A DNA stretch of 64,000 nucleotides, from positions 186,001 to 250,000 of the forward strand of contig NZ_NXLO01000002.1 in assembly GCF_003364295.1 (NCBI RefSeq). The letters are read 5' to 3'. How positions within the stretch are numbered: position 1 is the stretch's first letter; each line of letters begins with the position of its first letter. This DNA comes from Helicobacter sp. MIT 99-5507. Its GTDB lineage: Bacteria; Campylobacterota; Campylobacteria; Campylobacterales; Helicobacteraceae. The notes beneath the pieces are model-generated. The model ran no database searches. It worked only from the letters and a program-made list of their open reading frames with translations, and was not told the origin of the DNA. Made by a program: the position numbers and the translations under genes. Below are positions 1 to 64,000 of this stretch, piece after piece.

Positions 1-1028
1 ACTTTATTTTGCTGCGCAAGTCTTAATGCTAAAATCGCATAATTTAAAGAATCTTGGGCACTTCTATTTGGCTTAATCTTTGATATGCCTATATTTAGAT
101 TTAGGCTTAATTCATTGCTACCAAGAAATATATTTGTATTTTGCAATAATTCAATCAATCTATCACTTGCTCTTTTTGAACTAACAACATTAGAATGCTT
201 AAGCAACATACCAAAGATTCCATTGCCAATATAGCCTATCATATCACTTCTTCTTGATGTTTTTAGCAAGAGTTTTGCAACCGTTTTCATAACCACAAGC
301 GCCATTTGTTCGTTGTTTAAATATTGTGTAATACTATAAGGCAATGCCATCATAAGTATCGTAGAATTGTGATTAAATTTATTTACTGCAATAGATTCTT
401 CTTGCACTAATTTTATAAAATATCGTTTATTATAAACATCAAATTTTGAATCATACATAGTATTTGTATTTATATTTTCTAGTGCGTGGGAGCATTGTTC
501 ATAAAGTGATTTTAAAGTAATAACTTGTTTATCTATGTAATCTTTATTTTGCCTTAGTTTATCTAGCATTTGAGAATCTACATTTGTTTTATCTGCTTTT
601 ATTAGCTGTTCATAAATATCATTCATCAAAATAAAACTTTTATAGATTGAGGAAGTGCATTTAAGCAAATCTTTTGTTTTAGCAAATGCTATATAAATAT
701 TTTTTTCAAAATCTATATTCCTATCATCATTTTTTGTATCAGTTTCAATTAAATCATAAATTTTTTTTTGAAAATCTAAATCATATTTACCCAATATTTG
801 TTCAAAAAACGCTTGATAATTAGCAGGAAGAGGCGGAATATTTTGGCTACTTAAAGCACTCAACACTTCATTTGAAAGAGAATCTAAACTAGCTTGCGGA
901 GAATCGATAGATGTGTTGGTATTTGTATCAATATTTAAGTCATCAATATTTTCTAAATCGTTATGAAGATTCTCATCTAAATCTATAGATTCTGTTTCTT
1001 TAGAATCGTTTTTTTCTAATCTTATCAA
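1..1028 (-). CDS. Degenerate GGDEF-domain protein (C-terminal end outside window)
   Basis: About 342 codons are visible and the frame runs off the window at base 1. The N-terminal ~60 residues are acidic and Asp/Asn-rich, a helical middle part follows, and the last ~170 residues have the GGDEF-domain pattern (DVYNKRYF, then RSDMIGYIGNGIFGMLL). The signature loop reads GNGIF instead of GG(D/E)EF, so diguanylate cyclase activity is unlikely; a regulatory or c-di-GMP/protein-binding role is inferred. No ATG or GTG fits the N-terminus. A TTG at 1026-1028 preceded by AAGG about 8 bases upstream is the best start. It lies 9 bases downstream of the clpP stop, so it is probably cotranscribed with tig-clpP. 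Confidence 0.72.
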   Translation of the reverse strand, partial: MIRLEKNDSKETESIDLDENLHNDLENIDDLNIDTNTNTSIDSPQASLDSLSNEVLSALSSQNIPPLPANYQAFFEQILGKYDLDFQKKIYDLIETDTKNDDRNIDFEKNIYIAFAKTKDLLKCTSSIYKSFILMNDIYEQLIKADKTNVDSQMLDKLRQNKDYIDKQVITLKSLYEQCSHALENINTNTMYDSKFDVYNKRYFIKLVQEESIAVNKFNHNSTILMMALPYSITQYLNNEQMALVVMKTVAKLLLKTSRRSDMIGYIGNGIFGMLLKHSNVVSSKRASDRLIELLQNTNIFLGSNELSLNLNIGISKIKPNRSAQDSLNYAILALRLAQQNK

Positions 1029-1037
1029 TTTATTACC

Positions 1038-1628
1038 TTATTTTAGACTCTTATCCAATATATTATCAATAATCCCATATTCTTTAGCCTCTTTGGCACT
1101 CATAAAAAAATCTCTATCTGTATCATTAGAGATCTTTTTGATACTTTGATTTGTATTTTTTGCCATTATTTCATTTAGACTTTTCTTTATATATAAAATT
1201 TCTTTTGCTTGAATCTCAATATCACTTGCCTGCCCTTTTGCTCCACCTAATGGCTGGTGTATCATTATTCTTGCATTAGGTAGAGCATATCTCTTGCCTT
1301 TTGTCCCGCTACTAAGCAAAAAAGCTCCCATAGATGCGGCTTGACCTATACAAATAGTAGAAATATCTGGCTTTATATAATTCATCGTATCATAAATACT
1401 AAAACCACTTGTAACAGCACCACCAGGAGAATTTATATAAATATAAATATCTTTTTGTGGATCTTCTGCTTCCAAAAATAAAAGTTGTGCTACTATTGAT
1501 GAAGCGATATTATCATCGATTTCACCACTTAAAATCACAACTCTATCTTTTAATAATCGTGAGTAAATATCATAGCTTCGCTCGCCACGACTTGTCTTTT
1601 CAATAACATAAGGAATATAATTCATCAA
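1038..1628 (-). CDS. clpP: ATP-dependent Clp protease proteolytic subunit ClpP
   Basis: ClpP is the serine peptidase that forms double heptameric rings and degrades substrates fed by ClpA/ClpX-type unfoldases in the cytoplasm. The 196-residue length is standard. The catalytic triad is visible: Ser99 in AASMGAF, His124 in MIHQPLGG and Asp173 in DRDFFM. Two adjacent methionine codons are possible starts, with an AAAGG site upstream. The gene follows tig with a short gap, as in H. pylori (HP0795-HP0794), so chaperone and protease are probably coexpressed. Confidence 0.97.
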
Positions 1629-1660
1629 AATACCTTTTATTTTTTTCTTACCCTTTTATA

Positions 1661-2950
1661 TCAATCTTTTTTGATTGTAGATTCTAATAGATTATTTAGA
1701 ATCTTATTTTCTAAAATCGTCATTTTTAGCGCTGGTATCATATTGTTTTTTTCATAATGTTCTAATACTTCTTTTGGATTAGTACCCATCATCATAGCTT
1801 CATAATAAAGCACTTGATAAAGTTCATTATCACTAACTGCTACTTTATCTCTCTTTGCAAATTTATCAATAATAAATGTTAATTTAACACTTTTTTGTGC
1901 CTCATTCCTAAAAGATTCTCGCTTGTCTTTTGCTTTATCTTTATCATTTTGCAAGGCTTGTAGTTCTTCTGTATCAATATTTTGCAAACTATTTCTAAAA
2001 ATCACATCCATTTCTTGCTCAACAATATTATCTGGCAAATCAAAAGTAAAACCATCTATTAGATTCTCTATCAATTTTGGCTTTAAATCATTTAAAGCCT
2101 TATTTTTATTTTCATTTTCTAATTGAGTTTTGATATTTTCTCTTAAAGTTTCTAAAGTAGCATCTTTATTGTTTGGTATCATTTTCTTTGCAAATTCATC
2201 ATCAATCTTGCTTGCTTGTCGCTCTTTTATAGCATTTAATTTCACATTAAATCTTGCTTCTTTGCCTGCTAGATGAGTGGCATTGTAATTCTCTGGGAAT
2301 CTGACATTTATATCTTTTATATCACCTTTTTTCATGCCAATTAATTGATCTTCAAATCCTTCAATAAAACTTTTTGAGCCAATCTCTAAATCATAGTTTT
2401 CACCTTTTCCGCCTGTAAATGGCTCATTGCCTAAAAATCCCTCAAAATTTATATTTGCAATATCACTAGATTCTAAACTCTCTTTTGTAATCTCTACTAA
2501 ATCGCCACTAGATTTTGCTAATTCTTCAATCCTGGAATCTATATCTTTATTGCTTACTTCTTGCAATTCAACAACAGGGATTAATTTTTCATAATCTTTC
2601 AAATCAATATCTGGAAAGATTCCAATCTTTGCTTCTACTTCTATACCATTATCATTGTTTTGAAATTTCGTTATCATAGGATTGCCAATAATTCTATCTA
2701 ATTGAATGTTTAGCTCTTTTAGAGATTCTCTAACTAAATCATTTAGTGCTTCATTTTGACTATCTTGAATAATCCTATCTTTAAATCTATTTTCAACAAT
2801 ACTTAAAGGAACTTTACCTTTTCTAAAACCATCTATTTTTATATTTTTACTTATATCTTGGGCTATTTTTTTCTTTTTTTGGCTAATTGCTTCATTGTCA
2901 ATCGTGGCATTTAACAAAATATTTGCATTATTTATTAGTTTTACACTCAT
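1661..2950 (-). CDS. tig: Trigger factor, ribosome-associated chaperone and peptidyl-prolyl isomerase
   Basis: Trigger factor binds ribosomal protein uL23 near the exit tunnel and shields nascent chains. The 429-residue protein has the three expected parts: an N-terminal ribosome-binding domain with the GFRKGKVP signature at residues 41-48, an FKBP-type isomerase domain around residues 160-245 (EGFEDQLIGMKKGD), and a helical C-terminal chaperone domain. An AAGGAAA site precedes the ATG. It is the first gene of a minus-strand run with clpP and diverges from fliI across 93 bases. Confidence 0.97.
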   Translation of the reverse strand: MSVKLINNANILLNATIDNEAISQKKKKIAQDISKNIKIDGFRKGKVPLSIVENRFKDRIIQDSQNEALNDLVRESLKELNIQLDRIIGNPMITKFQNNDNGIEVEAKIGIFPDIDLKDYEKLIPVVELQEVSNKDIDSRIEELAKSSGDLVEITKESLESSDIANINFEGFLGNEPFTGGKGENYDLEIGSKSFIEGFEDQLIGMKKGDIKDINVRFPENYNATHLAGKEARFNVKLNAIKERQASKIDDEFAKKMIPNNKDATLETLRENIKTQLENENKNKALNDLKPKLIENLIDGFTFDLPDNIVEQEMDVIFRNSLQNIDTEELQALQNDKDKAKDKRESFRNEAQKSVKLTFIIDKFAKRDKVAVSDNELYQVLYYEAMMMGTNPKEVLEHYEKNNMIPALKMTILENKILNNLLESTIKKD

Positions 2951-3016
2951 TATTATTTCCTTACATCATAAAGGCTAGATTTAAGTGTGTATTTTAACAA
3001 AAAAACATACAATATC

Positions 3017-3022
3017 TATAAT
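3017..3022 (+). promoter_or_regulatory. -10 element (TATAAT) upstream of fliI
   Basis: A perfect TATAAT lies 21 bases upstream of the fliI start, in an A/T-rich divergent region shared with tig. Helicobacter sigma-80 promoters usually need only this box plus T-rich upstream periodicity. Identified by eye. Confidence 0.45.
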
Positions 3023-3043
3023 AATATTTTCTTAAGGTATTAA

Positions 3044-4345
3044 ATGTCTTTAGGTAAATTAAGAGCAAAAATAGAAAACAAAATAAATCTTTCTCCACAT
3101 TTTGGAGAGATAACACATATTTATTCAAACACCATAAAAGCAAATGGATTAAAAACTTCCATAGGTGATATAGTAAGCATAAAAGGCACTGATAGTGATA
3201 TTTTAGGGATTGTTAGCACAATAGATGTAGAATCTTTTTCGATCACACCATTTACATCTACACAAGGACATAAAATAGGTGATAAAGTATTTATAAATCA
3301 AAAAGGTTTAAAAATTGGTGTTGGCGAGGGATTGCTTGGCAGAGTTGTAGATCCTATGGTAAATCCAATCGATAATCTTGGCGAAATCAAAAAAGATGCA
3401 TTTATTTCAATATTAAACAAACCAATAAAAGCTATGGATCGAGGGTTAATTAATGAGAAATTTAGTGTTGGAGTAAAAAGTATTGATGGATTGCTTACTT
3501 GTGGTAAAGGGCAAAAAATGGGAATCTTTGCAGGAAGTGGAGTAGGTAAATCTAGCCTTCTTGGAATGATAGTAAGAGGCTCAAATGCAGATGTAAAGGT
3601 TATAGCATTAATTGGCGAGCGAGGCAGAGAAGTGCCTGAATTTATCATAAAAAATCTTGCTGGTGATTTGACAAATACGATTATAGTTGTAGCGACAAGT
3701 GACGATTCTCCGCTTATGAGAAAATATGGAGCATTTAGTGCAATGTCAATTGCTGAATATTTTAAAAATCAAAATAAAGATGTTTTATTTATAATGGATT
3801 CTGTAACAAGATTTGCAATGGCACAAAGAGAAATAGGATTGTCGCTTGGTGAGCCACCAACATCAAAAGGTTATCCACCATCGTCACTAAGCTTACTTCC
3901 ACAGCTTATGGAGAGAGCAGGAAAAGAAGAAAATAAAGGCTCAATAACTGCCTTTTTCACCGTGCTTGTTGAAGGCGATGATTTAAATGACCCGATAGCT
4001 GATCAAAGTAGAAGCATCCTTGATGGACATATTGTTTTAAGCAGGGAATTAGGAGAATTTGGTATATATCCACCAATAAATATACTTTCATCTGCATCAC
4101 GTATCATGAATGATATTATTGATAAAAAACATAAAGAAAATGCTATCAAATTTAGAAGGGCATATGCTCTTTTAAAAGAAAATGAGATTCTAATAAGGAT
4201 TGGTTCGTATCAAAAAGGAAGCGATAAAGAATTAGATGATGCAATAAACAAAAAAGACAAATTAGATACATTTTTACAACAAGATTCTAATGAAAAACTA
4301 GATTTTAATACTATTTACGCAAAATTAAATGAAATTTTTCAATAA
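3044..4345 (+). CDS. fliI: Flagellum-specific ATPase FliI
   Basis: FliI energises the flagellar type III export apparatus together with FliH. It has 433 residues, usual for the family. The Walker A loop GSGVGKSS is at residues 164-171 and the catalytic-region ERGREVPEF follows. The F1-ATPase-like sequence GYPPSSLSLLPQLMERAG and the conserved SITAFFTVLVEGDD are also present. It has its own -10 box and an AAGG site before the ATG, and it diverges from tig. It is not embedded in a large flagellar operon, which is typical of the scattered flagellar genes of Helicobacter. Confidence 0.97.
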   Translation: MSLGKLRAKIENKINLSPHFGEITHIYSNTIKANGLKTSIGDIVSIKGTDSDILGIVSTIDVESFSITPFTSTQGHKIGDKVFINQKGLKIGVGEGLLGRVVDPMVNPIDNLGEIKKDAFISILNKPIKAMDRGLINEKFSVGVKSIDGLLTCGKGQKMGIFAGSGVGKSSLLGMIVRGSNADVKVIALIGERGREVPEFIIKNLAGDLTNTIIVVATSDDSPLMRKYGAFSAMSIAEYFKNQNKDVLFIMDSVTRFAMAQREIGLSLGEPPTSKGYPPSSLSLLPQLMERAGKEENKGSITAFFTVLVEGDDLNDPIADQSRSILDGHIVLSRELGEFGIYPPINILSSASRIMNDIIDKKHKENAIKFRRAYALLKENEILIRIGSYQKGSDKELDDAINKKDKLDTFLQQDSNEKLDFNTIYAKLNEIFQ

Positions 4346-4385
4346 TATTAAAGCATTAAGCTATATATTTTACTTTTAAAAATAG

Positions 4386-4391
4386 TATAAT
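4386..4391 (+). promoter_or_regulatory. -10 element (TATAAT) upstream of nifS-nifU
   Basis: TATAAT preceded by TAG lies about 75 bases before the preferred nifS start, giving an untranslated leader of roughly 65-70 bases. Identified by eye. Confidence 0.45.
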
Positions 4392-4442
4392 CTAGCCCCA
4401 AATAATAATTTTTATTAATTGATTTTTTTTAAATAATTTTGA

Positions 4443-5627
<1,185 letters not shown>

Positions 5628-5656
5628 AAATTTAATAATTATTAGAAGGAATAAAT

Positions 5657-6637
5657 ATGGGTAAAGATACATTAATTGGCGGTTCATTATGGGACGCATA
5701 TTCAAATAAAGTTCAAGAAAGAATGGATAATCCAACTCATCTTGGAGTAATCACACAAGAGCAAGCAGATGCAAAAGGTGCAAAGTTGATTGTTGCAGAT
5801 TATGGTGCAGAAGCTTGTGGAGATGCTGTAAGATTGTATTGGCTAGTTGATAGCGATGATAGAATCATAGATGCTAAATTTAAAAGTTTTGGTTGTGGGA
5901 CGGCTATTGCTAGCTCTGATATGATGGTTGAATTATGTCTTGGAAAAAAAGTGCAAGATGCAGTAAAAATAACAAATCTTGATGTTGAATCTGCATTGCG
6001 TGATGACCCAGATATTCCAGCTGTTCCGGGTCAAAAAATGCATTGCTCTGTTATGGCATATGATGTTATAAAACAAGCTGCAGGTATGTATTTAGGCAAG
6101 AATCCTAATGATTTTGAAAACGAAATTATAGTGTGTGAATGTGCCAGAGTAAGCTTAGGAACGATAAAAGAAGTGATTAGACTAAATAACCTTAAAAGTG
6201 TCGAAGAGATTACAAATTACACTAAAGCAGGTGCATTTTGCAAAAGCTGTATAAAACCAGGGGGGCATGAAGAAAGAGAATATTATCTTGTTGATATTCT
6301 AAGAGATACAAGAGCAGAGATGGAAGCAGAGCAAGTAAAAGAAATAGCAAATAAAACAAAAGATGGTGAAATTAGTTTTCCAGAGATGACAATGGTGCAA
6401 AAAGTAAAGGCTATTGATAAAATCATTGATGAAAATATTCGTCCAATGCTTATGATGGATGGTGGAAATATGGAAATCATTGATATAAAAGAAACAAGCG
6501 ATAACTACATTGATGTATATATTAGATATTTAGGTGCATGTAGTGGTTGTTCTAGTGGATATAGCGGGACTTTATTTGCAATAGAATCTATATTACAAGA
6601 AAAATTAGCAGAAAATATTAGGGTATTGCCTATATAG
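5657..6637 (+). CDS. nifU: Fe-S cluster assembly scaffold NifU
   Basis: NifU receives sulfur from NifS and builds clusters for transfer to apo-proteins. All three domains are present in 326 residues: an IscU-like domain with Cys54, Cys80 and Cys130, a central permanent [2Fe-2S] domain with C160, C162, C195 and C198, and a C-terminal Nfu domain with C295 and C298 (CSGC). An AGAAGGA site precedes the ATG. It sits immediately downstream of nifS, as in H. pylori HP0220-HP0221. Confidence 0.97.
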   Translation: MGKDTLIGGSLWDAYSNKVQERMDNPTHLGVITQEQADAKGAKLIVADYGAEACGDAVRLYWLVDSDDRIIDAKFKSFGCGTAIASSDMMVELCLGKKVQDAVKITNLDVESALRDDPDIPAVPGQKMHCSVMAYDVIKQAAGMYLGKNPNDFENEIIVCECARVSLGTIKEVIRLNNLKSVEEITNYTKAGAFCKSCIKPGGHEEREYYLVDILRDTRAEMEAEQVKEIANKTKDGEISFPEMTMVQKVKAIDKIIDENIRPMLMMDGGNMEIIDIKETSDNYIDVYIRYLGACSGCSSGYSGTLFAIESILQEKLAENIRVLPI

Positions 6638-6657
6638 AATCCAAGATAAACAAACTA

Positions 6658-6685
6658 TGTGAATTTAGTTTTAGCTAGATTCACA
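6658..6685 (+). terminator. Possible hairpin after nifU
   Basis: An imperfect 11-base inverted repeat (TGTGAATTTAG / CTAGATTCACA, one G-U pair) with a 6-base loop lies 21 bases after the nifU stop. There is no clear T-run, so termination is uncertain. Confidence 0.3.
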
Positions 6686-6847
6686 AGTATTAACCAAAAC
6701 CATTAATCCAAATAAAACAAGCAAACTATTACAGATTCTAAGTCATAAATTTAAAATTTTAAACTAGATTTAGTGTTATTAAAAATTTAGATAAAAATAA
6801 TACAAATATTTAATACTTAAAAATTACAATAAATCCACTTTAGATAC

Positions 6848-6853
6848 TATAAT
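6848..6853 (+). promoter_or_regulatory. -10 element (TATAAT) upstream of the flavoprotein gene
   Basis: TATAAT lies 43 bases before the ATG at 6896, in a 258-base AT-rich gap that otherwise shows only the hairpin at 6658-6685. Confidence 0.4.
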
Positions 6854-6895
6854 ATAGATTCTATTTTTGGATAGATTTAAAATAAGGAGATTATT

Positions 6896-7492
6896 ATGAA
6901 AAAAAGAATTACAATTATTGGTGGAAGTATCGCAGGACTTACTGCAGCATTGGTTTTAGCTTCAGCTAAAAATAACGAGTTAGATTTTGATATAAATATA
7001 ATAGACAGTGGTAAGCCTGATTTAGGGGCTGTTGCGGTATATAATTCTCCATTATTTCCTCGCGGGATTCTAGGAAAAGATATCATAGAACAAACACTAA
7101 ATCAAATAAATTCTTTACTAAAAGTTAATTATATAAATGGAGAAATAGAACAAATTAGTGGCTCTAAAGGTGCATTTGTATCAAAAGGGCAAAATTTAGA
7201 ATTTGAATCTGATTATATTATCCTAGCAACAGGAGCTAGCAGCTTTGATATCAATGGATTAGGTAATATAGTAAAACCTCATAATCTTATGAATAAACCA
7301 AATAAGATTCGCCTAGAATATAGTGGCAGACAAGAAGTAAAACCTGGTATCTATGTCGCAGGGACTGCATCTGGAGTAACCTCTATGGTAACAACTGCTA
7401 TGGGTAGTGCAAGTGAAGCTGCATGTGCAATACTAAGTGATATAAAAGGTGAAATCGTAGTAGCTCATGATACTCCAACTTCAAGAAAATAA
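6896..7492 (+). CDS. Compact FAD-dependent oxidoreductase (thioredoxin-reductase-like fold)
   Basis: The 198-residue protein starts with a dinucleotide-binding GGSIAGLTAAL loop at residues 9-19, has ILATGAS in the middle and ends with the FAD-binding GIYVAGTASG stretch. These are the FAD-domain halves of thioredoxin-reductase-like proteins, but the family is normally about 310 residues; the inserted NAD(P)H domain and its redox-active CxxC are absent. It therefore looks like a minimal flavoprotein needing a separate electron donor. AAGGAG precedes the ATG. It converges on the yedF/yedE pair, so a sulfur- or selenium-related role is possible but only inferred. Confidence 0.7.
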   Translation: MKKRITIIGGSIAGLTAALVLASAKNNELDFDINIIDSGKPDLGAVAVYNSPLFPRGILGKDIIEQTLNQINSLLKVNYINGEIEQISGSKGAFVSKGQNLEFESDYIILATGASSFDINGLGNIVKPHNLMNKPNKIRLEYSGRQEVKPGIYVAGTASGVTSMVTTAMGSASEAACAILSDIKGEIVVAHDTPTSRK

Positions 7493-7494
7493 AA

Positions 7495-7526
7495 TTTTGG
7501 AATCCATTTCTTAAAGGATTCCAAAA
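7495..7526 (+). terminator. Hairpin between the flavoprotein gene and yedF
   Basis: A perfect 11-base inverted repeat (TTTTGGAATCC / GGATTCCAAAA) with a 10-base loop lies just after the flavoprotein stop. Flanking A and T runs could let it act on either strand, between convergent genes. Confidence 0.5.
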
Positions 7527-7652
7527 AAATATTATTAAATCATCTTTATTGAATTCTCAAAGTAACTTATTAAATTCTAAAAATTAATTGATAGCAGATT
7601 TAACATTTAGATATTTATTGCAAGATTCTGCAAAGATCAATCTTTACAGAAA

Positions 7653-7889
7653 TTATTTTTTTATCAAATATCTTATAGTAGGACCATGTTGCTCGATTTT
7701 TAATACTTCATAGCCGTGATTTTTAGCATCTACTGGGATATTATTTATACTTTGTGGGCAATCACTGATGACTTCCAAAATCTCACCTTTTTTTAAATCT
7801 GGCAATACCTCTAAAGTTTTGATAGCAGGATATGGGCAAGGCTCACCTTGTAAATCCAATCTATAATCTGGTGTCATTTCATTATTCAT
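7653..7889 (-). CDS. yedF: TusA/YedF-family sulfurtransferase-like protein
   Basis: A 78-residue SirA/TusA-fold protein. Its single family signature GEPCPYPAIKTLEVL contains the presumptive persulfide cysteine at position 18. Family members carry activated sulfur or, when paired with YedE, are proposed to act in selenium metabolism. Its ATG overlaps the yedE stop (TAATG), so translation is coupled. No selD or selA is in the window, so the sulfur-versus-selenium choice cannot be made here. Confidence 0.85.
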   Translation of the reverse strand: MNNEMTPDYRLDLQGEPCPYPAIKTLEVLPDLKKGEILEVISDCPQSINNIPVDAKNHGYEVLKIEQHGPTIRYLIKK

Positions 7890-9112
7890 TAGTTACTCCT
7901 TTTTGAAAATTGGTTTCGTTTTTTTGCTAGATAGTATTTCTCTAACATAACAATTATGATAAAAAATACCACTAACAATAGATAATTAACCAAAAGCCCA
8001 CCATAATTACCAAATGTTGATAATAAATTTATCTTAGGAAAGCTCGTAGCCAAAGATTCTGCATAAGAATCCCAAGTTAATGCCAATATTGTCGAGCCTA
8101 TAACATTTCCAATACCAACAATCCAATAATGCACCTGCCCTTCTACCGCACGATACATCCAACCACATTCACAGCCACCAGCTACAACAATTCCAAATCC
8201 AAACAACAATCCACCAATAATTGCATTGGGTCCAGCCCACATAATCTTTGGTGGAAGTCCAAGCATAATATAGCTAAATACACCAATGGTAGAGAGCATC
8301 ATACCTATTACTACCGCTCTTGCCATATATCCTCGTCCAGTTAGAAAAATATCACGAAAAGCTGAAGTAAAGCAAATTTGTGCGCGCGATATGATATATC
8401 CAAAAGCTATTCCAAAAAGCATTGCGATGCTAAGCACTGGAATCTTTTTACCTTCAGGAATTTTTCCAAATGCCAAAAATACAACCCAAGCAATCATAAA
8501 AATCAATACAACAATGCCAATAATAAAATTTACTTTTGCATTTTTATTTAAATCTTCTAATTCTTTTGTTTTATTTACTTTTTGCATTATTATTTTTGAA
8601 CACAACAATCTACTTGTAGCAACTTTATTACCAAAATATACTCCAATTAGTGTAGCGATTGTAAAAAACCAAGCATGGAGACTAAATTGAGGTATCCCAG
8701 TAAAAAAGCTAGCCAAATTACAACCCATTCCAATCCTAGCTCCAAAACCAGCAATAGCTCCACCAATTAATGCTTGAAACACCCTAGCTTTACTTTGTGG
8801 TAGGCGAAATTTGATATTGTTTGCCATCAACGCAGAAGCAAGTGCTCCACCAAACATACCTATAATCATCACTCCATCAACCCTACTAAATGGCGTTCCG
8901 CTAAGTCCTATTATTTTAAAATAGCCTAGATTATCTGTATTAACACCGATAAAATTCAAGACATGACCGCCCCAGCGAGTAAATTCGCCTGTAACAGCCC
9001 AATAAGTTCCAGTGATACCAAAATAATAAGCAGATAAAATACCTAACATTGCGATAGCAGGGATTGGAGACCAGAATCTAACTAAATAACTTTCTTTGAA
9101 GTTTTTAAACAT
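7889..9112 (-). CDS. yedE: YeeE/YedE-family transporter
   Basis: A 407-residue polytopic inner-membrane protein, with roughly ten hydrophobic segments and the duplicated small-residue motifs of this family (ARIGMGCNLASFFTG in the first half, GFGIVVAGGCECGWMYRA in the second). The conserved cysteines in these loops resemble those that relay thiosulfate in YeeE homologues. The downstream TusA-type partner YedF is translationally coupled. AAAGGAT precedes the ATG. The substrate (thiosulfate-type sulfur or selenium species) is not decided by sequence. Confidence 0.87.
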   Translation of the reverse strand: MFKNFKESYLVRFWSPIPAIAMLGILSAYYFGITGTYWAVTGEFTRWGGHVLNFIGVNTDNLGYFKIIGLSGTPFSRVDGVMIIGMFGGALASALMANNIKFRLPQSKARVFQALIGGAIAGFGARIGMGCNLASFFTGIPQFSLHAWFFTIATLIGVYFGNKVATSRLLCSKIIMQKVNKTKELEDLNKNAKVNFIIGIVVLIFMIAWVVFLAFGKIPEGKKIPVLSIAMLFGIAFGYIISRAQICFTSAFRDIFLTGRGYMARAVVIGMMLSTIGVFSYIMLGLPPKIMWAGPNAIIGGLLFGFGIVVAGGCECGWMYRAVEGQVHYWIVGIGNVIGSTILALTWDSYAESLATSFPKINLLSTFGNYGGLLVNYLLLVVFFIIIVMLEKYYLAKKRNQFSKRSN

Positions 9113-9222
9113 TTTTATCCTTTTGTGTCGTGCTTCAACTAAAGCCTCTAAAGAATCGACAATGGTTTATTTTAAAAAAGCATGATTTTAAATTTTGTTT
9201 TATTAAATAAAGCTTAAGGATT

Positions 9223-10131
9223 CTATGTATTAAAAGAATCGATATAAATTTTTATTTTATCTTTGATACAATCATCAATTTTAATTTGCAATGCCAAAAT
9301 ACTTAGCGGTAATTTACAATTTGAAAGCTTGACCAAATCTTTTTTTGTAACAAGCAATGAAGTGGCATTTAACCTTTCATATTCTTTTTTTATAGATTCC
9401 AAATCAAATCTAGCGTGATCACTTAATGTTATTTTTCCTACTATATTAGATGGTAAAAAAGAATCTAACCTTGAGGGATTTGCTATGGCTGTTACAAGTA
9501 GCATTTTTTTAGTTTGATTTTGTATTGTGACTTCTCTTTTATAATCAATTCCTTCTTTTAAAAATAAATCCTTAGGATTCTTATAAAATGGATTTTCTCT
9601 ATAGATACCACTTGGAATGGTGAATCTAAAATATGGCTTTAATTGTGGCACTAATATAATATTTAGCTTTTTAAAATTAAATCTAAAGCCATCATCTAAA
9701 AATACAGCCTTAGCACCTAGTTCTTTTGCTTTTAAGATTCCTAATTTTCTATTTTTACACACTATCACACTTGCGTTTGGAAGACTTAATGCAAGCATAT
9801 AAGCCTCATCACCACTTGCTTCTTGACTTGCTTGTATATTTCCATTTTGACTTACGACAATAAGCCCTTTGCTCTTCCTTTTATATCCTCTAGATACAAT
9901 TGCTATATTTTCATATTCCTTTGCTAGTTCTTGCAATACAGGCGTCTTACCGCTACCGCCTGCTACTAGATTCCCAATGCTTATAATTGGGATCTTAAAA
10001 TCTATATATTTTTGAAATTTTCGCCTTAATGTCGCTGCTATAAAATATAAAATTGATATTGGAAGAAGCAAAATACTTAAAACTATTTGATAAAAGTTAG
10101 GATTATAAAAATAACTATCAATAAATCTCAT
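9223..10131 (-). CDS. lpxK: Tetraacyldisaccharide 4'-kinase LpxK
   Basis: LpxK phosphorylates the 4' position of the lipid A precursor at the inner membrane. The 302-residue protein has an N-terminal membrane-associated helix (about residues 14-34), the P-loop GGSGKT at 58-63, and the LDDGFRF motif typical of LpxK. It lies 5 bases after nadE, as in H. pylori (HP0329-HP0328). Confidence 0.95.
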   Translation of the reverse strand: MRFIDSYFYNPNFYQIVLSILLLPISILYFIAATLRRKFQKYIDFKIPIISIGNLVAGGSGKTPVLQELAKEYENIAIVSRGYKRKSKGLIVVSQNGNIQASQEASGDEAYMLALSLPNASVIVCKNRKLGILKAKELGAKAVFLDDGFRFNFKKLNIILVPQLKPYFRFTIPSGIYRENPFYKNPKDLFLKEGIDYKREVTIQNQTKKMLLVTAIANPSRLDSFLPSNIVGKITLSDHARFDLESIKKEYERLNATSLLVTKKDLVKLSNCKLPLSILALQIKIDDCIKDKIKIYIDSFNT

Positions 10132-10136
10132 TTAAA

Positions 10137-10892
10137 TCAAACCTTTGCGATTTTTGGCATTTTGCTTTTAAATCTATTATTTTTAATCCTATTTTGAATA
10201 GATTCTATAAATTCTCTTTCAAAGCCTTTTTTTAATAGATGTTTTTTACTCAAATTAGAATCTATTTGCACTAATAGCTTATCAATCATCTCGTAGCTAT
10301 ATCCTAAATCATATTCATCGCTTTGACCTTCAAATAAATCTGCTGATGGTTTTTTATCGATGATATATTTTGGGATTCCAATATGTTTTGCAATCTCAAA
10401 AATCTCACTCTTATAAATATTTCCAATAGGATTTATTGCACAAGCCATATCTCCATACAATGTGCCATATCCAAGCATTAATTCACTTTTATTACTCGTG
10501 CCAATTACAAGTGCATTATGTAAATAAGATTTATCATATAAAATTGCCATACGAATTCTAGCTATAAAATTGCCAATTCTATGCAAATCTTTAGAATCCT
10601 CTTTTAAATGTGATATAGAAGCAAAATCATCTTGAAACTTGCCAATATCTATCACTTCATAATAAAGCCCAATTGACTTAGCAAAATTTATTGCATCATC
10701 TGTATTTTTTGGATTAGAAAAGGTTGAGGGCATAATAAAAGCTCTTGCTTTCTTTTTAAATACTTTATTGCAAAAATATCCAACAACAGCACTATCAATA
10801 CCGCCACTAAGCCCAAAAACAATACTATTAAATCCTCTTTTTTTACTCTCTTTTAAAAGAAATTTTTCTATTTTTTCAATCTTTTTTTGCAA
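10137..10892 (-). CDS. nadE: NH3-dependent NAD+ synthetase
   Basis: NadE adenylates deamido-NAD and amidates it with ammonia, the last step of NAD synthesis. The 251-residue protein has the ATP-pyrophosphatase loop SGGIDS at residues 29-34 and no glutaminase domain, so it uses free ammonia. KSELMLGYGTLYGD and the SADLFEGQSDE stretch are also typical. It is the first gene of the nadE-lpxK pair and diverges from the ABC exporter. Confidence 0.96.
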   Translation of the reverse strand: MQKKIEKIEKFLLKESKKRGFNSIVFGLSGGIDSAVVGYFCNKVFKKKARAFIMPSTFSNPKNTDDAINFAKSIGLYYEVIDIGKFQDDFASISHLKEDSKDLHRIGNFIARIRMAILYDKSYLHNALVIGTSNKSELMLGYGTLYGDMACAINPIGNIYKSEIFEIAKHIGIPKYIIDKKPSADLFEGQSDEYDLGYSYEMIDKLLVQIDSNLSKKHLLKKGFEREFIESIQNRIKNNRFKSKMPKIAKV

Positions 10893-10980
10893 AATTTACT
10901 CCCAAAAATTACTAGAAATGGCTTTGGCTAGATTCTAATAATATTTTTATTTAATTACACTAATAAATGCCTATCTTTAC

Positions 10981-10986
10981 TATAAT
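10981..10986 (+). promoter_or_regulatory. -10 element (TATAAT) directly before the msbA start
   Basis: TATAAT ends 6 bases before the ATG at 10993. With usual spacing, transcription would begin at or within a base or two of the start codon. No Shine-Dalgarno site is present, which fits a leaderless mRNA. Confidence 0.5.
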
Positions 10987-10992
10987 AACAAA

Positions 10993-12651
10993 ATGAAAGA
11001 TTTAATTTTACAATTCTTACCATATATAAAAGGGCATAAATACAAATTCATTGCAGCAATTGGTGCTGGGATTGTTACTGCACTTTGCACAGCATTTATT
11101 GCATATCTTGTAAAACCTGTGCTTGATGATGTCTTTAGTGCAAAAAATGCTTTTATGCTAGTTATTTTACCAATAGTTGTAATTATTGCCTATTTTGGCA
11201 AAAGCACTGGAATGTATATTCAATCATATTTGATGAATTATATAGGGCTTGATATAGTAAGACAAATAAGAAATGAATTGCTAGAGCATATTTTATCGCT
11301 TGAAATTGATTTCTTTAATAAAATGAGAAATGGTGAGCTTATCGCAAGGATCACAAATGATATAGAGGCAGTAAGAAATGCTGTATCAAATTATATTGGT
11401 GATTTTGCAAGGGAAAGTGTTACTTTTATCGCACTTATTTTTGTAATTATATATCAAAGCCCAAAAATGGCAATATTTGGAATAATTATCATGGGGCTTT
11501 CTATGATTCCAGTAAATATTATCGCTAAAAAAATTAAAAATCGCTCCAAAGCCTCAATGGAGCAAAATTCAGATATTACATCAAAATTAAATGAAATTTT
11601 TAATAATGCAGAATTAATAAAAGCAAGTAATAGCGAAAACATAGAAACTAAATATTTCAAAGAAGCAAATTTTAAATTTTTTAGAATCAATATGAAAGTA
11701 GTCCAGCAAAATCAATTAGTCAATCCACTTATGGAATTTCTAGGAGCAATAATTATTGCAATCATAATATACATAGGTGGAAATGAAGTAATAAATGATA
11801 GAATGACTACAGGGGAGTTTTTTTCATTTATTACAGCACTTTTTATGGCATATACTCCACTAAAAAAACTCACATCAATATATACAGGCGTGCAAGGTGC
11901 GGTTGCCGCTGGAAATAGAATAATAGAGATATTACATAGAGAACCAACAATAAAAGATGGAACAAAACTAATAAATAAAAATATAGAATCTATCAAATTT
12001 AGTAATGTTAGCTTGTATTATGGTGATATTTTGGCACTACAAAATATAGATATAGATTTTAAATATAATGAAATTGTAGTGCTAAAGGGTAAAAGCGGAA
12101 GCGGCAAAAGCTCTATTGTAAATCTCATACTTAGATTATACACTCCAACAAGTGGAAATATTACGATTAATAACACACCAATAAAAGAATACACACAAAA
12201 AAGTATATGCGATAATATAGCTATTGTTACGCAAAGAATATTTATATTTAATGATAGTATCGCAGCAAATGTTGCATATGGGCAAGAAGTAGATGAAAAT
12301 AAAATCATAGATGCACTAAAACAAAGTTTTGCATATGATTTTGTAAAAAAACTACCAGATGGAATCTATACAAAACTAGATGAATATGGTGCAAATTTAA
12401 GTGGAGGACAAAGGCAGAGAATTGCAATTGCAAGGGCAATATACAGGAATCCTAAAGTATTAATCTTTGATGAGGCAACAAGTGCGCTTGATAAAAATAC
12501 CGAAGATTCTATAAAAAATACAATTGAGCTAATTAAAAAAGATAAAATCATAATAATAATAGCTCACAGACCAAGCACAATGGAATTAGCAAATAAAATC
12601 ATAGAAATAGAAAATGGCAAAATAATAAATAAAATAGCTATTTCCAAGTAG
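10993..12651 (+). CDS. msbA: MsbA-type ABC transporter (lipid A-core flippase)
   Basis: A fused exporter half-transporter of 552 residues: about six membrane helices in residues 1-310, then an ATPase domain. Walker A GKSGSGKSS is at 366-374, the LSGGQ signature at 469-473 and Walker B with catalytic Glu (LIFDEATSALD) around 490-500. Length and similarity suggest MsbA, which flips core-lipid A across the inner membrane using a homodimer. Drug or glycolipid export cannot be excluded. Its 3' end overlaps the convergent gmk gene by 14 bases. Confidence 0.85.
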   Translation: MKDLILQFLPYIKGHKYKFIAAIGAGIVTALCTAFIAYLVKPVLDDVFSAKNAFMLVILPIVVIIAYFGKSTGMYIQSYLMNYIGLDIVRQIRNELLEHILSLEIDFFNKMRNGELIARITNDIEAVRNAVSNYIGDFARESVTFIALIFVIIYQSPKMAIFGIIIMGLSMIPVNIIAKKIKNRSKASMEQNSDITSKLNEIFNNAELIKASNSENIETKYFKEANFKFFRINMKVVQQNQLVNPLMEFLGAIIIAIIIYIGGNEVINDRMTTGEFFSFITALFMAYTPLKKLTSIYTGVQGAVAAGNRIIEILHREPTIKDGTKLINKNIESIKFSNVSLYYGDILALQNIDIDFKYNEIVVLKGKSGSGKSSIVNLILRLYTPTSGNITINNTPIKEYTQKSICDNIAIVTQRIFIFNDSIAANVAYGQEVDENKIIDALKQSFAYDFVKKLPDGIYTKLDEYGANLSGGQRQRIAIARAIYRNPKVLIFDEATSALDKNTEDSIKNTIELIKKDKIIIIIAHRPSTMELANKIIEIENGKIINKIAISK

Positions 12652-13246
12652 CAAGAAGATTCTTACTACAATAAGAAGAATTTTTAAAATAGAGTGATTT
12701 TATGATACTTAAAAAGCCATCAAATGATTTATCAAAATCATCATTAATAATAATAAAATCAAATTTATCAATTGCTTGCATTTCATTGTAAGCAAGGCTT
12801 AAACGAGTATCAATACTCTCCATACTATCTAATGCCCTGCTTTTTAGTCGTTGCTCCAATGTCGCCTTATTTGGTGTTGTTATAAATATAGATGTGGCAT
12901 TTGGATAAAACCCTTTAATGGATTCTTGACCTTGAATATCAACATCAAATAATACTATTTTACCTTCTTTTAGTGCATTATCTACTTGTATTTTCTGAGT
13001 GCCATAATAATTATTATGAACCCTAGCCCATTCTAAAAAAAGATTATTTTTGATACCACTTTCAAATTCTTCTTGTGAAATAAAATGATAATGCACTCCA
13101 TCTATCTCGCCATCTCTTTTAGCTCTTGTTGTAGATGATATAGAAAAATAAATATTATCAACTTGTTTAAATAATCTATCACATAAGCTTGATTTTCCTG
13201 CACCGCTTGGACCAGATATAATGATGATATTAGAATCTTTAATCAT
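12638..13246 (-). CDS. gmk: Guanylate kinase
   Basis: Gmk phosphorylates GMP to GDP. The P-loop GPSGAGKS is at residues 12-19, followed by the GMP-binding TTRAKRDGEIDGVHYHF region. The stop of the upstream gene overlaps the start as TGATG, giving an ATG at 13246 (202 residues); a GTG one codon earlier (13249) is also possible. The pairing with the upstream acidic protein matches HP0322-HP0321. Confidence 0.95.
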   Translation of the reverse strand: MIKDSNIIIISGPSGAGKSSLCDRLFKQVDNIYFSISSTTRAKRDGEIDGVHYHFISQEEFESGIKNNLFLEWARVHNNYYGTQKIQVDNALKEGKIVLFDVDIQGQESIKGFYPNATSIFITTPNKATLEQRLKSRALDSMESIDTRLSLAYNEMQAIDKFDFIIINDDFDKSFDGFLSIIKSLYFKNSSYCSKNLLATWK

Positions 13247-15030
13247 CACTTTTTTGTTGGAAATGTAATATTAATAGTGATTTGCACACCACTTAAAAGT
13301 TCTCTTAGCTTATCAACTGGAAATGATTTTACAATCTCTGTTAAATCAATATTTGCATTACTCATCATATTTTGTGTTACATTATTTGATGATGTATTTG
13401 ATGCATTATTGTTAGTATTGTCATTCAATTCTTGTGCATTATTTACTTGACTTGGAATGATTTGTTCTTCTATTGGCTCTATAACATTATCTACTGATGG
13501 CAAATTATCATCAAAATTAAAATTATCATTTCGATTTGTTTCATCTATTGCCTCACTAAATGCTTCTTGAGTAATAGAATCTAGCCCATTGCTTGCTATT
13601 TTTACATCATTTGAATTTAAATTATTACCTAGATTTTGAGTATCTTCTAAAATATTAGTTACTTCATCAATATCATTTTTATTTAATATTTTTGGTTCAT
13701 CAAAAGCAGGTGTTTCTTCTTGCAATTTCAATAAAGCTTCATCATCAAGATTGTCCCAATCTTCATCGCTTAATTTATTTATATTAAAGTCATCATTGTC
13801 AAAGTCATCATTAGTAAAATCGTTATTATTGTTGAAGTCGTCATTGTTAAAATCATTACTTAGATTCTCTTGATAATTATTCTCTAACATATCTTTTTCA
13901 TCTACTTTAAAATCTTCATCTGCTAGATTTAAATCATCAAAATCATCATCATTAAGGCTATCTAATTCATCAAAACTACTAACATCACTTACTTGATTAG
14001 AATCATCTCCAATAGGTTCTTGAGAAATATTTACCTTCATTCTGCCTATTGTTGACGTATCGACCTGATTTTCTTCTATCATAGATGTATCATCTTTTTG
14101 GTTGGCATTTTCCTTTTTTACATAGATATCGCCACCAATAATACCTTTTGGTCTATCTTTGTTTTGACTTTTTAAGAATTCATCTTGCATAGCAAATATA
14201 GAGCTAAAATCTATCTCATCGCTATTATTAGATGTATAATTTGTATTTGTATTATTTATTTTATTATCAGTAATGATATCTGATAATATGTCATTTTGCT
14301 TATTAAAATTATTATTTGAAATATTGCTATTTATGCTTACATTACTTGTATTTTTAGAATCTTTAAGCTCTATAGTATCAAGATTATTATTTGAGTTATT
14401 ATTCATATCCAGATCATTATCATAAGTAAATTTTATTTCATCGTTATCGTTTAAATTGTTATTTCTTATCATCGTCTCTTCACTATTTTGTGGATTTAAA
14501 GCTGGTATATTGCTATCTTTCATACCAGACAAAAATTCATCATCATTATCATCAAATTCTGATAAATCTATATTATTTATATTTACATTTACATTCATAT
14601 TAGAGTTATCCATTTCATCTAATAAGTCTATATTTTTTATCTTATTATCAAGATTTTTATTAGCATCAAAAGTTAGGTTATTATCTGATTCAAAAGATGA
14701 AAAATTCATATCACTACGTTTTTCTTGTTTTAAAACCTCATAGATATCTGTTGGTAAAAATGGTTTTCTAATATAATTATCAAAACCAGCAATCATCGTG
14801 GAATCTTTAGAGATAATAAGGCAGAATTTTGTGTCTATCATTTTACTTTTGATATCTTCAAAATTTCCTGTATTTAATACCCCATCATCAATAAAGATAC
14901 AACCATAATCTTCTTGAATAGATATCTCATTAAGAGAATTAATAAAATCAAGAGAGATATTAGCTTTTCTTGCAGCAATACTAAAAATCTTTTTAACTGC
15001 GGCGTTTGTATTAACAAGTAAAAACTTCAT
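13246..15030 (-). CDS. Asp/Asn-rich low-complexity protein with a receiver-like N-terminus (HP0322 positional homologue)
   Basis: The 594-residue protein has three parts. Residues 1-105 look like a response-regulator receiver domain: FIDD at the beta-3 position and a conserved Lys in IRKPFLPTDI. Residues ~105-555 are an extremely Asp/Asn/Ser/Glu-rich, probably disordered region with repeated D-D-F-N-N-type blocks. The last ~35 residues form an ordered tail (VDKLRELLSGVQITINITF). H. pylori has a poly-Glu-rich protein at the same place between gmk and nucT; here Asn and Asp dominate instead. GGAG precedes the ATG. The function is unknown; a scaffold or regulator role is inferred only. Confidence 0.75.
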   Translation of the reverse strand: MKFLLVNTNAAVKKIFSIAARKANISLDFINSLNEISIQEDYGCIFIDDGVLNTGNFEDIKSKMIDTKFCLIISKDSTMIAGFDNYIRKPFLPTDIYEVLKQEKRSDMNFSSFESDNNLTFDANKNLDNKIKNIDLLDEMDNSNMNVNVNINNIDLSEFDDNDDEFLSGMKDSNIPALNPQNSEETMIRNNNLNDNDEIKFTYDNDLDMNNNSNNNLDTIELKDSKNTSNVSINSNISNNNFNKQNDILSDIITDNKINNTNTNYTSNNSDEIDFSSIFAMQDEFLKSQNKDRPKGIIGGDIYVKKENANQKDDTSMIEENQVDTSTIGRMKVNISQEPIGDDSNQVSDVSSFDELDSLNDDDFDDLNLADEDFKVDEKDMLENNYQENLSNDFNNDDFNNNNDFTNDDFDNDDFNINKLSDEDWDNLDDEALLKLQEETPAFDEPKILNKNDIDEVTNILEDTQNLGNNLNSNDVKIASNGLDSITQEAFSEAIDETNRNDNFNFDDNLPSVDNVIEPIEEQIIPSQVNNAQELNDNTNNNASNTSSNNVTQNMMSNANIDLTEIVKSFPVDKLRELLSGVQITINITFPTKK

Positions 15031-15172
15031 TTACGCTCCAAAGTAGCTATTTAAAACTATGTGCTATTACAAATATTAAAATTTATAGATTGAAAATTAT
15101 ACTAAAAATTACAATATTATTAATATAATTTGATGATTATAAAAAATTATCATACAAAAGAGTAGTGATTTT

Positions 15173-15691
15173 ATGAAATTTCTTTTTATTTTTATTATAT
15201 TCCCATATTTTGTATTTGCAGATTCTATGTATTTTATGCCTTATGATTCCAAACAAGCTATAAATGCTATCATCAAAGAAATAAAGCAAGCAAAAAATGA
15301 AGTAAATATTGCAATATATAATTTTACAAATAGAGAAATAAGTAAGGCAATTCGAGATAGTGCAAAAAAAGGTGTGAAATTTAATATCATTTATGATTAT
15401 AAAAGTAATATTAATAGTGATATTACAACAATAGGATATTTAGCAAAACTAAAAAATATATATACTTGCACCCTAAAAGGCAATTTATCCGATAATAAAA
15501 AATATTTTGGCATTATGCATAACAAGCTTGCAATCATTGATAAAAAGACAATCATATTTGGCTCTGCAAATTGGTCTAAAAGTGCATTTGATATAAATTA
15601 TGAAATGTTATTGATAAGTCAAAATAAAGATTATATCAATCAAGCATCAAAATATTTTGATAAAATGCTTAGTGAATGCGAAAAATACTAG
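15173..15691 (+). CDS. nucT: Membrane or secreted PLD-family nuclease NucT
   Basis: A single-domain phospholipase D superfamily nuclease of 172 residues. A signal peptide or anchor covers residues 1-16 (cleavage likely after FVFA). The HKD motif is complete: H116, K118 and D123, followed by GSANWS. One HKD motif per chain implies a dimeric active site. The H. pylori homologue (HP0323) is a cell-surface nuclease that helps use external DNA as a purine source; the same role is inferred here. Confidence 0.9.
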   Translation: MKFLFIFIIFPYFVFADSMYFMPYDSKQAINAIIKEIKQAKNEVNIAIYNFTNREISKAIRDSAKKGVKFNIIYDYKSNINSDITTIGYLAKLKNIYTCTLKGNLSDNKKYFGIMHNKLAIIDKKTIIFGSANWSKSAFDINYEMLLISQNKDYINQASKYFDKMLSECEKY

Positions 15692-15785
15692 TAATTAGAC
15701 AATAATACATAATTAATATTTTTTGCATTTTATGCATTTTCATTATAGAATACGATAGAAACTTTAATATTGTAAGGATTTTAAT

Positions 15786-16049
15786 ATGGCAATGCCTAGT
15801 GTTCCAGAATTATTGATTATATTAGCAATTGTTGTTTTATTATTTGGTGCAAAAAAAATACCAGATTTAGCAAAGGGCTTAGGAAGCGGAATTAAAAACT
15901 TTAAAAAAGCTGTAAAAGATGATGATGAAGTAGAAAACACCACACAAAATAATACAAATACGATGGCTACAAAAGAAGTAGAAAACAACCAAAACACAAC
16001 ACAAAACAAAACAACCCCACAAGAAACAGAAGATATAAAAAAAGTATAA
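15786..16049 (+). CDS. tatA: Sec-independent translocase subunit TatA
   Basis: TatA forms the protein-conducting assembly of the twin-arginine pathway. The 87 residues contain one membrane helix (about 5-22), the [20 protein letters not shown] amphipathic helix with the hinge FG, and a Gln/Asn/Thr-rich cytoplasmic tail. AAGGAT precedes the ATG. argS follows after 6 bases, the HP0320-HP0319 arrangement. Confidence 0.95.
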
Positions 16050-16055
16050 AGAAGT

Positions 16056-17624
16056 ATGTATAAGCATATAAAACAGCTATTAGATTCAAATATAAATGAA
16101 GATGTTATCTTAGAGATTCCCAAAAATCCCAAAATGGGACACTTCTCTACTCCAATAGCATTGATATTAGCAAAAAAGTTAAATAAGAATCCAAATGAAG
16201 TAGCACAAGATATCAAAAAGAACTTAGAATCTAAATTTGAATTTAAAGCTATAAATGTAGTAAATGGCTTTATAAATATTGAATTAAGCGATGAATTTCT
16301 ATCAAAAATCGCACAAGAAACACTAGCAAATCCAAATGATTTTGCAAAAAATAATCATAATAAAAAAATATTATTAGAATTTGTAAGTGCAAATCCAACT
16401 GGTCCTCTTCATATAGGGCATGCAAGAGGTGCTATCTTTGGCGATGCTTTGGCTAGAGTTGGGGAGCATTTGGGATATAACATAAAAAGAGAATATTATA
16501 TAAATGATGCTGGCAGCCAAATAGATATGCTTGGAAATTCTATATTGTTAGCGGGCAGGGAGATTCTAGGATTTGATGTAGAATATCCAGATGAGTTTTA
16601 TCGTGGAGAATACATAAAAGATATAGCAAAAGAAATGCTAGATTCTCTTGGGAAACAAGTATTTATCGATTGTGATATAAAAACTATTGCAAAATTTGGC
16701 ATGGAAGCAACACTATTGCTCATAAAATCAACGCTAAATAATGCAAAAATATCATTTGATTATTTTGTAAGTGAAAAATCATTGATTAATGAATTAGCAA
16801 ATGTATTAGAAAAACTAGAAAAAAACAACGCGATATATAAGCAAGATTCTAAAATATGGCTAAAATCAAATCTAAAAGGTGATGAAAAAGATAGAGTTAT
16901 TATTAGAGAAAGTGGTGAGCCTACTTATCTAGCAGGTGATATTATCTATCATAATAATAAATTTGAAAGGCAATATGATAAATATATAAATATCTGGGGG
17001 GCAGACCATCATGGATATATAGCAAGAATCAAAGCTAGTATAGATTTTTTAGGATATGATAGCTCAAAACTTGATGTAATACTATCTCAAATGGTAAGCC
17101 TATTAAAAGGTGGAAAACCTTATAAAATGAGCAAAAGAGCTGGGAATTTTATATTAATGCAAGATGTGATAGATGATATAGGAATTGATGCTCTTAGATT
17201 TGTTTTTTTAAGTAAAAAAGCAGATACTCATTTAGAATTTGATGTTGATATATTAAAAAGTGAGGATTCTAATAATCCAATTTATTATATAAACTATGCA
17301 AATGCCAGAATCCACACGATTTTACAAAAAAGCAATGCTAGTATTTCTTATGATTTTAGCAAGCTAGATTCTATGTGGAAAGATTTGTTAATCCAAGCAT
17401 TGTTATTACAAAGAGTATTAGAAAATACATTTGATGAATATGCTATGCAAAAACTGCCTGAGTATTTAAAAAATTTAGCCTCAAAGCTTCATTTTTGTTA
17501 CAATACATCAAAGATTTTAAATACTCCAAATGAATGCAGCATACTTTGTGTCTTAAAAGTTGTATCTTTGTCGATTACAACAGGACTAAATTTGATGGGT
17601 ATCAAAGCAAAAACAAAAATGTAA
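16056..17624 (+). CDS. argS: Arginyl-tRNA synthetase
   Basis: A class I synthetase of 522 residues. The HIGH motif is at 119-122 within PTGPLHIGHARG, and KMSKR at 357-361. The C-terminal helical anticodon-binding domain ends in the usual LNLMGI-type tail. A weak AAGAAG site precedes the ATG, 6 bases after tatA. Confidence 0.97.
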   Translation: MYKHIKQLLDSNINEDVILEIPKNPKMGHFSTPIALILAKKLNKNPNEVAQDIKKNLESKFEFKAINVVNGFINIELSDEFLSKIAQETLANPNDFAKNNHNKKILLEFVSANPTGPLHIGHARGAIFGDALARVGEHLGYNIKREYYINDAGSQIDMLGNSILLAGREILGFDVEYPDEFYRGEYIKDIAKEMLDSLGKQVFIDCDIKTIAKFGMEATLLLIKSTLNNAKISFDYFVSEKSLINELANVLEKLEKNNAIYKQDSKIWLKSNLKGDEKDRVIIRESGEPTYLAGDIIYHNNKFERQYDKYINIWGADHHGYIARIKASIDFLGYDSSKLDVILSQMVSLLKGGKPYKMSKRAGNFILMQDVIDDIGIDALRFVFLSKKADTHLEFDVDILKSEDSNNPIYYINYANARIHTILQKSNASISYDFSKLDSMWKDLLIQALLLQRVLENTFDEYAMQKLPEYLKNLASKLHFCYNTSKILNTPNECSILCVLKVVSLSITTGLNLMGIKAKTKM

Positions 17625-17637
17625 TAACAAGGTAAAA

Positions 17638-18567
17638 ATGAATAAAAAAATAGATATAGCAGTAATTGGTGGTGGAGTTTGGGGAAGGGCGCTTGCTTTT
17701 TGTTTTAGTCAAAAAAATAATGTAGGTATAGTTTCAAGAAGAGAATTGAAATTTTTAAATACCTATTATTCTCACAGAGTAATACAAATTGACTTAAAAA
17801 ATGCCTTAAAATGCAAATACATAGTAATAGCAATAAAAAGCCAAGCTATGCGAGAATGGCTTGCTAATGTAAAATTTCATAAAGATTCTGTAGTTATTAT
17901 TGCATCAAAAGGAATTGAAGCAGATAGCGGTGCTTTTATGAGTGATATTTTTAATGAATATTTTCCAAATCTAAAAACTGGATATTTGATGGGTCCATCA
18001 TTCTCAAAAGAAGTATTAGAGAGCATGCCTTGTGCATTGAATATACACACAAAATACGATATAAAAAGCATAGCAGATATCTTTCCTAATTTTATGAAAA
18101 TATATTTTAATGATGATGTTATCGGTGGTGAAATAGCTGGTGCTTATAAAAATATCATTGCTATTGCAAGCGGTATTAGTGATGGATTAAATCTAGGGAA
18201 TAATGCAAAAGCTTCTATGCTTGCAAGAGGATTGGTTGAGATGTGTAGATTTGGTATGCATTTTGGTGCAAAAGAATCTACATTTCTTGGATTAAGTGGA
18301 GCTGGAGATTTATTTTTGACTGCAAATTCGCAATTATCTCGTAATTATCGCGTAGGTATTGCACTAGCTAGTGGAAAATCTCTAAAAAATACATTAAATG
18401 AACTAGGGGAAATAGCAGAGGGTGTAGTAAGCACTCAAGCTGTCGTGGATCTAGCAATAAAACACGATATATATATACCAATAGCATATCAAGTATATCA
18501 AGTATTACAAGGCAAATCAGCAATAAATAGCGTAAAAGATCTTATTGGGACTAATTTTGAAAACTAA
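17638..18567 (+). CDS. gpsA: NAD(P)H-dependent glycerol-3-phosphate dehydrogenase
   Basis: GpsA reduces dihydroxyacetone phosphate to sn-glycerol-3-phosphate for phospholipid synthesis. The 309 residues include the Rossmann loop GGGVWG at 11-16, the GPSF stretch and the catalytic-lysine helix GAYKNIIAIASG. The gene follows argS by 13 bases. Its end overlaps the convergent glycosyltransferase by 4 bases. Confidence 0.95.
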   Translation: MNKKIDIAVIGGGVWGRALAFCFSQKNNVGIVSRRELKFLNTYYSHRVIQIDLKNALKCKYIVIAIKSQAMREWLANVKFHKDSVVIIASKGIEADSGAFMSDIFNEYFPNLKTGYLMGPSFSKEVLESMPCALNIHTKYDIKSIADIFPNFMKIYFNDDVIGGEIAGAYKNIIAIASGISDGLNLGNNAKASMLARGLVEMCRFGMHFGAKESTFLGLSGAGDLFLTANSQLSRNYRVGIALASGKSLKNTLNELGEIAEGVVSTQAVVDLAIKHDIYIPIAYQVYQVLQGKSAINSVKDLIGTNFEN

Positions 18568-19694
18568 GATAAATCTTTTAGTTTATTTTTTCCCTCTCCA
18601 TTTGTCAGAATCTTTAATAAGCCATAAAACACTGCTTGATAATAATATTTCATCACAAGCCTAAAAGGACGCCTGTATCTAGTGATCAAAACTTCTTTTT
18701 TTGGTATATTATGATGTAATTTTTCATCATTAACAATATTTTTTGATAGAGAATAAAGCATGGAATAATCATAAAGAACTCGCCTTCGTGCTTCTAACAA
18801 AGCATCAAAATTAGCTTCATAAAAATCAGAATCTAATACATTCTCAATCAAATTTAGAGAATCTTGCAAATTATAAATATCAATTTTTATAAATGAATTT
18901 TTAGGAAAATACTCTTCTACATTTTTTGCACCAAAATAAATTGGTATGCTATATCCAAGATATGAATCCATTATTTTTTCACTAATGTAATCATTTTGTG
19001 AATTATTTTCTATGGCTATGGTGTATTTATATGGCAAGATTCCATCTTTTTTCTCTTTTAGCTCAAATTCTGTTTTATTACCAAAAAAATCTATCCTCTT
19101 GCCTATCTTTGTTTTTTTTAGTGCAGTTACAAATTTCATTCTATCTAAATGCCCATAAAATGCCTTTTTGTCAAAGCTAGCAATACAAGATATTTCTTTT
19201 GTTTTTCTTATTGGAGGTATTTTACACAAAGTATCAAAAGGCACATTTCCAAAGCAAAAATAAAGTGCTGGGTGATGTTTTATAAAAGTAGTATTATTTT
19301 TGATAAAAGTTTTTGGATTATCTTTTATTAAATTTTTATCTTTAAATAATTCATCATTAAAAGCAAAAACAATATCACAAAATAAATAATAATCAGTGCT
19401 AATTGCCCATTCATTTTTAAAAGGAATGGCATATTTTTTAGATTTTCTTATATATGGTTCTTGCTGCAGAGCAAATACCCTCTTTGCTTTTACTTTTACA
19501 TCTCTAGGAGATTTATTTATCACTACAATATAATCACACTCTATATACCCCCCCCCGCTATCATTAGAATCTAATGATATAAACTCTAAAGTATAATCGC
19601 CAATCTTGATTTTTGAATCATTATTTGGCGATAGAATCTTAATCATACTCTCCAAACTTCTATAATCACTCAAAACTCCAACTTCTAGATTCAA
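18564..19694 (-). CDS. GT10-family fucosyltransferase-like glycosyltransferase, phase-variable (ON)
   Basis: The C-terminal half carries the GT10 (alpha-1,3/4-fucosyltransferase) signature: YKYTIAIENN, DYISEKIMDSYLGYSIPIYFG and FPKNSFI. It probably decorates LPS O-antigen in a Lewis-like manner; the acceptor is unknown. The best start is TTG at 19692-19694 with AGGAG 5 bases upstream (376 residues); an upstream in-frame ATG at 19790 would overlap the divergent gene. Codons 47-49 are a run of nine G (coding strand), typical of slipped-strand phase variation. As sequenced the frame is intact. The C-terminus is basic and may bind membrane, as in H. pylori FucTs. Confidence 0.85.
   Translation of the reverse strand: MNLEVGVLSDYRSLESMIKILSPNNDSKIKIGDYTLEFISLDSNDSGGGYIECDYIVVINKSPRDVKVKAKRVFALQQEPYIRKSKKYAIPFKNEWAISTDYYLFCDIVFAFNDELFKDKNLIKDNPKTFIKNNTTFIKHHPALYFCFGNVPFDTLCKIPPIRKTKEISCIASFDKKAFYGHLDRMKFVTALKKTKIGKRIDFFGNKTEFELKEKKDGILPYKYTIAIENNSQNDYISEKIMDSYLGYSIPIYFGAKNVEEYFPKNSFIKIDIYNLQDSLNLIENVLDSDFYEANFDALLEARRRVLYDYSMLYSLSKNIVNDEKLHHNIPKKEVLITRYRRPFRLVMKYYYQAVFYGLLKILTNGEGKNKLKDLS
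19548..19556 (-). repeat. Poly-G/C phase-variation tract (9 bases) in the GT10 gene
   Basis: Nine consecutive C on the plus strand (G on the coding strand) begin exactly at codon 47 and encode three Gly. Gain or loss of one base would shift the frame shortly after residue 49 and switch the gene OFF. Confidence 0.9.
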
Positions 19695-19754
19695 AAAAGC
19701 TCCTAAAAAATAATTGTTATAATAGCAGATTGATTTTATATAAAGGTAAATGTG

Positions 19755-20667
19755 ATGAAAGTTAAAAATGCAATAAAAACTAAAATCCAAAATATATTTG
19801 GATTAAATAAACTAGAAAATAATCTAAGAGATATAAAAGCAATAAATATCATAAGTCAATTGAAATTTGATGGTAGTTTGCAAGATGAATGGCTTCTAGC
19901 TAGTTTTCCAACAATTAGAGGTGGAATAAAATCTACAAATAAAATAGAGAATCTAAAAACATATTTAAATCTTCTAAAACCGGTGCAATGGGGGGGGGCT
20001 GCAAAGAGTTGGTGGAAAAAATGATGGTGGATACATTCAAGCAATATCACTTCCAGAAAACAATGCTATTGCAATATCATTAGGAGTATCCCCATATTCA
20101 CCTTGGGATTTGGATATGGCAAATATGGGATACAAAGTCTTGCAATATGATGGGAGTATATATAAAGCTCCATATAATCACCCAAATATAAAGTTTTTTA
20201 AAAAATTTGTTGGAACAAAAGATTCTAATAACACAATAACACTTCAAACAATCATCAAGCAAAATAACATCAATATAAACTCACATAATATATTGCAAGT
20301 TGATATTGAAGATAATGAATGGGATATGCTAGAAAATATAGATTTAAAAGAGGTGTCAAAATACTTCACTCAAATATTATTTGAATTTCATAACTGCAAT
20401 GTAGAAGATGACAAATTATCACAAAGACGATTTAAAATATTAGAAAAGATAAATAAATATTTCACGCCGATACATACGCATTTTAATAATCATGGAATGA
20501 TATTTTATAGCAAAGGCTTATTTTTAAGTGATACTATCGAAGTCTCATATATGAATAATAAAGCAATAGAATCCTTTGAATACAAAAGTGGATTTGGAAG
20601 TATTGTAGGCTTAGATTCTCCAAATTCTACAAATTATCCAGAGATTCCAGTAATATTTCCAAATTAA
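19755..20667 (+). CDS. FkbM-family methyltransferase-like gene, phase-variable (OFF as sequenced)
   Basis: Two frames together make one gene. Frame 1 starts at the ATG 19755 (AAAGG about 8 bases upstream) and runs through a tract of nine G at 19990-19998, then stops at 20024 after 89 codons. From 19999 the next frame reads LQRVGGKNDGGYI onward to 20667 without a stop. An 8-base (or 11-base) tract would join them into a 303-residue protein. The joined product shows FkbM-type features: VGGKNDGGYI, ISLGVSPYSPWDLDMA, and LQVDIEDNEWDML, the SAM-binding and acidic motifs. The likely role is methylation of a surface glycan. Confidence 0.82.
19990..19998 (+). repeat. Poly-G phase-variation tract (9 bases) in the methyltransferase gene
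   Basis: The run of nine G begins in codon 79 (TGG). With nine, translation ends at 20022-20024 (TGA); with eight, the downstream frame is restored. Confidence 0.9.
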
Positions 20668-20668
20668 C

Positions 20669-21484
20669 CTAGAATCTTTGTGCGATAAATCCTCGCACAA
20701 ATGATGAATAATCTTTATAAAAATAAATATCATCATAATTTTTCAAATAATCTTTTAAGCATTCTTGGTTATATCCTATTTCACAACACAAATATTTTGC
20801 ATCAAGATTGATTATATCTAGCAATATTTCATAGCCCTTCTCGCCTCCAAAAAGAGCGGTTTTTGGCTCAAAATGTAGATTTGGTGGAATCTTATAAGAG
20901 TTTTTAATATATGGCGGATTTGACACAATAAAATCATTTTTTGTTCTATTTATTCCATCAAGTAAATTCGTGCAAACTAATGAGATTCTACTATTTAGTG
21001 AAGAATCTAAAATGCTTTTTAGCTTGATATTTTTTCTTGCAACCTCTAAGGCTTTATCATATTTATCAATAGCTATAATCTCTAAATCCTTATGCATAAG
21101 CCCTAAGATGATGCTAATCACACCGCTACCTACACCTATTTCAAAAATCTTTTTGATATTATTTTTTACAATCATTTTTGATGTATAATCAATAAGCAAT
21201 TCAGTTTCTGGACGCGGGATCAACGCACCTTCATCTATATAAAAATATTGCGAATAAAAGCTAACTTTGTTTGTTATATATTCTATTGGATAATTATTAT
21301 TTAGTTTATCAATATATTGCAATAATAATTCAAAATCACTATTACCAATCTCAAAATCACTATTTGAATGCAAAAAAACTCTATCTTTTTTAAGAATATG
21401 ACAGAGCAATATCTCGCATTCTAGTAACTTTCTAGTGCTATTATTTTTTTGCTTTGCTATATTTAGAGCATCTTTTATTTTCAT
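20669..21484 (-). CDS. prmC: Release factor glutamine methyltransferase PrmC (HemK)
   Basis: PrmC methylates the GGQ glutamine of release factors. The 271 residues contain IPRPETE at 89-95, the SAM loop EIGVGSGVIS around 115-124 and the NPPY active site at 189-192. It is the last gene of the ten-gene minus-strand run and overlaps the M48 peptidase gene by 4 bases. It converges on the methyltransferase gene with a 1-base gap. Confidence 0.95.
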   Translation of the reverse strand: MKIKDALNIAKQKNNSTRKLLECEILLCHILKKDRVFLHSNSDFEIGNSDFELLLQYIDKLNNNYPIEYITNKVSFYSQYFYIDEGALIPRPETELLIDYTSKMIVKNNIKKIFEIGVGSGVISIILGLMHKDLEIIAIDKYDKALEVARKNIKLKSILDSSLNSRISLVCTNLLDGINRTKNDFIVSNPPYIKNSYKIPPNLHFEPKTALFGGEKGYEILLDIINLDAKYLCCEIGYNQECLKDYLKNYDDIYFYKDYSSFVRGFIAQRF

Positions 21485-22671
21485 TGAAATTTATAATTTA
21501 ATGCCTTTAATCTATCAAGTAATGGCGGATGAGACATATAAAAAAATACATAGATTCTATGTGAATAAGGAAATGCTTTATTTTCATTGATAAGTTTTAC
21601 AAGAGCATTGCCTAAATCAGTTTTATTTGTTAGATTTGAGCCAAATTCATCTGCTTTATATTCTGCAATCCTACTAAAATAATTGATAATAGGTAAAAAA
21701 TAAAATGAAATCAAAGATGAAATAAGTATCAAAACACATAATACACTCGAAGAAGTTTTTTGGAATCCATCAAAAGCAAAGCTAGGCAAATTACCTGCAA
21801 TAAAAAATAAGCTAAAAAGCACAACTGCCATAATTCCTATATTTTTGATTAAATCCTTATGCTTGAAATGGGCTAATTCATGCCCTAAAATCGCAAGAAG
21901 TTCATTTTGTGTCACTTTTGATAATAATGTATCAAATAACACTACTCTTTTGCTTTTTCCAAGTCCGCCAAAATATGCATTTAACCTACTATCTCTTTTA
22001 CTTGCATCCATTATAAAGATTCCATTTGCTCTAAAACCAACGCTATCCATCATATTTATAATTTTTGATTCTAAATCTTTATTTTCAAGTGGGCTAAATT
22101 TGTTAAAAAGTGGAGCAATAATAGTTGGATAAATTAAATTTATAAAAACCACTATTAAAAATACCAAAACAAACCCAAAAATCCACCAATTAGAATAATT
22201 ATTAATCAAATAAATCAAAGCATAAGATAATATTGAAGCAAAAATAATAAGCAATACAAATGATTTAATAGTATCAATGATATATAGTTTTATTGTAGTT
22301 TTACTAAAACCAAAGATTCTATCAATCATTAAAGTTTTATGTGCATTAAGTGGTAAAGTAAGTATTGAATTTATAATCAAAAATGACACGACAAAAATCA
22401 CATCATTTAAAATTCCATTGCTATAAACTCCACATATTTCTTGGAGCATATAAAACCCAAAATTAATCCAAAATACAAATAAAATCGCACTAAAAATACT
22501 CTCAAATATATGAAAATATTGAGTAGTGATTGCATAATTTTTTGCAATATTAAAATCTTTAGAATCTAAGATAACAACCTTATTGCTCATCTTTATATGT
22601 CTAATTTGAAATATTGCTATCAAGCAAACAGGTATGGTATAAAATATAATAAATATTGCACTAATTAACAT
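21481..22671 (-). CDS. M48-family (Ste24-like) integral membrane zinc metalloprotease
   Basis: A 396-residue multi-pass protein. The zinc site HELAH is at 264-268 and the downstream zinc-ligand Glu is at 337 in EYKADEFG. The N-terminal domain of several helices plus NAYFGGLGKSKRVVLFDTLL matches the Ste24/CAAX-protease branch rather than short HtpX. In bacteria the role is probably membrane-protein quality control. H. pylori has the same neighbour order with prmC (HP0382-HP0381). Confidence 0.9.
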   Translation of the reverse strand: MLISAIFIIFYTIPVCLIAIFQIRHIKMSNKVVILDSKDFNIAKNYAITTQYFHIFESIFSAILFVFWINFGFYMLQEICGVYSNGILNDVIFVVSFLIINSILTLPLNAHKTLMIDRIFGFSKTTIKLYIIDTIKSFVLLIIFASILSYALIYLINNYSNWWIFGFVLVFLIVVFINLIYPTIIAPLFNKFSPLENKDLESKIINMMDSVGFRANGIFIMDASKRDSRLNAYFGGLGKSKRVVLFDTLLSKVTQNELLAILGHELAHFKHKDLIKNIGIMAVVLFSLFFIAGNLPSFAFDGFQKTSSSVLCVLILISSLISFYFLPIINYFSRIAEYKADEFGSNLTNKTDLGNALVKLINENKAFPYSHRIYVFFYMSHPPLLDRLKALNYKFQ

Positions 22672-22683
22672 AAAATTACCTTA

Positions 22684-23505
22684 TTATAATTGTTGTTTTT
22701 TGATTGCTTTTTTATGGATAACAAATAAAAATATAATTGCAATAAAAAATGTAATTATAGACAATATTTGCCCCATTGAAATTCCATAAAAATATCCTAT
22801 TTGAAAATCTGCTTCTCTAAAAAACTCTACAAAGAATCTAGCAATAGAATAAAGCAATAAATACAAGCCTATTAATTCACCTTGATATTTAAGTTTTCGT
22901 CTAATAGTAAATAAAATTACAAATATACATAATCCCTCTAAAAATGCTTCATATAATTGACTTGCATGGACGAGTTTGCCATTTACTAAAATTCCAATAA
23001 AAAGATCAGTTTGCCTGCCTACTAATTCCTGATTTAAAAAATTACCAATTCTGCCTAAAATATATCCAAGGGGCAATGCAATAGCAACAGAATCCATCAA
23101 AAGCAACATTGACTTTTTATATCGCTTTGCATACAAAAATGCTCCAGCAATAAATCCAAAAACAGCACCATGGTAGCTCATACCACTAATTCCTACAAAT
23201 TTTCCATTGACAAATGGATTAAATATCTCCCAAGGGCGAAGTAAATAATATGAAGTGTTTGTATCATATATCAAGATATATCCTATCCTTGCACCCAAAA
23301 TAATGCCAATTTCAACATAAATAAAAAACATTTCTAATTCATTATTTTTAATAGGATATTTATCTTTATTGATAAAATATTTTATAGCACTAAAAGCTAC
23401 AATCAAAGCTAATGCATAGCAGATTCCATACCAATATATATTTATTCCAAAAATATTGATTGCAACCCTATCTATATGGCTATATATCATATTCCAGTTA
23501 TTCAT
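22684..23505 (-). CDS. lgt: Phosphatidylglycerol-prolipoprotein diacylglyceryl transferase
   Basis: Lgt adds diacylglycerol to the lipobox cysteine, the first step of lipoprotein maturation. The 273-residue multi-pass protein has the Lgt signature GRIGNFLNQE at 151-160, the essential His112 in MSYHGA, and the FREADFQIGYF tail motif. It overlaps the preceding STAS-like gene by 8 bases. Confidence 0.96.
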   Translation of the reverse strand: MNNWNMIYSHIDRVAINIFGINIYWYGICYALALIVAFSAIKYFINKDKYPIKNNELEMFFIYVEIGIILGARIGYILIYDTNTSYYLLRPWEIFNPFVNGKFVGISGMSYHGAVFGFIAGAFLYAKRYKKSMLLLMDSVAIALPLGYILGRIGNFLNQELVGRQTDLFIGILVNGKLVHASQLYEAFLEGLCIFVILFTIRRKLKYQGELIGLYLLLYSIARFFVEFFREADFQIGYFYGISMGQILSIITFFIAIIFLFVIHKKAIKKQQL

Positions 23506-23806
23506 ATTCTTTTATCTTTATATCAAAAAAATTATCAAAATCTATGCTATGTAGGAAATTATAAAGTTTTGCATTGCTTACGATGATATCTATATTTCTT
23601 TTATCAATATCTTTTAATTTTAATATATATCCTAAAATATAGGAGCTAATAGAATTTGAATTTACAAAATAAAATACCAATCCTAAATCACTAGCAATTT
23701 TTGATTTTATAATATTTTTCATATCCAAATACTCTGTATAGTCATTCATAACACCAATTATTAGAATCTCAGCCTTATTTTCTATTAATCTTGTAGATAT
23801 TTCCAA
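23498..23806 (-). CDS. Small STAS-like domain protein
   Basis: The 102 residues have the alternating strand-helix pattern of STAS/anti-sigma-factor-antagonist domains: a first strand ILIIGVM, a helix DMKNIIKSK, a strand LVFYFVNS, then SNSISSYILGYILKL at the usual phosphoacceptor turn, and a last strand IDIIVSN. The Ser-Ser pair there is a candidate phosphorylation site. No partner kinase or anti-sigma factor is nearby. It overlaps the rluA-type gene by 22 bases and lgt by 8, so it is embedded in the operon. The assignment rests on pattern only. Confidence 0.55.
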   Translation of the reverse strand: MEISTRLIENKAEILIIGVMNDYTEYLDMKNIIKSKIASDLGLVFYFVNSNSISSYILGYILKLKDIDKRNIDIIVSNAKLYNFLHSIDFDNFFDIKIKEYE

Positions 23807-24513
23807 AAGCTTCCCTCATCACTGCAAAATTCATAATCAAACAAAGATATTTTATAGCTATGCAACATCAATCTTGCAAATGGCACTCTCCCATAAATAT
23901 TATCACCTAAAATCGGGTGATTTATAGAATCCAAATGAAGTCTTATTTGATGTGTGCGACCAGTTTTTATCACAACCTTTAATAAAGTATTTTTATTTAT
24001 TAATTTAAGCGGAGTTATATTTGTTATTGCTTTTTTGCCTAATTTATCATCAATTTTACTTTTTGCATAATTTCCTTTTGTTGTTAAAATTGCTCTATCA
24101 ATTACTAAATCTTGCGGAATAATTCCTTTTGCTAAAGCAAGATACTCTTTATATACCAATTCATTTTTAAATTCATTTATTACTTTATCTTTAAAATCAT
24201 CATCTCTTGTGAGCAAAATAACACCACTTGTATGCTTATCAAGCCGATTAAGCAACTTATAATTACTAAATTTTTTCTCCAAATCATAAGAGTCAAAAAA
24301 TGGTGGCTTGCTAACTGCAAGTATGAATTTATCCTCAAAAAGCACCTTTGGTTTTTCTATTGATAATATTTTTAGTGGTGTTTTTGGAGAAATCAAATCA
24401 CTTGCTCGAATCTTTTTACCACTGCTAAAAACAAGTCCTAAATCAAGCATTTCTTTTGCTTTTCTATTAGAAATATTTTCTCTTAATGATAATATTTTAT
24501 ATGCTTTATCCAT
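23785..24513 (-). CDS. RluA-family pseudouridine synthase
   Basis: This enzyme isomerises uridine in rRNA or tRNA. The N-terminal ~50 residues look like an S4 RNA-binding domain (NRKAKEMLDLGLVFSSGKKI), and the catalytic domain has RLDKHTSG at 90-97 with Asp92 as nucleophile, and GRTHQIRLHL. Which base it modifies cannot be told. It corresponds by position to HP0956. Confidence 0.9.
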   Translation of the reverse strand: MDKAYKILSLRENISNRKAKEMLDLGLVFSSGKKIRASDLISPKTPLKILSIEKPKVLFEDKFILAVSKPPFFDSYDLEKKFSNYKLLNRLDKHTSGVILLTRDDDFKDKVINEFKNELVYKEYLALAKGIIPQDLVIDRAILTTKGNYAKSKIDDKLGKKAITNITPLKLINKNTLLKVVIKTGRTHQIRLHLDSINHPILGDNIYGRVPFARLMLHSYKISLFDYEFCSDEGSFWKYLQD

Positions 24514-24528
24514 TTACCAGCTCATAAT

Positions 24529-25692
24529 CTAATTTAATCCAATATATACTAGCAATTTTTCTAATTTATCACTTTGATTTTTAATAAAACTATTTTTTAG
24601 AGTCTGCAAGGATTCTAAAGTAGATTTTAGCTCATCGCCTTGCACTAATTTATAATTTTCTATCAAATCAAATAATGTATATTGATTAAAAATATAAACT
24701 CCAGAAATTAGTTTTACATTGAAAAATGCACATTCAAGAGGATTATGTCCTCCAACTTTAATAAAACTACCACCAAGTATAACAACATTTGATACATTAT
24801 AAATATTGATTAATTCACCAAGTTTATCTATCAAAATGATATCATAGCTATAATCCAATCCAATTTCACTAAATTTTCCACATTTAATATTATATTTTTT
24901 TAGTAAATCCCATACTTCATCAAATCTTTCTGGATGTCTTGGGGCAATAACCAATCTATGCTTTTTAGAATCTAAAAAAATATCTATATAATTTTTTAGT
25001 ATCAATTCTTCTTCACCTCTATGCGTGCTTGCTGCAAAAATTAGCTCACCATCGAATCTATCAAAATTTTTAGAGACACTAAATTTATTTAATGCTTTTA
25101 TATTTCCAAATATTTCAATATTTTTTGCACCAAGGCACTCTAGCCTACTTTTATCAACCTCACTTTGACATAAAACTATATCAATGTATTTAAAAATTTG
25201 CTTGTAAAAAAAAGAGATTTTTTTGTATTTTGGAAATGATTTTGATGAGATTCTGGCATTTAGCAAAATCGTATTTGCACCTCTTTTTTTAGCACAAAAA
25301 AATAATGCAAACCAAAGCTCTGCTTCTAAAACTATTAGCTTTTTTAGATTCTTTGGCATCAAAAATGGTAAAAAAATCTCAAATGGCAAGAATCTAACTT
25401 CTATATTTTCATTATCACAAAAAAGTTCTATTGCCCTTTTGTATCCTGTATTTGTTATCGTTGAGATGATAATTTTATCTTTTAGATATGGTTTTAAGAA
25501 TTCAAGTGAGTTAATCTCCCCAAGTGAACAAGCATGAATCCAAATACAGCCTTCAAATCTAGTATTTTTTAAAAAAAATCTACTAGGTATAGAATCTTTA
25601 TATTTTGGTTTTAAAAGTGCAAAAAGTATTAAAAGAGGGAGAAATAATAAATACAATACACCACAAAAAATAAAATAAATCGTGGCAAACAC
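24529..25692 (-). CDS. waaA: 3-deoxy-D-manno-octulosonic acid transferase (KDO transferase)
   Basis: WaaA transfers KDO to the lipid A precursor at the inner membrane. The 387-residue protein has an N-terminal membrane anchor (residues 1-27), IWIHACSLGEINS with the catalytic-region Glu, AASTHRGEEE, IAPRHPERF and the GGSFIKVGGHNPLE donor-site motif. The gene order with the RluA gene and the zinc-ribbon gene matches HP0956-HP0958. Confidence 0.95.
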   Translation of the reverse strand: MFATIYFIFCGVLYLLFLPLLILFALLKPKYKDSIPSRFFLKNTRFEGCIWIHACSLGEINSLEFLKPYLKDKIIISTITNTGYKRAIELFCDNENIEVRFLPFEIFLPFLMPKNLKKLIVLEAELWFALFFCAKKRGANTILLNARISSKSFPKYKKISFFYKQIFKYIDIVLCQSEVDKSRLECLGAKNIEIFGNIKALNKFSVSKNFDRFDGELIFAASTHRGEEELILKNYIDIFLDSKKHRLVIAPRHPERFDEVWDLLKKYNIKCGKFSEIGLDYSYDIILIDKLGELINIYNVSNVVILGGSFIKVGGHNPLECAFFNVKLISGVYIFNQYTLFDLIENYKLVQGDELKSTLESLQTLKNSFIKNQSDKLEKLLVYIGLN

Positions 25693-25699
25693 AAAAACC

Positions 25700-26404
25700 C
25701 TATTGTGCTATGTATAAGATTCTGCCGCAATGTGGGCAAGTAATAATATCATCTGATTTCAAAAGCTCGCTATAAACCATATCATTTATTCTTATATAAC
25801 ATCCACTGCAAGCCTGTTTTTTAACTACCACAATACTAGTATCTTTAGCCCATTTTCGTATTTTCTCATAGAAAATTAAAACTTTATTATCAATATTTTT
25901 TGCAATTTTTTCTTTATTATCAAATACTTTTTTTAGTTCAGCTTTGACTTTTGCAGTCTTTTTTTGCACATCTTCTTTGCTTACTTCTATCTCTTTTTCT
26001 AATTCTTGTATTCTATTTTGTATTTCTTCTTCTTTTTCTACAAAACTTTCTAATTCTTTGTGTATATGTGCTATTTGTTCATTTGCATATGCGATTTTTT
26101 CTTTTGCAAGTCCATTTTCTGCATCAAGTGCTCTTATTTCTTGTTCACTTTTAACACTTGCCATTTTTTTATCAATTTGCTCGATTTTTTCGCTATTTTC
26201 TTGAATAATTAATTCATTTGCTGAAATATCCACTTTTGCTCTTTTTGCACTATTTTGCAAAGATTCTAGCTCATCTTTAGTTTTTGCTTGAAGTTTAATT
26301 TTATCATTTAATTCATTTTCAATATCTGTTATTTGCGGTTCTAGCTGTGATGCTTCTTTGTCAATCTCTGCTAATGCAATTAAATTTTGCAAATCTTTAT
26401 TCAT
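25700..26404 (-). CDS. Coiled-coil zinc-ribbon protein, HP0958 homologue (flagellar/RpoN-linked)
   Basis: The 234 residues comprise a long coiled coil (about 10-170) and a C4 zinc ribbon with C199, C202, C223 and C226. The H. pylori HP0958 protein has this architecture; it stabilises RpoN and affects flaA mRNA and motility. rpoN itself is at 41720-42976 in this window. Position between waaA and nif3 is conserved. Confidence 0.9.
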   Translation of the reverse strand: MNKDLQNLIALAEIDKEASQLEPQITDIENELNDKIKLQAKTKDELESLQNSAKRAKVDISANELIIQENSEKIEQIDKKMASVKSEQEIRALDAENGLAKEKIAYANEQIAHIHKELESFVEKEEEIQNRIQELEKEIEVSKEDVQKKTAKVKAELKKVFDNKEKIAKNIDNKVLIFYEKIRKWAKDTSIVVVKKQACSGCYIRINDMVYSELLKSDDIITCPHCGRILYIAQ

Positions 26405-26413
26405 TTTTGTTCC

Positions 26414-27142
26414 TTAATTTATCTTAATACTAAATGGATTCTCTAAATCAAAGATTATAGCATTATAGGAAATATCTTTCAAATAAGGAGAGAGAATCTC
26501 CCCAAAAAAACATTCTGTTTGATAATGATTTGCATCGATGATTGAGATTCCAAGACTTTTAAATTTCATGACATCATGATATTTCACATCGCCAGTAATC
26601 ACGCAATCAATGCTATATTCTTTATAAATAGATTCTATCTGACTTATTCCAGAGCCACATACGACAGCAATTTTTTGGATAATATCTTTGCATTTGCTAT
26701 ATCTAATAGGATAATCAAATTTTTTTAGCAAAGTATCAAATTCAAATTTATCATCTACAATGCAAGCAATTTCTGCCATAGAATAATTATTAAATCCTAG
26801 AATCTTTTCTACAAAATATTTATTTAGGTGCGTGATATCAAAATTTGTATGCATTGCGATTAGTGAAATATTCTTTTTTATTAGAATCTCAATTATATTG
26901 CTTGGATAATCTAAAAAATCAAGTTTATTTAATGCTTTGAAAATAAGTGGGTGATGAGAGATGATAAGAGAATCTTGTTTTGCACTTAATGCTAATTCTT
27001 TTGTGACTTCAAGTGTTAAATAAATATCTTTTATATCAGATTCCATATTTCCTATTAAAAGACCGCTATTATCCCAACTTTCCTGTAAGGAAAATGGAGA
27101 GATAGAATCTAAATATTTATAAATTTCTTTTAGCTTTAACAT
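26414..27142 (-). CDS. Nif3-like dinuclear metal centre protein
   Basis: A 242-residue YbgI/Nif3-family protein. Expected metal-binding pieces are seen: SHHPLIF, AMHTNFD, VCGSG and the C-terminal ITGDVKYHD. The biochemical role of the family is unsettled; GTP cyclohydrolase I type 2 annotations are common. It overlaps glyQ by 7 bases and matches HP0959 by position. Confidence 0.88.
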
Positions 27143-28020
27143 TTATGCAATCTCTCCAATCTATCATTTTCCTGTTCTTTATACATTATCGAACAAGCCT
27201 TTGCAAGCTCTCGAATCTTTAAAATATAATTTTGTCTTTGTGCTACAGAGATGGCTTTTCTAGCGTCCAATACATTAAAAAAATGTGAGCACATCATCGT
27301 GCAATCATATGCTGGAAGTGGTAAATTTGCTTTTAGCGATACTTTTGCTTCATTGCTCATCATATCAAAGAGTGAAAAAAGCATATTTGTATTTGCTATT
27401 TCAAAATTATATTTTGAAAATTCCCATTCACTCTCTAAATGCACATCAGCATAGCTAACGACTTTAGAATTTGCATTTGAAAATTCTATATCAAAGATGG
27501 ATTCTACACCTTGAATATACATAGCAAGTCTCTCTACACCATAAGTAATCTCAATAGGCACAGGAAAGCAAGATACTCCACCTACTTGTTGAAAATATGT
27601 AAATTGTGTTACTTCCATACCATCAAGCCACACTTCCCACCCAAGCCCCCAAGCACCAAGTGTAGGGGATTCCCAATTATCTTCTATAAATCTAACATCA
27701 TGCTTATTTGTATCAATGCCAATAGCCCTTAGGCTTTCTAAATATAAGTCTTGAATATTAGAAGGACTTGGTTTTATTAATACTTGAAATTGATAATAAC
27801 TGCCAAGTCTATTTGGATTTTGTGCATACCTGCCATCTGTTGGTCTTCTTGAAGGTGCTACATAAGCCACACTCCAAGAAGTAGAATCTAAACTTCTAAG
27901 CAATGTAGCTGGATGAAATGTCCCTGCACCTGCTGGAATATCATAAGGCTGCAAAAGAAGGCATCCTTGTTTTTTCCAAAATTCTTGCAGGTTCAATAAA
28001 ATATCACAAAAACTAAGCAC
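27136..28020 (-). CDS. glyQ: Glycyl-tRNA synthetase alpha subunit
   Basis: The catalytic alpha subunit of the heterotetrameric bacterial GlyRS. The 294 residues begin with the highly conserved [18 protein letters not shown] region and include [17 protein letters not shown] and [14 protein letters not shown]. The beta subunit gene is not in the window, as these genes are separated in Helicobacter. Confidence 0.97.
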
Positions 28021-29698
28021 TTTTATCCTCCATATCTTTAGGAATTAGTATATTACAAACATTGTTTATTTTATTTAGAATCTTATAACCATCTGGAAGA
28101 TTATCACTTAAAAATTCGCAATCTATAATCATAGGCTTGTTTTCTTTTAAATACTGATTAAATTTATCATCAATATCTAGAAATACACTCTTACGATTAA
28201 ATGTCCCATAATAATAAGGAAATTTATGAGCAATATCAACTTTTGGACCACTAAATAATAAAAATAAATAATTATTGATATCAACAAGCTCTCCATTAAA
28301 TATTATCTTTGTATCTGGATTCTTGCGATGATAGTCTTCTATAGAATACAATAAATCATTTAGATGCAGTGCATATTCATCTTTGAATGCCATATTTTTG
28401 TATGGTGAATTAGGAGGCATTTTTTGATAATTGGCTTTAGTATGAAATATATTTTCATAATTCACAATAATTCTATCTACAAATTGAGTAATTTTAGAAT
28501 GATTTATAGATAAAAATACCACTGCTATAAATATCGTTGAAATTAGTTTGATATTTTTATGATAAAAACACAAACGCAAGGCATCGATAAAAAGCCAGAT
28601 TCCAAGTCCAAATTGGACTCTCATTCTAGCATCTTCATTTATTGGATAATTAAATACAATAGTAGATAAAACTACAAGCGAAGTAGCAAATCTTATAATA
28701 TCTTCATTTGATACACTAGAATCTAATCCAAATCGTATTCTTAAAGGTTGATATAAAAAATACAAACAAGGAATAATTATAATAAACCAATATGATAAAT
28801 ATTTCATAGAATATCCATGCCAATCCATGCCATCTATAGTATAGTTAAATATAGAATTTGCTATGCTAGATATATTATTTTCATACCCAATAGCAGGCTG
28901 TGCCATATCTACAAGTGTCCCAAAACTAGTATATAAAATCTCTAATCCCTCAAATCCATTTCTAATAACAATAAAAATAAAAAATAAAAAATTTGCTATC
29001 AAAAATGATGAGATGATAAATTTAAGCATCATTTTTTTATCACAATCTTTTATCTGCTTTGTATAAAACAAAATCAAAGGCAATGCTAAAAATACGAAGC
29101 TAATAACTATCCCTTGTTGTCGCATATATGGCAACATAAACACAATAATTCCAACGATAATAAGGCTTATTTTTTTATATAAAGTTTTATCAAGCTTAAA
29201 ATAAAGTGCAAAAAAGTAGATTCCAATAGCCACAAAAAGCATAATCACATCATTAAACCAAGGATTATCTTTACCTGTGTGGCTTAGCAAAATAGTAAGA
29301 ATGGCTAATTTTGCAAATATACTTGGCATAATGAGCCTCGCACATTTATAAATAAAAATCATTGTTATAAATACGATGATTCCATCGCTTATACCAAGGC
29401 TAACTTGACTAACACCAAAAAATTTAAAAAAGATTCCAATAACAATTGGAATAAAAACAGAATGTGGTGAATAAAAATCAATTCCAGGAAGTATGCCCTC
29501 TTTTGCCATTCCACCAAGATATGAAAAAAATGCTAAATGATGATCGTGATTGTCTTCATATAAAAAAATACTACCAGCTATATAAAAATTAATCAAAAGA
29601 GCACAAAATATAGCTATCCAAAAAATTAAATTAAAAATTATATAAATAGATACTTTTATGCCATCTTTTGTTTTTAACAAATGAATGAAATCCACCAA
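28013..29698 (-). CDS. Polytopic membrane protein, possibly GT-C-type glycosyltransferase
   Basis: The 561-residue protein has about eleven hydrophobic segments in the first ~420 residues and a soluble C-terminal region of ~140 residues. An acidic-His stretch (EDNHDHH, residues ~50-56) in the first extracytoplasmic loop and [12 protein letters not shown] after it resemble the loop-1 arrangement of polyprenyl-phosphate-dependent GT-C enzymes, but no family signature is certain. It overlaps glyQ by 8 bases and is the first gene of the long minus-strand run, with msbA-, waaA-type envelope genes in the region. Confidence 0.6.
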
Positions 29699-29828
29699 AT
29701 ATAACCTTATAAATTTGAATAAATGAAATGTTTATTGTAGCTAAAAAGCGTTATATTTAAATTTTAAGATATTTTAAAATTATTTTTAAGTAGATTTTGT
29801 CATTTAGACTTTTTATAAAAGGGGAAGT

Positions 29829-30356
29829 ATGAAAATAATCGAATTTAATGGAAAAACACCAAATATACACAAAAGTGTAAAAATTTTTGATAATGCAATG
29901 ATAATAGGTGATGTTGAAATTGGTGAAGATTCTAGCGTGTGGTTTGGAAGTATCATAAGAGGTGATTTAAATAAAATAAAAATAGGAGATAGGACAAATA
30001 TACAAGATTTAGTAATCATACATACATATCAACCAGATGATGGTATGTTCCCAAATGGTCTTGGTGTAAATGTAGGAAATGATGTAACAATAGGACATAG
30101 AGTTACTTTGCACGCGTGCAAAATAGGAAATAGATGTTTAATTGGAATGGGTTCTGTGATACTTGATAATGCAGAAGTTGGAGATGATTGTTTTATCACT
30201 GCAAGCAGTTTATTGCCAAAAAACAAAAAATACCCGCCTAGATCACTAATCTCTGGGAATCCCGCAAAAGTCGTTCGCCAACTTAGAGAAGAAGAAATTT
30301 TAAATATTAAAAAAGAAGCCGCATTGTATGTAAATTTAAAAAATCAATATAAATGA
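29829..30356 (+). CDS. Gamma-carbonic-anhydrase-like left-handed beta-helix protein
   Basis: The 175-residue protein is built of hexapeptide repeats. The three zinc-ligand histidines of the family are visible at H65, H90 and H95, with the IRGDLN motif before them. Family members form trimers with zinc between subunits; activity varies, so carbonic anhydrase function is probable, not certain. GGGGAAG precedes the ATG. Confidence 0.85.
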   Translation: MKIIEFNGKTPNIHKSVKIFDNAMIIGDVEIGEDSSVWFGSIIRGDLNKIKIGDRTNIQDLVIIHTYQPDDGMFPNGLGVNVGNDVTIGHRVTLHACKIGNRCLIGMGSVILDNAEVGDDCFITASSLLPKNKKYPPRSLISGNPAKVVRQLREEEILNIKKEAALYVNLKNQYK

Positions 30357-30369
30357 TCTAAATATTTTT

Positions 30370-30414
30370 ATACAAGGGTGAGATTCTAGATTCTACAGAA
30401 TCTCACCCTTGTAT
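30370..30414 (+). terminator. Strong hairpin after the gamma-carbonic-anhydrase gene
   Basis: A perfect 18-base inverted repeat (arms 30370-30387 and 30397-30414) with a 9-base loop lies 14 bases after the stop. The arms contain AGATTCT/AGAATCT. There is no long T-run. The rest of the 276-base gap to metB shows no gene. Confidence 0.75.
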
Positions 30415-30632
30415 CATTTAACACAAGATAAAATAATTTTTCAATCTATAGATTTCTACGAGATGAAAAGTCTATTACAATTACTAAAATCACAGAATCC
30501 TAAAAAATCATTACATGCAAAGTTTTAAGGCTTTTATTTAAATATTCATATCTTTTTTGATTAAAATAGTAAAATCACTCTTCTGCTTATTATGAAACAA
30601 TTTTATTAAAGTAAAAAATAAGGATTTATAAA

Positions 30633-31790
30633 ATGAAAGAAAATTTAGCCTTTGAAAGCTTGCTAATACATGCAGGCAAAACAACTGATAGCCTCACAGG
30701 AGCAGTAAATCGCCCTATATATCAAACATCAACTTTTAAGCAAAAAGCACTAGGAGAACATTTAGGCTATGAATATTCACGCACCAAAAATCCTACAAGA
30801 GAAGGAGTAGAAAGCCTCATAACTGCTCTTGAGGGAGCAAAATTTGGCTTTGCTTTTGCATCGGGTATGGCTGCACTTGCAACTACTTTGTCACTTTTTA
30901 AAAGTGGTGATGAGATTATTATCTTAAGTAATGTTTATGGAGGCACTTTTAGACTCATAGATAAGGTATTTTCAAATTTTAATATCATTTATAGAATCTT
31001 TGAAGAAAAGGATATAAGCAAACTTGAGGATTTTATAAGCAATAAAACCAAAGCTATACTTTATGAAACTCCAGCTAATCCGCTTTTGAATGTAGTAAGT
31101 ATAGAGCAAATTTCAAGCATAGCTAAGAAAAAAGGTATTTTAAGCATAGTGGATAACACTTTTATGAGTCCCTACTTGCAGAATCCTTTAAAATTTGGTG
31201 CTGATATAGTAGTGCATTCTGCGACTAAATATCTTGGTGGGCATAGTGATTTAGTAGCTGGACTTGTGGTATGTAATGATGAATTGCTTGGCGAGAGACT
31301 TGGCTTTTTACAAAACTCAATAGGAGCCGTGCTTGCACCAAATGATAGCTTTTTGCTTATAAGGGGTATTAAAACCTTAGCACTTCGCATGCAAAGACAT
31401 AGTGAAAATACTCTTTTCTTAGCAGAGTTTCTAAGCAAGCATGAGGCAGTATCAAAAGTGTATTATCCAGGATTAAAAAGTGATGAAAACTATACTTTGC
31501 ACAATAAACAGGCAAAAAGTGGGGGCGGAATGCTAAGTTTTGTGCTTAAAAAGAATTATGATTATAAAACTTTTTTTAAAAGCACAAATATTATTACCTT
31601 AGCTGAGAGCTTAGGAGGAGTTGAGAGCTTGCTTTGCCATCCAGCTTCTATGACACATGCAAGTATTCCAAGAGAAATTCGGCTAAAAATGGGTATAGAA
31701 GATGAGCTTATAAGACTTTCTGTAGGTATAGAGGATAAAGAAGATTTAAAAGCTGATTTAAATGAAGCTATACAAAGGGCTAAACTTTGA
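30633..31790 (+). CDS. metB: Cystathionine gamma-synthase/lyase family PLP enzyme
   Basis: The 385-residue protein belongs to the Cys/Met metabolism PLP family. The PLP lysine lies in HSATKYLGGHSD, with YSRTKNPTREG and ETPANPLL near the active site. Beside a cysteine-synthase-like gene it may act as cystathionine gamma-lyase in reverse transsulfuration (MccB) or as gamma-synthase; sequence alone does not decide. AAGGA precedes the ATG; the next gene overlaps by 4 bases. Fewer AGATTCT/AGAATCT words occur here than in neighbouring genes. Confidence 0.85.
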   Translation: MKENLAFESLLIHAGKTTDSLTGAVNRPIYQTSTFKQKALGEHLGYEYSRTKNPTREGVESLITALEGAKFGFAFASGMAALATTLSLFKSGDEIIILSNVYGGTFRLIDKVFSNFNIIYRIFEEKDISKLEDFISNKTKAILYETPANPLLNVVSIEQISSIAKKKGILSIVDNTFMSPYLQNPLKFGADIVVHSATKYLGGHSDLVAGLVVCNDELLGERLGFLQNSIGAVLAPNDSFLLIRGIKTLALRMQRHSENTLFLAEFLSKHEAVSKVYYPGLKSDENYTLHNKQAKSGGGMLSFVLKKNYDYKTFFKSTNIITLAESLGGVESLLCHPASMTHASIPREIRLKMGIEDELIRLSVGIEDKEDLKADLNEAIQRAKL

Positions 31791-32692
31791 TATACCAAAG
31801 TATAAGTGAATTTGTAGGTGATACGCCTCTTTTAAAGTTAAATAAAATAGAAATTCCAAATAACAATTCTATCTATGCTAAATGTGAGTTTAAAAATCCA
31901 GCAGGAGGCATAAAAGATCGCTTTGCTTTTTTTGCTTTTAAAAAACTTTTTAAAGCAGGCAAGATAAATAAAAATAGCATTATAGTAGAGGCAAGTGCTG
32001 GCAATACAGGACTTGGTGTAGCCTTGGCAGCCATTGAATATGGTATAGAGGCTATTATATTTGTGCCTGAAAAATTTAGCCTTGAGAAACAAATTTTAAT
32101 GCGAGCTTTAGGTGCAAAAGTCATACTCACTCCCAAAGATGAGGGTATGCAAGGAGCAAATTTAAGAGCAAAAGAGTTTTTAGAAAAAACACCAAATGCA
32201 TTTAGTTTAGAGCAATTTAGCAACAAAGACAATCCGAGAGCTCATTATGAGCTTACTGCAAAAGAGATTTATGCAGATTTAGGTAAAAAAATTGATTATT
32301 TTATTTGTGGGGCTGGCACAGGTGGGACTTTTAGTGGAGTGGCTTCTTTTTTAAAAGAGCATATCAAAGATGTAAAATGTGTGCTTTGTGATCCAAAAGG
32401 CTCTATAATAGGTGGTGGAGAAAAAGGTGAGTCTCATATAGAAGGTATTGGTAATGATTTTATACCAAAAAATATGGATTTAAGCCTTATTGATAAAGTG
32501 ATTAAAATAGATGATAAAGAAGCATATATCGGACTTAGAATACTAGCAAAAAAAGAAGGAATCTTAGCTGGTATTAGTTCAGGAGCTTGTCTTAGTGCTG
32601 CCTTAAAACTATCTGAAAATATAGAAAATAGAAATATAGTTATCATTTTAGCTGATAGCTTACAAAATTATCTAAGTAAGAACCTCATTTAA
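31787..32692 (+). CDS. cysK: Cysteine synthase / cystathionine beta-synthase family PLP enzyme
   Basis: A fold-type II PLP enzyme of 301 residues. GGIKDRFAF contains the PLP lysine, EASAGNTG is the substrate loop and GAGTGGTFSGV the phosphate loop. Combined with metB it may be O-acetylserine-dependent cystathionine beta-synthase (MccA type) or plain CysK/CysM. The pair corresponds to HP0106-HP0107 in reversed transsulfuration. The ATG overlaps the metB stop. Confidence 0.85.
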   Translation: MIYQSISEFVGDTPLLKLNKIEIPNNNSIYAKCEFKNPAGGIKDRFAFFAFKKLFKAGKINKNSIIVEASAGNTGLGVALAAIEYGIEAIIFVPEKFSLEKQILMRALGAKVILTPKDEGMQGANLRAKEFLEKTPNAFSLEQFSNKDNPRAHYELTAKEIYADLGKKIDYFICGAGTGGTFSGVASFLKEHIKDVKCVLCDPKGSIIGGGEKGESHIEGIGNDFIPKNMDLSLIDKVIKIDDKEAYIGLRILAKKEGILAGISSGACLSAALKLSENIENRNIVIILADSLQNYLSKNLI

Positions 32693-32790
32693 GGCTTACA
32701 AAATAAATCTTTATATACTTAATACCAGCTATGTATGAGAATTTATTGTTCTTATATTTAGGGAGAATCTATCATTTTTAAAAAAGTTAG

Positions 32791-32818
32791 ATTCTAGATT
32801 CTATATAGAATCTAGAAT
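32791..32818. terminator. 28-base perfect palindrome between convergent cysK and lctP
   Basis: ATTCTAGATTCTA is followed by TA and by its exact inverse, giving a 13-base stem between two convergent genes. It probably terminates both. It consists of overlapping copies of the AGATTCT word in inverted orientation. Confidence 0.75.
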
Positions 32819-32820
32819 AT

Positions 32821-34575
32821 CTATTTTACTTTAGGCACTATATCTGGGATTATGCCGTTTAAGAAAAAGGCAATAATGCAAGTCCAAATACCTATTAAGA
32901 TGATAAAAGCTACGGAATATTTAAATGTAAATTTAAATAAGTCTGATTCCTTGCCTGCAAGTCCCACTGCAGCACAAGCTATAGCTATACTTTGAGGGCT
33001 TATCATCTTACCTACTACCCCACCTACTGAGTTTGCTGCTAAGAAAAGAGCTTCTTTTATACCAAGCTCATTAGCTGAAACTTTTTGCAATGTTCCAAAA
33101 AGCAAGTTTGCACTTGTATCAGATCCTGTTAAAAATACTCCTATCCAACCAATTACAGGACTAAAGAAAGCAAAAGCCGAGCCTGTTTCAGAAAAAGCTT
33201 TACCTAAAGTGCCGCTCATACCTGAATTTTTAGAAATAAATGCAAAGGCAACTACAAGCCCTATAGTAATACAAGGCATTGCCATTTCTTTTAGAGTATC
33301 TCCTAGAGCTTCTTCAGCTACACTTGATTTGATCCTTAAAAAAGCTATAGTTAAAAAAGCAGCTACTAAGATAGCTGTTCCAGCTTGAAAAGCAATGAAG
33401 TTTATACCTAAGTTTAAGCCCACTGCCTTACCATCTGGATCGATTATGCCTCCTGTAAGACTATTAAATGCCATAGTTACTTGAGTGTAGTTAAGCACAC
33501 CAATTTGATTATAACCTATTGTAGCCTTAGTTGCTTCATCAATGATAGGTTTAATAGTAAAGAATAAACTTTCAGCTGGCAAGCTTGTGATATTTTCATT
33601 AAACATTTGAGTTTTGATTTCAAATACAGCTTTAAACCAAGGTTGAGTCCAAATGACTATACAAATAATAAGCAAGATAAATGGAAGCCAAGCTTTAAAT
33701 ACTTTGCCAAATTCAAGTCGCTCGTGATTTGAAAAATCTTTTAAATCATCAAGTCTAAAGATATTTTCAGGTGACCAGAATTTTAAAAAGATAGTGGTGC
33801 AAGCAAGTGAAACTACAGCTGAAACGATATCAGGAAGCTCTGCTCCAAGGTAGTTTGAGCTTATAAACTGCGTAGTAGTAAAGCTTATAGCTGCTACTAA
33901 AATAGCTGGAAAAGTTTCTTTTACACCTTTAAAGCCATCCATCAAAAATACAATAAAAAATGGAATTGTTAAACTAAGTGGCACAAGCATACGACCAACC
34001 ATCGCGGAAACTGCATGTTGCTCAACGCCAACTAAATTTGCCATAGCAATGATAGGAATCCCAACCGCACCAAAAGCAACAGGTGCAGTATTTGCTATCA
34101 AACAAAGTCCAGCTGCATAAAGTGGCTTTAGTCCAAGACCCACAAGTAATGCTGCAGTGATAGCCACAGGACCACCAAAACCAATAGCTCCTTCCAAGAA
34201 TGAACCAAAACAAAATCCTATCAAAATTACTTGGATTCTATGATCTGGAGTGATTGTCATAACGCTTTGTTTTATCACCTCAAAAGAACCGCTTTTAACT
34301 GAAAGCTTATAAAGAAATATAGCTGCAATGATAATCCAAGCAATAGGCCACATACCTTGAGCAAAACCTTGCACAAAACTTGCACCAATAAGCGAAAAAG
34401 GCATATCATAAGTAAAAAATGCTATCAAAGTTGCTACTATAACGGTGATAAAACCTGCCTGGTAACCTTTGAGCTTAAAAACAAGCAAACAAAGTAAAAA
34501 GCACAATATAGGTATAAAAGCCATAAATGCACTTAACCAGATACTACCCAATGGATCAAAATTTTGAATAAACAT
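32821..34575 (-). CDS. lctP: L-lactate permease LctP
   Basis: A proton-coupled lactate transporter with about thirteen membrane helices and 584 residues, usual for the family. The family stretch FLEGAIGFGGPVAI and SPQSIAIACAAVGL near the C-terminus are visible. The start is the ATG at 34575, with AGAAGGAG seven bases upstream; a longer frame from 34605 lacks such a site. No lactate-utilisation (lut) genes are adjacent. Word usage resembles metB-cysK more than the rest of the window. Confidence 0.93.
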   Translation of the reverse strand: MFIQNFDPLGSIWLSAFMAFIPILCFLLCLLVFKLKGYQAGFITVIVATLIAFFTYDMPFSLIGASFVQGFAQGMWPIAWIIIAAIFLYKLSVKSGSFEVIKQSVMTITPDHRIQVILIGFCFGSFLEGAIGFGGPVAITAALLVGLGLKPLYAAGLCLIANTAPVAFGAVGIPIIAMANLVGVEQHAVSAMVGRMLVPLSLTIPFFIVFLMDGFKGVKETFPAILVAAISFTTTQFISSNYLGAELPDIVSAVVSLACTTIFLKFWSPENIFRLDDLKDFSNHERLEFGKVFKAWLPFILLIICIVIWTQPWFKAVFEIKTQMFNENITSLPAESLFFTIKPIIDEATKATIGYNQIGVLNYTQVTMAFNSLTGGIIDPDGKAVGLNLGINFIAFQAGTAILVAAFLTIAFLRIKSSVAEEALGDTLKEMAMPCITIGLVVAFAFISKNSGMSGTLGKAFSETGSAFAFFSPVIGWIGVFLTGSDTSANLLFGTLQKVSANELGIKEALFLAANSVGGVVGKMISPQSIAIACAAVGLAGKESDLFKFTFKYSVAFIILIGIWTCIIAFFLNGIIPDIVPKVK

Positions 34576-34710
34576 AAACAAACTCCTTCTAAAAACATAT
34601 TCCAATGAATAGATGATTCTAAACTAAAAATTGAGTAATATTATGAAATATTAAAAAAAACATACTCAAGTATCTATTTTTTGGTAACATTTTTTATAAA
34701 AAGGAATAAA

Positions 34711-35175
34711 ATGAATAAAATTAAAGCTGGAGATAAAGCACCTATATTTAATGCTAAAAATCAGGATAATAAGGATATATCATTATATAGCTTTGGAAAT
34801 AAAACTATTATTTTATATTTTTATCCAAAGGATATGACAAAGGGTTGCACGATTGAAAATAAAGAATTTAGTGAATTGATAAAAGAATTTGATATACTAG
34901 ATGCGGTAATCATAGGTATTAGTCCAGATAGCATAGAATCTCATAAAAAATTTATTACAAAAGAAAATCTAAAACAAATGCTAATTAGCGATAGCACAAA
35001 AGAAATTGCGAATTCATATGGAGTATGGGTAGAAAAAAGCATGTATGGAAGAAAATATATGGGCATATTGCGTTCAACCTTTATAATAAAAGATGGAATC
35101 ATAAAAGAAGCATTTTATAATGTAAAATCAAGCGGACATGCAGAAAAGATTCTAAATATGCTTAAAAATTTTTGA
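34711..35175 (+). CDS. bcp: Bcp-type peroxiredoxin
   Basis: The 154-residue thiol peroxidase has the peroxidatic cysteine in MTKGCTIENKEF, where most Bcp proteins read TPGCT. No second conserved cysteine is present, so it is a 1-Cys type that needs an external thiol. The start is the ATG at 34711 with AAAAAGGA just upstream; an upstream TTG extension has no such site. Confidence 0.9.
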   Translation: MNKIKAGDKAPIFNAKNQDNKDISLYSFGNKTIILYFYPKDMTKGCTIENKEFSELIKEFDILDAVIIGISPDSIESHKKFITKENLKQMLISDSTKEIANSYGVWVEKSMYGRKYMGILRSTFIIKDGIIKEAFYNVKSSGHAEKILNMLKNF

Positions 35176-35185
35176 GATTAATACA

Positions 35186-35962
35186 ATGGAAAATACAGAT
35201 ATCCAAGAATTAACAGAATTTTTGATGGACTATGCAATCTCTATGCTATCTGTTGGGACTTATACTGCTAGAGTCATCAAATGCACAACAAGAATTGGCA
35301 AGGCTTTTGGATATGAAGTGCATATTTCTATCTTTTCAAGAAATATTACAATTAGTGTTTTTGCAAAGCAAGATTATTCACTGCAAAGAACCTATGTAAG
35401 AACATATAAAGAATCTGCCATAAACTTCAATAATATATCTTTATTAAGTGCTCTTAGCTGGCATGCATATGATGAGAAAGTAACGCTAAAACAAATAAAA
35501 AAACTATATGAAAAAATTATACACAAAAAGCATTATGGTTATTTTAGCACTTTAGCATTGACTTGCTTTGCGCATTCTGCGTTTTGTAAGCTATTTGGCG
35601 GGGATCTAGAATCAATGCCAATCGTATTTGTATCCACTTTTATAGGATTTAATTTAAAAAAGATTCTACTAATGATTAATGTTGATATTAGATTTGTTTT
35701 TGCACTTTGTGCATTTGCTGCTTCAATGACTGCATATATTGGCACAACTATAATAGCTAGCAAAACTCCTGATGTAGCCATAGGTACAAGTGTATTATTT
35801 TTGATACCAGGAGTTTATCTAATCAATTCTGTAATAGATATATTAGATGGACATTATCTAATTGGAATCTCAAGGGCAGTAAGCACATTTATTATTATAT
35901 GCTGTATTGCGATTGGACTTTATATCACACTTAGCATTACTGGCATTAGAATGGAGTATTAA
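35186..35962 (+). CDS. ThrE/YjjP-type exporter component (large part)
   Basis: The 258-residue protein has a soluble N-terminal part with the family sequence LSVGTYTARVIKCTTRIG and four to five membrane helices in the C-terminal half. In many bacteria ThrE is one chain; here it is split as in E. coli YjjP/YjjB, implicated in dicarboxylate or amino-acid export. It follows the peroxiredoxin gene closely. Confidence 0.8.
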   Translation: MENTDIQELTEFLMDYAISMLSVGTYTARVIKCTTRIGKAFGYEVHISIFSRNITISVFAKQDYSLQRTYVRTYKESAINFNNISLLSALSWHAYDEKVTLKQIKKLYEKIIHKKHYGYFSTLALTCFAHSAFCKLFGGDLESMPIVFVSTFIGFNLKKILLMINVDIRFVFALCAFAASMTAYIGTTIIASKTPDVAIGTSVLFLIPGVYLINSVIDILDGHYLIGISRAVSTFIIICCIAIGLYITLSITGIRMEY

Positions 35963-36469
35963 ATGGAGATTTTAATATCTGTGCTTATTGATGGTGGATT
36001 TGCCGCTATTGCTGGGCTTGGTTTTGCTTTTGGTTGTAATCCTCCTATAAAAACATTATTTCTATCTGCGTTACTTGCATCAATAGCTCATGCTAGTAGA
36101 TTCTACCTTTTGCATCATATTGGAATTGCAAGTGCAACTTTTATAGCTGCATTTTTTATTGGATTGCTAGGATTAATATTTGCAAAAAAAACAAAATGTC
36201 CTATGGAGATTATTACATTCCCTGCACTTTTGCCTATGATACCAGGAATGTATGCGTATAGGACTATATTATCTATTGCATCTTTTGGAAATGAAGATAA
36301 CTTAGAAATACAATATAAACTGCTTATAGAAATAACAAACAATCTAATGACTACTATTTCTGTAGCATTTGCACTTGCTGTTGGAATCTCAATCACACTT
36401 ATTATATTTCATGAACAAAGCTTAATGATGACTAGAAAAAGTTTCAGAAAAGAGAGTTTAGAAAAGTAG
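35963..36469 (+). CDS. ThrE/YjjB-type exporter component (small part)
   Basis: A 168-residue membrane protein with about five helices and the family motif PALLPMIPGMYAYR. Its ATG starts at the base after the partner's stop, so the two subunits are probably made together and form one transporter. Confidence 0.8.
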   Translation: MEILISVLIDGGFAAIAGLGFAFGCNPPIKTLFLSALLASIAHASRFYLLHHIGIASATFIAAFFIGLLGLIFAKKTKCPMEIITFPALLPMIPGMYAYRTILSIASFGNEDNLEIQYKLLIEITNNLMTTISVAFALAVGISITLIIFHEQSLMMTRKSFRKESLEK

Positions 36470-36519
36470 TTATAGATATAAAATATATCTATAAACTTAT
36501 AAAAGGGGAGAGTTTGTTA

Positions 36520-38487
36520 TTATTGATTTAATTTCAAGCTCTCTAAAAATGTTGCTTCATCATCATCGTTATAATCAGCATTAGAATTAGAAGGTGTAGT
36601 TTCTTTTGATGTATCAACTTGTTTATTTTTTTTCACATCTTTTGTTTTTAATTCTGGATTGTATTTAATAACCCTGTTTCTTCCACTCTCTTTAGCTTTA
36701 TATAAAGCTAAATCAGCTTGATTAATACACTCCCAAATATCTCTTGAGAAATCAGGCATAGCTGAAACACCTATACTAACAGATTTTGGGAATGTGATTT
36801 CTATCGTATCAGATTCGCTAGATGAATTTGCAGGACAACTTTTTGCAGAAATAAATAATGTTCTAATTTTTTCTGCAATCATTTGAGCATCTTTCATATC
36901 ACAACCCTCTAAAATCACGACAAATTCTTCACCACCATATCTAAAAAGTCTATCATTAGCTCTAATTGCTTTCCTTATAGTATCTGTTAATAAGCGAATA
37001 GCTGCATCACCTATAGCATGCCCATATGTATCATTTACCTTTTTAAAATGATCGATATCAAGCATTAATACACCAAAATTTACATATTGTTTCAACTTAG
37101 CATCTACTAATAATGCATATTTTTCTAAATACAATCTATTATATGCCTTTGTTAGTGGATCAGTATATGATGCTTCTTCTATACTTTTTACAAGTATATT
37201 ATTTCTAATAATTGGTCTTGCTTCACGAATATAATTGTAGATTCTAACAATAGAATTCTCTTTTTCTATCAGATCTTTTTTAGAATTAAATGCAATTGAG
37301 TAATAAAATACTATATCACTAGATATAAAGATTTTTAAGTCAATAACATTTAGCTGTTCAATTGATGTAGATATAAATATACATCCTTTTCCATCATCAA
37401 ATAATATATTTGGATTAGCCACTTCAAAACGATTTTCTATGCTTTTTACATCCCCAACAACAATTTTACTCTCACCATTGCTATCGACCCTATATCCACT
37501 TACTATATTTCCATCTATAATTTCTGAAAAAATCAAATATTTATACTTAATATACCTTGATATTACATCTTGAATCTCTCTACAAACTTCTGAATTATGC
37601 CTTGCTGCTTCTATTTTATTTTTGAATAAAAATAAATTTGTTATCTCTGCTATTAATCCTGCGATTCTAAGTAATGGGTTGTTGCTATATGAGCTCTTTT
37701 TATAAACAAAAATAGATGCTATTTTTGCATCAATTGATGTAATACTTTTATCCAATACTTCTAATAATTTATTAGCTGCTTTTGTAGCTTCACCAAAAAT
37801 ACCTATACCTTGACTTTTTATTCTAATTGCAAAATTTCCATCAGTGGCACTTTGAACTGCTGCTTTCATGTTATATACAAGTCTTGTAAATGAATTAATG
37901 CTAAATAACATTACAAACATCAAGATAAGTGATGCAACGCCTATTATCACTAATAACTCTATTTTCATAGAATTATATATAGCAAATATTGCATCATACA
38001 TTATAAAAGATGTGCTGACAATTCCTGCAAGATCTCCAACTTTTAATCCACTATGACATTCCAAACAAGTATCAGAAGCTATAATAGGGGCGGACACTCT
38101 TATTTGATATTGATTAGTGCCATCTATTTTGGCAATCGATGATTCGATAGATTTTGTTAGATTTACCTTTCTTTCTATAAGATCTCTTAGAGAATCTCTT
38201 TTTCTTCCTAGCCCATCACTTATTGCATCGCTTCTATAATACCAAAGATCTTTAAACCCTGCTTGACTTCTTAGAATATCATATACAAAAATATCATGAG
38301 AAGGCGCATTATACATAATATTGCTACTTGGCTTAAAAGCAAACCTTATTGTGCTAGATAATTGCGATGAAAGCGCATTAATATATTGATTTTTAACATA
38401 TGAATCTAGCTTGTATAATAAAAAAAAGCTAAACGCACTCAATATAATTGCAGATAATATAAAAACTTTTAATCTAGTAAAAAACAC
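36520..38487 (-). CDS. Membrane diguanylate cyclase with periplasmic haem-c-type (CxxCH) sensor
   Basis: The 655-residue protein has a membrane helix at 5-25, a periplasmic domain of ~150 residues containing CLECH (C141, C144, H145) as in DUF3365/Tll0287-like haem sensors, a second helix at ~177-198, a HAMP-like stretch, a middle sensory region and a GGDEF domain. The catalytic loop is GGEEF at 518-522, and an RxxD inhibitory site (509-512) lies exactly five residues before it, so it should be active and c-di-GMP-inhibited. A 50-residue disordered acidic tail follows. The signal could be redox state or gas binding; this is inferred. Confidence 0.85.
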   Translation of the reverse strand: MFFTRLKVFILSAIILSAFSFFLLYKLDSYVKNQYINALSSQLSSTIRFAFKPSSNIMYNAPSHDIFVYDILRSQAGFKDLWYYRSDAISDGLGRKRDSLRDLIERKVNLTKSIESSIAKIDGTNQYQIRVSAPIIASDTCLECHSGLKVGDLAGIVSTSFIMYDAIFAIYNSMKIELLVIIGVASLILMFVMLFSINSFTRLVYNMKAAVQSATDGNFAIRIKSQGIGIFGEATKAANKLLEVLDKSITSIDAKIASIFVYKKSSYSNNPLLRIAGLIAEITNLFLFKNKIEAARHNSEVCREIQDVISRYIKYKYLIFSEIIDGNIVSGYRVDSNGESKIVVGDVKSIENRFEVANPNILFDDGKGCIFISTSIEQLNVIDLKIFISSDIVFYYSIAFNSKKDLIEKENSIVRIYNYIREARPIIRNNILVKSIEEASYTDPLTKAYNRLYLEKYALLVDAKLKQYVNFGVLMLDIDHFKKVNDTYGHAIGDAAIRLLTDTIRKAIRANDRLFRYGGEEFVVILEGCDMKDAQMIAEKIRTLFISAKSCPANSSSESDTIEITFPKSVSIGVSAMPDFSRDIWECINQADLALYKAKESGRNRVIKYNPELKTKDVKKNKQVDTSKETTPSNSNADYNDDDEATFLESLKLNQ

Positions 38488-38498
38488 TTTATTTCCCC

Positions 38499-40283
38499 TT
38501 ACTCTACTGTTACACTTTTTGCTAAATTTCTAGGCATATCTACATCATTTCCAAGCCTTATTGCAATTTCAAGTGCTAGAATCTGTAATACAATCATCAT
38601 AGCAAAAAATTCTTCCATGTAGCTATCAAATTTATCAATAAATACCATATCATCAGCAACTTCATCATATTCTTGAGCAATAATGCAAATTGTAGCATCT
38701 CTAGCACTAAGCTCTTGTGTATTATTTTTAATTTTATCATACAATAAATGCTTTGGCATTAAGCTAACACAAAATAATTCACTATCAGCTAATGCTATTG
38801 GTCCATGTTTCATCTCGCCACCTGGATATCCCTCTGCATGCAAATAACTAATCTCTTTTAACTTCAATGCACCTTCTAATGCTAATGGATAAAATATATC
38901 TCTACCAATAAAAAAGAATCCATGACCATGTAAATATCTTTTGGATAATTTTTTCAGCTTATCGTGCATAAAAGAACTAACTTTTGTTGCTTCTAATGAA
39001 TTTCGAATATTATCAACTTGTATCTTAATTTTTTCATTTGAAATAGTTTTTTTATGTTGTGCCATATAGATTCCAAGCATCCAAAGAAGTATCACTTGTG
39101 ATGAAAAAGCCTTAGTAGATGCGACACCTTTTTCTACGCCTGCTCTAGTTAATAAATAATATTTTGCCTCTCTAACAATAGAACTACTATCTACATTGCA
39201 TATAGCTAATGTTTTTAAACCACTTTTATTTGCTAATTTTAATGCCTCTAATGTATCTGCTGTCTCTCCACTTTGAGAAATAACAATAAATAGAGAATCT
39301 TTTTCTAAAATTGGCTCTGCATATCTAAACTCACTAGCAATAAAAACATCTGTTTTAATTTTTGCTTCTCGTTCATAAAGATATTTTGCGCTAAGTCCAG
39401 CATGATGACTCGTGCCACAAGCACAAATCACAACTCTATTGATACCATCTATAAAATCAAATGGAATCTCTAAATTGATACTATCATCTAAGATTCTACC
39501 TCTTATTGTATCTTGCAATATTTTATGTTGTTCATAAATTTCTTTTTCCATAAAATATCTATATCCATCTTTTTGTGAAGATATTTTCTCCCCACTCATA
39601 GGCTGAATATTTTTTAAATTATCAAATGAATTAATATCCATATACCCTACATCACCATCTTCTAAATAGCAGATTCTATCTACAATGCCAATAAGTGGAG
39701 TTGATGAACTTGCAAAATAAATCTCACTTCCATTTGAACCAATCAATAATGGCGAGCCATTTTTGGCATAAAATATTTTATCTGGCACGCTTTTTGTTAT
39801 CAACAAAATTGCATATGAGCCAATCAAAGTATCAATAGTATGTTTGAATGCTATTAGATGATTTGAATAAATGCTTAAATTTTCTTCAAAAAGATGGACT
39901 ATTACTTCTGTATCAGTTTGGCTTAAAAATTTTTTTCCTATGCTCTCAAGCTGTTTTTTAACCTCCAAAAAATTCTCAATAATTCCATTATGGACAACAC
40001 TGCTTACTTCGCCATAATGTGGATGTGCATTTATTTCTGTTGCTTTACCATGCGTCGCCCATCTTGTATGTCCTATCGCAACTCCAAAGCCATTTGATTG
40101 AAAATCTTTGCATTTCATTTCAAGATTTGTTAGCTTACCTGTAGTTTTAAATGTGGATAATGTATCATTACTAAGAATAGAGATTCCAGCACTATCATAT
40201 CCTCTATATTCAAGCTCTCTTAAGCCATCTAATACAACTTCTTTTTTTTCTTTATCACCTATATAGCCGATTATCCCGCACAT
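38499..40283 (-). CDS. glmS: Glutamine-fructose-6-phosphate aminotransferase
   Basis: GlmS makes glucosamine-6-phosphate for peptidoglycan and LPS. The 594 residues have the N-terminal nucleophile Cys (MCGIIGYIGD), a glutaminase domain with GHTRWATHGK, two SIS sugar-binding domains (SQSGETADTLEAL) and the C-terminal NLAKSVTVE. GGAAG precedes the ATG. No glmS ribozyme is expected or seen upstream. Confidence 0.97.
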   Translation of the reverse strand: MCGIIGYIGDKEKKEVVLDGLRELEYRGYDSAGISILSNDTLSTFKTTGKLTNLEMKCKDFQSNGFGVAIGHTRWATHGKATEINAHPHYGEVSSVVHNGIIENFLEVKKQLESIGKKFLSQTDTEVIVHLFEENLSIYSNHLIAFKHTIDTLIGSYAILLITKSVPDKIFYAKNGSPLLIGSNGSEIYFASSSTPLIGIVDRICYLEDGDVGYMDINSFDNLKNIQPMSGEKISSQKDGYRYFMEKEIYEQHKILQDTIRGRILDDSINLEIPFDFIDGINRVVICACGTSHHAGLSAKYLYEREAKIKTDVFIASEFRYAEPILEKDSLFIVISQSGETADTLEALKLANKSGLKTLAICNVDSSSIVREAKYYLLTRAGVEKGVASTKAFSSQVILLWMLGIYMAQHKKTISNEKIKIQVDNIRNSLEATKVSSFMHDKLKKLSKRYLHGHGFFFIGRDIFYPLALEGALKLKEISYLHAEGYPGGEMKHGPIALADSELFCVSLMPKHLLYDKIKNNTQELSARDATICIIAQEYDEVADDMVFIDKFDSYMEEFFAMMIVLQILALEIAIRLGNDVDMPRNLAKSVTVE

Positions 40284-40447
40284 TAAACTTCCTTTTCTTT
40301 TAAAAAATAGTGCTTGTTTTGGTATTATGATTTTAATATTTTATCTAAAACGAAGTATTATAAAATCAAAATATAATTTACAATTTAATTCTTGTTACAT
40401 CAATAAGATATTATCATAACTATTTATAAAGATCTTGGGCAATTATT

Positions 40448-41314
40448 ATGAGATATATTTTAGTTTATGTTTTATTTATTACTCTATCGCTAGCAAATGA
40501 TACAACAAATAGCAATTCACAAATAAAAAATCAAACAAATACAGAATCTAGCAAAGATAATTATATAAATTATGAATTTCCAAGATATGATGATATAAAT
40601 ATTGCAAATAGTATATTACATAGATTATCTATACATAATGAAAATTATTTTATGCCACTCTATTATTCAATAAGCGATATAAGAAAACCATATAAACCAT
40701 ATGAAGTAAAAATGCAAATAAGTGCAAAAGTAAATTTATTTGATGATATTTTATTTGGGATTGGATTGTTTTTTGCATATACTCAAATTTCATTTTTTCA
40801 AATGTATTCTGGAGAAATCTCTGCACCTTTTAGAGATAGTGATTATATGCCCGAGCTAACATTTTATAGAGCACTAGATTGGAAATTATTTGGCGGGGAG
40901 TTCTATAATATTAGATTTGGATATTTGCATAGATCAAATGGTGAAGAAATGTTTAATAGATCAAGAGGTATTGATAGAATCGTCACTGAATTAATGTATA
41001 GAAATGGAAATTTTAGAGCAAATATAAAAGGCTGGTTTTATGTAGGATATGATCCTACAAATATTAGAAGGTATGTAGGATATAGTGATTTAAAACTTGG
41101 ATATATATTTTTAGAAAGAAATCATATTTATCTAACAATACATAATCTATTTCATAATTATAAAAATTATAAAGGCTCTTTACTCTTTGAATATAAATTT
41201 AACTTCAATATAATTAGCCTGTATTTACAATATTTTCAAGGATATGGCGATAATATATATCAATACAATATAAAATCAAAAAATATTGGCATAGGAGTGT
41301 CAATCAAACAATAA
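40448..41314 (+). CDS. pldA: Outer-membrane phospholipase A (PldA)
   Basis: A 288-residue beta-barrel phospholipase. A signal peptide covers about residues 1-16 (cleavage after SLA). The catalytic HxSNG motif is seen as H161, S163 in YLHRSNG. The third catalytic residue, Asn in E. coli OMPLA, aligns by eye with Asp176 in RGIDR, which would be unusual. H. pylori PldA affects membrane lipids and acid adaptation. Ends 15 bases inside the convergent CoA-binding gene. Confidence 0.88.
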   Translation: MRYILVYVLFITLSLANDTTNSNSQIKNQTNTESSKDNYINYEFPRYDDINIANSILHRLSIHNENYFMPLYYSISDIRKPYKPYEVKMQISAKVNLFDDILFGIGLFFAYTQISFFQMYSGEISAPFRDSDYMPELTFYRALDWKLFGGEFYNIRFGYLHRSNGEEMFNRSRGIDRIVTELMYRNGNFRANIKGWFYVGYDPTNIRRYVGYSDLKLGYIFLERNHIYLTIHNLFHNYKNYKGSLLFEYKFNFNIISLYLQYFQGYGDNIYQYNIKSKNIGIGVSIKQ

Positions 41315-41710
41315 TTTATGTTGAATTTTTATACATTCATCTTGAACAAAATAAATATTATAGGGCTTAGTTAAATATTCTACCTCATCGCTAATGATGC
41401 CTATTTGAAACCATAATGCCTTTAGATTCTTGGCATATTTTATATTATCTATAATTTCTTTTGCCACATTTAGTGCCTCTTTGCTTTTTCTAAAAACAAC
41501 CACAATATCTATATCATTTTCTTTCAAAGCATCACTTATGCTTCTATACACTTTAGAATCTAAAATATAATCCTTATCTGGATATATTGGGATTATTTTA
41601 TATCCATTATTTTTTAGATAGTTAGCAACTATATTGCTATCTTTTGTAGGATTTGGACTTAAGCCAACTATCGCAATGACATGAGAATCTTGCAAAATAT
41701 CTTTTATCAT
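41300..41710 (-). CDS. CoA-binding domain protein (YccU-like)
   Basis: A 136-residue single Rossmann-fold protein with IAIVGLSPNPTKDS near the N-terminus and LWFQIGI in the second half, as in the CoA_binding_2 family. The function is unknown. It is the last gene of the minus-strand set starting at dnaX and lies 9 bases from rpoN. Confidence 0.85.
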   Translation of the reverse strand: MIKDILQDSHVIAIVGLSPNPTKDSNIVANYLKNNGYKIIPIYPDKDYILDSKVYRSISDALKENDIDIVVVFRKSKEALNVAKEIIDNIKYAKNLKALWFQIGIISDEVEYLTKPYNIYFVQDECIKIQHKLLFD

Positions 41711-41719
41711 AAAAACTCC

Positions 41720-42976
41720 TTATAATTCCATCTCATATAGCCGTTTTCTCTCGCCTGAACTTGCTATATTTAGCTGTTTTCTATATTTTGTAATAGTTCT
41801 TCTTACCATTTTAATTTTATATTTATCCTCTACTAATTCTAGAATCTTTACATCACTAAGCGGAGATTTTTTGTTTTCACATTTAATACATTCTAAAATA
41901 AAATCTTTTATAGAAGTATTTGATGTATCATCTGTTATTGCTGCACTAAAAAAATTTTTTAGTGGATAGATTCCGCGATTGCATTCTAAATATTTATTTG
42001 AAATGGCTCGTGAAATTGTGCTTGGATTGTGTCCTAACTCTAATGCAATATCTTTTAATTTTAAAGGTTTTATATCACCACCTATAAAAAAATCATATTG
42101 ATATTCTAGGAGCATAAGCCCTATTTTTTTAATCGTGCTTTTTCGCATATTTAACGCATCTATCAAATCCCTTGCTTCTTTTAATTTTACTTTTATTGCA
42201 ATATCTTTATTATCTTTTATTTTGCTATCTACTATTATTTCTGGATAATAATCATCATTTAGATTTACTTCAAAGCCATCTATCGTGCTATTTATAAAAA
42301 TATCTGGGATGATACTTGAATCTGTAGGAAAATAATCTAATGCAGGAGGATTTTTTAGCTTTGAGATTAGATTCATAGCTTTATTGTAAAGTTTGTTATT
42401 AATATATTTTTTATGATTTTTTAAATCTCCAATAAGCCTAAATGCTAAATCATACAAATCTTTTGGCAAATCAAAATCATCTAGCTGAAAAATCATAGAT
42501 TCTACTTCATTTATCGCACCAATACCCGGTGGATCAAGCTTGCTAAAACGATTTCTAATATTTTCTACAAAACTAGATTCCACACTATATTTACTTGAAA
42601 TCTCATCTATATCTCCTTCAAAATATCCTTCATCACTTATAAAATCAATGATCTCAAATGCAATTTCTTGGCTTATTGGTGTAGGAAACAAAGGGGGTAC
42701 AATCTGGGATTCTAATACTTCATATAAGCTTTTTTTATAGATACTCAAAGCCTCTATTTTATCACTCATATTAGAAAGCGCTCTATTGTGTCTAGGCTTT
42801 TTTATTATTGGCAGATTCTGTCTTATATTGCTTTGTATATCAACAAATGGATTTTCTGCTATAAACTCACCCAAAACTTCTTCTAATTCCGTGGTAGAAC
42901 TCTGCAATATTGGAAACCAGCTCTTTAGCGTTGGGCTTAGTTTGGTTTTTAAGTTTTGGGATTGTTTTAGTTTCAT
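41720..42976 (-). CDS. rpoN: RNA polymerase sigma-54 factor RpoN
   Basis: RpoN directs transcription of middle-class flagellar genes in Helicobacter with the FlgR activator. The 418 residues include a Gln/Leu-rich activator region (about 1-45), the core-binding domain, a helix-turn-helix and the RpoN box (VRRTITKYRKQLNI from residue 391). It overlaps lptB by 4 bases. The order dnaX-tsaE-lptB-rpoN equals HP0717-HP0714. Confidence 0.95.
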   Translation of the reverse strand: MKLKQSQNLKTKLSPTLKSWFPILQSSTTELEEVLGEFIAENPFVDIQSNIRQNLPIIKKPRHNRALSNMSDKIEALSIYKKSLYEVLESQIVPPLFPTPISQEIAFEIIDFISDEGYFEGDIDEISSKYSVESSFVENIRNRFSKLDPPGIGAINEVESMIFQLDDFDLPKDLYDLAFRLIGDLKNHKKYINNKLYNKAMNLISKLKNPPALDYFPTDSSIIPDIFINSTIDGFEVNLNDDYYPEIIVDSKIKDNKDIAIKVKLKEARDLIDALNMRKSTIKKIGLMLLEYQYDFFIGGDIKPLKLKDIALELGHNPSTISRAISNKYLECNRGIYPLKNFFSAAITDDTSNTSIKDFILECIKCENKKSPLSDVKILELVEDKYKIKMVRRTITKYRKQLNIASSGERKRLYEMEL

Positions 42977-43695
42977 ACTTTAAAATTTTCGCCAAGATAG
43001 TGGATTCTAACTAATTCATTATCATATATTTCATCACTGCTTCCGCTTGCAAGCAAACTACCACTTTTGATGACATATGCCCTATCACAAACAGATAATG
43101 TCTCTCTAACATTATGGTCTGTAATAAGCACTCCTATATTTAATTCTATAAGTTTTTCTATGATATTTTGAATATCAAGGACAGCTATTGGATCAACTCC
43201 AGCAAATGGCTCATCAAGTAAAATAAATTTTGGATCTTTAATAAGTGCCCTTGCGATCTCAACTCTTCTTCGCTCTCCTCCGCTCAAAGATAATCCTTTT
43301 CGCCTTCTAATAGTAGTAATATTGAAAGCCTCAAGCATTTCTTCTATCCTCTGTGCTCTTGCTTTAGAATCTTTTATTGATACTTCTGCAGCAAATTCTA
43401 GATTCTCCTCAACACTCAAATCTCTAAAAATACTAGATTCTTGTGGCAAATATCCTATCCCTAGATTTGAACGCCTATGAAGTGATAATTTTGTAATATC
43501 CCTATCATTTAAAAACACATTTCCATTGCTTGGCACTAAAAGCCCGCAAATCATATAAAAAGTAGTTGTTTTACCTGCGCCATTTGGTCCAAGAAGTCCA
43601 ACCACCTCAGCACTATTTACTTCTAGTGATACATCATTTACAATTTTTGTTTTTTTGATAGTTTTGCTTAAGTTTTTTGCCTTTAGAGTATCCAT
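42973..43695 (-). CDS. lptB: LPS export ABC transporter ATPase LptB
   Basis: LptB powers LPS extraction by LptFG. The 240-residue ATPase has Walker A GPNGAGKTT at 36-44, the signature LSGGERRRVEIARAL, and Walker B LLDEPFAGVDP, the latter typical of LptB. Its ATG lies after tsaE with a 9-base gap and its end overlaps rpoN as ATGA. Confidence 0.95.
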   Translation of the reverse strand: MDTLKAKNLSKTIKKTKIVNDVSLEVNSAEVVGLLGPNGAGKTTTFYMICGLLVPSNGNVFLNDRDITKLSLHRRSNLGIGYLPQESSIFRDLSVEENLEFAAEVSIKDSKARAQRIEEMLEAFNITTIRRRKGLSLSGGERRRVEIARALIKDPKFILLDEPFAGVDPIAVLDIQNIIEKLIELNIGVLITDHNVRETLSVCDRAYVIKSGSLLASGSSDEIYDNELVRIHYLGENFKV

Positions 43696-43704
43696 CTATA
43701 TCCT

Positions 43705-44118
43705 TTAGCCAATCTCATAATTTCTTGTTTGTAGGTTTTTATCTATTTTTATAGTGATGATATTAGAAAATGCCTCTTGTAATATTTCTTTTAAATTATC
43801 ATCTGCCCATTCAACAAAATGGATTCCATTATTTGATAGCAAATCTAAGATTCCAAGATTTAATAAATCACTCATTTCTCTATTATACAAATCATAATGA
43901 AATATTTTATCATCATACTCATGTAGTAAGCTAAATGTAGGTGATGTTACAATATCTTTTATATTGCAAAATTTTGCATATTCTTTTACTAAGCTAGTTT
44001 TACCCGCACCAATATCACCATATAATAAAAATATAATATGCTCTTTATCCTTAGATATTTCATCAATTTTAAAACAAATTTTTATCAAATTATTTAAATC
44101 TATATCACTAAATAGCAT
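43705..44118 (-). CDS. tsaE: tRNA threonylcarbamoyladenosine synthesis ATPase TsaE
   Basis: TsaE is needed for t6A formation on tRNA with TsaB and TsaD. The 137 residues show the P-loop GDIGAGKTS at 34-42, TSPTFSLLHEY and HYDLYN. It starts immediately after the dnaX stop with no gap. Confidence 0.93.
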   Translation of the reverse strand: MLFSDIDLNNLIKICFKIDEISKDKEHIIFLLYGDIGAGKTSLVKEYAKFCNIKDIVTSPTFSLLHEYDDKIFHYDLYNREMSDLLNLGILDLLSNNGIHFVEWADDNLKEILQEAFSNIITIKIDKNLQTRNYEIG

Positions 44119-45648
44119 TTATTTCTCTTTATTATTTATAATTTTCTTATCAACAATCCCAAAAATATTTTCTATGTCTCTTATTATTTCTGGCTCTTTT
44201 GGTTTTTGCTCTTCTTTATTTTGCTTTGGGGTTACAATTTTTGTATTTTTACCAAAAACTTCATACACAAGCTCCACAATCACACTAAAAAACTGCCTTA
44301 ATTTATTTTTTTCTTCGCCATCTGCTTTGCTATTCCAAGTAAGTATAGAATCTTTAAAATCAACAAATTCTATATTTTTTTTAAATAATTCTCCTAGTTC
44401 ATAATTACGATTATAAATCTTATCTACTAATTGTTCAAATTGCGACTTTGGTGAAAGTAGATTTGTAGAATCTTTAATAGAATCTTTTGGATCTTTAATA
44501 GAATCTTGCACAGAATCTTTTATGGGATTTGAAGAATTATTAGAATCTGTATTGATATCATTTTTGATTGCTTCATTATTAAAGCTAATAACTTCTCTTT
44601 CAATCTTTGCTATGATTTTATTTATCTCATCAATATTTAGAGCTTCTTTTAATTTTAATGTTGTCAAAAGCAAAACAAATGAAGATTCTGCATTTTGAAA
44701 AAGCATATTTTTAGCATCACCTAGAATCCTAAAAAATCTATCAATAACAATCAAGCTATATCTAGAATCCTTGCTTAACATTCTATATTTTAAAAATATA
44801 ATCATCTCATCGATAATATTTTCTACTTCATAAGATTCAAACTCTTTTAGTATAGATTCTATCTTGGAATCATTTTTTGATAATATGGAGTTAAAAAAAT
44901 CTTCTATCACACTTGGATTTAATGCACCAAGCATGCTTGATACGCTCTCTAATGTAACATTTTCTTTAGAAAATATGATAGATTGTTCAAGTAAAGTCAG
45001 TGCATCGCGCAAGCTTCCACCACAATTCCTAGATAATAAATCTATTGCTTCATCTTCAAATTTCACATTTTCTAAGCCCAAGATTCTCTTTAGATGCGTA
45101 GAAATGCTATTTTGTGGAATCTTTTTAAATCTAAAATGCTGCGTCCTGCTTAAAATAGTTGGTGGCAATTTCAACGGATCGGTTGTAGCAAGTATAAATT
45201 TTACATATTCTGGTGGCTCTTCAAGTGTTTTTAAAAGTGCATTAAAAGCTTCTTTTGTAAGCATATGAACTTCATCAATAATAAAAATCTTAAATCTAGA
45301 ATATGCAGGTTTATATTGAATTTGTTCTATTAAGTCTTTTATATCATCAATTGACCTAGATGATGCCGCATCCATTTCAATAATATCCATATGTGTATTA
45401 TTTAATGAACTTTTGCAAGAGGGGCATTCTCCACAAGGCACGCTTGTTGGAAATTTTTCACATTCTAGCGCTCTAGCAAAGATTCTAGCACTTGATGTTT
45501 TACCACTTCCCCTAAGCCCAGAAAATAAATATGCATGTGAAACTTTGTTTAAATCAAGTGCTAGTGATAAAGTTTGTGAAATAGAATCTTGACCTATCAA
45601 ATCACTAAATTTTAATGGACGATATTTAAGTGATAATGCTTTTGACAT
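44119..45648 (-). CDS. dnaX: DNA polymerase III subunit tau/gamma
   Basis: DnaX is the clamp-loader ATPase. The 509 residues contain the Walker A region GLRGSGKTS at 44-52, a zinc module with C63, C72, C75 and C78, DEVHML Walker B and the TILSRTQHFRFK sensor stretch. A Ser/Lys/Asp-rich linker around 365-400 contains repeats of DSIKDP type before the C-terminal domain. No clear programmed frameshift signal was found. Confidence 0.96.
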   Translation of the reverse strand: MSKALSLKYRPLKFSDLIGQDSISQTLSLALDLNKVSHAYLFSGLRGSGKTSSARIFARALECEKFPTSVPCGECPSCKSSLNNTHMDIIEMDAASSRSIDDIKDLIEQIQYKPAYSRFKIFIIDEVHMLTKEAFNALLKTLEEPPEYVKFILATTDPLKLPPTILSRTQHFRFKKIPQNSISTHLKRILGLENVKFEDEAIDLLSRNCGGSLRDALTLLEQSIIFSKENVTLESVSSMLGALNPSVIEDFFNSILSKNDSKIESILKEFESYEVENIIDEMIIFLKYRMLSKDSRYSLIVIDRFFRILGDAKNMLFQNAESSFVLLLTTLKLKEALNIDEINKIIAKIEREVISFNNEAIKNDINTDSNNSSNPIKDSVQDSIKDPKDSIKDSTNLLSPKSQFEQLVDKIYNRNYELGELFKKNIEFVDFKDSILTWNSKADGEEKNKLRQFFSVIVELVYEVFGKNTKIVTPKQNKEEQKPKEPEIIRDIENIFGIVDKKIINNKEK

Positions 45649-45717
45649 TTTTACCCTTTAGGTTTTATGGATTTTTAATTTTAAGCTTTTTAAGCTTTAT
45701 TTACGCTATTTTTTTAA

Positions 45718-45723
45718 TATAAT
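45718..45723 (+). promoter_or_regulatory. -10 element (TATAAT) upstream of ilvB
   Basis: TATAAT follows a T-rich stretch and lies 36 bases before the ilvB ATG. Confidence 0.45.
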
Positions 45724-45758
45724 CATAAACTATTTAATCTTACTAAAAGGAAATAGAT

Positions 45759-47456
45759 ATGCCTGTTGCAACTACAAATAAAATGACAGGTGCCAAAATG
45801 GTTATGGAGGCATTTAAAGAAGAAAGGGTTGAGGTTGTTTTTGGTTACCCTGGGGGAGCTGTATTATTTATTTATGATGAAATATATAAGCAAAATTATT
45901 TTAACCATATTTTAACAAGACATGAACAAGCCGCATTGCACGCTGCCGATGGATATGCAAGAGCTAGCGGAAAAGTCGGCGTAGCAATCATTACAAGCGG
46001 ACCAGGATTTACAAATGCAGTAACAGGAATAGCAACAGCTTATACAGATTCTGTGCCACTTGTAGTTATTAGCGGACAAGTGCCAATTACTCAAATCGGC
46101 ACAGACGCATTTCAAGAAATTGATGCTGTTGGCATCTCTCGTCCATGCACAAAACATAATTATCTTGTAAAAAATATAAAAGAACTACCTAGAATCTTAA
46201 AAGAAGCATTTTATATTGCAAGAAGTGGGCGTCCTGGTCCTGTGCTAATTGACTTGCCAAAAGATATTAGTGCGACTTTAGGAGAGTTTGATTATCCAAA
46301 AGATATTAGGCTAGTTACTTATAAACCCACTATGAAAGGCAATGCAAGGCAGATTACAAAGCTAAAAGATGCAATAAATGATTCAAAAAAACCTCTATTT
46401 TATATAGGTGGCGGTGCAGTAATTTCAAATGCTTATAGCGAGATTAGAGAATTAATAAAGCTGACAAACATACCTGCCATAGAAACATTAATGGCTAGGG
46501 GTATATGCGGTGATACAAATCCTTTATTTTTTGGTATGGCTGGAATGCATGGCAGTTATGCCTCAAATATGGCTATTAGTGAGTGCGATTTATTAATATC
46601 ACTTGGAGCTAGATTTGATGATAGAATCACAGGAAAACTAAGTGAATTTGCAAAAAACGCAAAAATAGCACATATTGATATAGATCCAAGCTCTATTAGT
46701 AAGATTGTTAATGCAAATTATCCAATAGTTGGCGATTTAAAAAATGTTATTAAAGAACTGCTAAATATTTTAGGAGATTATGATAAAACAAAAACAAAAA
46801 AATGGCTAGAAACTTTAGAATCCTATAAGAAAAAACACCATTTTTGCTATCAAGATTCAGATAAGATACTAAAACCTCAATGGGTTATTGAAAAAATAGC
46901 ACAGATGACAGATGCAAATGCAATCATCTCTACAGATGTCGGGCAACATCAAATGTGGGTGGCACAATTTTATAAATTTATGCAACCAAGAGAGTTTCTA
47001 ACAAGTGGTGGGCTTGGGACTATGGGATTTGGACTTCCAGCTGCAATTGGCGCAAAAATCGCACAAAAGAAAAAATATTCAATTAATATTTCAGGCGATG
47101 GCTCTATTATGATGAATATTCAAGAGCTAATAACTTGCATTCAAAGTGGGATTCCAGTCATAAATGTTATATTAAACAATAATTATTTAGGCATGGTTAG
47201 GCAGTGGCAAACATTTTTCTATGAAAAGAGATATTCAAATGTAGATCTTACATGCCAACCAAATTTTGTGAAATTAGTAGAATCTTTTGGTGGAATAGGC
47301 TTTGAGGTAAAAACAAAAAAAGAATTTGAAAAAGCACTAAAAGAAGCAATGAATAGCAACAAAGTATCTTTACTTGATGTAAAAATCGATAGAATGGAAT
47401 CTGTATTTCCTATGGTGCCAAGTGGTGGAGCAATATATAATATGATGTTAAATTAA
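45759..47456 (+). CDS. ilvB: Acetolactate synthase large (catalytic) subunit
   Basis: This thiamine diphosphate enzyme condenses pyruvate to acetolactate in branched-chain amino acid synthesis. The 565 residues show the catalytic Glu56 in RHEQAALHAADG, the cofactor motif GDGSIMMNIQE with NNNYLG, and GGLGTMGFGLPAAIGAK. AAAAGGA precedes the ATG. H. pylori lacks a full branched-chain pathway, so this supports a non-pylori species. Confidence 0.96.
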   Translation: MPVATTNKMTGAKMVMEAFKEERVEVVFGYPGGAVLFIYDEIYKQNYFNHILTRHEQAALHAADGYARASGKVGVAIITSGPGFTNAVTGIATAYTDSVPLVVISGQVPITQIGTDAFQEIDAVGISRPCTKHNYLVKNIKELPRILKEAFYIARSGRPGPVLIDLPKDISATLGEFDYPKDIRLVTYKPTMKGNARQITKLKDAINDSKKPLFYIGGGAVISNAYSEIRELIKLTNIPAIETLMARGICGDTNPLFFGMAGMHGSYASNMAISECDLLISLGARFDDRITGKLSEFAKNAKIAHIDIDPSSISKIVNANYPIVGDLKNVIKELLNILGDYDKTKTKKWLETLESYKKKHHFCYQDSDKILKPQWVIEKIAQMTDANAIISTDVGQHQMWVAQFYKFMQPREFLTSGGLGTMGFGLPAAIGAKIAQKKKYSINISGDGSIMMNIQELITCIQSGIPVINVILNNNYLGMVRQWQTFFYEKRYSNVDLTCQPNFVKLVESFGGIGFEVKTKKEFEKALKEAMNSNKVSLLDVKIDRMESVFPMVPSGGAIYNMMLN

Positions 47457-47467
47457 TGGGGTTAATT

Positions 47468-47938
47468 ATGAAAAAACGAAGAATTATATCTGTAACTGTT
47501 CTTAATGAACATAGTGTTTTATCTCGTATTTCAGGATTGTTTGCAGGTAGAGGATATAATATAGAATCTCTAACGGTTGCTCCCTTGCAAAATAGTGAAT
47601 TATCAAGAATTACAATAGTTACAAGCGGTGATGAAAAAGTATTTGAACAAATAGTAAAACAACTACACAAGCTAATACCAGTTTTAAGTGTTATTGAAGA
47701 TGAAGACTTGATCGAAAAAGAAACAATTCTTGCAAAAATACCTATAGATCAATCAATTAGCGATATTGATGCATTATGTAAAGCATACAATGGAGGTATA
47801 GCAAATGCAAATGATAAATACATCATACTAACAATTACAGATAATCCAAATCGCATTGATTGCTTTATCAAAGCAATAAAACAATTTAAACCAAAAGAAA
47901 TAATAAGAAGCGGGGTAATAGCAATTGAACAACATTAA
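47468..47938 (+). CDS. ilvH: Acetolactate synthase small (regulatory) subunit
   Basis: The regulatory subunit mediates feedback inhibition by valine. It has an N-terminal ACT domain (SVLSRISGLFAGRGYNIESLTVAP) and a second ACT-like half. Alignment with IlvH favours the ATG at 47468; an earlier ATG at 47456 overlaps the ilvB stop as TAATG and would add four residues. Both subunits are coupled. Confidence 0.93.
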   Translation: MKKRRIISVTVLNEHSVLSRISGLFAGRGYNIESLTVAPLQNSELSRITIVTSGDEKVFEQIVKQLHKLIPVLSVIEDEDLIEKETILAKIPIDQSISDIDALCKAYNGGIANANDKYIILTITDNPNRIDCFIKAIKQFKPKEIIRSGVIAIEQH

Positions 47939-47955
47939 ATCTAAAGAGGTTTTAA

Positions 47956-48903
47956 ATGAGATTGTATGAAATATTAGAAAAACTAAATATAGATTCAAAT
48001 GAAATAAAAGATTTTGATGTCTTATCTTTGATGCCCCCACAATATGCAACAAAAAATGATATAAGCTATATAAATGATGATAAATATATTTCATCTATAA
48101 AGCAGTGCAAAGCTGGAGTGATATTTGTAGATATAAAACACAAAGATAAGAATCTTGGTGAAAATATCATCTTTGTCAAAAATCCATATTTAGTATTTGC
48201 AAATATAACTCATTTTTTTCAATCTAATCAAATTAAAAACTTAGAATCCTGCAAAAAAGAATATAGTGATACAAAAATCTATGGTGGTGCGTTTATCGGA
48301 GAAAATGTCCAAATTGGGAAAAATTGCATCATCATGCCAAATGCTGTAATTTGTGATAATGTCAAAATTGGCAATAATGTCAAAATCTATCCAAATGTAA
48401 CAATCTATAAAGATTGCATAATTGGTAATAATGTCAATATTCATGCAGGAAGTGTAATAGGTTCTGATGGTTTTGGATATGCACATACTAGTGATGGAGA
48501 GCATATAAAAATAGAGCATTTAGGAAATGTGATCATAGAAGATGATGTAGAAATTGGTGCAAATACTACAATAGACAGGGCTGTATTAAATAGCACGATA
48601 ATAAAAAAAGGTGCAAAAATAGATAATCTAGTCCAAATAGGACATAATTGTGTGATAGGCGAATATACGATTTTAGTATCACAAGTTGGTTTTGCAGGAA
48701 GCACTACAACAGGAAGAAATGTAGTTTGTGGCGGTCAAGTAGGTACAGGTGGGCATATTCATATTGGAGATTTTGTCCAAGTTGCAGGCAGAGGTGCTGT
48801 ATCAAAAAATCTACCACCAAATACAAAATGGGGTGGGCACCCGATAATGGAACTAAAAACATGGCAAAAACTACAAGTAAAAATAAGGAATCTATTAAAA
48901 TAA
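47956..48903 (+). CDS. lpxD: UDP-3-O-acylglucosamine N-acyltransferase
   Basis: LpxD adds the second hydroxyacyl chain in lipid A synthesis. The 315 residues have an N-terminal uridine-binding domain, a left-handed beta helix of hexapeptide repeats (from about residue 105), the catalytic His in QIGHNCVIG, and the C-terminal helical extension. GAGG precedes the ATG. Confidence 0.95.
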
Positions 48904-48905
48904 TC

Positions 48906-49448
48906 TTATTTAAACAGATTCAATAAATCACCTTTTACATCACTATAATCATTAATATTATTTGCCTCATCATCTTGCTCGCTTAAAGATTTACTTATTT
49001 GAGATTGAAGCATATTTAACTCATTTATTTTAGTAATACAATATTCATAAATATCATCATTTAGATAATTAAGCGGACTAGAGACATCAAGGCTAAATTG
49101 CTTCCCATTTATGGCACAAGATAATTCCACATCAAATAATTCAATGCCCATAAATTTTGCATTATCGACTAAATGTTTGATACTTGATAGATAATTGTTT
49201 CTTTCTGTCTGTAAATTTAATGTATCAGATTCTGTGCTTAATAAATCATCAATCCATTGAATCTTTTCAAATATATCTTTAATCTTAGTTAGGTTTAGGC
49301 TTATAGTTTGAATTGCACCAACAAATTCATTGATACCCTTCATTGTTTCGCCAAAATTATAGATTTGATTTTTTGTAATATTGCAATCAACTTCTTTTAT
49401 GCCACATAAATGCTTTTTAAATGTAGCTAATATATCATTATCATTCAT
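48906..49448 (-). CDS. FliS co-chaperone-like protein (HP1076 homologue)
   Basis: A mostly helical, roughly 180-residue protein next to, and divergent from, csd4, the HP1075-HP1076 arrangement. HP1076 is a FliS-interacting co-chaperone in flagellin export. GGAG lies 6 bases before the ATG at 49448; an upstream ATG at 49460 lacks such a site. Assignment relies on position and general flagellin-like composition (ERNNYLSSIKHLVDNAKFMG), so it is tentative. Confidence 0.65.
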   Translation of the reverse strand: MNDNDILATFKKHLCGIKEVDCNITKNQIYNFGETMKGINEFVGAIQTISLNLTKIKDIFEKIQWIDDLLSTESDTLNLQTERNNYLSSIKHLVDNAKFMGIELFDVELSCAINGKQFSLDVSSPLNYLNDDIYEYCITKINELNMLQSQISKSLSEQDDEANNINDYSDVKGDLLNLFK

Positions 49449-49503
49449 TTTTTGCTCCATTATTTTGCCCTAATTCAAGCATATTTTATTCCATTTTATC
49501 TGC

Positions 49504-49509
49504 TATAAT
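49504..49509 (+). promoter_or_regulatory. -10 element (TATAAT) upstream of csd4
   Basis: TATAAT lies 30 bases before the proposed TTG start of csd4 in the 91-base divergent region. Confidence 0.4.
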
Positions 49510-49539
49510 TATTAGCATTTTATATTGTGGTGGTAATTT

Positions 49540-50838
49540 TTGAGATTTTTAATATTTTTTATATTTATTTTATTTATAAGTGCCAAGCCAATAAATTTTA
49601 GTTTATATAAATTAGATTCAAATAATCCTAGCAATAAACCAGCATTGCTCGTAATATCTGGAATCCAAGGCGATGAGCCTGGGGGATTTAATGCTACATC
49701 AATACTTATAAAGCATTATAAAGTATATGATGGAAGCGTATGGGTAGTGCCAAATCTAAATCAATATAGCATTCTTAGAAATAATCGTGGAATCTATGGT
49801 GATATGAATAGAAAATTTGCAAAACTCGACAAAAGTGACCCTGAATATCAAATAGTGCAAGATATAAAAAAAATAATATTAGATGAAAATGTGATTAAAA
49901 TCTTACATTTACACGATGGAAGTGGTTTTTACAGGGAAGACTATATAAACAATATGCTTAATCAAAATAGATGGGGAAATTGCTCTGTAATAGATCAAGG
50001 CACACTATTTGAATATAATGATTTAAATGACAATATCTCTCAAGTAGTAGAATATATAAATGGCAATCTTTTAGATGAATTACATAGATATAGAGTTAGA
50101 AATACAAATACTGCAAATGGTGATATAGAACAAGAAAAAAGCCTGACATATTTTGCAACAATCAATAAAAAAATGGCATTTGCAAATGAAGCATCAAAAA
50201 GCTTGCCGCTAAATCAAAGAGTGTATTATCATCTACTTAGTATTGAGGGTATGATGAAAAGTATGAATATAAAATTTGAGCGAGATTTTAACCTTGATAT
50301 AAAAAGTATAGATAAATTGATAAATCATGAAGATACAAATATAGTAATAAATGATATCATCGAGCTACCATTATACAACATCAAGCCTGTTATAAATCAT
50401 TTTCCAATACAAAAAGAAAATATAGATTTTTATTCAAATACTCCTATTGTATGGCTTTTTAAAGATGAAAAAAACTATAGAATAAAGCATGGAAACAAAA
50501 ATCTAGTCTATCTAAAACCATTTTATACAGAATTTGATTATTCATTAAAAAATGTAAATATCATCATTGATAATAATGAAATAGAAATACCAATTGGCAC
50601 AATAATATCTATAAAAGATAGTTTTGAGATTCCACCGCTTCCATATAGAGTAAATGTGATAGGGTATTATAAAGATGGTGTGGATTCTGAAGTTGGAATC
50701 AAAATAAAAAAGAAAGATTTGATGGATAGATTTAGCATTGATAAAGATAACAAAAAATATAGAATTGAATTTTACAAACAAACAAAAGGACAAAAAGATA
50801 AATTTGCAGGAATGATAATAGTTGATTTCAAAGACTAA
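49540..50838 (+). CDS. csd4: Peptidoglycan DL-carboxypeptidase Csd4/Pgp1
   Basis: This M14-fold metallopeptidase trims peptidoglycan tripeptides and is required for helical cell shape in Helicobacter and Campylobacter. A signal peptide covers residues 1-15. The zinc ligands match the unusual Csd4 set: Gln43 and Glu46 in GIQGDEPGG and His125 in HLHDGSG, with Gln replacing the usual His. RNNRGIYGDMNR is the substrate-binding arginine region. Start is TTG with a weak upstream GGTGG. Its end overlaps acpS by 4 bases. Confidence 0.92.
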   Translation: MRFLIFFIFILFISAKPINFSLYKLDSNNPSNKPALLVISGIQGDEPGGFNATSILIKHYKVYDGSVWVVPNLNQYSILRNNRGIYGDMNRKFAKLDKSDPEYQIVQDIKKIILDENVIKILHLHDGSGFYREDYINNMLNQNRWGNCSVIDQGTLFEYNDLNDNISQVVEYINGNLLDELHRYRVRNTNTANGDIEQEKSLTYFATINKKMAFANEASKSLPLNQRVYYHLLSIEGMMKSMNIKFERDFNLDIKSIDKLINHEDTNIVINDIIELPLYNIKPVINHFPIQKENIDFYSNTPIVWLFKDEKNYRIKHGNKNLVYLKPFYTEFDYSLKNVNIIIDNNEIEIPIGTIISIKDSFEIPPLPYRVNVIGYYKDGVDSEVGIKIKKKDLMDRFSIDKDNKKYRIEFYKQTKGQKDKFAGMIIVDFKD

Positions 50839-51197
50839 TTACAAACTTGCACTACTGCTACTGCATAATCTTTATCATGGCTTATGGATAAATCTATATT
50901 TTTTATATTAAATCTTTTTATCACTGCAGAATCTAATTTAATTTTTGGTTTGCCTTTATCATCTTTATAAATACAAATATCACAGAATCTCAAATCCTTA
51001 CCAATCCCACATCCAAGAGCTTTTGACAAAGCTTCTTTTGTAGCAAAAAAACCAGAGATTCTGTTGATATTAAAGTTGTTATTATTTTTTACAAGTGATA
51101 TTTCATCATTATTTAGAATCTTTTTTAAAAAAGTCATATCATATTTTTTTACCAAAGATTCTATGCGTTTTATCGATACTAAATCAATTCCTATCAT
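50835..51197 (-). CDS. acpS: Holo-[acyl-carrier-protein] synthase
   Basis: AcpS transfers phosphopantetheine to acyl carrier protein. The 120 residues include Asp5 in IGIDLVSI and Glu55 in FFATKEALSKALG, the metal-binding pair. It overlaps fliL by 4 bases, as HP0808-HP0809. Confidence 0.95.
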   Translation of the reverse strand: MIGIDLVSIKRIESLVKKYDMTFLKKILNNDEISLVKNNNNFNINRISGFFATKEALSKALGCGIGKDLRFCDICIYKDDKGKPKIKLDSAVIKRFNIKNIDLSISHDKDYAVAVVQVCN

Positions 51198-51709
51198 TGA
51201 ATCGCATAATCTACAAAAAATATATTTCTTATTTTTCCATCGACTAAAAATTCATTTAATCTCTGCACTATTTCTTCTTTGGTTTTTTCTTTTCCTCTTG
51301 TGGTAGAAACTTCCTCTAATGATTTTGAAGATAAAACATCAATAATAGTATCTCTTATTGCTGGCAATTTGGTGACTATTTCATTTTGTAATTCAGGATT
51401 TGTCATCTCTAGTGATATTGTTGTTTTTAAATATCTTCTGCCACTTTGAGCAAGTAAATTTACTATAAATTGATCAAGCTGATAAATAGAACCAACTCTC
51501 ATATAATTTCCACTACTTGAAGCACCAATAGAGGCATTTCCTGTCTGTGCATTATCTTGAGTGACTGCATTTTGCATTTGAGCTGCTTCTTCTTGTGCTG
51601 GACTTTTAGTCATAAAATAAAATGCCACTCCAAGCAATAATGCAACTAGAATAAGCACTATAATAATTATCACAATAAACTTATTATTAGATTTTTTATC
51701 ATCAGCCAT
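51194..51709 (-). CDS. fliL: Flagellar basal-body-associated protein FliL
   Basis: A 171-residue inner-membrane protein of the flagellar stator zone. One membrane helix lies at about 10-32, followed by a linker and the SPFH-like periplasmic domain (YQLDQFIVNLL, RYLKTTISLEM). 44 bases separate it from rsmD. Confidence 0.93.
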   Translation of the reverse strand: MADDKKSNNKFIVIIIIVLILVALLLGVAFYFMTKSPAQEEAAQMQNAVTQDNAQTGNASIGASSSGNYMRVGSIYQLDQFIVNLLAQSGRRYLKTTISLEMTNPELQNEIVTKLPAIRDTIIDVLSSKSLEEVSTTRGKEKTKEEIVQRLNEFLVDGKIRNIFFVDYAIQ

Positions 51710-51753
51710 TTATTCAACCTTTTATAGAATCAAAGCTAGATTCTATCAAAATT

Positions 51754-52317
51754 TTAAAAATAATAACTAAGAGTGCTTCTGCCAAATTTTCTACTTTTAT
51801 ATAAACTTAGATTATTTAGCCTCTTAGGCATAACAAAGCTTGAAATATGCTCCATTATTACAATTTTATTTGATAAATCTAGCTTTGATAATAATGTAAA
51901 AATTACCTCATAATCAAGACAAAATGGTGGGTCTAAATACAAAATATCAAATTTGTTATTTTTACAAAATTGCTCTAAAAAAATAAGAGAATCTTCATTA
52001 TAAGCTACCAAATTTGGGCTATTAAATAGATTTATATTATTAAGCAAAATAGAAAAAGAACTAGAATCCTTTTCTATAAAAATCACTTTTTTTGCGCCTC
52101 TACTAAAAGCTTCAAATCCTATACTGCCATAACCTGCAAAAACTTCTATCAAAATTTTATCTTTTATAGAATCTTGTAGAGTATTAAATAAAGATTCTTT
52201 TACTATTGATTTTGTAGGACGCGTATTTGGCAAAATATCCATGTATAGAATCTTGCCTTTATGTTTTCCTGCAATTATCTTTATACTAGATTTATTGATT
52301 TTTTTTGAGGACATCAT
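51754..52317 (-). CDS. rsmD: 16S rRNA (guanine966-N2)-methyltransferase RsmD
   Basis: The protein has RPTKSIVKESLFN at the N-terminus, the SAM loop EVFAGYGSIGFEA and the catalytic DPPF motif. The start is one of two tandem ATG codons (52317 or 52314), overlapping the 3' end of the preceding gene by about 25 bases, so translation is probably coupled. A longer frame from 52353 is unlikely. Confidence 0.9.
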   Translation of the reverse strand: MMSSKKINKSSIKIIAGKHKGKILYMDILPNTRPTKSIVKESLFNTLQDSIKDKILIEVFAGYGSIGFEAFSRGAKKVIFIEKDSSSFSILLNNINLFNSPNLVAYNEDSLIFLEQFCKNNKFDILYLDPPFCLDYEVIFTLLSKLDLSNKIVIMEHISSFVMPKRLNNLSLYKSRKFGRSTLSYYF

Positions 52318-52714
52318 AAAGTTTATTTGCAAAATCAGCAAATATATTATCAATCTGTTCTTTTAGCGGGTCTATGTCATTTTTATTGTTTAATCCATTT
52401 ATAGAATCTAGAGATTTTCTTAGACTTGTAAGCTCGCTTATATCAAGCACATTATTTGCTTTTTGTGATTTTGGAAGTTTATTTAGATTTTCATAGAATA
52501 TAGATAAATCATTAAATAAAGATTCTCTATGTATTGGGCGTCTAATATCAGAATCTGCCCTAAATGTCGCTAGAGCAATTGGTTTATTTGTATTATCAAA
52601 AATAGTATCAGCAATCACAAAATCACAGCTTTCAATACTTGATATATAATCTTTTAGATACAAATTTAGTGTTTTTTGCAAAATTGGACTTTTGCAAGCT
52701 ATATTTATTTTCAT
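52292..52714 (-). CDS. Conserved hypothetical protein (HP0811-like by position)
   Basis: A 140-residue protein with an N-terminal strand-helix unit (KINIACKSPILQKTLNLYL, CDFVIADTIF) reminiscent of a small alpha/beta domain, and a helical C-terminal third. No motif allows a function. It lies between priA and rsmD, overlapping rsmD. Confidence 0.65.
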   Translation of the reverse strand: MKINIACKSPILQKTLNLYLKDYISSIESCDFVIADTIFDNTNKPIALATFRADSDIRRPIHRESLFNDLSIFYENLNKLPKSQKANNVLDISELTSLRKSLDSINGLNNKNDIDPLKEQIDNIFADFANKLYDVLKKNQ

Positions 52715-52725
52715 AAAAATCCTTT

Positions 52726-54576
52726 TTATAATAAATGCAATGGATCGATATCAATAGATACCTGCTTGTCTTTTAATAAATAGATACAAGCCAAAAGATC
52801 TTTTATATTGTGCGTCCTAAGTAGCATAAAATATCTCCAACTACCATTTATACGCTCTATTGGTGCTTTATTTAGCCCAACAATTTCAATAAATTTATTA
52901 GATTCTACTATCTTTTTACAAGATTCTATTAACTCTCTTGCGATCTTATCATTTTTATTGCTTGATGAAATCAAGGCTAATTTAACATACGGAGGATAAA
53001 AATCTTTTCTATGTTTTAATTCAAAAGATAAAAAATCTTCATAATCATTCAAAAATGACTTAAAAGTATTTTGATTTAGTGTTTGGATAAAAACCTCGCC
53101 ATCTTCTTTTCTAGCACAGCGTCCAGATATTTGATAAATAAGAGCCATGGATTTTTCAAATGCTCTAAAATCACTACTATTTAAGAGATTGTCAATACCT
53201 AGTATAACAGATAAATATACATTATGATAATCATGCCCTTTGCTTAGCATTTGAGTGCCAACCAAAATATCAATATTATTATCATTAAATTCATTTAGAA
53301 TCTTTTTTAATTTATTATCTGTTTTTATCTCATCTCTATCAAAAATCTCAATTCTATTTTGTGGAAATTTTTCTTTTAATTCTTTTGCAATTTCTTGAGT
53401 TCCTACATTTAATGCTACAAATTCATTACTGCCACAATTAGGGCAAATATCGCTTAATTTCTCCATATATCCACAATAATGACAAACTAGAGCATTCTTT
53501 TTTAAATGCACACTCATGGAAATAGAACAATTTTTACATTTTATACTATTACCACAAATATTGCACATAATCGTTTTAAAATTTGCACGAATTGGTATAA
53601 ATACGATTACTTGTTTTTTATTTTGTAATGTAGATTCTATTTTTTGCAATAAATTTGGTGTTAGCTTCGTGCTAGAATTTTCAAAAACAATCTCTTTTTT
53701 GCTATCAAAATATCTGCCTTTTAGTCGAAAAATCTCACCACTATTTTTAAAATGATAATAGCTAACAATGCTAGGTGTTGCACTGCCTAAGATTAGCTTG
53801 ATATTATGCTTTATTGATAGATATATGCTCAAATCTCTTGCATTGTATTTTGGAGTAGTATTTGATTTATACGCATCATCATGTTCTTCATCAACAATAA
53901 TCAATCCAAGATTCTGCAATGGTAAAAATAATGCCGAACGCGCACCTGCTATGATTCTGTATTTATGTAGATTCTCTAAATATTGATTTTTGTTTTTTTT
54001 TGTGATTTTTGAGTGCCAAATACAAACTAAATCTCCAAAAACATTTTTTAATCTTTTCTCCATTTGTGGAGTAAGTGAAATCTCTGGCATTAAAAATAAA
54101 ACATTTTTACCATTTTTTATAGTTTCTAAAATCATATTGATATAGATTTCTGTTTTTCCACTTCCTGTATCGCCAAACAATAATGTCTTTTTGTGATTTC
54201 TTATAAAATCTAATGCTAGATTCTGCGAATGATTTAGAGTATTGTTTAATAATATCGATTGAGTGTTTTTATCGATTTTTACATTATCTTTATGGTCAAG
54301 TGAAACAAACAAAGAAAAACAAAGCCCAAGATTTGCACAATAATAATTGCTAATAAAATTAGCTAAAGTAACTTGAATATCATTAAAATACAAATCTTTT
54401 GGTTTTGCCTCTAGTGTGTTAAAATCTGGCTTTTCACATTTAGAGATAACCACCCCTAGAGTATTTTTTTTCTTTATTTCTATATCTACTAATTGATAAT
54501 CTTTGATTTCTATATCGCTATGGTATGTTAGAGGTTGGAGATTTAATCTTAGTGGAGCAATATTGTAGTAATTCAG
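52726..54576 (-). CDS. priA: Primosomal helicase PriA, probable CTG start
   Basis: PriA restarts stalled replication forks. The first usual codon, GTG at 54453, would drop the N-terminal DNA-binding domain. The frame stays open to 54576 and reads NYYNIAPLRL then LQPLTYHS, the normal PriA N-terminus. The codon there is CTG with GGAG 5 bases upstream, overlapping the upstream stop as CTGA. This gives 616 residues, close to H. pylori PriA. Walker A GDTGSGKT is at 135-142; DEEH, helicase motifs and eight zinc-binding cysteines (CNICGN, CKNC, CHYCG, CPNCG) follow. Confidence 0.88.
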   Translation of the reverse strand: MNYYNIAPLRLNLQPLTYHSDIEIKDYQLVDIEIKKKNTLGVVISKCEKPDFNTLEAKPKDLYFNDIQVTLANFISNYYCANLGLCFSLFVSLDHKDNVKIDKNTQSILLNNTLNHSQNLALDFIRNHKKTLLFGDTGSGKTEIYINMILETIKNGKNVLFLMPEISLTPQMEKRLKNVFGDLVCIWHSKITKKNKNQYLENLHKYRIIAGARSALFLPLQNLGLIIVDEEHDDAYKSNTTPKYNARDLSIYLSIKHNIKLILGSATPSIVSYYHFKNSGEIFRLKGRYFDSKKEIVFENSSTKLTPNLLQKIESTLQNKKQVIVFIPIRANFKTIMCNICGNSIKCKNCSISMSVHLKKNALVCHYCGYMEKLSDICPNCGSNEFVALNVGTQEIAKELKEKFPQNRIEIFDRDEIKTDNKLKKILNEFNDNNIDILVGTQMLSKGHDYHNVYLSVILGIDNLLNSSDFRAFEKSMALIYQISGRCARKEDGEVFIQTLNQNTFKSFLNDYEDFLSFELKHRKDFYPPYVKLALISSSNKNDKIARELIESCKKIVESNKFIEIVGLNKAPIERINGSWRYFMLLRTHNIKDLLACIYLLKDKQVSIDIDPLHLL

Positions 54577-54794
54577 ATTTGCTCCAATTGATTTGTTAGA
54601 TTCCTTAATTTATCTTCTAGTTCAGCGTATTCTTGTGCTTTTTTGATATAAGCTTTTAAAATATCTTTGATATCTAAATTTTGTTTTGCAAATAAAGCTT
54701 CTACTTCACTTTTAGCATTTTTATTAATACATTCAATGCTTATTTGAATCCTTTTTCCATTTAGAATCAAATCTGCTCTAAGCCCTAAATCCAC
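54573..54794 (-). CDS. Small helical protein coupled to priA
   Basis: 73 residues: a short beta part (RADLILNGKRIQISIECIN) then a long charged helix (AKSEVEALFAKQ onward) ending in heptads. It could be a ZapA-like or other coiled-coil cytoskeletal factor, but no signature proves it. The stop overlaps the priA CTG start, and the start abuts the stop of the next upstream gene. Confidence 0.6.
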   Translation of the reverse strand: MDLGLRADLILNGKRIQISIECINKNAKSEVEALFAKQNLDIKDILKAYIKKAQEYAELEDKLRNLTNQLEQI

Positions 54795-55013
54795 CTATTT
54801 TTTCGCCTCATCTATTTTGTTTATCAAATCTTCATAACCTCTATCTCTTAATGCAAGCTCATCATATAAAGCATTTATTTGTCTATCTTTTTCTTGAGAT
54901 TCTGTTATTAATGCATTATTTTCTAATTGAAGTTTTTTATTTTCTTCATGCAATTCATTAATCCTAATTAACAACTCATCAACTTTTTGTGTAAGTCTGT
55001 CTAAAATACTCAT
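54795..55013 (-). CDS. Small coiled-coil protein (ZapB-like character)
   Basis: 72 residues, almost entirely a predicted coiled coil (KVDELLIRINELHEENKKL), similar in size and character to ZapB-type proteins. It is the first gene of the run leading to priA, fliL and acpS, and lies 87 bases from uvrB on the opposite strand. The function is not established from sequence. Confidence 0.6.
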   Translation of the reverse strand: MSILDRLTQKVDELLIRINELHEENKKLQLENNALITESQEKDRQINALYDELALRDRGYEDLINKIDEAKK

Positions 55014-55049
55014 TACAAACCCTTTGCTATCAAAAATTTTATAAAATAT

Positions 55050-55055
55050 TATAAT
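55050..55055 (+). promoter_or_regulatory. -10 element (TATAAT) upstream of uvrB
   Basis: TATAAT lies 45 bases before the uvrB ATG in the divergent region. Confidence 0.4.
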
Positions 55056-55100
55056 TGTAACAAAATAATAATTTAATTTTTAAGGCAATATATAAATATT

Positions 55101-57065
55101 ATGAGTAAATTTATATTAAATTCTGATTTCAAACCAGCAGGCGATCAGCCACAAGCAATAGAAATGCTAACAAATAGTATCAAAAATAAAAATCAATACC
55201 AAATGCTTCTTGGAGTTACAGGTAGTGGCAAAACTTACACAATGGCAAATATTATTGCAAATCTACAAATGCCAACACTAATAATGTCACATAACAAAAG
55301 CTTGTGTGCTCAACTTTATAGTGAATTTAAAAGTTTTTTTCCACAAAACAAAGTTGAATATTTTATATCACATTTTGATTATTATCAACCAGAAGCATAT
55401 ATCCCAAGAAGAGATTTATTTATAGAAAAAGATTCTAGTATTAATGATGATTTAGAGAGATATAGGCTATCTGCTACGACTTCACTTCTTGCATATGATG
55501 ATGTTATTGTAATAGCAAGTGTTTCTGCAAACTATGGCTTAGGGAATCCAAAAGAATATCTACAAATGATTGAAAAAATACAAATTGGAGATAGAAAAAA
55601 ACATAGAGATTTTTTAGAGCGATTAGTGAGTATGGGATATACACGAAGTCTCACACATTTAAAGCGAGGTGAGTTTAGAACAAATGGCGATGTGATTGAT
55701 ATTTATCCTGCATATATTGAAGATGAAGTCCTTAGAGTCGAATTTTTTGATGATGAAGTTGAAAAAATATCATTTATAGATTCTATTGATAGCAAAGAAT
55801 TAAGAAAACTAGATAGCTATGTCCTTTATGCAGCAAATCCATTTATAGTAGAGCAAGATAGGCTTAAGGGTGCTATAAATAGCATAGAAAGTGAATTAGA
55901 ATCTAGACTAATTGATTTTAAAGATAATGAAGTAGCTTATACTAGGCTAAAAAGCAGAACAGAATTTGATTTAGAAATGATAAAAGAAAATGGAATCTGC
56001 AAAGGAATAGAAAATTATGCGAGACATCTAACGGGTAAAAATCCAGGTGAAACGCCATATTGTTTAATTGATTATTTTGAATGTAAAAATAAACCATATC
56101 TAATAATAGTAGATGAATCTCATGTAAGTCTTCCACAATTTGGTGGTATGTATGCAGGTGATAGAAGTAGAAAAGAAGTGCTTGTAGAATATGGGTTTAG
56201 ATTGCCTAGTGCGCTAGATAATCGCCCGCTCAATTTTGATGAATTTATAAATAAAGCGCCACATTATCTATTTGTATCAGCAACACCAAGCGAACTAGAA
56301 CTAAATCTTAGCAAAGAAAATATTGCAGAGCAAATAGTCCGTCCTACAGGACTTTTAGATCCACTTTGTGAAATAAAAGATAGCAAAAAACAAGTTGAGC
56401 TTCTACATGATGAGCTAAAAATAGTAATAAATAGAGGCGAGAGGGCATTAGTAGGTGCGCTTACTAAAAAAATGGCAGAAGATTTATGTAAATATTACAA
56501 TGATTTGGGAATAAAATGTCAATATTTACATAGTGATATTGATGCGATTGAACGAAATCATTTAATAAGATCTCTTAGATTTGGTGAATTTGATGTGTTA
56601 ATTGGAGTAAATCTTTTACGAGAAGGGCTTGATTTGCCAGAAGTGAGCCTTGTAGCTATCCTTGATGCTGATAAAGAGGGTTTTTTGCGTAGCCAAACAA
56701 GCCTTATTCAAACTATGGGAAGAGCTGCAAGAAATGTAAATGGAAAAGTAATATTTTTTGCTCAAAAGATTACAAAAAGTATGCAAGCGGCACTTGATGA
56801 AAGTAATTATAGGCGAAACAAACAAGAAGCATTTAATAAAGCCAATAATATCACTCCACAAAGCACAAAAAGAAATATAGAAGATGAATTAAAGATTGCA
56901 AGCAGTGATGAAAAAATAAAGATAAAAGGTAAGATTCCAAAGAGTGAACGAAATAAAATCATAAAAGATTTGACAAAACAAATGCATACTGCTGCAAAAG
57001 CATTAGAATTTGAAGAAGCTGCAAGATTGCGTGATGAAATCGCAAAAATTAGAAATATGAAATAA
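55101..57065 (+). CDS. uvrB: UvrABC system protein B
   Basis: UvrB verifies damage in nucleotide excision repair. The 654-residue protein has Walker A GVTGSGKT at 38-45, the beta-hairpin region [25 protein letters not shown] in motif VI and a C-terminal UVR motif ([15 protein letters not shown]) for UvrC binding. Confidence 0.97.
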
Positions 57066-57177
57066 TATTTGATATCAGGTTTTATTGCTCTTAAGGAAAT
57101 ATTCAAAAAAAAAATGTTTAAATTTCATTAACTTTTATCCTAATGGATTTAAGAAATCTTTTTAAAAAGGAAAGAAA

Positions 57178-57726
57178 ATGAAAAGAAGTGGTTTTTCAAT
57201 GATTGAGTTGGTATTCGTAATCGTTATTTTAGGTGTGCTTGCTGCTGTTGCGGTTCCTAGATTTGTAACTACAAGGACAGATGCGCAAGTGGCAATGGCA
57301 AGAAGTGATATTGCTTCTACACTAAAGGCGATCCCTGCAAGAGTTTTTGCAGAAAATATAGATCCTACAGCATCAACTCCTACTGGATTTAGCTCTTGGG
57401 GAGAGTGGATGATAGATACAGGAGGACTTGATAGAGGTAGATGGAAAGCTGGAAATAGTGGAACTAGTAACAACCCAGGAATTGAACCACTTGGTAATGT
57501 TGTAACACAAAGTGGAAGCAATCAAACTGGCGGATGTGGACATATTATTCAATTAAATACAGCTACAGGAAATCTAATTTTTGATCCAGCCCAAATAAGC
57601 GGTGTAGGAGGCGGTGCAAATAGCGGTGGAAATAGTGGAACATTCTGCAAAGCTCTAAAAGAATCTTACCCAAGTGGTTCAAATAGAATTATCCCTCTTG
57701 CTACAACTGGAGCAGTGAAATTCTAA
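57178..57726 (+). CDS. Type IV pilin/pseudopilin-like protein
   Basis: The 182-residue protein has a class III leader: MKRSG followed by FSMIELVFVIVILGVLA, with cleavage after Gly5 and the required Glu at mature position 5. The rest is Gly/Ser/Asn-rich with two cysteines (C120 and C157) that could form a disulfide. AAGGAAAG precedes the ATG. No prepilin peptidase, ATPase or secretin is in the window, so its machine (T2SS, pilus or uptake) is unknown. The gene is richer in G and C than its neighbours. Confidence 0.8.
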   Translation: MKRSGFSMIELVFVIVILGVLAAVAVPRFVTTRTDAQVAMARSDIASTLKAIPARVFAENIDPTASTPTGFSSWGEWMIDTGGLDRGRWKAGNSGTSNNPGIEPLGNVVTQSGSNQTGGCGHIIQLNTATGNLIFDPAQISGVGGGANSGGNSGTFCKALKESYPSGSNRIIPLATTGAVKF

Positions 57727-57739
57727 ATACTTTCTTAAC

Positions 57740-57768
57740 AGAATTCTAAGTTTGAGGCTTAGAATTCT
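57740..57768 (+). terminator. Hairpin after the pseudopilin gene
   Basis: A perfect 11-base inverted repeat (AGAATTCTAAG / CTTAGAATTCT) with a 7-base loop lies 14 bases after the stop, followed by an AT-rich stretch. Confidence 0.65.
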
Positions 57769-57860
57769 AAATTATTACTTCCAACTATATGGCTTTATTG
57801 TGTGAAATCTGCTATATTATAAGACTTGATTAAAATTTAAACTTTATAAAAGGTAATTTT

Positions 57861-58655
57861 GTGGGAATTGTTATTACTATTACTTCAGGCAAAGGTGGTG
57901 TTGGTAAATCAACTGCTGTTGGAAATATATCTGTTGGTTTAGCAAATCGTGGAAAAAAAGTCGTAGCAATAGATTTCGATATAGGACTTAGAAATCTTGA
58001 TATGATTTTAGGTCTTGAAAACAGAATAGTCTATGATGTAATCGATGTTATGGAAGGTAAATGCAATCTAAACCAAGCATTAATTAATGATAAAAGAACA
58101 AAATCTCTATATTTTTTACCAGCATCTCAAAATAAAGATAAAAATATTCTTGATAAAGACAAAGTAAAGATTCTAATTGAAGAATTAAAGCAAAATTTTG
58201 ATTTTATTATTATTGATTCACCAGCGGGTATTGAAAGCGGATTTGAACACGCTATTTTTTGGGCTGATAGAGCGCTTATTGTAGTAACTCCAGAGGTTAG
58301 CAGTGTGCGAGATGCTGATAGAGTCATTGGTATAATTGATGCAAAAAGTGATAAAGCAAAAAATGGGGAAGAGGTGGCAAAACATCTAATCATAAATAGA
58401 ATCAAGCCTGATTTGATAAAAAAAGGTGACATGATGAGTAGTGATGATGTGCTTACCATACTTGGAATCCCTCTTATTGGGCTAATACCAGAAGATGAAA
58501 AAATAGTATCAGCGACAAATAGTGGAGAACCAGTAATTTATAACAAAAAAACAAAAAGCGCAAAAGCATATGAAAGAATAAGCGATCGAATATTAGGCAA
58601 AGATGTGCCTTTTATAGTAGAAAATGATAGCTTTTTTAGCAGATTTTTTAAATAA
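57861..58655 (+). CDS. minD: Septum site-determining ATPase MinD
   Basis: MinD places the division site with MinE. The 264-residue protein starts with GTG (AAAAGG upstream) and has the deviant Walker [10 protein letters not shown] at 10-18. The C-terminal FFSRFFK is an amphipathic membrane-targeting helix. minE follows after 10 bases. Confidence 0.97.
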
Positions 58656-58665
58656 GGTTGTTTAA

Positions 58666-58896
58666 ATGTTTTTTTGGAAAAAGAATAAATCTGCAGATGA
58701 TGCAAAAAATAGGCTTGTAGTAGCTCTGGCTCATGATAGAACATCAAATATACCATATATGGAAGATATGAAGAATGAGATTCTAGCAGTTATTAGAAAA
58801 TATACACAAACAAACAAAATAGATATAAAGGCAGATTCTAATCAAAATGTAAATATGTTAGAAATAGAAATTATACTAAATGAAAAAGATACATAA
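58666..58896 (+). CDS. minE: Cell division topological factor MinE
   Basis: The 76 residues have an N-terminal membrane-binding segment (FFWKKNKSADDA), RLVVALAHDR for MinD activation, and the MLEIEI dimerisation strand. Its end overlaps the deacetylase start by 17 bases. Confidence 0.95.
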   Translation: MFFWKKNKSADDAKNRLVVALAHDRTSNIPYMEDMKNEILAVIRKYTQTNKIDIKADSNQNVNMLEIEIILNEKDT

Positions 58897-59905
58897 TTTA
58901 ATGATTCTATCTTTGATATTAGCAGCATCATATCTAATAATAAACTTAATAGAGCCAAAAGCTGATAATTTTATAAGCCTAAATGATAATAAAATAGAGA
59001 ATATAAACAGAAAGATAACACAACCAAAACAAGATTCCAATGCTACAATGGCATACACAATACAATACAAAAAAAGAGTTGATTACAGCAATAATCCTAC
59101 CTCATCAGAAGTGCTAGATTATAAAGACAATATAATAGAAGAAAAAGTTATACCAAAACAAGAAGAAAACAAAGAAGAAAAACCCAAAGTGCAATATCAA
59201 GATATATTGCAAGATTCTAAACCAAAAATCGTAATAATAATTGATGATGTATTAAATATCAAACAATTAAATGATATAAAATCAATAGATTTAAAGATCA
59301 CTCCATCGATATTTCCAAACAATAATAATGATATGATAAATGCTGTTAATAATCTTGATTTCTTTATGATACATTTACCACTAGAGGCAAAAAGATATAC
59401 AGATGAATTAGATACGATAAAAATAGGAGATTCTATTGATAGAATGAGAGAAAAAATACAATCTATAAAATCATCTATGCCAAATGTAAAATATATCAAT
59501 AATCATACAGGAAGTAAATTTACAGCAAATAAAGAAAGTGTAGAGACATTACTAAGTGTATTAGATGATAATAAAATAAAATTTGTCGATAGTAGAACTA
59601 CACCAGATACAAAACTAAATGAAATTGCAAAAGAGCAAAATAGATTGATTTTACATAGAGATATTTTTATAGATAATAACCTTGATGCAAATGCACTAAA
59701 TAAGCAAATCAAAGAAGGTATAAAAATTGCAAAAAAAAGAGGTTATGCCATACTTATAGCACATCCTCATAAAGAAACATTGCAGGCATTAAAACTAGCA
59801 AAAGAGAATCTATTTAAAGATGTTGATATAATTTATCTAAATGAATTAGATGAAATATTACAAAATGCAAAAATAACGCGATATGCCCAAAAGTTTCATA
59901 AATGA
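58880..59905 (+). CDS. Divergent polysaccharide deacetylase family protein (YibQ-like)
   Basis: The 341-residue protein has an N-terminal signal anchor (residues 5-23), a ~90-residue charged linker and a deacetylase-fold domain with IIIDDV, FMIHLPLEA, NNHTGSKF and ILIAHPH motifs. The family is remote from classic peptidoglycan deacetylases and its substrate is unknown. It probably acts in the periplasm. The 3' end overlaps the next gene by 4 bases (ATGA). In Campylobacter a homologue lies near dprA, as I recall. Confidence 0.82.
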   Translation: MKKIHNLMILSLILAASYLIINLIEPKADNFISLNDNKIENINRKITQPKQDSNATMAYTIQYKKRVDYSNNPTSSEVLDYKDNIIEEKVIPKQEENKEEKPKVQYQDILQDSKPKIVIIIDDVLNIKQLNDIKSIDLKITPSIFPNNNNDMINAVNNLDFFMIHLPLEAKRYTDELDTIKIGDSIDRMREKIQSIKSSMPNVKYINNHTGSKFTANKESVETLLSVLDDNKIKFVDSRTTPDTKLNEIAKEQNRLILHRDIFIDNNLDANALNKQIKEGIKIAKKRGYAILIAHPHKETLQALKLAKENLFKDVDIIYLNELDEILQNAKITRYAQKFHK

Positions 59906-62004
59906 ATAATATTGATATAACAAATAGATTCCATCTCAAAGGAAGTATTTTAAGTATCAATAAATCAAATGATGATTTAATCATAATAAATCAAAATTAT
60001 TCTGTATTTAAAATAGATATAAAAACAATGCGATTAAAAGAGCTAGCTACGCTATTGCATACAAAAGAATTGCCACATAAATATTCAAAAACAACAAGTG
60101 CAAATTCAAATCTAATAAGCCTAGCAGAAAATGAATCAAATATATTATCCATTGCAGAAATACAAGATATTACTAAAATAATTGCAAGACTAGATTATCA
60201 TAAAAAGACTATTAGTGCTTCAGCATTTTCAAATGATAATAATATACTTGCAAGCGGTGGAGAAGATGGCAGGGTGCATATCTATGATACAAATAAATTT
60301 CAAAAAATAATGACACTTCCTTATCGCCCAGATTATATATCAAATCTTAATTTTTCTAAAGATTCTAGATTCTTATTTGCTTCGTGTTTTAATAAATCAA
60401 ATATGATATTTGACTACCAAAGAGCAAAAACTACAAATATATTTAACACAAATGAAGTTGTAGAATGGGCTGATTTTTTTGATAATAATTCAAAATTATT
60501 TATGGTGTTAAGAAATTCAAATTCTATCATCTATGATATAAGAGCAAATCAAACAATAAATATTTCTACACCATTTACATCATGGCCATCTATATTTTGC
60601 ATAAATGATGATGAAAAACTAGCAATAGTTGGCTCAAGAGATTCTACGATTTATATAATCAATCTAGATGAAAATACAAAAATATTCAGCATAAAGCTTG
60701 ATAATACAAGTGGGATTAGCTCGCTATATTTGTATTTAGGAAAAATTTTTGTTGGTTTTACAAATGGAGAGTTAATTATTATAAATTATAATGACAAAGA
60801 TGGTGAATTTATAGAATCTTGCAATAAAAAAGACTATAAAAAAGCAGCCATTATGCTAGATAAAAATATCTTTTTATCGTTACTTCCTTGTGCAAAGATT
60901 TTTGATGATGATTGGGAAGATGTATTAAAAGATGCTACAAAATTATTAAGTGATAACAAAATAGATGAAGCACTAGAACTTGTAGATCCATTTCTAAGAG
61001 ATGAAAGAAAAAAAGAAGCTTTTAATTTTTATCTAAATTCTAAAGATATTCTAAAAAAATTTCGAAATCTAATAGATGAAAAATCATATGAAGAAGCCTA
61101 CAATATGGCTTTGCAAATAAAATTTTTGCTTAAAACTTCCTATTTTCAAGATTTAGAAAATATATGGCACAAAACCTTTAATCATGCAAAAAAATTAATA
61201 GAAGAAAACCAAAATAATGCAGAATCTGCAAAAAAGATTCTAGAGCCATTTCTAAAAACACCAAAAAAATCTACAATAATGCAACTTTTAAATAATATCA
61301 ATATTTTTAAAGATGCAGAGATATTTGTAAAAGAGCAAAATTTCAAAGAATATTTTTTACTAACTTCTAATTTTTCATATCTAAAAGATACAGAGCTATA
61401 CAAAAAAGTATTAATGCTTGGTGATAATATATACCAAAAAGCAATAAATTGTGAAAATAATAAACAATATGATGAATTTGAAAGACTAGCAAAGTTTTTA
61501 CAAAATTTTCCCTCATACAAGGATATTATAACAAGCCACTTAGTCTCAATATCAAAAAAACTAGAAATGCTAGAGCTTATTGCTGCAAACAAAAAAGATA
61601 AAGTATATAAGCTTGCCTTAGAATTTGAAGAATTGCAATATCTAAGCGAATTTAAAGACTATTGCAAAGAATTTGATACTTTGTGCAAACAAGCAAAAGA
61701 TTTAGCATTTGATGGTAAAGTAGATGCACTAGAAAATATATTTCAAGATTATATAAAAATTGAATATTGGAGTGAAAATATAAAAAATATATACAAAATT
61801 GCCTATATTCAAGATTTTAAAAATCATATAAATGATACGATAAATTGGACAAAAAGTATAAATAACTATATCGATATTTTTGGAAAAGATGATGAGATTT
61901 TAGAATTTTGCAATAAAAACAAGTTGGATTCTGTACTTGAAAATAGTGATGATGAAAGAATAAAAATAACCTTTAGATATCAAAAAACATTGATACAGCA
62001 ATGA
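59902..62004 (+). CDS. WD40-type beta-propeller plus alpha-helical repeat protein
   Basis: The 700-residue protein has no signal peptide or membrane helix. Residues 1-300 show repeated WD40-like blades, clearest at 109-130 (FSNDNNILASGGEDGRVHIY) and 151-171. Residues ~305-700 are helical repeats with no obvious catalytic motif, some of TPR or solenoid type. The propeller-then-solenoid order resembles coat and scaffold proteins by topology only. It overlaps both neighbours by 4 bases (deacetylase and dprA), so all are coupled. A cytoplasmic scaffold function is inferred. Confidence 0.75.
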   Translation: MNNIDITNRFHLKGSILSINKSNDDLIIINQNYSVFKIDIKTMRLKELATLLHTKELPHKYSKTTSANSNLISLAENESNILSIAEIQDITKIIARLDYHKKTISASAFSNDNNILASGGEDGRVHIYDTNKFQKIMTLPYRPDYISNLNFSKDSRFLFASCFNKSNMIFDYQRAKTTNIFNTNEVVEWADFFDNNSKLFMVLRNSNSIIYDIRANQTINISTPFTSWPSIFCINDDEKLAIVGSRDSTIYIINLDENTKIFSIKLDNTSGISSLYLYLGKIFVGFTNGELIIINYNDKDGEFIESCNKKDYKKAAIMLDKNIFLSLLPCAKIFDDDWEDVLKDATKLLSDNKIDEALELVDPFLRDERKKEAFNFYLNSKDILKKFRNLIDEKSYEEAYNMALQIKFLLKTSYFQDLENIWHKTFNHAKKLIEENQNNAESAKKILEPFLKTPKKSTIMQLLNNINIFKDAEIFVKEQNFKEYFLLTSNFSYLKDTELYKKVLMLGDNIYQKAINCENNKQYDEFERLAKFLQNFPSYKDIITSHLVSISKKLEMLELIAANKKDKVYKLALEFEELQYLSEFKDYCKEFDTLCKQAKDLAFDGKVDALENIFQDYIKIEYWSENIKNIYKIAYIQDFKNHINDTINWTKSINNYIDIFGKDDEILEFCNKNKLDSVLENSDDERIKITFRYQKTLIQQ

Positions 62005-62786
62005 TAAATACACTTAAAATACCAAAATCACTAGAATCTTTAAAAAAGCCACCAAAAGAATTGTTTTATATAGGAAATAAAAAGTTATTAGATAATTTTA
62101 AAGTAGCCATCGTTGGCACAAGGCGTCCAAATCAATATACACAAATAATAACTGCAACGCTAGCACAAAAAATAAGTAAATATGCCACAATAATAAGTGG
62201 TGGGGCGATAGGGATTGATTTTATCGCACATACAAATTCAATGCCAAATACAATAATGATATCCCCAGGAAGTCTAGATATCACATATCCAAAAGAAAAT
62301 AGCAAACTAATAAATGATATAAAAAATAAAGCTTTGATAATTAGTGAGTATGAAAGCCCATATTTTCCTAAAAAATATAGCTTTCTTGAAAGAAACAGAA
62401 TAGTTATTGCATTGAGTGATATAGTGATATTTCCACAAGGTGATCTAAATAGTGGCACAAACTATAGTGCAAAAATCGCAATAGAATTAAACAAACCAAT
62501 ATGGACAATTCCGCATAGATACAAAGAAAGCCCTCTTAGTGAATATTTAATCATAAATAAATATGCAAAAGTGATTTATGATATTGATGATTTTATAAGA
62601 GATTCTATTCTAGATTCTAAAATACAAAATACACAATCTTTAGAATCTAAAAATGATGAGATTTTAGAATTTTGCAAAAATGCACCTAGCTTTGAAGTAG
62701 CTTTAGAAAAATTTGGAGATAGAATCTTAGAATATGAATTTATGGGGCTTTTAGTGCGTCAAAACAATAAGATAAAAACAAAATGA
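62001..62786 (+). CDS. dprA: DNA-processing protein DprA
   Basis: DprA protects incoming single-stranded DNA and loads RecA in transformation. The 261 residues include VAIVGTRRPN, ISGGAIGID and PQGDLNSGTNYSAKIA of the Rossmann-fold domain, followed by a short C-terminal winged-helix-like domain. It is short, without an N-terminal SAM domain, as in H. pylori (HP0333). It overlaps ruvX by 4 bases. Confidence 0.95.
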   Translation: MINTLKIPKSLESLKKPPKELFYIGNKKLLDNFKVAIVGTRRPNQYTQIITATLAQKISKYATIISGGAIGIDFIAHTNSMPNTIMISPGSLDITYPKENSKLINDIKNKALIISEYESPYFPKKYSFLERNRIVIALSDIVIFPQGDLNSGTNYSAKIAIELNKPIWTIPHRYKESPLSEYLIINKYAKVIYDIDDFIRDSILDSKIQNTQSLESKNDEILEFCKNAPSFEVALEKFGDRILEYEFMGLLVRQNNKIKTK

Positions 62787-63157
62787 TAGCAATAGACTTT
62801 GGATTAAAAAAAATAGGAATAGCACAATATATAAATGGCATTATTTTGCCACTTGCACCAATCATTAGAAGAAATAGAAATGATGCTGCTAAAAGATTAA
62901 ATGAGCTATTAATAGAAAAAAATACAAAGATTCTAATAATTGGTATAGCAAATGAAGAAATGCAAAGACGAATAAACCATTTTATCACACTTTTAAATTT
63001 TAGTGGAGAAATAAAATTTGTAGATGAAAGCTTGAGTTCAAAAGAAGCAGAAGAAATGTTGCAAAATAGAGATAATAGTCACATAATGCGAAAAAATGGC
63101 ACTATTGATAGCATAAGTGCAATGATAATAATGCAAAGATATTTAAAGTCTAATTAG
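62783..63157 (+). CDS. ruvX: YqgF/RuvX-type Holliday junction resolvase-like protein
   Basis: The 124 residues have the RNase H-fold AIDFGLKKIGIA start, LIIGIA, the VDESLSSKEAEE acidic motif and TIDSISAMIIMQ with the last acidic residue. Members act in 16S rRNA 5' maturation. It matches HP0334 and overlaps the convergent mreC by 8 bases. Confidence 0.93.
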   Translation: MIAIDFGLKKIGIAQYINGIILPLAPIIRRNRNDAAKRLNELLIEKNTKILIIGIANEEMQRRINHFITLLNFSGEIKFVDESLSSKEAEEMLQNRDNSHIMRKNGTIDSISAMIIMQRYLKSN

Positions 63158-63956
63158 AATCATCAATGCTATCTTCTATAGGCATAGAAATATCAATAAG
63201 CCAAAAATATCCTATATCATTATTTTGATTATACAAATCAACTTCTGCAACAATATACCCATATTCTTGTGATACTTTTTTTATCTTACCAACTTTAATA
63301 CCTTCAAAAAAGATTCCATCTAACCCACTTGTAACGACTTCATCTCCTATTTTAATCTCATTCCAAGCATTAATATATTCAATTGCAATATTTCCATTTG
63401 TATTATTTTTTAGGATTCCAACTGACTTAGAATCTCCAATATAAACACTATAACTAGCCTTAGAATCTCCATTTAAAATACCAACTAAGCCACCATTTGA
63501 ATTTAATGCAACTCCTGCTGCATATCCATTTCTAATAAGTCCAAATATTTTATTTTCATCTGTATTGCTAAACTCATCACTTTTTAGCCATATTTGTGAA
63601 TAGTTGCCCATATTTACATATGAATAAGCCTTCACCAAAAAAATATTAGGTAGGTTTGGCTTTTTGTTGATATTTAACAATGTAAGAAGTTTTTTATTTT
63701 CACTTTCTAAAGTAAGCAATCTAGCTTGTAGTCTCTCATTTTGTAATTTTACATTGCCTAGATTCTCTATTTCTTCTGCTTGGTATATGTATTTATCAAA
63801 TGCTAATGATATATTATCTTTTATATTAAATACATTTTCTCTAACAAAATTATTAATCAAAGTAGCATATGTAAATATACCTTTATTAATCTCAAGCACA
63901 AACAAAATGCACATAATAATTATGCTAATCCATAATGTTTTATTGTGCTTTTTCAT
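63150..63956 (-). CDS. mreC: Rod shape-determining protein MreC
   Basis: MreC anchors the elongasome in the inner membrane. The 268 residues have an N-terminal membrane helix (about 8-22), a coiled coil (65-100) and the paired beta-barrel periplasmic domain (VVTSGLDGIFFEGIKVGKI). The gene follows mreB on the minus strand; the start has only a weak ribosome-binding site. Confidence 0.93.
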   Translation of the reverse strand: MKKHNKTLWISIIIMCILFVLEINKGIFTYATLINNFVRENVFNIKDNISLAFDKYIYQAEEIENLGNVKLQNERLQARLLTLESENKKLLTLLNINKKPNLPNIFLVKAYSYVNMGNYSQIWLKSDEFSNTDENKIFGLIRNGYAAGVALNSNGGLVGILNGDSKASYSVYIGDSKSVGILKNNTNGNIAIEYINAWNEIKIGDEVVTSGLDGIFFEGIKVGKIKKVSQEYGYIVAEVDLYNQNNDIGYFWLIDISMPIEDSIDDSN

Positions 63957-63966
63957 ATACTAAGGA

Positions 63967-64000
63967 TTATTCTTCATATACTAATTGTTCTAAGATTCCA
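63967..64000 (-). CDS. mreB: C-terminal end of a gene, probably mreB (truncated by window edge)
   Basis: Only ten residues and a stop are visible (GILEQLVYEE). The identity rests on the mreB-mreC order that is near universal, and on an acidic C-terminal end; the sequence itself is too short. Confidence 0.45.
   Translation of the reverse strand, partial: GILEQLVYEE

Follow-up and report, generated by a model that had tools for sequence, protein, structure and literature searches.

Two genes stand back to back in the window, a 64-kb stretch of the genome of Helicobacter sp. MIT 99-5507, a gut Helicobacter relative (G000). One is a member of the fucosyltransferase family GT10 and the other encodes an FkbM-like methyltransferase (MT), and together they fill the space between the 3' ends of two convergent genes, which we take from their sequences to be gpsA and prmC. 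The features of the locus are as follows:

17638–18567, plus strand: gpsA, convergent flank, its 3' end overlapping the 3' end of GT10
18564–19694, minus strand: GT10 gene of the fucosyltransferase family, 376 aa from a TTG start, ON in the assembly
19548–19556, minus strand: GT10 switch tract, C9 on the plus strand and G9 on the coding strand, at about residues 46–49 (SNDSGGGYIE)
19695–19754, no strand: divergent gap of 60 bp between the GT10 and MT starts
19700–19704, minus strand: Shine-Dalgarno AGGAG of GT10, read from the sequence, 5 nt upstream of TTG 19694
19715–19727, no strand: near-palindromic extended −10, TGTTATAATAGCA, candidate shared bidirectional promoter
19718–19723 (plus strand) and 19724–19719 (minus strand): −10 hexamers TATAAT and TATTAT, respectively, read from the sequence
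19742–19746, plus strand: Shine-Dalgarno AAAGG of MT, read from the sequence, 8 nt upstream of ATG 19755
19755–20667, plus strand: MT gene, 303 aa with eight Gs, assembled stop at 20024
19990–19998, plus strand: G9 tract that switches MT, in a predicted loop ahead of strand 82–85, with DGGY 11 codons downstream
20041–20070, plus strand: loop that carries the repeat in the MT family, about residues 96–105, before the SAM-binding strand, free of repeats in the window MT
20669–21484, minus strand: prmC, convergent flank backed by synteny, with 1 bp between it and the MT stop

The divergent starts at 19694 and 19755 given by the initial annotation were confirmed, and exactly 60 bp separate them. 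The unusual TTG 19694 is supported as the GT10 start by homologous genes that begin at this very codon, as GTG in a sheep-colon Helicobacteraceae MAG that is the nearest relative (G002, JAFVZI010000007.1, the contig also labelled L093) and as ATG in G003. No Rfam match was found in the 64-kb window.

The nine-base G tract annotated in each gene was also confirmed and is far above chance, the two being the only G/C runs of at least eight in the window; 0.01 matches of eight-mer G/C runs are expected there, and the observed number of tracts was reached in 0 of 100 shuffles. Both repeats lie inside the reading frame and their length sets the frame, as in contingency loci. With nine Gs the GT10 frame is open over 376 aa and that of MT is OFF, with a stop after 89 aa, the latter opening with 8 Gs (303 aa) or 11 Gs (304 aa). 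The assembly is therefore one of four genotypes (GT10 on, MT off).

The assignment of GT10 to family 10 is given by a PF00852 score of 52.7 bits (curated cut-off 23.9) and by the donor-site motif YISEK, which aligns with YVTEK of the fucosyltransferase PDB 2nzw; 9s6a is a further relative in the PDB. The Y-x-x-E-K motif is conserved in the GT10 donor region. The H. pylori alpha-1,3-fucosyltransferases (2nzw), in whose fut genes frame switching by homopolymers is known, have the Pfam family and this motif in common with GT10. The window gene differs from them in its diverged N-terminal half, in a G9 that codes for GGG near residue 47, and in its divergent orientation to a methyltransferase. The supply of GDP-fucose appears to be covered, as both gmd (584 bits, cut-off 415) and fcl (59% to E. 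coli fcl) are present in the genome, which makes fucosylation plausible. From the Pfam score, the shared donor-site motif and these two genes, L-fucose transfer, with GDP-fucose as donor and a surface glycan as acceptor, is our best guess and the probable activity of GT10; the fucose transfer that had been annotated thus stands as plausible. A structure model of GT10, built from two sequences, reached a pLDDT of 29.7, too low to be of use. A second GT10 gene is convergent to fcl at G000:C1:80404-84000 (L047), and a G9 tract (C1:81501-81509) lies in the ~700-bp space between them, which yielded no 110-aa ORF.

Homologues of MT occur across Campylobacterota. The window protein scored below the cut-offs of both PF05050 (20.3 vs. 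22.7) and the NCBIfam FkbM model TIGR01444 (16.5 vs. 37.7), and for this reason it is called FkbM-like and not a member of FkbM; PF05050 was matched by 9 of the 10 aligned family members at E ≤ 0.01 (best 9.2e-8). Its AlphaFold model (pLDDT 86.9) has a class I SAM methyltransferase fold, and a structure search with this model returned many class I methyltransferases at Z 9–10 (about 10) over residues 86–273. Foldseek alone gave weak matches, and the sequence search of the PDB returned no relative. As modelled, MT is an FkbM-like, SAM-dependent methyltransferase of class I, and its probable role is the O-methylation of a surface sugar.

The arrangement in G002 is identical to that in the window: both genes carry their G9 at the same codons as here, and GT10 is open and MT is off. 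As this genome is related but diverged (protein differences of ~10% in the flanking genes and 17–22% in GT10 and MT), recurrence of both tracts at nine argues that they are no assembly artefact, in a comparison of tract lengths that covers single assemblies, one genome per species. In G003, which has 12 tracts in all, a GT10 gene (68%) occupies the same site without a tract and without MT. In G001 and G004, GT10 and MT are on different contigs, and a search of both genomes for an empty gpsA–prmC site found gpsA not adjoining prmC. The G001 GT10 has a large insertion elsewhere that carries an in-frame G9 (L045:8869-8877), so the position of the GT10 tract is not conserved.

The candidate promoter in the gap, TGTTATAATAGCA, reads TG-T-TATAAT forward and TG-C-TATTAT backward on nearly the same bases, i.e., by its sequence alone the symmetric −10 is readable on both strands, as in bidirectional promoters. 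The overlapping hexamers pair −11A of one strand with −7T of the other, and the predicted A starts, at 19729 (plus strand) and 19711 (minus strand), are 18 bp apart. The exact symmetric pattern TGNTATAATANCA occurs a single time in the window, against an expectation of 0.2 per 64 kb, and the chance of its falling in the 60-bp gap is in the order of 2 in 10,000, a post hoc figure for a pattern noticed after looking. In AT-rich DNA −10-like sites are common, and no −10/−35 pair turned up in the gap in a sigma-70 scan that required a −35 box. G002 retains the TATAATA core and has lost the TG extension of the −10 in the GT10 direction. The same overlapping −10 geometry is found in bacterial bidirectional promoters (PMC10268837), for which a spacing of 7–25 bp between divergent start sites serves as the criterion. 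Those of Warman et al. likewise have one near-palindromic −10 used both ways, with starts about 18 bp apart (predicted here); they differ from the element in the gap in that the latter is known as a stretch of letters only, and in that both of its products are separately frame-switched.

We favour, with some confidence, the explanation that GT10 and MT are back-to-back contingency genes, a putative fucosyltransferase and a putative methyltransferase, with independent G9 frame switches and probably with shared transcription. In culture, strand slippage in the G9 tract of each gene would switch its own frame independently of the other, and the symmetric −10 would probably let RNA polymerase load either way, so that transcription would be shared and translation set gene by gene. 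In E. coli, bidirectional promoters show little competition between directions at basal levels and competition once one direction is activated (PMC12825309); by analogy, the two directions here need not compete at basal levels. Because one −10 reads both ways, the two independent switches of the initial annotation can be retained for the frames, each gene having its own tract, but probably not for transcription. A shared promoter raises the question of how two independent frame switches behave with transcripts from one element. The four surface states that had been proposed hold as four genotypes, but would come down to three phenotypes if MT needs the fucose added by GT10.

Whether the two genes form one module was assessed in 121 Helicobacteraceae genomes. 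MT relatives were found in 46 of these (39 strong) and GT10 in 88, and the presence of one was unlinked to that of the other: GT10 is present in 28 of the 39 MT genomes and in 60 of the 82 others (Fisher p = 1), with 11 of the 39 lacking any GT10. The two genes are adjacent in G000 and G002 only, i.e., in one lineage, and about 4 kb apart in G090 and G076. Likewise, among 32 named MT loci an adjacent GT10 was found only in L093, and weak GT10 matches lie about 4 kb (L113) and about 7 kb (L121) away. The MT gene elsewhere stands alone among housekeeping genes or beside genes that, read from their sequences, we presume to be involved in nucleotide-sugar and heptose modification (C. jejuni 414, C. 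bilis, H. valdiviensis, H. apodemus).

We give even odds to a reading in which the two genes are chance neighbours, a mobile solitary phase-variable MT having landed beside a pre-existing GT10, with promoter DNA shared and the glycan not. The restriction of the adjacency to one lineage fits this reading, as do copies of MT that stand alone in other genomes of the genus (G001, G004) and the synonymous divergence of MT from L093 (dS 0.92, vs. 0.47–0.65 for GT10 and the flanking genes), which hints at a separate history and may reflect allele exchange; nevertheless, the pair and its promoter core have outlasted about 0.5 synonymous changes per site. Doubtful, by comparison, is a true two-switch module in which MT would methylate the fucose added by GT10, leaving the glycan bare, fucosylated or methyl-fucosylated. 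It would account for a divergent pair and shared promoter core kept in two species, and for the joint absence of tract and partner from the G003 locus, by which the two go together in these three genomes; methylated fucose is also known in other organisms, including root-associated bacteria (PMC8492980). However, there is no MT–GT10 association over the 121 genomes and the MT relatives sit in the surroundings described above. Searches of the open-access literature for methylated fucose in Helicobacter and for NoeI with FkbM found no direct precedent. The initial annotation had tentatively read the pair as one module on one glycan and had named a lack of co-occurrence in relatives as a ground for refuting it; the pair does not co-occur beyond the one lineage, and action of both enzymes on the same glycan is possible but unsupported, and in our judgement improbable.

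Both genes are under purifying selection, with dN/dS between the window and G002 of 0.16 for GT10 and 0.16 for MT, compared with 0.13 for gpsA and 0.08–0.10 for prmC, htpX and argS. That MT is a decaying pseudogene, OFF with nine Gs and frameshifted in both assemblies (window and G002), is therefore very improbable, since selection acts on both sides of the tract (dN/dS 0.20 before, 0.14 after) and a third of the MT relatives are in frame. A gene selected in this manner though off in the assembly behaves as a contingency gene, and we regard MT as a working gene that is often off and not as a relic.

Catalogues of phase variation usually list individual tracts; here the MT gene was followed as a family. 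A poly-G or poly-C run of at least seven lies inside the gene in 30 of the 32 named Campylobacterota loci, and 29 of these 30 tracts (L110 by inspection) are in the loop between DGGYVM and SLGVS, the thirtieth being that of G002. Of the loop tracts, 18 are poly-C, coding for proline, and 11 are poly-G, coding for glycine; some species contribute two or more copies to these counts. A tract 11 codons before DGGY was present in the window and G002 only, among the relatives examined, and in both of these the loop is free of repeats. H. suis has no G/C tract and carries (GA)9 in the same loop, where its frame is broken (L123:1329-1346), this being the only GA/CT repeat of at least six units in 588 kb of MT loci; in C. 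bilis, also without a G/C tract, the loop contains an interrupted G-rich stretch. As slippage cannot turn poly-G into poly-C or GA, the family must have exchanged its repeat at least twice. The best tree of the C-terminal part of MT requires at least two G/C changes, and the window and G002 (99/94) fall in it among poly-C members such as L094 (from the record of G004) and the two Helicobacter sp. 16-1353 copies, in a wider grouping supported at only 81/70. About a third of the copies with a tract are in frame, the share expected if phase is random.

From this distribution we lean, by a modest margin, towards selection that preserves the switchability of MT throughout Campylobacterota as individual repeats are lost and invented anew; in this lineage, once the loop repeat was gone, a fresh poly-G would have arisen ~18 codons upstream of it, and would have been coupled to a partner through the shared symmetric promoter. 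A switch present in almost every species examined, built from different repeats and placed differently in this lineage, makes the question "is switchability itself selected?" testable by sequence alone. In Haemophilus, genes are switched by differing repeat types in different strains (PMC2651432). A search of the open-access literature for convergent tract gain found no direct precedent, and clear turnover within a single gene family, in the type of the repeat as well as its place, is, as far as the literature searched shows, new. Outside Campylobacterota, a tract of at least eight was found in 2 of 48 distant homologues, hinting at switching in the MT family there as well: a C9 about 7 codons after DGGY in Candidatus Ectomicrobium neotermitis (L125) and a G12 further downstream of DGGY in a Selenomonadaceae member (L162).

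Fucosyltransferases and methyltransferases switched by tracts are already known among contingency genes (PMC6321876, PMC2823697). The phase-variable methyltransferases of Campylobacter (PhasomeIt, PMC6321876) and of H. canadensis (HCAN_0647 and HCAN_0671, PMC2823697) resemble MT, by their description, in having poly-G/C tracts inside the reading frame; the window tract lies at a different codon from that of the other MT relatives examined outside G002. The hifA/hifB genes of H. influenzae are, like GT10 and MT, a divergent phase-variable pair with the promoter region between them (PMC2651432), but both of those genes are under the control of a single repeat in that region, whereas GT10 and MT have their own coding-region tracts. 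No direct precedent for divergent tract-switched glycan genes was found in the open-access literature, and a divergent pair of this kind on one symmetric promoter is, within the literature searched, new.

Genome-wide, G000 has 98 tracts of at least eight Gs, 62 on one contig strand and 36 on the other. This number was considered as a peculiarity of the genome and dropped, being within the range of the family (6 to 251 per genome, median 67, in the 121 Helicobacteraceae). Dense poly-G clusters lie at G000:C1:354000-420000 and 229000-246000 (L050-L054), and the most tracts among the 121 genomes, about 250 poly-G tracts each, were found in two genomes of genus g2 of the same family (G018 and G038).
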